From IMG/VR virus record IMGVR_UViG_3300048924_000226, positions 1 to 23,506 of that record: a DNA stretch of 23,506 nucleotides; one strand, given 5' to 3'. Position numbers and translations under genes: made by a program. Positions 1 to 23,506 of the stretch are shown here, piece by piece. Source of the DNA: a virus. Below the pieces are notes generated by a model, which was given only the letters and a program-made list of their open reading frames with translations, did not search any database and had not been told where the DNA came from. Every line of letters starts with the position of its first letter. Position 1 is the first letter of the stretch.

Positions 1-345
1 CGCACCTTCTTCGAAGGTTGCTACATCGAGCTTTTCAAGCGCAACGATGGAACCCACCGCATCAAGTATGTCAGTCCATCCGGCGACGAGATCACCTTGA
101 ACCTCTCTAGCAAGGGTTGGGCTCAAGGATTGCCGTCACAACATTTCGAGGAAATTGCTTACTCGCCTGAGCAGATACCGGACTTCACCGGCGTCGGAAG
201 CGCACTGCCGGAATACTTGGCTCTATGGCGGCTCATGATAAGCATGGACAAGACGATCCACCACGTCTTGCAGCCTCTCGGCGTATCGATGGAAACAATG
301 TATCCGTCTGGTGGCGTTGGCGCCGAAGCTCCTACTACCGCCTAA
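1..345 (+). CDS. C-terminal part of an unidentified protein, cut by the window edge
   Basis: The reading frame is open from the first base of the window to the TAA at 343-345, giving 114 visible residues. The start codon lies outside; the TTG at 97 is internal, because the frame upstream of it is equally coding-like. The visible part is a soluble mixed alpha/beta sequence with no membrane span or motif that I recognise. It contains a short hydrophilic strand-rich part (ELFKRNDGTHRIKYVSP) and then a helix with ALWRLMISMDKTIHHVL. It is followed within 20 bases by a hairpin terminator and converges with the minus-strand small membrane gene ending at 382. Function is unknown, and whether it belongs to the phage or the host is not decided by the sequence. 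Confidence 0.6.
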   Translation, partial: RTFFEGCYIELFKRNDGTHRIKYVSPSGDEITLNLSSKGWAQGLPSQHFEEIAYSPEQIPDFTGVGSALPEYLALWRLMISMDKTIHHVLQPLGVSMETMYPSGGVGAEAPTTA

Positions 346-364
346 CCAACGCCGCATCACAATC

Positions 365-382
365 CCCGCTTCGGCGGGTTTT
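365..382 (+). terminator. Short intrinsic terminator after the left-edge gene
   Basis: CCCGC, loop TTCG, then GCGGG, directly followed by TTTT. The stem is 5 bp with a UUCG-type tetraloop and a short T run, 20 bases after the stop of the plus-strand gene. The T run exists only in the plus direction, so it serves the left-edge gene and sits at the boundary with the convergent minus-strand genes. Confidence 0.6.
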
Positions 383-567
383 CATTTCTCAATCGACGCC
401 GTGGTCTGGCGGTCCAGCGCCCATTCCATCAGGCGCGAGCCGCCCATGTAGCCCACCACACCCGCAAGAAGGGTCAGTGAACCAACGAGAACAACGATAG
501 CGAACCGGCCCCTAGCCAGTGCCTTGAGCTTTCCAAATTCAATACTGAGTGAATCTTCGTCTCGCAT
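382..567 (-). CDS. Small single-span membrane protein, paralogue A
   Basis: A 61-residue protein starting at an ATG preceded by AGGAG ten bases upstream. It has an acidic N-terminus (about residues 1-10), a basic stretch ending in ARGRF, one hydrophobic segment (about 24-43, rich in V, L, A and G) and a short polar tail ending TTASIEK. It aligns over its whole length with the protein at 716-904: both have SL near the start, GRF before the membrane span, AGV and GG within or after it, and TT.SI at the end. The basic residues before the span predict an N-in orientation. It lies downstream of the lysis genes, in a position often occupied by small phage membrane proteins. I know no named family for it. 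Confidence 0.65.
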   Translation of the reverse strand: MRDEDSLSIEFGKLKALARGRFAIVVLVGSLTLLAGVVGYMGGSRLMEWALDRQTTASIEK

Positions 568-612
568 GAGCGCACTTCTCCTTTAATAAAAAAAGATCAG
601 TGATCGCTGCTG

Positions 613-629
613 CTGCTGCGCATATTGCC
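613..629 (-). repeat. 17-bp direct repeat, copy 1
   Basis: The bases CTGCTGCGCATATTGCC (plus strand) occur here and again at 948-964. In each case the repeat lies 44-46 bases upstream of the start codon of one of the two paralogous small membrane protein genes. It is either a shared promoter or regulatory element or a remnant of the duplication that produced the pair. Confidence 0.6.
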
Positions 630-715
630 TGCTTCTGCCCGCGATGCAAATTTTGGCGGGCGTTTTGAACAGGCTTTTACGGCGGAAAGGCGGCAATTCT
701 GGCGTTTTAAGCCAG

Positions 716-904
716 CTATCTCCCGATCGAAACTGTCGTTTCAGCTCCGCCGACGCGGTTCAGCACCTGAACGCCCCCGAAGTAGGTCACGCCAGCCATG
801 AAGGCGAATGTAAACGCCAGCACCGCGAGGATCGTGAAACGACCTTTCGCCGTGGCGGTTCGGTTCTTGAAATCAAAGATGAGGGAATTTTCCGGATCAG
901 CCAT
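716..904 (-). CDS. Small single-span membrane protein, paralogue B
   Basis: A 62-residue protein. I chose the ATG at 904 over an in-frame GTG at 910 because it gives the same length and the same 10-base spacing from GGAG as its paralogue at 382-567. The N-terminal 20 residues are polar, followed by KGRF, a hydrophobic span (about 25-45, with phenylalanines) and a short tail ending TTVSIGR. The two paralogues keep the GRF before the span and the glycine pair after it but differ elsewhere, so the duplication is not recent. After the stop is a weak inverted repeat (CTGGC/GCCAG, 699-715) without a T run. Function unknown. Confidence 0.65.
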   Translation of the reverse strand: MADPENSLIFDFKNRTATAKGRFTILAVLAFTFAFMAGVTYFGGVQVLNRVGGAETTVSIGR

Positions 905-1187
905 GCACACAAGTCTCCATTAAAACGAGAACATCGTGCTCTGCTGCCTGCTGCGCATATTGCCGAAACACGTGATTCGACGCAAGAGCAGCTTCCGCTT
1001 TTAACTACATGATTGGCCATTTATCCCGCAGTGATTTGGCCATTTCAGGCCGTTTTGGACATACGTAAAAAGCTGTTTTCGCTAGATAAATCTGGTTGTT
1101 CCGGCTCCGTTCCAAACTTCCACATATTTACGTTTCTTTGGCGGAAACGTGGCGGCTGATTTGGCCGATCGGCTTACCTAGTGTGGA
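905..1187. other. 283-base intergenic stretch with repeats and inverted repeat
   Basis: I see no credible gene here. It contains the second copy of the 17-bp repeat, a 10-bp direct repeat TTGGCCATTT at 1013-1022 and 1036-1045 (23 bases apart, about two helical turns), and an inverted repeat ACGTTTC-TTTGGCG-GAAACGT at 1130-1150. None has a T run that would make it an obvious terminator. The spacing of the short direct repeats suggests operator sites for the promoter of the downstream small membrane genes, but this is inference. Confidence 0.4.
948..964 (-). repeat. 17-bp direct repeat, copy 2
   Basis: Identical to 613-629 (CTGCTGCGCATATTGCC on the plus strand). It lies 44 bases upstream of the ATG of the paralogue at 716-904, matching the placement of copy 1 before the other paralogue. 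Confidence 0.6.
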
Positions 1188-1412
1188 CTATTCGGCGGAA
1201 CACGCAGCTTCCATCCGGACGTCCAGATCCGAAAAGCCGGCGACTGTCTCCGACGTGTCGTGCACCGGATCTACCGTAAAGGCGCTGGAGTTATACGCCA
1301 CGCACCCTGCCCCGGCGCCGGAGGCGCTGCACCCGCTCATCAAAAGACCGGCCTCGCAGATCAGCAGCGGCACGATTTGCCGCCTCAACGCGGGAAACTG
1401 TCGCTTGCGCAT
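1188..1412 (-). CDS. Rz1-like outer-membrane spanin lipoprotein
   Basis: A 74-residue lipoprotein that starts inside the preceding spanin gene in another frame and runs about 100 bases past its end. The start ATG follows AAAGAG. It has a basic N-terminus (MRKRQFPALRRQ), a hydrophobic stretch and the lipobox LMSGC, with the lipidated cysteine at residue 28. The mature part is short and contains two further cysteines, with TVDPVHDTSETVAGFSDLD, like the small o-spanins of many alphaproteobacterial phages. In Rz/Rz1 systems this subunit sits in the outer membrane and joins the inner-membrane subunit to fuse the membranes in the last step of lysis. Overlap with the Rz-like gene is the classical spanin arrangement. 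The family call rests on architecture and lipobox, not on close similarity. Confidence 0.72.
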   Translation of the reverse strand: MRKRQFPALRRQIVPLLICEAGLLMSGCSASGAGAGCVAYNSSAFTVDPVHDTSETVAGFSDLDVRMEAACSAE

Positions 1413-1515
1413 CAGCGCTCTTTTGGGCCTCGCGCCCAGCGCGGTAGAGGAGATACTTTTCAAGCCAAGGTTCTAGCCATGCCAAAACGGTCGCAAGGAT
1501 CTCGCGCCAGGTCAC
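1291..1515 (-). CDS. Rz-like inner-membrane spanin
   Basis: A 74-residue protein starting at GTG (1513-1515), which overlaps the TGA stop of the upstream holin-like gene in a GTGA junction. The frame is open further upstream, but that part is a shadow of the holin gene. N-terminal residues about 4-24 (ILATVLAWLEPWLEKYLLY) form a moderately hydrophobic or amphipathic segment. They are followed by a charged, alanine-rich helical region and an arginine-rich end (RLRRRGRVRG). This fits an i-spanin: N-terminal anchor plus periplasmic coiled coil. It sits directly after the putative holin and contains the start of the lipoprotein spanin. The membrane segment is weaker than in lambda Rz. Confidence 0.65.
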   Translation of the reverse strand: MTWREILATVLAWLEPWLEKYLLYRAGREAQKSADAQATVSRVEAANRAAADLRGRSFDERVQRLRRRGRVRGV

Positions 1516-1736
1516 TTCACGACCGGAGCCGCGGAAACGACCTTGGTGGCCTTCACGCGGAAATACGCTGCCAGAACGTAGCTGACGAGCTGGACGCCGT
1601 TCAGGATCTGGTCGATGAGCGCGGATTGCTCGGCCTCGCCGAAGGTGTATCCGTTCTTCTGCAGGATCGTCGCAATCAGGCCAACGAGCGCGGCCCATAC
1701 CGTTTTGCTTTGGAGAAAGCCCTTAATACCGTCCAC
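1512..1736 (-). CDS. Putative small holin
   Basis: A 74-residue protein with a GTG start preceded by GAAAGGG seven bases upstream. It has two hydrophobic segments, about residues 13-26 (VWAALVGLIATILQ) and 47-60 (GVQLVSYVLAAYFR), joined by a polar loop, and a lysine-containing C-terminus. Small size, two spans and its place immediately before the spanin pair suggest a holin that would form the inner-membrane lesion and set the time of lysis. An intrinsic terminator separates it from the DUF5675 gene upstream, so it may have its own promoter in 1740-1790 or depend on readthrough. Confidence 0.65.
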   Translation of the reverse strand: MDGIKGFLQSKTVWAALVGLIATILQKNGYTFGEAEQSALIDQILNGVQLVSYVLAAYFRVKATKVVSAAPVVK

Positions 1737-1790
1737 TAAAATACCCTTTCATTAGGCTTCCAGTGAATCACGGGCGGAATCGGTCGGCAA

Positions 1791-1823
1791 ATAAAAACAG
1801 GGGCGCTCACCACAAACGCCCCT
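1791..1823 (-). terminator. Intrinsic terminator between the DUF5675 and holin genes
   Basis: On the minus strand, GGGGCG, an 11-base loop and CGCCCC (hairpin 1800-1822, plus one A-T pair) are followed by TGTTTTTATTT. This is the best canonical terminator in the window. It lies inside the lysis cassette, 50 bases after the DUF5675 stop codon. Confidence 0.8.
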
Positions 1824-1872
1824 TCCCCAACGGAAATACTCAGCGAAAGAGGAAACGCTAAGCAGAAGAATC

Positions 1873-2292
1873 CTAAGCCGCTTTCGGCTCATCGACAATC
1901 GTAATTGTGAATGCCTTGGCGCCGATCTCTTTCCGCATATGGTTGATCGCTATCGTGCTGTCCGCGACCGCCGAGAGCACCTGCGTTACCGTCATCGCCA
2001 TGCCGACAAGAATGCAGCCTTCGGTATCCTTCGTCGTGTTTCCGATGTGGATGAGGATGCCCGTCCGGTCGGGAACATCCTTCAGCTCCCAGACCTGCTT
2101 CTTCTTGACTGGTGAGTTTAGCTCCCAGCCGTGCGGCGTACAGGCGTATGTTCCGGCAGGAATGCAGCTTATGCCGGTCTTGTTCCCACGCGGGGCCTCT
2201 TCAAGAGTGTAAACCGTATATGGGAGGCCGCTAAGCACCCCCATGCAGGCGCCGTTGGCGGTCAGGATGCGACGAAGGGTGAGCGCTCTCAT
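1873..2292 (-). CDS. DUF5675 family protein, candidate endolysin
   Basis: A 139-residue soluble protein. I chose the ATG at 2290-2292, which overlaps the upstream TGA in an ATGA junction and has GAGGA nine bases before it. Visible family features are a YTVYTLEEAPR strand, IPAGTY, and the block LIHIGN...DTEGCILVG, with His82 and Cys93. DUF5675 proteins are widespread in phages. The conserved His and Gly-Cys resemble the active-site spacing of L,D-transpeptidase (YkuD)-like enzymes, so a peptidoglycan-acting role is plausible but not established. No lysozyme, amidase or endopeptidase gene is recognisable elsewhere in the lysis cluster, and this gene occupies the endolysin position beside holin and spanins. 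I see no signal peptide, so it would need the holin for export. Confidence 0.7.
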   Translation of the reverse strand: MRALTLRRILTANGACMGVLSGLPYTVYTLEEAPRGNKTGISCIPAGTYACTPHGWELNSPVKKKQVWELKDVPDRTGILIHIGNTTKDTEGCILVGMAMTVTQVLSAVADSTIAINHMRKEIGAKAFTITIVDEPKAA

Positions 2293-2606
2293 GTGACGTT
2301 CCTCACTGCCGTGGAAAGGTGTCCCCATGCATCGAACAGCCAGCTCAACACCGCGCCCACCGTCCCGATCGTCCATACCGCCGCCTTCAGGAAGTACCGG
2401 ACGTTTCCAAGCTCCGTCTCAACGGCGATCACGCGGTCTTTCACCGCCTTCAGCTCCGCCTTGTTGGTCGTGTCGAGCAGGTTGACCTCAATGTCGCGGC
2501 GCTCCATGCGCGTCTTCATCTCATCGAGCTTTTCATGGACGCGATCAAACTTCGCATCCAGAAGGCGCTCAAAGTAAGTGTCCTGCTGCTTCTTGGGGGT
2601 CGTCAT
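2289..2606 (-). CDS. Coiled-coil protein with C-terminal membrane span, XhlA-like
   Basis: A 105-residue protein. The first 68 residues are highly charged and predicted helical (ERLLDAKFDRVHEKLDEMK; ELKAVKDRVIAVETELGNV). A single hydrophobic segment (about 74-91, AAVWTIGTVGAVLSWLF) and a short tail follow. This layout matches the haemolysin XhlA type of phage protein, which is found in lysis cassettes and contributes to membrane damage with a holin. Here it precedes the DUF5675 gene, with which it overlaps by 4 bases. It could equally be a structural or lysis-timing protein; the family call rests on layout only. Confidence 0.55.
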   Translation of the reverse strand: MTTPKKQQDTYFERLLDAKFDRVHEKLDEMKTRMERRDIEVNLLDTTNKAELKAVKDRVIAVETELGNVRYFLKAAVWTIGTVGAVLSWLFDAWGHLSTAVRNVT

Positions 2607-2615
2607 GCACGGCCG

Positions 2616-3044
2616 CTATTCGTTGGGCAGGCCGGAGTAGTTGTGCCAGTAAACGCAGTCGCTGGCGTTTTCGAGCTGCACCCACATGCGGTTGGGCCGT
2701 TGGCTGCCAGCGCCATTGTTGGCATCGGCCAGCCAGCGGACGGACGGGTTACGGGACCAGGCGTTTGTCGTACCGGAGCCGCTGGTCGGGCGGCCGGAAC
2801 CACAGACAGCCTGCGCCGTGTTCTCAACGCAGACATTGTGGCCGAGCGACGGGTCGAATAAAGCGTAAAGCGTGCCGGAGACGATGGTAAAGCTCGTCGC
2901 CGTGGTTGTGCCGCAGAGGTAGCCGCCGTGGTTGTTAGGCGCGCGGATGGCCTCTTTCTTGATGTCCCAGCGATCAAGGGATTGGGCAGACAGGTTGCCC
3001 GCCGCCAGCAGGGCCAGCGCGGTCAGAGCGAGATATGTTTTCAT
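2616..3044 (-). CDS. Exported small phage protein with four cysteines
   Basis: A 142-residue protein. Of two in-frame ATGs (3059 and 3044) I prefer 3044: it follows GAAAGAAACCGGG, the same leader as in the fibre gene at 3533-4237, and gives a clean signal peptide. Residues 1-20 (basic MKT, hydrophobic LALTALALLAA, then NLSA|Q) form a Sec signal. The mature part begins QSLDRWDIKKEAIRAPNN and has four cysteines (LCGT, VCVE, VCGS, DCVY), an even number that would suit two disulphides. It is rich in Asn, Gly, Ser and aromatic residues, like fibre tips or adhesive domains. It lies last in the fibre cluster, just before the lysis genes. I do not recognise the family. Confidence 0.7.
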   Translation of the reverse strand: MKTYLALTALALLAAGNLSAQSLDRWDIKKEAIRAPNNHGGYLCGTTTATSFTIVSGTLYALFDPSLGHNVCVENTAQAVCGSGRPTSGSGTTNAWSRNPSVRWLADANNGAGSQRPNRMWVQLENASDCVYWHNYSGLPNE

Positions 3045-3062
3045 CCCGGTTTCTTTCATTGT

Positions 3063-3539
3063 TTAAAACACGCAGGTCGTTGCGCTTGCCGTGCCCACCC
3101 CAAGTAACGTGCCGAGGTTGAGCGAGGTCGAGACTAGAGCCTGATCGAGACGCCGGAACACGCCACCGGAACGGACGCAGACAACGCCAGAGGCCGTTTT
3201 CACGATGTCGCCGATGGTCGGGGTGATACCGGCCTGAGCTGTCGGTATGGTCAGGTTGTTCAACACGGACGCGCTGACCACCAGCAGGCCTTCGTTGGCG
3301 GTGCCGGGGTTCGATACGGTCGTGTTGCTGGACGTCATGATATTGCCGACCCCATCCTTATAGACCGTCGAATTAGGAACGGCCGGAGGTGTCGTTGTGA
3401 TCGACGTCGAGAAGGTCGTGCGGCTCGCGGTGAAGGACGCTCCAGTGGTCGTGAGGTTGGGCACCTCGTAGGTTTGCGCCGCGGCATCACCGCAGACGAT
3501 TGCCAGCGCCGTGGTGGCAAGGAGCAGGGCTTTTACCAT
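3063..3539 (-). CDS. Exported fibre-like phage protein
   Basis: A 158-residue protein starting at an ATG that overlaps the upstream stop (ATGGTAA), with GGAGG nine bases before it. Residues 1-21 form a signal peptide (MVKALLLATTALAIVCGDAAA|Q). The mature sequence is Ser/Thr-rich and strand-like (TTTGASFTASRTTFSTSITT), with no basic or hydrophobic core motif. It ends SLNLGTLLGVGTASATTCVF and has two cysteines in the mature part. The composition resembles trimeric fibre or adhesin shafts. It belongs to a run of three exported genes between tailspike and lysis cassette. No specific family recognised. Confidence 0.68.
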   Translation of the reverse strand: MVKALLLATTALAIVCGDAAAQTYEVPNLTTTGASFTASRTTFSTSITTTPPAVPNSTVYKDGVGNIMTSSNTTVSNPGTANEGLLVVSASVLNNLTIPTAQAGITPTIGDIVKTASGVVCVRSGGVFRRLDQALVSTSLNLGTLLGVGTASATTCVF

Positions 3540-4237
3540 ACTGCCGCGCCTCCGCTCGCATTCTGCCACGTGTTCGTCTTGCCATTGCAGTAGTTCGGTA
3601 TCGAGGAGCTGCTGAGAGCCATGGCACCCGCCGTTGTCGGCGAGACGCAGCTATAGGGGGCTGCGCCGCTCGTTCCGGGGCGAAGCACGACACTGCTGGC
3701 ACTGATGTTCGGCGCCGTTATGCCGCCGCCGACCTCCAATTGAATACCCGAAAGGGTTGCCGTCCCGATGCCTACGCTGGCGCTCACGCCACCGGCTGCA
3801 ACAAGCGCCGTACCGGCAGAGTTTTGGATTTGGAACTGGGAGGCGCCTGCCTGTCCCAGCTTAACGGCAGCGCCGTTGGGCGAAATCGGATAGATATAAG
3901 CCCGTGGCGCGGTGCCCGTTGCGATAAGAACGCCGGTAGCGGCGCTATTATCTGTTGCCGTGAATGTCGCGGGGGTGGGCGCGAGGCTGTAAGCGCCAAC
4001 CTGCAGAGCGGTCGCGCTGATGCTCGTTTGGCTCACGCCCGTGGCCGTGATGCCCGACCCCGAAACACCACCAAAGCTACCTGAATTGTTGTACTGGAGT
4101 TGCCCGTTCGACCCACCCGGCGTGGTCGGAGAGCTGGAACCGCCTGTCCCGCCCGTCGAGAACGCGTAGTTCGGCGGAATCACCTGCGCGCTCGCGGCGC
4201 TGGCGAGGAAGATGAGAGGGAGTATGAAGCGCTTCAA
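3533..4237 (-). CDS. Exported tail-fibre-like protein
   Basis: A 234-residue protein starting at TTG, preceded by GAAAGAAACTGCG; no ATG or GTG gives the intact signal peptide. Residues 1-17 form a Sec signal (MKRFILPLIFLASAASA|Q). The mature part has a Gly/Ser/Thr-rich segment and then GGSNGQLQYNNSGSFGG, a motif common near the start of phage tail-fibre domains. Repeated strand-forming stretches follow, with IGTATLSGIQLEVGGGI. The C-terminus has two cysteines and ends NTWQNASGGAAVW. A receptor-binding or fibre role is likely from the motif and the position after the tailspike. The signal peptide is unexpected for a virion protein assembled in the cytoplasm. Confidence 0.7.
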   Translation of the reverse strand: MKRFILPLIFLASAASAQVIPPNYAFSTGGTGGSSSPTTPGGSNGQLQYNNSGSFGGVSGSGITATGVSQTSISATALQVGAYSLAPTPATFTATDNSAATGVLIATGTAPRAYIYPISPNGAAVKLGQAGASQFQIQNSAGTALVAAGGVSASVGIGTATLSGIQLEVGGGITAPNISASSVVLRPGTSGAAPYSCVSPTTAGAMALSSSSIPNYCNGKTNTWQNASGGAAVW

Positions 4238-4255
4238 CGCAGTTTCTTTCGTTCG

Positions 4256-6124
4256 TTAAGTTCGACTGCAGGAGGCGTAGACCGTACCGGCCGCTACGCC
4301 GCTGATGGAGCCCGACGTCGGGTTGATGGGGCGGATTGAAACCGTGCCATCCGTCAGCACTTGGCCGACAAGGATCAGCCCTTGCAGATCCGAAGAGAAG
4401 CTGACCTCGACTTTATCGCCCACCTTGCAGCCGCTCACGGTCAGGGTTGTTGCCGTACCAGCAGTAGCCGCGGCAACGGTCGGAATCGTCCATGTCTTGC
4501 TACCGGAGTTGACGACCCGGCCGAGCTGGACGTCCGTGTTGCCGCTCTGCACGAGCGGTTGGGACGTCGCGACGCCCGCCACCATATACTTGCTCTGGTA
4601 GAGTCCGATCTGCGGCCGGACGGCACCAGCCAAGCGGAAAAGGTTGGTGGCAAGGGTGGTGGCGCGGTCGTCGATGCTCCGCACCATGCCAATCTGCATA
4701 TCGATCGGGCTGTCGAGATAGATGTTATCGAAGAAATTGGACGTGACCGGATCGTAGTTCACGCAGTTGTTGTACGCGTCCACTTGCGCGCAACTGAGAC
4801 CGTTGATGTTGCCGCCGGTGATCCCGCGCGTGCCGTTGTACTCCGAAATCAAATAAGACGAGCGAAGGTTTTTCACACCGTTGATCGTAATGCCGGCCAG
4901 CTTGTTGTTGCGGGCGCGGGCAGACACTGTAGCCCCATCCAGATATTCCGCAGCGGTATTGTTGCCGCTGCCGATCAGGACGCCGCCGCCGACCGTCGTA
5001 CCGGAGACATCGATCGTGTAGCTGCCGCCGACCACGTTCTTGCCGATCCATGCCGCGAACTGGTTGCTTGCGCCGACACAGCCGACCAGGCTCATGTTTA
5101 CGTGACAGTCAGTGACCCCGTAGGTGTTGTAGCTCGTGTCTTTACTGACAAAGAGGGCGCCGTTGCCCTTGGCACCGTCGATGAGGCCGTCCACGCGGCA
5201 GTTTTGGGCACCCGCCAGTTTCACCCCGGCGAAGGTGCCGTTGTAAGCCAGTACACCCGTAATCACGATGTCCGAGCAAACATCACCCTTCGGAACATAG
5301 GACACGATGCTGACCTGATCGTCCCCATTGCTGATGCAAAGCGGGTTGCTGATCTGCGCGCGGACGACGGGGCCGGTGAATGACGCGCCGGACAGAATGC
5401 CGTTGGAGGAGTGGATGCCGTCCGCCAGACTGCCGATCACGATAGGGCTGATGATGCGGGCGTTCGTGCATTTGACGAGGCAGAGGCCCGCGCCGGGGCT
5501 GTTGATGGACACCGGACGGTCCAGAACCACGTTGTCCGCGCCGTTGTACACGCAGATGCTGGGAATATTCGTGCGGGAAATGGCGGGATCGGAGCAGCGC
5601 ACACGGGCGTTGCTGACGATCACGTTGCTCACGCCGACCCGAAGGAAGCCCGCATTCTTGTTGTTGAAGATCAGCTCGGCGCCGGGCTCGAAATACAGGT
5701 TGACAGACTTCAGGATATCGAGCTTGGCAGTGGTACCCGCCAACAGGAACGGGCGAGCCGGGAAATAGAGGGTGTCGCCGTCATTCGCGGCAGCATAGGC
5801 CGCAAGGATCTTGGCGAGGTCGTCGGTCGTCCCGTCACCCTTCGCGCCCTTGTCGAGGACGTTGATGCAGTGACCGCTTTCCGAGAACCGGTATCCGAGC
5901 GGGATGGCCGTGTCCCCACCGTAAGCAATGACATTGAGGGCGGACGCATCCGCGATAATGGCATCAAGGTTAGCTTGTACCGCGACAGCCGCCTCTTGGG
6001 CGGTATTGGCCGTCTGGATCGCCTGATTGGCTGCGGCAATGATTTCCGAGGGATCGAATGCGGGCACGCCCGGCGTCACCGGAGGGCCATCCGGTTGAAG
6101 CCGAGGGTCATCGCGCAAGCTCAT
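4256..6124 (-). CDS. Right-handed beta-helix tailspike (pectate-lyase-3 type)
   Basis: A 622-residue protein. Residues 1-60 contain a Pro-rich start and an Ala/Gln-rich helix (AAANQAIQTANTAQEAAVAV), probably a trimeric coiled coil that attaches to the tail. The block INVLDKGAKGDGTTDD (88-103) is the classical start of Pectate_lyase_3/beta-helix tailspikes. The rest to about residue 500 shows solenoid-like rungs rich in Asn, Gly, Val and Ile. The last 100 residues are a Gly/Thr/Val-rich beta domain ending YASCSRT. Such spikes bind and often cleave host surface polysaccharide; the substrate cannot be read from the sequence. Unlike its neighbours it has no signal peptide. It lies between the ejection proteins and the exported fibre-like genes. 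Confidence 0.85.
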   Translation of the reverse strand: MSLRDDPRLQPDGPPVTPGVPAFDPSEIIAAANQAIQTANTAQEAAVAVQANLDAIIADASALNVIAYGGDTAIPLGYRFSESGHCINVLDKGAKGDGTTDDLAKILAAYAAANDGDTLYFPARPFLLAGTTAKLDILKSVNLYFEPGAELIFNNKNAGFLRVGVSNVIVSNARVRCSDPAISRTNIPSICVYNGADNVVLDRPVSINSPGAGLCLVKCTNARIISPIVIGSLADGIHSSNGILSGASFTGPVVRAQISNPLCISNGDDQVSIVSYVPKGDVCSDIVITGVLAYNGTFAGVKLAGAQNCRVDGLIDGAKGNGALFVSKDTSYNTYGVTDCHVNMSLVGCVGASNQFAAWIGKNVVGGSYTIDVSGTTVGGGVLIGSGNNTAAEYLDGATVSARARNNKLAGITINGVKNLRSSYLISEYNGTRGITGGNINGLSCAQVDAYNNCVNYDPVTSNFFDNIYLDSPIDMQIGMVRSIDDRATTLATNLFRLAGAVRPQIGLYQSKYMVAGVATSQPLVQSGNTDVQLGRVVNSGSKTWTIPTVAAATAGTATTLTVSGCKVGDKVEVSFSSDLQGLILVGQVLTDGTVSIRPINPTSGSISGVAAGTVYASCSRT

Positions 6125-6168
6125 GTGCCGTCAGCCTAACCCGCTTTCGGAAGCGCGTAAAACAAAAC

Positions 6169-8157
6169 TCATGACACGCGCGCTTTCCGTTCCGCCCAAG
6201 CCAGCACCTGCGCGGCGGTCTTGTTCTTCAACACGGTCGGATTGGCCTTCACCGCATCGGCGCCGACGATCCGGAAAGCCGGAGTGTCCGGCTTGGCCTT
6301 GGCAAGGCGGGCCGCAACCGGGCCATCGAGGAAATGCGAAAGGTAGATCATGCCGTTTGTGGGCTGAATACCACGCTTGGCAAGCAGCTTGCCGTTCTGG
6401 TCAGCGTACTTGGCGACCATGCGGCGGGAAATCGACGGATCATCCCGAAGGGCGAGGATCTCGCGGGCGCTCTTGCCCTCCGCTTCCGGCTCGCCTCTCA
6501 TGAGCCCCAGCCAAGTGCTCTTGATGAACTGCCCTGCCCCGCGCGCGCTGCTTCGCGGGTTCTGCGCGTCGGCCCGGCCGTTGCTCTCGACCGAGATAAT
6601 GCGATCGACCACTTTGTCGGAAACAGGCTCAACCCTGATAGGCTGGCGGACAGTCACCGGCTGGGGACTTGGCTTCGGCCCACTATCGTTCGCGGCGCCC
6701 GGCATCACAGCAGAAGCAAGACCGCCCGTTGCCGCTGGCGCCGTGAACCCAGCCCCCGCCGCCTTTGGCGCGACAAGTCCGGATAGTGTGCCGAGTGCGT
6801 CCTCGGCCTGCCCTCGCGTAATCGCCTGAGACGCATAGCGGGCACCGGTAGCGCCAGCCGTTACCAGCCCGCCCGTCGCGGCGTCACCCGCCAGAGCGGT
6901 CGCACCACCCGTGACAAGCGGAATGACGTTGCCTGCCGGGTTCTTCAGGTCAATCCCTGCGCGCCCTGCGAAGCGAAGCCAGCTCTCGACACCGCCCTTC
7001 TGCGAAAGGCGCTTGAGTGCTTCCTTTTCGGCATCATTGAAGCCGCGCATGGCCTTCTTGTTGAGCAAGAGCAACCGCACTTGGTTCTTCAGAACGCCGG
7101 GCGTGTCGCCATAGCGTTCGACCAGGCTGCGGACTTTGTCGAAGCGGCGGTACTTGCCCCACTCCTGCCTCGCCTGTTTGAGCAAAGGGGCTGCGTCCGC
7201 ACCGCCAGAGGCAATATTCGACGCACCCAGCCGCTCAATATGAGAATCCAACGTGTCGATCAGGTTGAGCGCCTTCATCGCGTCGGGATTGATCTTGCCA
7301 GTCCCGTCCGTTCCCGTGGAAACGACATCGTTCAGCAGTTGCCGGTATTGGTCGGCCTCTTCAAGGCTTAGGGTCTTGCCTTTGAGGGCCTTAAGGTCTT
7401 GGAGGACGCTCAGGGTATTGCGGTGGAGGTCCGCATTGGTCTTTCCGCCCTCGCTGACCGCCTTTTCGAGGTCCGCAACCATCGCGTTGACGGTCTTCTT
7501 ATTAATAACCGCGCCGGCTTCGCGCATTTTCGTGTAGGTCGCTTGGGATTGCGCCTTGAGGCCATCTCCGATTTCCTGCCAAGCTTCCGGGCTCTTCGCG
7601 ATGGCGCCCTTGGCAACATCTTTTCCGGCCCGCGCCACCGCGCCGACGACCTCAGCACCTTTTTCAAGCGCCGGTGATGCCACAACGCCTGTTCCTAGGC
7701 CGATTAGGCCCTGCTCGGCACGGTCTTTCAGATTGCTCTGCTCCGAGGTGGCGCGGGTGAAGCCTTCCGCTGCGCCAGAGACACCAGCAAGAGCCGCGCG
7801 GCTAGCACGCGTCGCCGCCCCACCGGGAATTGCCAGTGCCGGAGCAACATCGCCGACGAAATTTCCGACTTCACCCGCCGTCCCGAGGCTCGCGACGTCG
7901 CGCTCAATCTTCTTTTTGACCTTGCTCGCCGCCTCACTGACGCCCTTGGCGCCGACGAGATCGGCACCCGCTTGGATCACACCAACGCCGCGTCCCGTCA
8001 GGCCGGCGCCAAACCCGATGAACGCCCGAGCAGCCTCGGGAAGATCAGATTGCTTGTCATCGCTCGGGGACGCCTCCTCTAGTTCGAACCCGTCCGGCAA
8101 TGGTGGCACCGGCTGGCTGTCCAGCTGGAAACCATCGGGAAGGGGCGGGATGTCCAT
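6169..8157 (-). CDS. Large ejection/internal virion protein with C-terminal lytic transglycosylase
   Basis: A 662-residue protein. The ATG at 8155-8157 overlaps the upstream TAA by one base (TAATG). The N-terminus contains two copies of PPLPDGFxL separated by a short linker. The central 400 residues are Ala/Gly/Lys-rich with amphipathic helices and several glycine-rich segments, as in proteins injected with the DNA. From about residue 516 there is an SLT-like domain: VVDRIISVESNG with the likely catalytic Glu at about 524, then GAGQFIKSTW and, near the end, MIYLSHFLDGP. This domain would open the peptidoglycan locally during DNA entry, as in T7 gp16 and related proteins. It is the last of three coupled ejection genes and would be carried in the virion. 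Confidence 0.82.
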   Translation of the reverse strand: MDIPPLPDGFQLDSQPVPPLPDGFELEEASPSDDKQSDLPEAARAFIGFGAGLTGRGVGVIQAGADLVGAKGVSEAASKVKKKIERDVASLGTAGEVGNFVGDVAPALAIPGGAATRASRAALAGVSGAAEGFTRATSEQSNLKDRAEQGLIGLGTGVVASPALEKGAEVVGAVARAGKDVAKGAIAKSPEAWQEIGDGLKAQSQATYTKMREAGAVINKKTVNAMVADLEKAVSEGGKTNADLHRNTLSVLQDLKALKGKTLSLEEADQYRQLLNDVVSTGTDGTGKINPDAMKALNLIDTLDSHIERLGASNIASGGADAAPLLKQARQEWGKYRRFDKVRSLVERYGDTPGVLKNQVRLLLLNKKAMRGFNDAEKEALKRLSQKGGVESWLRFAGRAGIDLKNPAGNVIPLVTGGATALAGDAATGGLVTAGATGARYASQAITRGQAEDALGTLSGLVAPKAAGAGFTAPAATGGLASAVMPGAANDSGPKPSPQPVTVRQPIRVEPVSDKVVDRIISVESNGRADAQNPRSSARGAGQFIKSTWLGLMRGEPEAEGKSAREILALRDDPSISRRMVAKYADQNGKLLAKRGIQPTNGMIYLSHFLDGPVAARLAKAKPDTPAFRIVGADAVKANPTVLKNKTAAQVLAWAERKARVS

Positions 8158-9494
8158 TATTGGGCGCGCACCCATTGACCGTTCTGCAGGATCAACCGTT
8201 CGCCCGTCTTCGGATTGCGGGCAGTCACGGGCGCGGAAGCGGCCGGGGATGCTTGCGTCGCGGACTGGCCTTCATAGGCCGTGTAGTCCATTGGCTCGTG
8301 GCCGAATTCCGCCCGCAACTGGTCGTTCTGCAGTTTCTTCAGTTCCGCCGAGCGGGCGTTGATACCGCGCAGCTCGGTGAGGCGGTCTTTGACGGCCTCG
8401 GTATCGAAGGGCGCGGCAAGGATGGCATCGGCGGCGCGCTGAGCGTCACCTTCCGTCTGCACGCCCTTGGCCAGAAGCAGGCTGTCATTGACCATCTTCT
8501 TGAGGTTGGACTGGTAGTTGGCCAGCGAGCGGCTTTGCGGAGTGCTGTGGCCAACATAGTTGGCAGCGGCAGAGACTGTGCGGTTAGCAAGGTCGGTTTT
8601 GAGCTGTCCGGAATCAATGTCTGCAAGGATCTTGTCGATGTTCGAGTTGGTTTGGCCGATCGTGCCGATGGCATCCAGCGCTTCCTGCTGCAGTTTTACC
8701 GCTGGCGCAGGCAACGGCTTCGGTTGCGGATTGGTCTTCGCATCAGCCTGCGCGCGGTAATTCGCGGCTTGCGCCTTTTCGGTATCGACCTGCGCATCCT
8801 TTAGCTCAAGAGTCTTATCAGCCAGCGCATTCTCTTGCCGGGTCGCGTAGCGCGCTTGATAAGCAGCCGGAGCGTAGGCTTTCAGGAGCGTATCAACCGG
8901 AACCGCCTCGCCGGACACAAGATTGCCCTGCCCGTCTTTCCCATACGGGATCATCACGTCCACACCGTTCATTTGGGTGAAGCGGGCGCCCTCGACCGGC
9001 GCGCCAAGGGTCGTGGACAGACGCTTGGCGCTTTCCGGATTCGAGGCCAGCCAGTTGCGGATACCGCTTTCGTCCCCAGCCGCGAGCTGGTCAATGGACT
9101 GAGCAAGCTGCGCGCCGGATACGGTTGCTTCCTGATGCGCGGCCAGCATCTGTTGCACTTCCGCCTGGTGCGTTTCGAGGTTCGCTTTATATTGAAGGAG
9201 CTGGTCGAGTTGCGCCTGCTTCTGGTCACGAATGGCCTGCGCTTTTTCAGACTTGCCAGACGCCACCGCGCCGGTCACACCCTTGAGGATGGCCGTGAGC
9301 GGCGTGAGCTGCCCCGGTTGGAACGCATCGGAAATCCCCTGCCACCGTTTGGCTGATACGTCTTCGCCGTTCGTGGCTTGTGCCGCCGTTTGGAGGGCAC
9401 CGGTAGGCAAATTATCGCCGCTGACCAGCTTGGCGAGGGATGCGAGACCGGAAAGCTCCGGCGTGCTGCCGACCGTGGTTGATAGTCCAGCCAT
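8157..9494 (-). CDS. Ejection/internal virion protein
   Basis: A 445-residue protein with its ATG at 9492-9494, overlapping the upstream stop (TAATG), preceded by GGGAGG eight bases before. It is predominantly helical, rich in Ala, Gln, Leu and Lys, with coiled-coil-like stretches (IRDQKQAQLDQLLQYKANLE; LELKDAQVDTEKAQAANYRA). The C-terminus ends in NPKTGERLILQNGQWVRAQ, a short motif I associate with phage DNA-ejection proteins. There is no signal peptide or membrane span. Its position between a smaller Ala/Gly-rich protein and the transglycosylase-bearing protein suits the middle member of a three-protein ejection set (P22 gp20- or T7 gp15-like role). The family assignment is by context. Confidence 0.7.
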   Translation of the reverse strand: MAGLSTTVGSTPELSGLASLAKLVSGDNLPTGALQTAAQATNGEDVSAKRWQGISDAFQPGQLTPLTAILKGVTGAVASGKSEKAQAIRDQKQAQLDQLLQYKANLETHQAEVQQMLAAHQEATVSGAQLAQSIDQLAAGDESGIRNWLASNPESAKRLSTTLGAPVEGARFTQMNGVDVMIPYGKDGQGNLVSGEAVPVDTLLKAYAPAAYQARYATRQENALADKTLELKDAQVDTEKAQAANYRAQADAKTNPQPKPLPAPAVKLQQEALDAIGTIGQTNSNIDKILADIDSGQLKTDLANRTVSAAANYVGHSTPQSRSLANYQSNLKKMVNDSLLLAKGVQTEGDAQRAADAILAAPFDTEAVKDRLTELRGINARSAELKKLQNDQLRAEFGHEPMDYTAYEGQSATQASPAASAPVTARNPKTGERLILQNGQWVRAQ

Positions 9495-10372
9495 TACGCC
9501 ATCCTCCCTGTATTCCAATAGACTTGATTGCCGAGGCCGGAGCCATAGTTTGCCCATCCGCCAGATGTCCCGGCCTTTGCCGCCGCACTACCGCCTGACG
9601 CCATGCTGAACAGACCGCCGCCGGTAAGGGCAAGGCTTGCGCCGCCGGTGAACGGAGCCGCAGCGATACCTGCGATGGTGGCAAGGTTATTGAAACCGGC
9701 CTGACTAGCTGCCGCTTTCGCTGCGTTGTTGGCACCGATCGTAGCGGCAACGCTGTTGTTGTAGTTCTGCTGGTTCTGCTGTTGAGAAAGGCCTGAGTTC
9801 ACAAGGCCAGCCAGTGAGTTAAGTTGGGTACCTTGCTGACCGTTCAGCGCCCCCGAGGCAAGGCTGTAAAGACTGCCTTGGCGGTTCAGCTCCTGCGAAC
9901 GCGCGTCCTGCTCGATGCCGGACATATCGCGAGCAAGCTGCGCCTTTTGATCCATGACCGTTCCGGCGCGCGCGATGCGGGCTTGGGCTCCGGCCGTGCT
10001 ATCAGCCTGACCATACCGGGCAAGCAGCTTTTCCTCGGCGTTGCCCGTCGCGACCGCGTTGTCGGTGATCGCCTTCGATTGCGTGGCCTGATAGTCCGTC
10101 AGGTACTGTTTCAGCCACGGGATGTCATCGACATTGTAATTGTTGGAGAGCTTGGTGATGTAGTCCAGCGAGCTTTGCTGGATCTGCTTGAAGGTATCCT
10201 GAAGCGCTTGGTCTTCAGCGGAGAGAGGCAGCGCGCTCCGAACGATTGTATAGGTACCGTCGGGCTGTTTGACGCGCTCAACCTTCGTTCCAGCAACGTC
10301 GTCAATTTGCGTCTCAAACTGAGCTTGTTCGGGGATAGGAGTCAGCGCTGCTTTTGGTTTACTGAGGCTCAC
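9494..10372 (-). CDS. Ejection/internal virion protein (P22 gp7- or T7 gp14-like role)
   Basis: A 292-residue protein with a GTG start (10370-10372), overlapping the end of the upstream acetyltransferase-like gene by 14 bases. The Shine-Dalgarno sequence is weak, so it may depend on coupling. The N-terminal third has a conserved-looking PDGTYTIVRSALP segment. The middle is Gln/Ala-rich and helical (QQQNQQNYNNS). The C-terminal part has a hydrophobic glycine/alanine segment (about 225-260: LATIAGIAAAPFTGG, LALTGGGLFSMASGG), as in small ejection proteins that enter the host membrane. It is followed by the two other ejection proteins through TAATG junctions. The role is inferred from order and composition. 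Confidence 0.65.
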   Translation of the reverse strand: MSLSKPKAALTPIPEQAQFETQIDDVAGTKVERVKQPDGTYTIVRSALPLSAEDQALQDTFKQIQQSSLDYITKLSNNYNVDDIPWLKQYLTDYQATQSKAITDNAVATGNAEEKLLARYGQADSTAGAQARIARAGTVMDQKAQLARDMSGIEQDARSQELNRQGSLYSLASGALNGQQGTQLNSLAGLVNSGLSQQQNQQNYNNSVAATIGANNAAKAAASQAGFNNLATIAGIAAAPFTGGASLALTGGGLFSMASGGSAAAKAGTSGGWANYGSGLGNQVYWNTGRMA

Positions 10373-10769
10373 TCATCGAGACTTTCCTTATAAGCGAATA
10401 ATAACTGATGCCGTCACGCTGGCAATACATTTGAAACCCATGCTTGCGCAGGAAGCGTCCGCACACCGGATTGTCGGTGGTGGCAGCTATCTGCGGATAG
10501 GACGCAAACGCGAAGCTGGCGATGGCGTTGAATGCCTCATCATCCAGCCAGTGACCGCGTTTTTCCGGTACGATCCACACGTTGCCCCAGCCGCAGTTCT
10601 TCCAATCCGGTTGCTCGCGAAGAGCGACAATCCCAATCGGCTTGCCGTCATCAAGGACAAGGACAGCGAACTGGCCGCCGCCCCAAATCTGGCAGAACTC
10701 CCGGGCTTCCTCATGCTGAAGCAGGCCCGTGTAGGCCAGCATGTCGAGGGTTGCGGGAATGAGCTTCAC
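10359..10769 (-). CDS. GNAT-like acetyltransferase
   Basis: A 136-residue protein starting at GTG, overlapping the upstream TAG by one base. It looks like a short GNAT fold: FAVLVLDDGKPIGIVALRE (strand pair), then NVWIVPEKRGHWLDDEAFNAI (strand, loop and helix region where acetyl-CoA binds, although the usual Q/RxxGxG/A is degenerate here) and ATTDNPVCGRFLRKHGFQ, the typical N..s..f..k.GF ending. Similar short GNAT-like genes are seen among structural genes of several podoviruses; their substrate is unknown. Possibilities are modification of a virion or host protein, or a non-catalytic structural role. The degenerate acetyl-CoA loop lowers confidence in activity. Confidence 0.65.
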   Translation of the reverse strand: MKLIPATLDMLAYTGLLQHEEAREFCQIWGGGQFAVLVLDDGKPIGIVALREQPDWKNCGWGNVWIVPEKRGHWLDDEAFNAIASFAFASYPQIAATTDNPVCGRFLRKHGFQMYCQRDGISYYSLIRKVSMSEPQ

Positions 10770-11764
10770 TAGAACAGCTCAGCCGTGATGTTGGATGGAG
10801 CTGCGCCCTGGTACTGGCCGTAGATCGTGGCCGTGCCTGTTCCGCTGCGGAACTGCACCGAATACGTCACCGAGGTCGTCACGGCCGGGCTATCGACGTA
10901 CACGGTATGAAATACGCCATTGATGCCGTCGTAAGTGTTCGCCGAGCCGTTTGCGGTCAGGATCGTGCCGAGGTTGCTCCATGTCTGGAGGACCGTCGCG
11001 CCCCTAAGCAGCCGCACATCATAGCGCCCGGTGTTACCGCCGCCCGAGGGCTGGTTGTAGAGGGTCTGCGCCACATCGATCTTGACCTTCTGGCCCACGA
11101 GCGAGGGCGTGATCGTTACCGCCAGACCGGAGGGCGTCCATGTCGCGGTACTGTCCGACGTTTGCGCCGTGGCGGTGGCGAACGCTATACAGCCGGGACA
11201 GGCAATCGAGCTGGCGCTCACCGTGCCGCTGATCGTCGCCGTACCGCTCACGGTAAGGCTGGTGAATGTCGGGCTCAGGTTCTGCGTTACGGAGGTGACG
11301 ATGCCTGCGGTGTTCACCGTGATCGTCGGCAGCGAATAGGTGCCGGAGACGCCAAGGTTCGGGAAGCTGCTGGTATCGAGCAGCCCGAAGACGGCCGCGC
11401 CGGTGCCGTTGGCCTTCATCACCTGCCCGGCCGCCGCGAGCCCGGAGCTGATGGAGGTCGGCGAAATCAAGCCCCAGTAGGTGTTGGCACCGTCATTCAG
11501 CAGCGCCTTACCGGTTTGGCCGATGACGCTCGGCGGAACACGCGCTTCGAGGCTGTTCAGGCCCTGAAAGGCCTTGTTGATATCACCGTCCACCTTGGCG
11601 GACGAGATCGCAACGCCGTTGGCGCGGTCGATCTGGTACTTGGTGGTGTTCACCGAGTGGTTGGTCGGCGTGTAGGCGCCGGCGGGGCGCTCCCACACGG
11701 CCGCATTGGCCGCGCCGGTTGCCAGAATGGCGGCTACAAGCGCGCCGAAAATGCTGGTTTTCAT
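10769..11764 (-). CDS. Exported tail-fibre-like protein with CPGC motif
   Basis: A 331-residue protein whose ATG follows GGGAG. Residues 1-21 are a clear Sec signal (MKTSIFGALVAAILATGAANA|A). After WERPAGAYTPTNHSVNTTKY comes a helix (DGDINKAFQGLNSLEAR), then Ser/Thr/Gly-rich strand repeats (TFTSLTVSGTATISGTVSAS) typical of fibre shafts. The C-terminal beta domain (KIDVAQTLYNQPSGGGNTGR; YDVRLLRGATVLQTWSNLGT) resembles fibre tip domains. The only two mature cysteines are in CPGC, which could form a disulphide. It lies directly after the nozzle gene with a 3-base gap, where a fibre or tail-needle gene is expected. The signal peptide is the odd feature, shared with the three genes at 2616-4237. 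Confidence 0.68.
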   Translation of the reverse strand: MKTSIFGALVAAILATGAANAAVWERPAGAYTPTNHSVNTTKYQIDRANGVAISSAKVDGDINKAFQGLNSLEARVPPSVIGQTGKALLNDGANTYWGLISPTSISSGLAAAGQVMKANGTGAAVFGLLDTSSFPNLGVSGTYSLPTITVNTAGIVTSVTQNLSPTFTSLTVSGTATISGTVSASSIACPGCIAFATATAQTSDSTATWTPSGLAVTITPSLVGQKVKIDVAQTLYNQPSGGGNTGRYDVRLLRGATVLQTWSNLGTILTANGSANTYDGINGVFHTVYVDSPAVTTSVTYSVQFRSGTGTATIYGQYQGAAPSNITAELF

Positions 11765-11767
11765 GAT

Positions 11768-13585
11768 CTATCTCCCTATTGGTCTTATTCCGAGCACGTT
11801 CACCGGCCCGGTTTTCGTCGCGAAGCTCAGGCGAACGCAGAATGCCTTGTCGGCAAGGAATTTGTCGGTGACGACGGGATTGTTGGTACCCGCATCCCAC
11901 GTCGCGTCGTCCCAGTGCGCGTCGTCCCACTGCGAACCGCCGCCCACGACCTCGACCTGCGTCGAGACCACGTTCAGCTCCTTGAAGTCGATCATGCGAT
12001 CGAGCGTGAAGGTGACGTTCGCGGTGTCTTCGAGCAGGATCTCCCACGCCTTGTTGGCCCAGCGCGAGTTGCGGGACAGCCAAGGCGTCCACCACGTCAC
12101 GACGATCTCGTTTCCGTCGTCGCTGTAGTCCTCGCCGACCAGATCGTCGGTGCCATTCGCATACATGAAGGCTTGCAGGCCGCGCAGGATCATCAGCCGG
12201 TGATCGGTCAGGGGCAAGAAGCCCGCGGCATCCCCGAAGTAGCCGTCGAATTTCGACCAGCCCTTCGAGTTCTCGTTCAGCACGTAGACCATCAGGCTCA
12301 CATCATCGAGCTTATACCCGTAGATTCCGTCGCGCTGGTAATAGAAGCTGCGGGCCTTGCGGTACGCCTCGTCATCAGCGAGCAGCGTGCGGATCTTCTC
12401 GGCAAACTCGCTGTCCTGCGTGCTGCCGATGTCGGTTGTGACCTCGATTCCGTCCGTCTGCACCTGCACGGAGAGCGTCCGCAGGCCATACGGGGTTACG
12501 ATCGCCTCATCGTTCGGCATCGGCTGGCGGAGTTTCTGGTGGACGAGACCGATTTCCAGCGTCTTCACCGGAATGAACCCGCCGATCTCGCCCGGGTCGT
12601 AGCCCTGCCACAGGTACGTTTTCTGGCGGCCATAGAAGACCATGGCCCCATTGAAACTGCCGATCGCCAGCAGTTCATCGAAGATGCCTGCTTTGTTCTG
12701 TATGTTGATATAGGCGAGTGATTGCGTGGAGGTGTCCGCCCCCTGGTCGAACCACGAGTTCTCGTTATTGGACGTAACCGTGTAAAAAACCTTCATGCTT
12801 TCCGACCCGCGATACACCTTCGGACGGGAGACCCCACCGCTCAGCGCCCACAGGATGTCGTTGGCGGTCATGATGAAGGAGAATGGCGGCGGATTGTCGA
12901 AATACTCGACCGTCGTCAGGTCTTCGTCGGCGGCCGGGAATGGATTGCCGGACACCATGACGGTCAGCGTGTCACCGACTAGTGACGCCGTGGTAATCGT
13001 GGCCTCGACAATGCCGGACGTCGCAAAGGTCAGGCGAACCTTGCGGCCCGTCAGGTAGTCGTTTCGGCCCGGCACCGGCTTGAGGCTGAAGCTGGCATCC
13101 GAAACCCACTCCAGATCGCCGGATAACCGATCCTCGACATACTCCCCGAGGTCGGTGCAGGTCGTGCCGTTGTAAGCGAAGTTGACGTCCACACCGTTGA
13201 AGAAGATGAGTTTACCGTTGAATTGCGTGGCGCCGACCAGCCCGAGCGAGGAAAGCCCGGACTTGATGACGGCATAGGTGTTCAGGGCCTCGTCATACCG
13301 GTACAGGGCATTATCATCCCCGAGGGCAATGACCTCGATCGTTCCGTCCGCCCGGCGATACTCCCATCCGTCTATCAGGTTGACCGTGTGTTCCGGCCCC
13401 TTTTTCCCAACCCCGAATCGGAGAGCGCCGGAGCCAGCCTTACGGCGGTTCGGCAGCATGTTGGTTAGGGTTCGTGCGTATTGAGAGGCAGAAAGCAACG
13501 TGGAGCTGACTGACGAGTTCGCCAACTGGCGCGGGAACAGCGTCAGCAAGCTCCCGTCGAAAATGCCCGGCCGCGTCGCTACCAT
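11768..13585 (-). CDS. P22 gp10-like tail nozzle / stabilisation protein
   Basis: A 605-residue protein; its ATG overlaps the upstream TAA by one base. The sequence is almost entirely beta strand, with repeated blade-like units (FNGKLIFFNGVDVNFAYNG; LWALSGGVSRPKVYRGS; LAIGSFNGAMVFYGRQKTYL) expected for the beta-propeller of podoviral nozzle proteins (P22 gp10; role comparable to T7 gp12). Near the C-terminus, from about residue 553, is the WDDAHWDDATWDAG repeat that I associate with this family. The protein would close the head through the adaptor encoded just upstream and form the lower tail tube. Length is somewhat above P22 gp10 (about 470 residues). Confidence 0.82.
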   Translation of the reverse strand: MVATRPGIFDGSLLTLFPRQLANSSVSSTLLSASQYARTLTNMLPNRRKAGSGALRFGVGKKGPEHTVNLIDGWEYRRADGTIEVIALGDDNALYRYDEALNTYAVIKSGLSSLGLVGATQFNGKLIFFNGVDVNFAYNGTTCTDLGEYVEDRLSGDLEWVSDASFSLKPVPGRNDYLTGRKVRLTFATSGIVEATITTASLVGDTLTVMVSGNPFPAADEDLTTVEYFDNPPPFSFIMTANDILWALSGGVSRPKVYRGSESMKVFYTVTSNNENSWFDQGADTSTQSLAYINIQNKAGIFDELLAIGSFNGAMVFYGRQKTYLWQGYDPGEIGGFIPVKTLEIGLVHQKLRQPMPNDEAIVTPYGLRTLSVQVQTDGIEVTTDIGSTQDSEFAEKIRTLLADDEAYRKARSFYYQRDGIYGYKLDDVSLMVYVLNENSKGWSKFDGYFGDAAGFLPLTDHRLMILRGLQAFMYANGTDDLVGEDYSDDGNEIVVTWWTPWLSRNSRWANKAWEILLEDTANVTFTLDRMIDFKELNVVSTQVEVVGGGSQWDDAHWDDATWDAGTNNPVVTDKFLADKAFCVRLSFATKTGPVNVLGIRPIGR

Positions 13586-14220
13586 TACATGATGGCTTTC
13601 ACGCGGGTGTTCTTACGGGGCCGCTGGGAGAGGATGAAGAGGCGCAGACTCTCCTTCAGCTCGTCATAGTGATCCTTGGTCAGCTGCAGCTCGGTCCCCA
13701 CCATCTTGTCGCGCTCGTCATAAGCGATCGTCCACAGCGTCGCCCATTCCAGCACCCCATGGTACGCAGCAGGGATCTTGATGGCCGATTCTAGTGAATC
13801 CGCCGTCAGGGCGAGCGGTTGCGGGACGTACCGGAGTTGGAGTGTGGTGGTGTTGAGCGGATAGGTAATCAACCCGTCCATCAGGTAATCGTAGCTGGTT
13901 GGCGTGCCGGTTGCTTCAAGGCCGGGATCGCTGGCTTCGATGTCGTCTACCGAAACGTGGTCGAGGACCTTGGTGGCGTTGTTCTTGTCCACCACCGAGA
14001 GCACCAGCAGCGACGGGTAGGAATAGGCGCCGATCCCGGCCGTGATCTCCATGTCCTGAAACTTCTGGTACATGTTCGGATAGAGCTGGGCGCAGAAGGC
14101 ATAGACCTCCGCATAGGCCTTGTTCAGGTAGCGCAGCAAGCGGTCGTCATCATCGGCCGCGCCGGTGTTCCCGACGAGCGCCTGGCTCTTCAGGTTTGCC
14201 ATAATGGTTTTGACGTCCAC
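13585..14220 (-). CDS. Head-tail adaptor (P22 gp4 / tail tubular A-like role)
   Basis: A 211-residue protein starting at GTG, with AAGGAAA nine bases upstream (an in-frame ATG at 14202 is less likely). An N-terminal helical part includes DRLLRYLNKAYAEVYAFCAQ, typical of the helix bundle in podoviral adaptor proteins. Then come strands (GAYSYPSLLVLSVVDKNN, with the Y.YP pattern) and a C-terminal helical part with YDELKESLRLF and a basic end. It would bind the portal and carry the nozzle encoded next. The call rests on helix pattern, size and gene order between capsid and nozzle genes. Confidence 0.72.
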   Translation of the reverse strand: MDVKTIMANLKSQALVGNTGAADDDDRLLRYLNKAYAEVYAFCAQLYPNMYQKFQDMEITAGIGAYSYPSLLVLSVVDKNNATKVLDHVSVDDIEASDPGLEATGTPTSYDYLMDGLITYPLNTTTLQLRYVPQPLALTADSLESAIKIPAAYHGVLEWATLWTIAYDERDKMVGTELQLTKDHYDELKESLRLFILSQRPRKNTRVKAIM

Positions 14221-14246
14221 GCACTGCGCTTTCCTTGAAATTTCGT

Positions 14247-14265
14247 GGGGGCTTTACCCGCCCCC
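14247..14265. other. GC-rich hairpin after the small head-protein gene
   Basis: GGGGGC, loop TTTACCC, GCCCCC, lying between the stop of the 94-residue protein gene (14271) and the adaptor start. In the direction of the late operon it is not followed by a T run. It is more likely an mRNA-stabilising or attenuating hairpin than a full terminator. Confidence 0.5.
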
Positions 14266-14270
14266 GAGGG

Positions 14271-14555
14271 TTAGGTGTTGTAACCCACCACTTCGACAAT
14301 CAGCTCTTCGCCGTTAGCAAAGGCGCTATCGGTCACAGAGACCTGGTTGTTGTTCGTGATGGTCACGGCGCCGGACGCGCCGCGACGAACGCCACCGGTC
14401 CCGACGATCACAGAATGAAGGATCTTTTGGATTTTCTTCACGTTGTTGAACGTCACGACCTTCGGCGAAGTGGTGCCGGTGATCGAGAACACACCGACAT
14501 CCGAAGGAGCCATACGAACTGTTCCGTCCGTAAGCTGCAGGTTCTTTTGAGTCAT
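14271..14555 (-). CDS. Small head-associated protein of unknown function
   Basis: A 94-residue protein directly downstream of the major capsid gene; its ATG follows GAAAGACTCAGAAA. The sequence is beta-rich with alternating hydrophobic residues (DVGVFSITGTTSPKVVTFNN; GAVTITNNNQVSVTDSAFAN; ELIVEVVGYNT) and no membrane span. Position and size fit a decoration or capsid-stabilising protein or a small head-completion protein. It is set off by GC-rich hairpins on both sides, unlike its tightly coupled neighbours, so it may be expressed at its own level. I do not recognise a family. Confidence 0.6.
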   Translation of the reverse strand: MTQKNLQLTDGTVRMAPSDVGVFSITGTTSPKVVTFNNVKKIQKILHSVIVGTGGVRRGASGAVTITNNNQVSVTDSAFANGEELIVEVVGYNT

Positions 14556-14574
14556 TTTCTGAGTCTTTCATTCA

Positions 14575-14592
14575 GGGAGGCCAGAGCCTCCC
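14575..14592. other. GC-rich hairpin after the capsid gene
   Basis: GGGAGGC, loop CAGA, GCCTCCC: a perfect 7-bp stem with a 4-base loop, ten bases after the capsid gene stop (14602). No T run follows on the minus strand. It could protect the capsid mRNA 3' end or reduce readthrough into the downstream genes. Confidence 0.6.
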
Positions 14593-14601
14593 CCGTTGTC
14601 C

Positions 14602-15735
14602 TTAGAAGCCAGCGTTGGCAGCGGTGAACAGGTGGAAGACACCGAAGTCTTCACCACCGCTAACCGTGTTGTCCACGAGCTTCTTCCAGCCTTCGACCTT
14701 GGTGTAGGCCCATTCGGCATCGGCGCCGTGGTCGTCGTCAACCACAGTGACCATCATCGAGCCGTTCTGGCTGATGTTGTACTTGGTGGCACCCTTCGGC
14801 TTCTTCACCGTGCCCTCGGCGATCGCCACAGCGTTCGCGCCAAGGATCAGGTTGTGGGCCACGTTGATGCCGGAAGCACCTGCGCCGGGGACCATGAGAG
14901 TGTCGTTCACGCCGTCGAGCGGAGCGAACTCATAGATCCACAGACCTTCGAACTCGCCCACGAAGTTGGAGCCGGAGATCACGTCGTAGTCCGGGTTGTC
15001 CTTGTAGTTGACGTTGGTCTTGAAATCCGGGTCGCTCTTGAGGTCCAGGATGGAGTTCGGGTGGAACAGGCCGATGAACTTCTGTTTCACCTTCTCACCG
15101 TTGGTCACGATGTCAGCGGGACGCATGAAGCCGATACCGGACGACTTGGTCTTGATCTTGGTCATCGTCTTGCGGATGAGATCCAAGGTCAGCTTGTCGT
15201 CGGTGCTGTCCACGTTCGCAAGTGCGGTCGTGTGGGTGGCATTATAGTTGCCCGCGGCAGAGCCGTATTGGTAGCGGTTCGCGGTGCGGCCGGTCGTCGT
15301 GTCGAGCAGCGCGGTCATGATCGCGATGGTGGTACCCATGGCGGCCAGACGGCCAAGCTCTTCCGAGGTGTCGTTCTCGACATCAACGCGGGTGCGCTGT
15401 TCGCTCATCGTCACATCGTACTCGCCAAGGGCCTCGCGGATCTTGTCCAGGCTGATGGTGTCGGAAGCGTAGGACAGCTGGCGCCCCGTGCCTTGAACAC
15501 GCTTCGTACCAACGGTCGGGTTGCTGGCGAGAAGTGCGCGGAACGGAATCGACACGCTGGTGCCTTCGCCGGCCTTCAGGTTATAGCGGAGGAACGCGCC
15601 GGAAAGCTTGCTCCCGGGCATGCCGCTGGACAGAAGGTTGAAGAAGGGGTTTGCGGAGGTCATTGCCGCGTAGGCAACGTCACCCCACTTTTTGCGCTCT
15701 AAACTAGAGCCTGCAGGAATGGTAGCGGTAGCCAC
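14602..15735 (-). CDS. Major capsid protein, N4-gp56 family
   Basis: A 377-residue protein with a GTG start and GAAAG nine bases upstream. It has the N4-gp56/DUF4043 pattern: an N-terminal region ending in LSGAFLRYNLKAGEGTSVSI, SDTISLDKIREALGEYDVTM, and EQRTRVDVENDTSEELGRLA. Later come FIGLFHPNSILDLKSDPDFK and YDVISGSNFVGEFEGLWIYE, the typical late block in which the capsid protein has a P/Y..I.G..G...G..I.E pattern. It forms the HK97-fold shell, built on the acidic scaffold encoded just upstream. The length is normal for this family, and no protease gene is visible. The hairpin after it and its own GAAAG leader suggest strong expression. Confidence 0.87.
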   Translation of the reverse strand: MATATIPAGSSLERKKWGDVAYAAMTSANPFFNLLSSGMPGSKLSGAFLRYNLKAGEGTSVSIPFRALLASNPTVGTKRVQGTGRQLSYASDTISLDKIREALGEYDVTMSEQRTRVDVENDTSEELGRLAAMGTTIAIMTALLDTTTGRTANRYQYGSAAGNYNATHTTALANVDSTDDKLTLDLIRKTMTKIKTKSSGIGFMRPADIVTNGEKVKQKFIGLFHPNSILDLKSDPDFKTNVNYKDNPDYDVISGSNFVGEFEGLWIYEFAPLDGVNDTLMVPGAGASGINVAHNLILGANAVAIAEGTVKKPKGATKYNISQNGSMMVTVVDDDHGADAEWAYTKVEGWKKLVDNTVSGGEDFGVFHLFTAANAGF

Positions 15736-15757
15736 ATTCTGATGCTTTCATTGATTA

Positions 15758-16549
15758 TTATCGCGACAAGGCCTTCAGGCGCGCATCACGTGCGGCCAGC
15801 GGGTCCAAATCGATGTCGTTTTCTGCCGTCTCTTCCGGCTCGTCTTTGATGGGCGTTTGCTTGCCACCAGCTTTGAGGCTGGCATTCTCCGCTCGCAGCT
15901 TCCGCACTTCGGCCATCAGGGCACGCGGGCTCGCACCCGTGGTCTGTGCCTCGCGGTAGTCTTCCAGCGCCGCCTTGCCTTCATCGAGCACCAGGTAAAT
16001 GGCGTCCTCTGGCGTAACGTTGTTGAAGCGCTCCTGAAGGGCTGCATCACCGCTCATGGCGTAATTGAACGCCCGAGCCAGTTCCTGTTGCTCTTCCGGT
16101 GTCCCGTAAACACGGGACAGCGCCTTCTGGACGGTCGGATTGGCATAATCCTCGTCCATGCGCTTGTTGACCTCAGCCATGTGCCCATCTTCGCCCGGCT
16201 CCGGCGCTGCCTTGTGGTCAAGGTAGGCATCGAATTGGGTGCGGGTCATGCCACGTTTGGCAGCCGCCTCGTCACGGTCAAGAAGACCATCCGCCTCCAG
16301 TTCGAGCAGCGTCTGGCGACCGATGTCGGCCTCCTTCTTCGCCACCGAGTACCGGTCTTGGGTCGTCTTCACCTTCTCGCGAAGGAAATCCGTTTCGGGT
16401 TTTGCCTCCGGTTCAGCTTCGCCTTCGGGCTGGGCCTCACCGTCCGCTGCGGGTTGATCCTCCTCGTCACCGGCTTCCGGTTCCTGACCGTCTTCGGGCA
16501 GCTCCGTTTCCAGTTCTTCTTCGAGTTGGGTGTCTTGCTTGTCGCTCAT
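15758..16549 (-). CDS. Scaffold protein
   Basis: A 263-residue, strongly acidic protein. The first 55 residues are mostly Glu, Asp, Pro, Gly and Ala (QLEEELETELPEDGQEPEAG). The middle is helical and charged (FLREKVKTTQDRYSVAKKEA) and includes a YGTPEEQQELARAFNYAM segment. The C-terminus has a coiled-coil-like ALMAEVRKLRAENASLKAGG and a basic tail (ARDARLKALSR), the usual capsid-binding end. Placement between portal and capsid genes, acidity and length (typical 250-320 residues) support an internal scaffold that directs shell assembly and then leaves. Confidence 0.85.
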   Translation of the reverse strand: MSDKQDTQLEEELETELPEDGQEPEAGDEEDQPAADGEAQPEGEAEPEAKPETDFLREKVKTTQDRYSVAKKEADIGRQTLLELEADGLLDRDEAAAKRGMTRTQFDAYLDHKAAPEPGEDGHMAEVNKRMDEDYANPTVQKALSRVYGTPEEQQELARAFNYAMSGDAALQERFNNVTPEDAIYLVLDEGKAALEDYREAQTTGASPRALMAEVRKLRAENASLKAGGKQTPIKDEPEETAENDIDLDPLAARDARLKALSR

Positions 16550-16562
16550 CGTTCAACAGCCT

Positions 16563-18377
16563 TCATTGGATGTTGCCGGGTACACCCCCGGCTGGCATTG
16601 CAGGAGGCATCGCGCCGCCCGGAATCTTGATGCCCTGCATCTTCGCAAGTTCGCTCTTGAGCTTTTCGTTCTCGGCGAGCGCTTGCTTGGCTTGGGCAAT
16701 CTGTTGCTCAAAGCCTTGCTGGGCGTATTTGAAAATTTCGGTATCTTCGGAGAACCCGAGGGCCTTGAGGGCCGGAGGGGGAAGCTGGTCGGGGCGCTGG
16801 CCGTTGGCGTACATCTGCGCCAGCCGGTCGCGTTGGTCCTCACTGATGGTGGCAACGTCCGGCGCCTCTTCAAGGAACACATCGAAATCAAGCTGGGTAA
16901 CATCCGCATCGCGGACCACGTTGCCATCAGGGTCGGTCTTCGGCTTGCCGTCTTCCATGACGGGCTGATTGGCGAACACCTGTTCCGGCTTGCCGTCAGG
17001 GCCAAGAACGCTGATGAGGAGCTGATCGGTAAATTTCATCTGCGCCATGATCGCCATCTTGCGACCCGCCGAGCGTTTTGCGGCGCGGAGGTTATCGATC
17101 GGCATGGCTTGGGTGACGTCAGAACCGGATTTGCGGAGCTGGATGGCCTTGCCGGAGGTGGCATTGCTCTCCTCGCCTGTGGCTTCGTTGAAGATGCCCA
17201 TGGCGCGCTCGATGTTGGCAATGAACATCGGCAGGCGCGCGGCATGCGCCTGGTACTCGTCGAGATTCTTCTGGATCAACAACTCTTTGCCAGCGCGTTT
17301 TAGAATGATCGCATCCGGCCGCGCCAGCTCTGCGGCTAGGCCGTCAATGTCGTCTACGGCATCAGAATCCGCGATGACCTGACGACACCGCTGCAGCCAG
17401 TCCATGCGCGCCATCGTGCGGTTGTACATCTTCTGGTCGGGCTTGGCCGGGCGCACATAGCCATACGGAACGCCGGTGTTCTCCTCCCGCGCAATGACGA
17501 TTGCCGTCATCGGCAACCAGCCCTCGTAATAGTTCAGCTGGTACGGGTACTCGCCCTCATCAAAGAGAATATCGCCGGAAAAGATGCACTGGCGGACCTG
17601 ATAGCCGTCGTTCTCGGCAATGTCCTTCTTAGATTTGGCGTTCTTCTCCGCGTCCTTCTTCGACCAGGTGTTAACGTTGCGGCCGCCCTTGGAGAGGTAG
17701 CTGTAGAACTTCTTGGGTACGCGATAATAGAAGGTGACGACCATCACGCTGTCGTCGTCGCGGTTGTAGTATCCGGTGTTGCCGTAGGTCATTCGCTGGC
17801 CGAACTGACCACGCGGCTTCATGCGCAACGGGCTGTTGCTGTTCTGGACGGCCGCGTCGATCTCGTCAGCCTTCTCCGGCCATTTGAGGCGCAGCCTGTC
17901 GCGGGTCGTCCAGCGGATAAACCCCTGCCCGCGACTGTCGGACATATCCATCGTCCGGTCTTCCGGGTCCCAAATCACGTCCAGCGAGTTCAGGATCTCT
18001 TCGCGAATGGTGTCATTGACGGGAAGCAGGTGATGCCATGCCAGCCCGGAAATGCGGGCTTTCAACATGGCGTTCGACCATTTGGTAGGGCTCTGGTTAT
18101 TCTCCTGAAGCCACATGACTAGCTTGGTCAAGATCTGCGCCTGCTTCTCGGCCTCTTCCGAGACAACACGCGGGGTAAACTTGAGGCGGGTGCGGGTCGT
18201 GACCTCTTTGCCGGTCACGTTGAGGATGCGGGGCGCAATCTGGTTGGAGATGTACGGCACCAGACCGTCATCATCATAATCTTGCAGTTCTTCAGCGGTG
18301 AGCTGGATGCCCTCGAAGATGTCATGCGCCTCCGCACACTCGTCAAAGAAGGCGCCGAACACGCTGGAGCCGATCAT
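16563..18377 (-). CDS. Portal protein (P22-like)
   Basis: 604 residues from the ATG at 18375-18377. The sequence has the layout of P22-type portals: an N-terminal helical part, GLVPYISNQIAPRILNVTGK, LKARISGLAWHHLLPVNDTI, a stem-like middle (WEGWLPMTAIVIAREENTG-type region at NYYEGWLPMTAIVI), GEESNATSGKAIQLRKSGSD in the portal-loop region and a C-terminal Gln/Pro/Met-rich tail ending in MQGIKIPGGAMPPAMPAGG. It forms the 12-fold ring for DNA entry and holds the adaptor. The frame stays open and coding-like for about 24 further residues upstream (to 18449) without ATG, GTG or TTG, so the true N-terminus is uncertain. It follows the 84-residue gene and precedes the scaffold gene. Confidence 0.82.
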   Translation of the reverse strand: MIGSSVFGAFFDECAEAHDIFEGIQLTAEELQDYDDDGLVPYISNQIAPRILNVTGKEVTTRTRLKFTPRVVSEEAEKQAQILTKLVMWLQENNQSPTKWSNAMLKARISGLAWHHLLPVNDTIREEILNSLDVIWDPEDRTMDMSDSRGQGFIRWTTRDRLRLKWPEKADEIDAAVQNSNSPLRMKPRGQFGQRMTYGNTGYYNRDDDSVMVVTFYYRVPKKFYSYLSKGGRNVNTWSKKDAEKNAKSKKDIAENDGYQVRQCIFSGDILFDEGEYPYQLNYYEGWLPMTAIVIAREENTGVPYGYVRPAKPDQKMYNRTMARMDWLQRCRQVIADSDAVDDIDGLAAELARPDAIILKRAGKELLIQKNLDEYQAHAARLPMFIANIERAMGIFNEATGEESNATSGKAIQLRKSGSDVTQAMPIDNLRAAKRSAGRKMAIMAQMKFTDQLLISVLGPDGKPEQVFANQPVMEDGKPKTDPDGNVVRDADVTQLDFDVFLEEAPDVATISEDQRDRLAQMYANGQRPDQLPPPALKALGFSEDTEIFKYAQQGFEQQIAQAKQALAENEKLKSELAKMQGIKIPGGAMPPAMPAGGVPGNIQ

Positions 18378-18448
18378 GCTCTCAGCGAGGCGCCGGGCGT
18401 ATTCAAACCGCCCGGCTTCGTTGGTGGCGTCTTTCCAGTCGATGGCGA

Positions 18449-18703
18449 TTACTCGTCTTCGCCTTCGACTTCGGCCTTGCGCTTGGCAATGACCATCTCG
18501 CCGGTATCCTTGTTGCCGTAGACCTTATCGCCGACGCGCTCGACGGTCGGGTTGTTGTCGATCTTGTTCAGCGGCACGAGGGTGTAGCCGTCGATCTCGT
18601 TCTTCGCCTTGATGTAGAGGGGATCTTTATCCTCCGGGCTATTAGCCGCAGCAGCTTTCGCCGGCTTCGGCGTGGCCGCAGCAGGTTGGGTGGTACGCGT
18701 CAT
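18449..18703 (-). CDS. Small protein between terminase and portal, unknown
   Basis: An 84-residue protein whose ATG is preceded by AAGGAAAG. The N-terminus is Ala/Pro/Lys-rich and probably disordered (TTQPAAATPKPAKAAAA). The rest is a compact charged domain (YIKAKNEIDGYTLVPLNKID; VGDKVYGNKDTGEMVIA) ending in an acidic tail. No motif is recognised. Its stop overlaps the possible upstream extension of the portal frame by one base, so the two may be translationally coupled. Genes of this size between large terminase and portal are common and usually uncharacterised. Confidence 0.65.
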   Translation of the reverse strand: MTRTTQPAAATPKPAKAAAANSPEDKDPLYIKAKNEIDGYTLVPLNKIDNNPTVERVGDKVYGNKDTGEMVIAKRKAEVEGEDE

Positions 18704-18762
18704 GTTGATGATCTTTCCTTGTGTGAGAATCTAACCGCAACTTTTGATTGTCGGCAATAGGT

Positions 18763-20034
18763 TTATCGCGAGTACGCTCCGCGGTTCCGCCGCGTCCGTG
18801 GCGGGAGGGCTAGAGTGTTCATCCGGTGATGATCGATCGCGAATCCACGGAAGGCGGCAGCGCCGTGACTGGTCCAGTCGTGGACGTAACCCCACAAGCC
18901 GGTCTTTTCGTTCTTGGCTCGCCGGTGGTTGCGCAAAGCAGCTAACCCAGCTTTGCACTTAACGGCATCGAACCGGCACTTGGGAAGGATGAGGCGGACG
19001 TTATTCAGGTCGCGCTCGACGTCTTTCGTCCGTTCGATCGTCTCGACATTTGGGCCGAGATGCCCCTTGAGGAAGTCTTCGTCGCTCTTGCCGGTATGGC
19101 TGTTAGTGTTCTTTCCGTCATGCGGCAGGAAGTGCTTACCGTAGGTGTACGGCCGCGCGAGGATCACGTCTTTGGCAACTGTACCTAGCGAGACGTTATT
19201 GCCCTCCCAATAGTCGATGCAATCAAATGTGCCGGTGGCGGTGGCCTGGATAAAGAACACCACGCTCGGGTCACCGCTTTCGCTCTTGCTGTGGGTGAGA
19301 TCCCACCATGTGAAGACAGGCCGGTTAGGGTCATACGGCACATCGCCGATCCGCCCTGCCCGCTCAAGGGCCTCAAACTCCTCTCGCCAATAGGCACCTT
19401 CGGCAAAGGTTCGGGGGTGGCCTTCCCATACGTTTTGGTAGCCCACGGGATCGTCCCGCAGCATATCCAGCCGTTCCTGCTCCAGCACAGCCGGAAACCA
19501 CGGGTTCTCGTCCCAATTGACGCGCCGCACGAGCGCGTTGGTCGGCTGCTTGATGACAAACCGTTGGTAGGTCGGAGCGTCCTCAACGTCCGGGTTGAAG
19601 GTGACCCAGATCTCCGAGCCGTCCTTTCGCACCGTAGGCGTCAGGTTCCGCCAGCTTGCCTCAGATACATTTTGGGCTTCCTCGACCCACACGATGTCGG
19701 CGCCTTCCAGCGACTTGACCGTGGCACCTTCCTGCTTGCTCAGCCCCTTAAAGATGAACTCCGAGCCGATATCGTTAAAGATGCAGTTGTCTTGGATGGT
19801 GAACGGCAGACCAAAGAGTTTGATCTGGTCGGAGAGGAGCTGGTGAACGCTCTCCTGAATGCTGTTTTGAAATTCGCGGGCGCAGACCACCCGTAGCGGC
19901 GTATGGTGCGCAAGATTTACGAGCGCCCGTGCCGCAGCCCAGCTTTTCCCGGACCCACGGCCGCCGTAGTAGACCTTATACCGGTGAGGCTCGAAGAGGC
20001 CGGAGAACGCCTCCGGTATTTCGATGCTGCTCAC
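18763..20034 (-). CDS. terL: Terminase large subunit (PBSX/Terminase_3 family)
   Basis: A 423-residue protein with a GTG start overlapping the stop of the small subunit (GTGA). ATPase features are Walker A GGRGSGKS (24-31), Walker B with catalytic acid ADIVWVEEA (112-120) and the coupling strand EIWVTFNP (141-148). The RNase H-like nuclease starts at PVFTWWDLTHS, with Asp245 as the first metal ligand; Asp306 (FLPHDG) is the probable second. The third acid normally lies in an SHxxDAFR block; here it reads SHGAAAFRG (389-397), with Ala393 in the expected Asp place. The protein packages DNA at the portal and cuts the concatemer. Length is in the usual range for this family. Confidence 0.92.
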   Translation of the reverse strand: MSSIEIPEAFSGLFEPHRYKVYYGGRGSGKSWAAARALVNLAHHTPLRVVCAREFQNSIQESVHQLLSDQIKLFGLPFTIQDNCIFNDIGSEFIFKGLSKQEGATVKSLEGADIVWVEEAQNVSEASWRNLTPTVRKDGSEIWVTFNPDVEDAPTYQRFVIKQPTNALVRRVNWDENPWFPAVLEQERLDMLRDDPVGYQNVWEGHPRTFAEGAYWREEFEALERAGRIGDVPYDPNRPVFTWWDLTHSKSESGDPSVVFFIQATATGTFDCIDYWEGNNVSLGTVAKDVILARPYTYGKHFLPHDGKNTNSHTGKSDEDFLKGHLGPNVETIERTKDVERDLNNVRLILPKCRFDAVKCKAGLAALRNHRRAKNEKTGLWGYVHDWTSHGAAAFRGFAIDHHRMNTLALPPRTRRNRGAYSR

Positions 20035-20423
20035 TCATCGGAGCTTCCCTTGGGCTTCACCAGCTTCACAATCAGTTCGCCGCGAGTGACCACCGGGTTA
20101 TCGCCCTGCCCACCAATATTGAGGGCTTGAGACGGCTTGCCTTCGAGGCGGTCGAAAACCCGATCAATGCTGGCAAGATCGCCGTTCTTCGCCATCGACA
20201 CCAGCTTGGCACAGATATGCTCAAGCTGCGTCACCTCATGCTCGACGCCTTCGTTATCGACAACGGTATCGGCTATGTTGAGGAGGTCGCGCAGTATGGT
20301 TTTGATATTGCGGGTACCGGGCTTCTTGCCCTCCGGGTTGCCGGACTTACCCTTGGGGAACGGCGTGCCGGTAGGCATCCCATCCGGACGGCGCTCCGCT
20401 GCTTTGCCGCTGCTCTTACTCAC
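20031..20423 (-). CDS. DUF5681 protein, terminase small subunit position
   Basis: A 130-residue protein. I chose the GTG at 20421-20423, seven bases after CAGGA; an upstream in-frame TTG at 20468 lacks a ribosome site. The N-terminus is polar and is followed by PFPKGKSGNPEGKKPGTRN (about 23-41), the clear DUF5681 signature. The C-terminal half is helical (QLEHICAKLVSMAKNGD; IDRVFDRLEGKPSQAL), similar to small terminase subunits. The 4-base overlap with the large subunit and first place in the late operon support the role of DNA recognition in packaging. DUF5681 proteins often occupy this place, although the biochemistry is not well described. Confidence 0.8.
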   Translation of the reverse strand: MSKSSGKAAERRPDGMPTGTPFPKGKSGNPEGKKPGTRNIKTILRDLLNIADTVVDNEGVEHEVTQLEHICAKLVSMAKNGDLASIDRVFDRLEGKPSQALNIGGQGDNPVVTRGELIVKLVKPKGSSDE

Positions 20424-20508
20424 ACCGGAATCCTGCCGCAGCTTTGTTAAGCTGGCAAGAAATACCAAAAAAGGACTAACTCAGGGATGTAGAGAATCGC
20501 AGGAACGT

Positions 20509-20521
20509 GAATTATATATTC
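20509..20521. promoter_or_regulatory. AT-rich near-palindrome in the divergent promoter region
   Basis: GAATTATATATTC lies in the gap between the divergent small terminase (start 20423) and lipoprotein (start 20569) genes. On the minus strand it contains TATAAT and on the plus strand TATATT, both possible -10 elements. A convincing -35 at 16-18 bases is not visible on either side, so activator dependence is possible. It is the best place for the late-operon promoter. Confidence 0.35.
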
Positions 20522-20568
20522 GACTGTAAATTGCTCTCGCAGTCCAATTCCCACATCGAAGGTCGAAA

Positions 20569-20913
20569 ATGCGCCAGAAGCTTCGTTATACTGCCCTTCT
20601 CTTGCCGCTGCTTTCCCTGTCTGCATGCTCCTCTGAAGCGTCAGCTGACGATATCGTCGGCAAATACACGTTCGATGAAGGGCATGGCACGATGTCCATG
20701 GAGTTCAAAGCAGATGGAACCGCTCCCGTCATCGCAGGCGGTGACGTCCTGAACACGTGGGAATGGAAGAAAACCGCGCCGGGCAAGCTCAGCCTGAAGA
20801 GCCCGAAGAGCAAAGATGTCACTTGCGATTACGAGAGCACCGAAAGCTCCCTCACTACCAAGAACTGCTCCGACCCCACGTTGAACCTCGTCTATACCAA
20901 GGTACCGAAATAA
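20569..20913 (+). CDS. Small lipoprotein (accessory gene)
   Basis: A 114-residue protein; the ATG follows GAAGG six bases upstream. Residues 1-20 are a lipoprotein signal (MRQKLRYTALLLPLLSLSAC) with lipobox LSAC and Cys20, and Ser at the next position predicts outer-membrane sorting. The mature part is a single small beta-rich domain (GKYTFDEGHGTMSMEFKADG; TWEWKKTAPGKLSLKS) with two further cysteines that could pair. It is transcribed opposite to the late operon and followed by a hairpin, as expected for an independently expressed accessory (moron) gene. Some phage lipoproteins block receptors against superinfection; that role here is only a guess. Confidence 0.72.
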   Translation: MRQKLRYTALLLPLLSLSACSSEASADDIVGKYTFDEGHGTMSMEFKADGTAPVIAGGDVLNTWEWKKTAPGKLSLKSPKSKDVTCDYESTESSLTTKNCSDPTLNLVYTKVPK

Positions 20914-20928
20914 CAACCAAGCTTGAAC

Positions 20929-20954
20929 GCTTGCCAGGCATCGACTTGGCAAGC
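20929..20954. terminator. Hairpin between convergent lipoprotein and Rap1a-like genes
   Basis: GCTTGCCA, 10-base loop, TGGCAAGC: a perfect 8-bp stem in the 46-base gap between two converging genes. It is followed on the plus strand by TCGTTCTATTT, a poor T run. It probably acts as a shared terminator, with weak efficiency judged from the tails. Confidence 0.55.
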
Positions 20955-20959
20955 TCGTT

Positions 20960-21361
20960 CTATTTGGAGCGGCAGGGCCACGCCTCTTCGAGAGAGCGCG
21001 CAAACAGGCTTTCCGAGGATTCCGCCCGTCTGGCGGGGTTCTCCTGCAGGTACTTGCAGAAAACGTCCGCGATCTGGCCTGCGCTGGCGTTGTCAGGCAG
21101 GCAGAAGCCGCGCGAGATGAACACGCCGAGGATCGCCTTCGGGGCCACCAGCTCGGCTGGGGTCTTGCCCTCGCGTTCGAACGTGGCTTCGACCGCGCCC
21201 TTGTCAGTCTCCCACTTGTCGATCCACCCGGCGATATAGCCGTGGACGAACGTCATGTTGTTCTGCTTGCACTGGCTGTGGACGAAATTGCCGTCCCAAA
21301 AGCCCGCATACGCGTTTGAAACCGAAGCGAGCAGCGCAACCGCCGCAAGATATTTCCGCAT
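20960..21361 (-). CDS. Secreted Rap1a/Tai-like protein
   Basis: A 133-residue protein. The ATG at 21359-21361 gives a complete signal peptide (MRKYLAAVALLASVSNAYA|G); the longer open frame upstream is not protein-like. The mature part has the Rap1a/Tai pattern: FVHGYIAGWIDKW (38-50), FCLPDNASAGQIADVFCKYL (86-105) and a C-terminal LEEAWPC. Four cysteines (31, 87, 102, 130) suit two disulphides. Rap1a and Tai proteins of type VI secretion systems are periplasmic immunity proteins that bind peptidoglycan amidases; the wider family is common in Proteobacteria with unknown targets. Here there is no T6SS gene nearby, so a periplasmic protective or exclusion role is inferred from the phage context only. 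Confidence 0.78.
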   Translation of the reverse strand: MRKYLAAVALLASVSNAYAGFWDGNFVHSQCKQNNMTFVHGYIAGWIDKWETDKGAVEATFEREGKTPAELVAPKAILGVFISRGFCLPDNASAGQIADVFCKYLQENPARRAESSESLFARSLEEAWPCRSK

Positions 21362-21476
21362 GGCCAGTCCCCAACCTGATTCAGCCGACCATAGCAAATA
21401 TCCGCTGGAGAACCAGCGCCCTCCACTTCCCAATCCACCGGGATTCGGGCAGTCATAGGTTGAGCTGGAGTTTGCC

Positions 21477-22388
21477 ATGGCGCCGAGGAAGCCGAAGAAG
21501 GATATGGACGGGGACGACGATATGCTTGAGGGAGCCGCACTATCCGCTGGAAAGGCCTTGGAGAAGGCTGGCGTGTGGAAGGCGCTGCTTCTCCCCGCCT
21601 CCAAGGTGCTTGGCGATTTCATGGGCAAGCGCACCCAGGAATGGGTGGACGGACTGGACGAGCGGCGCGCCAAGAACGTCGAAGCGCATTATGCGAAGAT
21701 GAAGACCATCGAGCATATCGAACCGCCGAAGAACGGTCCGACCGAACGGCAGTTCACGGCGCTGGTAGAATGGACAGCTGAGGCGCAGACGGTTGATCCC
21801 GAGGCTGAGCCGGAGCTTGCGGCATTGTGGCAGTCCCTGCTCGGTGACATCTACCGCAACGATCCTTACGCAGACGAGCTGGCGAGTATCCTCAAGAACA
21901 TGACGAGGGCTGATGCGCGGATGTTCCTTAACGGACGTTACCACCGCAAGCCCTTTATTCTCTTTCGCGAGATGGACCGCGACGACATCGGGCCGCCCTA
22001 TATCGAACGTTTTAAGCAATGGGGGCTCATAAGCCGCAGGATGGCGGTCGAGCGGATCACACTGATCTTGGCCGTCAGTTTTGTGGGCGGTACATCGGGG
22101 CTTCTTGCAAGTCGAGCGCCCTACTTCAAAGCCTTGTTATTTCCTTCGGGCGAATCCGCATCCGGGCTGTGGACGTGGTCGCTAGCCGTCACGATAGCCT
22201 CTCTCCTCGCCATCTTCATGTCCACCTTCATTATGGACATTGCCCGGATGGAGCTGACCCCGCTAGGCAGGAGGCTTTACTACAGTGGGCGGCGTTACCT
22301 TGACGCGCCCACGCCGCCGATAGCTCAGCCTGAGCCGCCCGAACCGGCCAAGCCCGCGCCGAAACGGGGACGGCCCAAGAAAGTCTGA
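21477..22388 (+). CDS. DUF4393/Abi-alpha-like protein with two membrane spans
   Basis: A 303-residue protein; the ATG follows GGAG six bases upstream. Residues 17-80 contain the helical start typical of Abi-alpha proteins (KALLLPASKVLGDFMGKRTQ, then an Arg/Lys/Asn-rich helix). The core PELAALWQSLLGDIYRNDPY (112-131) with ELASILKNMTRADARMFL is the clear DUF4393 block (xxLWaxLLaxxxdp...ILxxmtxxdA). Two hydrophobic segments follow (about 193-212 and 233-253), then ELTPLGRRLY and a Pro/Lys-rich tail ending PKRGRPKKV, which resembles an AT-hook core. DUF4393 is linked to abortive infection by family name; the mechanism is unknown. It converges with the TIR gene with a 2-base gap. Confidence 0.7.
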   Translation: MAPRKPKKDMDGDDDMLEGAALSAGKALEKAGVWKALLLPASKVLGDFMGKRTQEWVDGLDERRAKNVEAHYAKMKTIEHIEPPKNGPTERQFTALVEWTAEAQTVDPEAEPELAALWQSLLGDIYRNDPYADELASILKNMTRADARMFLNGRYHRKPFILFREMDRDDIGPPYIERFKQWGLISRRMAVERITLILAVSFVGGTSGLLASRAPYFKALLFPSGESASGLWTWSLAVTIASLLAIFMSTFIMDIARMELTPLGRRLYYSGRRYLDAPTPPIAQPEPPEPAKPAPKRGRPKKV

Positions 22389-22390
22389 CT

Positions 22391-23341
22391 TCACTCCGCC
22401 TTCTTGCCGGACCTTACTGCGCTGACCAACTGAGTGATAAGCGAATAGATCTGCGGGTCGATCTGCGACGGATCAAGCGTCGAGAAGGTCGAGTTGCGGT
22501 CGATATTCCAATGCTGGAATGCTTCCTTGACTTCCGAAGGCGTAAGCCTGTCGCCGTAGGCCTTGAGGAAGAATTTGCCGAACTGGATCGCGTGGATGCG
22601 GTCGGAGGACTTCAGGGACTCGCTCATGTACGACTTGCCGAGCGAGTAGGCGTATCTAGCGAGCGCCGCCAGAACCCCAACCATTACAATATTCAGGATC
22701 AGTAGCGAAATCGGCAGGATATAGCTCGCTTGTGCGACCGTATCGCCAGCCGTGATGACGGTGTGAATGGAGAACGCCGTCAAGCCGAGCACGGACAAAA
22801 GGAAAGCCACACCGGCAAAGTACCAGAAAATCGCCCATTTTCGGTGGTGATTTTCATAGGCTTGCTGCTGGGCAATTGCATCGGTTACGAAGTCTGAGAC
22901 GTCCTGTTTGACTTCTTCCAGGCGCTCAGTCTTTTGGCGTTTCTCCCTCTCGAAGAACTCAATACTGGTCAGTGCGTGTTGCACTGCCATATCTACGCGA
23001 TCGGCTCGAATAAAGCGAAGTCCCCGCATATCTGGTGCGAGGACAGTGTCGCTTGTACCGATCAGGATCGGTAATATGAGCATGGCTTCTTTGCCGTAAC
23101 GCCCCATAACATACCCAAGCTCGGAGATAAGGGGCGTGCCTTGAGGTGTGTTCGATGAAAAGAGCGGAATATAGACCTCCGCGTCGCGCATTGGTCCTTT
23201 GAAATCGCTTACCATCTGAGCAGTTGGACGCGGCCATACATTGTCATAGGCGACAACGTGGCCGTACTCGGCGAGCGATTTAGCCAACTCATCGGCGATC
23301 ATTCTATCGACTTTATCGAAGCTCAGATAAATTCTCGCCAC
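22391..23341 (-). CDS. TIR-domain protein with two membrane spans
   Basis: A 316-residue protein with a GTG start and GGGGGAT upstream. Residues 1-125 form a TIR-like domain: IYLSFDKVDRMIADELAKSL at the start, EVYIPLFSSNTPQG in the middle, and LISELGYVMGRYG, with Glu74 in the position of the catalytic glutamate of NAD-cleaving TIR enzymes. A charged coiled coil (about 125-165) links to two membrane spans (about 170-192 and 205-228). The C-terminal 85 residues are a cytoplasmic helical domain (RIHAIQFGKFFLKAYG, SEVKEAFQHWNI) that I do not recognise. TIR domains fused to membrane spans occur as effectors in bacterial immunity (for example in CBASS-type systems). No sensor or cyclase gene is visible in the window, so activation is unknown. 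Confidence 0.72.
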   Translation of the reverse strand: MARIYLSFDKVDRMIADELAKSLAEYGHVVAYDNVWPRPTAQMVSDFKGPMRDAEVYIPLFSSNTPQGTPLISELGYVMGRYGKEAMLILPILIGTSDTVLAPDMRGLRFIRADRVDMAVQHALTSIEFFEREKRQKTERLEEVKQDVSDFVTDAIAQQQAYENHHRKWAIFWYFAGVAFLLSVLGLTAFSIHTVITAGDTVAQASYILPISLLILNIVMVGVLAALARYAYSLGKSYMSESLKSSDRIHAIQFGKFFLKAYGDRLTPSEVKEAFQHWNIDRNSTFSTLDPSQIDPQIYSLITQLVSAVRSGKKAE

Positions 23342-23401
23342 AAGATCCCCCAGCGCGTTCTACCGGACCTTGTAGCGAGTCGATTACTAAAACAACTGCC
23401 G

Positions 23402-23506
23402 TTATGGGGCGACCGCAGCTATTTCGTTCTGGATGTCGATCACCTTCATGCTGACGGCGCCGATGGTCAGGCCGACGAGGAAGGCGACCGTGATGGCGTC
23501 GAATTT
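23402..23506 (-). CDS. C-terminus of a small membrane protein, cut by the window edge
   Basis: Reading from the right edge, 34 codons lead to a TAA at 23402-23404. The residues include FDAITVAFLVGLTIGAVSM, a hydrophobic span, followed by KVIDIQNEIAAVAP. It lies 60 bases before the TIR gene on the same strand, with no terminator between, so the two could be co-transcribed. The start is outside the window and function is unknown. Confidence 0.45.
   Translation of the reverse strand, partial: KFDAITVAFLVGLTIGAVSMKVIDIQNEIAAVAP

Follow-up and report, generated by a model that had tools for sequence, protein, structure and literature searches.

The usual view of tailed phages is that their virion proteins are both produced and put together in the cytoplasm, and to our knowledge T7 gp17 has no export signal. 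Tail proteins that join finished heads in vitro are known, the P22 tailspike being one. In filamentous phages, the virion proteins pIII and pVIII are synthesized with Sec signal peptides. For the tail fibres of tailed phages, the literature searched gave no report of Sec signals, most subscription journals being outside the scope of that search. In Gram-negative bacteria with the DsbA system, even cysteine counts are favoured among exported proteins (PMC7678975).

The window, the whole 23.5-kb IMG/VR virus record analysed here, has a late region of the podovirus type on its minus strand, and several of its late proteins appear to be made for export. The order of genes is terminase, portal, scaffold-like, capsid, TtpA-like, TtpB-like, the 331-aa protein and an acetyltransferase, followed by three ejection proteins, a pectate-lyase-like tailspike, the 234-, 158- and 147-aa proteins, a holin-like gene, and a DUF5675 gene, with names assigned by position and inference where a gene had no family match (Table 1). 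There was no megablast match between the window and 50,697 phage records. Five relatives were identified: two IMG/VR contigs (L021 and L022) with TtpB proteins 73-74% identical to that of the window, a Bradyrhizobium MAG contig (L028) with a TtpB 49% identical, and two loci (L025 and L035) with the N-terminal fibre module in common with the window. In all five, a homolog of the 331-aa protein with a signal peptide was encoded directly after TtpB. No cultured member of this fibre group was found, and a search for the fibre in Bradyrhizobium genomes and the wider order (several hundred related genomes) returned only L028 and one short marginal match. In place of the pectate-lyase-like tailspike, L021 and L022 encode a 749-aa protein (L021:17510-19759, L022:17301-19550), which in L022 matched a GH5 cellulase domain (PF00150, 1.4e-29). 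At 22391-23341 on the minus strand, the window encodes a protein with hydrophobic, membrane-like segments and a weak, below-cut-off match to a TIR domain (PF13676, 3.9e-5), for which PADLOC gave nothing of note.

Table 1. Coordinates of the late-region features compared in the window. A slash marks predicted cleavage sites.
Feature	Position	Strand	Remarks
147-aa protein, predicted signal MKETGMKTYLALTALALLAAGNLSA/QS, four mature cysteines	2616..3059	-	signal and cysteines kept in L021 and L022
158-aa Ser/Thr-rich protein, predicted signal MVKALLLATTALAIVCGDAAA/QT, two mature cysteines	3063..3539	-	
234-aa fibre-like protein, predicted signal MKRFILPLIFLASAASA/QV, GGSNGQLQYNN motif, two mature cysteines	3533..4237	-	TTG start, weak ribosome-binding site
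Pectate-lyase-like tailspike, 622 aa, no signal (contrast)	4256..6124	-	PF12708, 6.9e-7
Three ejection/internal virion proteins, no signal and no cysteine (contrast)	6169..10372	-	
331-aa protein, predicted modular tail fibre: signal (1-21), conserved N-terminal module (22-100), variable tip; two mature cysteines	10769..11764	-	
Conserved N-terminal module of the 331-aa protein, AVWERPAGAYTPTNHSVNTTKYQ..., presumed virion-attachment part	11464..11701	-	64-87% identity to five homologs
Predicted signal peptide of the 331-aa protein, MKTSIFGALVAAILATGAANA	11702..11764	-	start 3 nt past TtpB stop; AGGGAGA ribosome-binding site
Tail nozzle (TtpB-like) protein	11768..13585	-	weak similarity to tail tubular protein of Megaira phage

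In the first-pass annotation, classical Sec signal peptides were assigned to the 147-, 158-, 234- and 331-aa proteins. A rule-based finder and inspection bore this out, with all reading frames and N-termini as claimed. The predicted cleavage falls at A/Q in the three smaller proteins and at MKTSIFGALVAAILATGAANA/AV in the 331-aa protein, and the mature cysteine counts were also confirmed, as was the contrast under the signal rules with the neighboring tailspike and ejection proteins. For the 158-aa protein the start is an ATG at 3539 with a GGAGG motif upstream, the 168-aa open reading frame listed earlier being the version with a GTG start at 3569. A positive n-region, a hydrophobic core and small residues at -3 and -1, the features of Sec signals cut by signal peptidase I, were found on inspection in four of four window proteins and six of six fibre homologs. 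The finder was our own rule set, whose calls on control sequences came to about 1% for shuffled N-termini and 0.9% for internal windows. It chose a different cut for some proteins and missed the L025 signal, and it called none of the other window genes at or near their longest start. Signals were conserved in all homologs of the 331-aa protein (6/6), the 147-aa protein (3/3) and the 234-aa-like proteins (3/3). A lipobox with cysteine at +1 was absent from all four window proteins, and the L028 protein has a cysteine near the cut and no standard lipobox. In three distantly related cultured phages (POI1126, BcepIL02 and Itty13), the rules made one marginal call among the structural proteins (a tail fibre); a small BcepIL02 protein annotated as sec-signal-containing is the exception among those three phages.

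Two more exported-looking proteins are encoded elsewhere in the window. One, absent from the earlier annotation and the fifth such protein, has a Rap1a-type immunity domain (20960-21673, minus strand; PF18602, 1.7e-14) and a signal-like N-terminus, MRKYLAAVALLASVSNAYA, whose start codon is internal and lies over 100 codons inside the open reading frame. The other is a small protein (20569-20913, plus strand) with a lipoprotein-type signal, MRQKLRYTALLLPLLSLSAC.

The position of the 331-aa gene bears on whether these signals are real. Several of the starts are GTG or TTG, and the window gene has a GTG codon at residue 23, so that the signals might be an artefact of wrong start codons, the true start lying after the hydrophobic part. 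However, in all six phages the fibre gene begins 3-4 nt past the TtpB stop, with ATG, GTG or TTG, and in all six a purine-rich ribosome-binding site (AGGRAGRTAR) is fixed inside the C-terminal codons of TtpB. The genes differ in length by whole codons, and the six have no start codon in common downstream of the signal. For the 331-aa gene the artefact was rejected on the conserved spacing and ribosome-binding site, and as an account of the signals in general it is very improbable. In the window, the ribosome-binding site (11768-11780) falls within the last TtpB-like codons (RPIGR-stop). Comparison of the N-termini of homologs, a check that had been suggested with the original observation, found no member of the window fibre family that kept the body and started after the signal.

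The signal of the 331-aa protein has also evolved differently from the rest of it. Among the six fibre homologs, pairwise identity averaged 31% across the signal and 78% over the first 60 mature residues. Composition was kept and sequence was free, the pattern in which a cleaved signal evolves. The 147-aa family showed the reverse pattern, its signal being 68% identical versus 47% for the mature part, in which four cysteines are invariant.

All four window proteins have an even number of mature cysteines, as expected of disulfide-bonded exported proteins. Among curated signal proteins, the mature cysteine count was even in 24, odd in 1 (the 427-aa protein of L035) and zero in 3, and among the other genes of the same loci it was even in 35, odd in 39 and zero in 36. 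Because the curated list was picked by hand and homologs are not independent in these counts, equal weight is given to an automated selection from 18 loci, in which the even:odd ratio was 20:6 for signal proteins versus 74:79 for the others (Fisher p=0.006), a weaker result than the curated one. Of the six odd automated cases, two (L003, 971 aa; L041, 729 aa) came from a wrongly placed cut and two lay outside tail regions. Odd counts are left in two signal-bearing phage proteins, the 427-aa one of L035 and the 332-aa one of L040. The excess of even counts makes oxidative folding a well supported prediction. Export of the four window proteins by the Sec pathway is likewise predicted with good support, since the signals are conserved yet diverging, the start codon is fixed and even cysteine counts are in excess. 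Hydrophobic segments are common in infection proteins, and the N-terminus might instead escape cleavage and serve the virion, in assembly or at infection, as an anchor that is hydrophobic or membrane-active; the AxA-type sites, the conserved mature start, the fast divergence of the signal and the excess of even cysteines fit cleavage and export better, which makes such an anchor quite improbable.

The mature part of the 331-aa protein has the layout of a tail fibre. Its conserved N-terminal module had no relatives in cultured phages or in the PDB. The C-termini that follow this module have been exchanged: the L028 tip matched the Phage Tail Collar domain (PF07484, 4.2e-19) and the T4 short tail fibre gp12 (1ocy, 7.9e-5), the L025 tip matched a Gp53-like C-terminal fibre domain (PF21882, 3.8e-11), the L035 tip aligned with that of L028 and was very similar, and the window fibre's own tip had a weak match to a pelagiphage protein only. 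Known fibre domains thus occur in homologs that share the N-terminal module (L028 and L025), and the gene lies in the tail module. Because a conserved base, exchanged tips and a gene adjacent to the nozzle gene make up the layout of tail fibres, the 331-aa protein is predicted to be a modular tail fibre. AlphaFold2 models of the mature 331-aa and 147-aa proteins had pLDDT values of 33 and 40, too low for the models to serve as evidence.

Additional signal-bearing proteins were found in other phages. L041 is a relative of L003 and unrelated to the window phage. It encodes a 400-aa tail-region protein in which the segment behind the signal matches the solved structure of a tailspike head-binding domain (7eeq_A, 3.8e-9). 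In cultured phages with a 7eeq-type domain, the domain begins within about 15 residues of the N-terminus and there is no signal; all readable cultured relatives of the L041 module lacked one, so spikes of this kind can in general do without export. Since signal-less homologs of the domain exist, the signal in L041 appears to be an addition to a known virion-attachment domain. Signal-less tailspikes with the same head-binding module (complete ones with cysteine) were evenly divided, with 6 even and 6 odd counts. Apparent signal-bearing homologs in cultured Vibrio phages were rejected, as their alignments had entered the preceding gene and the tailspikes begin at the module. L003 and L041 encode several more signal-bearing proteins in the tail region.

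In L035, a signal-bearing 427-aa tail-region protein (L035:15536-16819) has a GDSL-like lipase domain (7e-10) and one cysteine. A single open frame of 851 aa in L028 (L028:17989-20544) combines an S74 chaperone domain (4e-13) with a signal-like internal stretch, MQEQQKKIDTLIRLLVALLITTLLLCASSAFA, and with a part resembling a fibre; it is possibly two genes that are fused or overlap in frame. In three loci (L025:7052-7423, L028:8934-9317, L041:1575-2321) a gene lying a short way past the capsid gene encodes a signal peptide, and its product could be an exported head-surface protein.

The first-pass annotation described all four window proteins as fibre-like. This holds for the 331-aa protein, whose homologs have fibre domains, and probably for the 234-aa protein, which is probably another tail fibre; the 147- and 158-aa proteins have no match to a known tail-fibre domain. 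The GGSNGQLQYNN motif of the 234-aa protein recurs in unrelated phages, in fibre-like proteins of which some have signals (L002, L003) and many lack them (L005-L020). The counterparts of the 234-aa protein in L021 and L022 have signals. No counterpart of the 158-aa protein was seen in L021 or L022 and it had no significant Pfam or PHROG match, and the 147-aa protein had no match in Pfam, PHROG or PDB. Phage-encoded exported proteins are common, and the lack of known relatives of these two proteins in the family libraries would suit morons, secreted proteins that the phage carries and that are no part of the virion, for example matrix or host-modifying proteins. The 331-aa gene, however, is tightly coupled to structural genes and has been conserved alongside them throughout the group, and its homologs have tail-fibre tips, so little credence is given to this explanation.

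Starting from the signal peptide, fixed start, conservation, modular tips and cysteine parity observed for the fibre, the following route is proposed, with a probability of roughly 0.55. As the structural operon is translated, the 331-aa fibre would be secreted through the host Sec pathway, signal peptidase I would cut the signal at the AxA site, and the mature fibre would acquire its fold and its disulfide bonds in the periplasm. Separately, filled heads with their nozzle would be built in the cytoplasm. At lysis the pool of fibres would meet the pool of heads, and the conserved N-terminal module would dock on the tail, presumably at the nozzle. We infer that the fibre is attached to the virion because of the fibre tips, the position in the operon and the parallel in L041, and the attachment would take place at or after lysis because the fibre is outside the inner membrane and the heads are inside.

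Export and three possible roles, as receptor shields, decoys or late-attached fibres, had been suggested at the outset. The suggestion of export stands, and a late-attached fibre is the best fit for the 331-aa protein because of its structural operon beside the nozzle gene, its kept N-terminal module with swapped tips, and the L041 parallel. Decoy or shield roles may apply, above all to the small 147- and 158-aa proteins. Extended to the fibre-like proteins as a whole, such roles would have exported proteins act off the virion, binding or masking receptors at the cell surface or in the medium and so blocking superinfection and re-adsorption of progeny to debris. The signals and even cysteines demand export alone, and the 147- and 158-aa genes, whose products lack fibre domains, adjoin the holin-like gene. 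However, in six of six phages the 331-aa gene adjoins the nozzle gene within the structural operon, its conserved N-terminal module and swapped tips match the build of virion-attached fibres, and the exported L041 protein has a head-binding domain known from virions, all of which makes off-virion action unlikely for this group.

If late attachment of a secreted fibre is correct, exported fibres would explain how phages use disulfide-bonded receptor-binding proteins, fibre attachment would be a post-lysis step, and free fibres would meet other cells before lysis. For annotation, a virion protein is not ruled out by a signal peptide. More broadly, some tailed phages might complete their virions outside the cytoplasm: receptor-binding fibres and perhaps a head-surface protein would be secreted, undergo oxidation in the periplasm and be added to finished heads only at lysis; this generalization is tentative, at somewhat under even odds.

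Compared with known systems, the fibres resemble T4-type short tail fibres and Collar proteins (PF07484) in the tip of the L028 homolog and the similar tip of L035, but differ from them in having an N-terminal signal and a different N-terminal module. Bradyrhizobium collar proteins with a resolvable frame had no signal, many loci being resolved only to other frames. The exported L041 protein resembles the Pam1-type head-binding tailspikes (7eeq), with the domain directly behind its signal, whereas the tailspikes of PBR31, Pam1, BA3, X14 and others start at the domain without a signal; this domain is absent from the window's own fibre. The order TtpA, TtpB, fibre, acetyltransferase, ejection proteins is shared with a Megaira phage, in which the tail tubular annotation is of the T7 type. 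However, the syntenic Megaira phage fibres lack signals and are not detectably homologous to the window fibre, homology being unsupported at an hhalign probability of 0.9%. Filamentous phages differ in assembling at the inner membrane, while the window belongs to a tailed phage with terminase, portal and an icosahedral-head gene set. The window proteins resemble the DsbA substrates of Gram-negative bacteria in combining a signal peptide with even mature cysteines; they differ from these in being phage late proteins, the oxidation of which is predicted.

What the first reader, a model, noticed from the sequence alone, without database searches (positions are those of the whole stretch)
20960..21361. 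Phage-borne Rap1a/Tai-like periplasmic protein
Seen: signal peptide, GYIAG motif, four cysteines and LEEAWPC end. Known: Rap1a and Tai bind and block T6SS peptidoglycan amidases. Inference: a phage copy could block cell-wall enzymes of competing phages or rival bacteria, acting as superinfection or competition protection for the lysogen.
Basis: partly seen in the sequence, partly recalled or inferred. Interest (0 to 1): 0.5.

Follow-up and report, generated by a model that had tools for sequence, protein, structure and literature searches.

The report
Phage-borne Rap1a-like periplasmic protein
A small secreted protein carried by a phage belongs to a family whose studied members block cell-wall-cutting toxins fired by rival bacteria; what the phage copy blocks, if anything, is not known.

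Summary
In detail: a 133-residue ORF on the minus strand (20960-21361) has a Sec-type signal peptide (by eye), GYIAG, four cysteines and a LEEAWPC end, and matches Pfam PF18602 (Rap1a) at E 3e-15. The window is a virus record with P22-type head genes, so the gene is phage-borne. It is a lone gene in an accessory stretch beside the terminase; 0 of 26 viral records found through the terminase carry it. No NlpC/P60 partner was found in the record. In 398 Pseudomonadota genomes, 1 of 47 family members sits beside a Tae4 gene, and 24 of 37 carrier genomes show no T6SS sheath gene, so membership alone does not mean T6SS immunity. On a tree the window protein groups with orphan genes on rhizobial plasmids, outside the T6SS-linked clade; an AU test does not exclude it from that clade. 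Rap1a's disulfide pair is kept, a second pair seems rewired (C31-C102 for C31-C39), and 0 of 9 compared effector-contact residues are kept. Best reading: a periplasmic inhibitor of an incoming wall-cutting enzyme, most likely a rival's Tae4-like amidase; target unproved.

The parts
20960..21361 (-). Rap1a-family gene, 133 aa, ATG at 21361, TAG at 20962-20960
21305..21361 (-). signal peptide, residues 1-19 (AYA before G20)
   Evidence: sequence read by eye
21101..21103 (-). Cys87, equivalent of Rap1a Cys78 (structural disulfide)
   Evidence: alignment, numbering from PMC3852654
20972..20974 (-). Cys130, equivalent of Rap1a Cys122
   Evidence: as for Cys87
21269..21271 (-). Cys31, predicted second-pair partner
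   Evidence: co-occurrence counts, (inference)
21056..21058 (-). Cys102, predicted partner of Cys31 in this lineage
   Evidence: co-occurrence counts, (inference)
21065..21094 (-). residues 90-99 (DNASAGQIAD), aligned with Rap1a 81-90, which meets the effector's active site
20918..20954 (.). terminator-like hairpins, one on each strand, between the convergent lipoprotein-like and Rap1a genes
   Evidence: folds (z -2.75 and -2.14)
21403..21418 (-). terminator-like hairpin just upstream of the Rap1a gene
   Evidence: consensus match only
20569..20913 (+). lipoprotein-like neighbour, 114 aa, no family match over a cut-off
   Evidence: lipobox by eye
21477..22388 (+). 303-aa neighbour, probably membrane-bound (by eye), no family match
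22391..23341 (-). 316-aa neighbour, TIR-like N-terminus (below cut-off) plus membrane module shared with phrog_2628

Best explanation
The gene is an accessory ('moron'-type) gene of a P22-type phage. Its product is secreted to the periplasm, folds as a Rap1a-type helical bundle held by a disulfide, and blocks the active-site cleft of a peptidoglycan-cutting enzyme that reaches the periplasm from outside, protecting the infected or lysogenic cell. The likeliest target is a Tae4-like amidase injected by a neighbour's type VI secretion system, which makes the gene an orphan immunity gene carried by a phage. Shown: family, phage location, the kept Cys87/Cys130 pair, lone-gene layout. By eye: signal peptide. 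Inferred: secretion, dimer, inhibition, nature of the target.
For: PF18602 well over cut-off; a profile of relatives finds Rap1a-fold immunity proteins first in the PDB (6ijf E 9e-5, 4bi8 0.013; next, unrelated row 0.32); the model's best structural rows are the same entries; Cys78-Cys122 of Rap1a kept as Cys87-Cys130. Lone gene with terminator-like hairpins, accessory position. Precedents: orphan Tai4-type gene in the S. Typhi immunity islet (PMC7400221, passages); T6SS toxin/immunity clusters on Ralstonia prophages (PMC11481896, passages). The paired AtTae4-AtTai4 is alphaproteobacterial (PMC6277958, passages), as are the plasmid relatives.
Against: No cognate effector in the record; 1 of 47 chromosomal members is beside Tae4; 24 of 37 carrier genomes show no VipB (assemblies may be incomplete), though orphan immunity would look like that too; window outside the 98/98 T6SS clade, AU p 0.145; 0 of 9 contact residues identical, though AtTai4 also lacks Gln84. 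Model mean pLDDT 69; the tool warns that Z of about 8 can be chance for helical bundles. No promoter-like site was found before the gene.
Confidence: 0.42

Rival explanations
1. Superinfection exclusion by the T4 Spackle principle: the protein waits in the periplasm and inhibits the wall-cutting enzyme of an incoming rival phage.
For: Spackle is a small phage-encoded periplasmic helical protein with a disulfide that inhibits the gp5 tail lysozyme (PMC7677548, passages). Window gene lies beside a TIR-like and a lipoprotein-like gene; a relative has a SIR2-like gene near the terminase. In Microcystis phages the copy overlaps an HTH gene ahead of replication genes, an early-type place.
Against: No Rap1a-fold protein is known to me to inhibit a lysozyme or transglycosylase; this phage's own recognised wall enzyme is transglycosylase-like. 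No homology to Spackle tested.
Confidence: 0.2
2. Control of host or own wall hydrolases: the protein holds a host amidase or endopeptidase in check, for example to time lysis.
For: Most family members are lone chromosomal genes away from Tae4 (46 of 47), which fits a house target; the aligned plug segment is more uniform among mobile-element rows.
Against: Gene is not with the holin-like end of the record (1512-1736) but some 19 kb away; 0 of 26 terminase-related records have it; the 15 rows were gathered by likeness to the window.
Confidence: 0.15
3. A general periplasmic binding protein or chaperone of HdeA type with no wall-enzyme target; 'immunity' in the name is inherited from the few studied pairs.
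For: HdeA is the next structural row (VIA Z 5.5, 75 residues, 4% identity); 1 of 47 surveyed members has a Tae4 neighbour.
Against: The rows above it are all Rap1a-fold (Z 7.6-8.2), and the sequence profile finds Rap1a-fold proteins, not HdeA.
Confidence: 0.13

Closest known systems
Rap1a of Serratia marcescens (PDB 3zfi, 4bi8), PF18602
   Same: Pfam family, signal peptide, Cys78-Cys122 pair, probable fold
   Different: Window: no effector partner, 0 of 9 compared contact residues, two further cysteines, longer middle stretch, phage-borne
AtTai4 of Agrobacterium tumefaciens (PDB 6ije, 6ijf)
   Same: Best sequence-profile match in the PDB; Rap1a fold; from a rhizobial-type host
   Different: Paired with AtTae4; lies in the T6SS clade of the tree
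phrog_3870 (phage proteins, unknown function)
   Same: Window protein, three other phage copies and rhizobial plasmid copies match it
   Different: No function attached; link to PF18602 made here
Orphan 'Rap1a/Tai family immunity protein' genes on rhizobial plasmids
   Same: Nearest rows of the tree; share C31, C87, C102
   Different: On plasmids; 29-33% identity in tblastn for the five with full-length matches
T4 Spackle (gp61.3)
   Same: Works-like analogue: small phage-encoded periplasmic helical protein with a disulfide that inhibits a wall-cutting enzyme
   Different: No homology shown; target is a lysozyme; acts allosterically (PMC7677548, passages)

Membership tests
Rap1a family (PF18602) | Profile match over the curated cut-off | tested here: met
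   56.8 bits against 27.7
Rap1a family (PF18602) | Sec signal peptide | tested here: met
   By eye only; no predictor run
Rap1a family (PF18602) | Disulfide-forming pair equivalent to Cys78-Cys122 | tested here: met
   Cys87 and Cys130 align; bond itself not testable here
Rap1a family (PF18602) | Rap1a helical fold | tested here: inconclusive
   Model mean pLDDT 69; Foldseek E 0.046 at best; VIA Z 8.0-8.2 to Rap1a-fold entries, which the tool calls possibly chance for helical bundles
T6SS immunity protein of Rap1a type (Tai4a) | Adjacent Tae4-type effector gene | tested here: not met
   No Tae4 among 23 of 28 window ORFs given to Pfam; no NlpC/P60 in six frames
T6SS immunity protein of Rap1a type (Tai4a) | Effector-contact residues of Rap1a | tested here: not met
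   0 of 9 compared identical; 3 of 12 not compared; not strict, as AtTai4 lacks Gln84 too
T6SS immunity protein of Rap1a type (Tai4a) | Place in the T6SS-linked clade | tested here: inconclusive
   Clade 98/98 without the window; AU p 0.145
T6SS immunity protein of Rap1a type (Tai4a) | Inhibition of a Tae4 amidase; dimer | not testable with these tools
   Needs protein work
Classical Tai4 (Rap2a, EcTai4, StTai4) | Tai4 fold with protruding loop | tested here: inconclusive
   No such entry among the listed rows; the paper calls the two folds distinct
Spackle-type superinfection exclusion | Homology to gp61.3 and inhibition of a particle lysozyme | not tested
   Likeness in size, place, helices and disulfide only, from passages of PMC7677548

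The most novel reading that the evidence does not exclude
The phage and plasmid branch of the Rap1a family (phrog_3870 plus rhizobial plasmid copies) is not T6SS immunity but a mobile-element defence: it blocks the wall-cutting enzymes that rival phages or conjugating plasmids use on entry, by a plug segment (P-D/K-N-x-T/S-x-G-Q-x-x-D) that stays uniform because the target is uniform, with the second disulfide rewired from C31-C39 to C31-C102 in one lineage.
Probability: 0.17. Interest if true: 0.65.

Novelty: new member of a known kind. Interest (0 to 1): 0.36.

Why it matters
It gives a family label and a testable mechanism to a phage protein family listed as 'unknown function' (phrog_3870). 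It also shows that the label 'Rap1a/Tai family immunity protein', now spread to lone rhizobial genes by annotation, rests on a small T6SS-linked corner of the family: 1 of 47 surveyed chromosomal members sits next to Tae4. If phage or plasmid copies do block wall-cutting enzymes, protection from rival bacteria, or from rival mobile elements, would be a cargo that phages carry.

Tried and rejected
Plus-strand reading of 20960-21361 holds a stop (returned as an error).

Close relatives in IMG/VR: a scan with the window protein alone found none; alignments A1 and A2 found only the DSL-LC04-like group (6 loci in all); the rhizobial-type alignment A5 found none. The genome-contig scan found one relative.

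Prophage location of chromosomal members: terminase PF03237 and portal PF04860 in the 37 carrier genomes; by the listed coordinates 0 of 47 Rap1a places lie within 45 kb of either (nearest about 50 kb, G365, a weak hit). Two markers only, and many contigs are short, so prophages can be missed.

A recurrent neighbour as partner: all-against-all blastp of 510 ORFs around 38 chromosomal and 6 plasmid copies plus the window; besides Rap1a itself the largest group spans 5 loci, and none was shared with the window. The groups were not annotated by a library.

NlpC/P60 partner in phages: 0 of 5 Rap1a-bearing records (ENT47670 not included). Tae4 (PF14113) was not sought in six frames in the phage records.

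One clade of all viral copies: not in the tree (4 changes); AU p 0.061, undecided.

Spackle and classical Tai4 are not in the fold lists; that proves nothing.

Host: not established. Plasmid matches are Alphaproteobacteria in 14 of 14 records (the rank of Tritonibacter recalled), a hint only.

Not in print, as far as searched (PMC library; listings only): 'rap1a + phage' 39 papers, 20 listed; 'Tai4 + prophage' 9; 'Tae4 + bacteriophage + immunity protein' 35, 20 listed; 'rap1a + prophage' 1, unrelated; 'T6SS + bacteriophage + phage-encoded immunity' 0. No title or abstract start listed was about a phage-borne Rap1a. The DSL-LC04 paper PMC10611076 has no 'Tai4', 'amidase' or 'type VI' in its main text, though the GenBank record labels the gene so.

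Mended since: distance of VipB in G072 (6.4 kb), the record's end class (not shown by the tool), the wording on recurrent neighbours and on the fold test.

Full report
What is there. The ORF at 20960-21361 is on the minus strand and encodes 133 residues: signal peptide by eye, GYIAG at 41-45, cysteines at 31, 87, 102 and 130, LEEAWPC near the end. Pfam gives one family, PF18602 Rap1a, E 3.3e-15, 56.8 bits (cut-off 27.7). PHROGs gives phrog_3870, unknown function, E 1.4e-15. NCBIfam and PADLOC give nothing.

Where it lies. The window is a virus record of 23506 bases with terminase, P22-like portal and capsid, a holin-like gene (1512-1736, phrog_297 E 3e-5), DUF5675, a pectate-lyase-like protein (4256-6124) and a protein with a transglycosylase-like end (6169-8175, phrog_4067 E 3e-23; no Pfam match). 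Right of the small terminase the genes alternate in strand: lipoprotein-like ORF (+), Rap1a (-), 303-aa protein (+), TIR-like membrane protein (-). Terminator-like hairpins lie between the lipoprotein-like and Rap1a genes on both strands and just upstream of Rap1a; the stretch 20400-23506 has 7 such sites against a mean of 2.6 (sd 1.6) in shuffles (folds). One promoter-like site was found (1.7 expected), none before Rap1a; if the upstream hairpin is real, little room is left for a promoter. GC of the gene is 0.617, of the record 0.595. Of 26 viral records found by the terminase, 0 carry Rap1a. Many are fragments, but the two nearest, L012 and L013, hold 6 kb upstream of the terminase and lack it; L013 has a SIR2-like protein there (SIR2_2 23.8 bits, cut-off 24.5). 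An integrase was found in 3 of 17 records, L013's among them, not in the window.

Relatives. In 50,697 phage records, six tblastn queries found members in 5 records: Microcystis phages Mwe-JY25 and JY07 (same gene), metagenome-assembled phage DSL-LC04 (labelled 'type VI amidase', note Tai4), and Cronobacter phage ENT47670 (two records), where the gene is unannotated and antisense, next to a 'phage head morphogenesis' gene (PF18602 60.9 bits). IMG/VR added six DSL-LC04-like loci. In 72,556 plasmid records 14 match, 13 of them Rhizobiaceae. In the six plasmid neighbourhoods read no T6SS or Tae4 gene is annotated; one copy is next to a SIR2 family gene. The plasmid gene tables are incomplete by the tool's own note.

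Survey. PF18602 was sought in 398 Pseudomonadota genomes: 37 have a match (33 over the cut-off), 47 places. Among those 37, Tae4 (PF14113) occurs in 4 and stands beside a Rap1a gene at 1 of 47 places (G072 contig 557, with VipB about 6.4 kb away). VipB occurs in 13 of 37. Prophage markers PF03237 and PF04860 lie near 0 of 47. So most members are lone chromosomal genes. Orphan immunity would look like this too, so the survey weakens the automatic 'T6SS immunity' label without refuting it. Completeness of the genomes is not given.

Tree. 46 rows: 7 viral, 6 plasmid, 31 chromosomal (of 47), 2 PDB segments; 94 columns. The T6SS-linked rows (Rap1a, AtTai4, the Tae4 neighbour of G072) and one further row, G123, form a clade at 98/98. 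The window falls with five plasmid rows (93/85), inside a weak set of 19 rows (82/86) that holds all viral and plasmid copies and six chromosomal ones. No starred branch holds the window, and the bootstrap had not settled. AU tests: window inside the T6SS clade p 0.145; all viral rows together 0.061; window plus all plasmid rows 0.575.

Structure. A profile of 11 relatives matches Rap1a-fold immunity proteins first in the PDB (E 9e-5 and 0.013; next row, unrelated, 0.32); the window sequence alone finds nothing significant. The AF2 model from 7 sequences has mean pLDDT 69, pTM 0.61, residues 91-130 at 82-94. Foldseek ranks 1-7 are Rap1a and AtTai4, at weak E 0.046-0.6; VIA gives Z 8.2 to 7.6 for the same entries and 5.5 for HdeA, values which the tool says can be chance for helical bundles. 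Taken with the sequence matches they agree. Rap1a and classical Tai4 have different folds (PMC3852654).

Cysteines. C87 and C130 match the Rap1a disulfide Cys78-Cys122. Of 44 non-PDB rows, 35 have a cysteine at column 31: 26 of these have one at column 39 (read over columns 38-40) and none at 102; 8 have one at 102 and none at 39; 0 have both; 1 has neither (Fisher p 4e-7, overstated because rows are related). Of the 9 rows without C31, 3 have a gap there (rows cut short); 8 of 9 lack both partners, the ninth (G229, gap) has C39. The simple reading: C31 bonds with C39 in most of the family and with C102 in the window, the six plasmid rows and the Microcystis phage. This is inference from co-occurrence.

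Plug. In the Ssp1-Rap1a complex twelve Rap1a residues contact the effector, and Gln84 bonds to its catalytic histidine. Nine of the twelve can be compared; in the window they are D90, N91, S93, A94, G95, Q96, D99, K103 and A127, 0 of 9 identical. AtTai4 has Ala for Gln84 (PMC6277958, passages). Among 15 mobile-element-type rows (13 viral and plasmid, plus L011 and L044) position 93 is Thr/Ser in 13, 96 is Gln in 13, 99 is Asp in 12; in 27 other rows 13, 9 and 7; in 4 T6SS-clade rows 0, 0 and 3. The 15 rows were gathered by likeness to the window and four are near-copies, so part of this is built in.

Mechanism and rivals. The family's studied members sit in the periplasm and block NlpC/P60-type amidases sterically. 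An orphan, phage-carried version that shields the cell from rivals' amidases is the most economical reading (0.42); S. Typhi's immunity islet with an orphan Tai4 (PMC7400221, passages) and Ralstonia prophages with T6SS toxin clusters (PMC11481896, passages) are precedents in kind. A Spackle-like block of incoming phage (0.2) has a precedent (PMC7677548, passages), but this phage's recognised wall enzyme is transglycosylase-like. Host hydrolase control (0.15) and a chaperone-like role (0.13) remain open.

Verdict. Observation confirmed; interpretation partly supported; new member of a known kind. Side results: the link between phrog_3870 and PF18602, the rarity of Tae4 pairing, and the apparent swap of the second disulfide.

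Noticed in passing
L079:3854-4180 (+), Cronobacter phage ENT47670 (HQ201308): Unannotated Rap1a-family ORF (PF18602, 60.9 bits), antisense to its neighbours, beside a 'phage head morphogenesis' gene.
   Followed up: partly
L004:7872-8198, phage DSL-LC04: Gene labelled 'type VI amidase' (note Tai4) is a Rap1a-type immunity-family protein, not an amidase.
   Followed up: yes
window 22391-23341 (-): TIR-like N-terminus (PF13676 24.6 bits, cut-off 28) joined to a membrane module; L119 (4656-5639) carries the same module with a coiled-coil-like front instead.
   Followed up: partly
window 21477-22388 (+): 303-aa protein, probably with two membrane helices by eye; no match in Pfam, PHROGs, NCBIfam, PADLOC or plasmids.
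   Followed up: no
window 20569-20913 (+): Lipoprotein-like ORF (lipobox by eye) with a strong terminator-like hairpin behind it and no family match over a cut-off.
   Followed up: no
L013:3358-4332 (-): SIR2-like protein upstream of the terminase in a relative of this phage, just under the SIR2_2 cut-off.
   Followed up: partly
L077:4651-6342: On a Rhizobium ruizarguesonis plasmid the Rap1a copy follows a SIR2 family gene; the copy lacks the last cysteine and the tblastn match starts before the annotated start, so it may be broken.
   Followed up: no
L097, L100, L103, L105, L111: Five chromosomal Rap1a copies lie next to one glycine-rich lipoprotein-like gene; L082, L087, L089, L093 lie next to a gene that looks like purS by eye.
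   Followed up: no
window 10359-10769 (-): GNAT acetyltransferase (PF00583, 22.3 bits, cut-off 20.7) among the structural genes.
   Followed up: no
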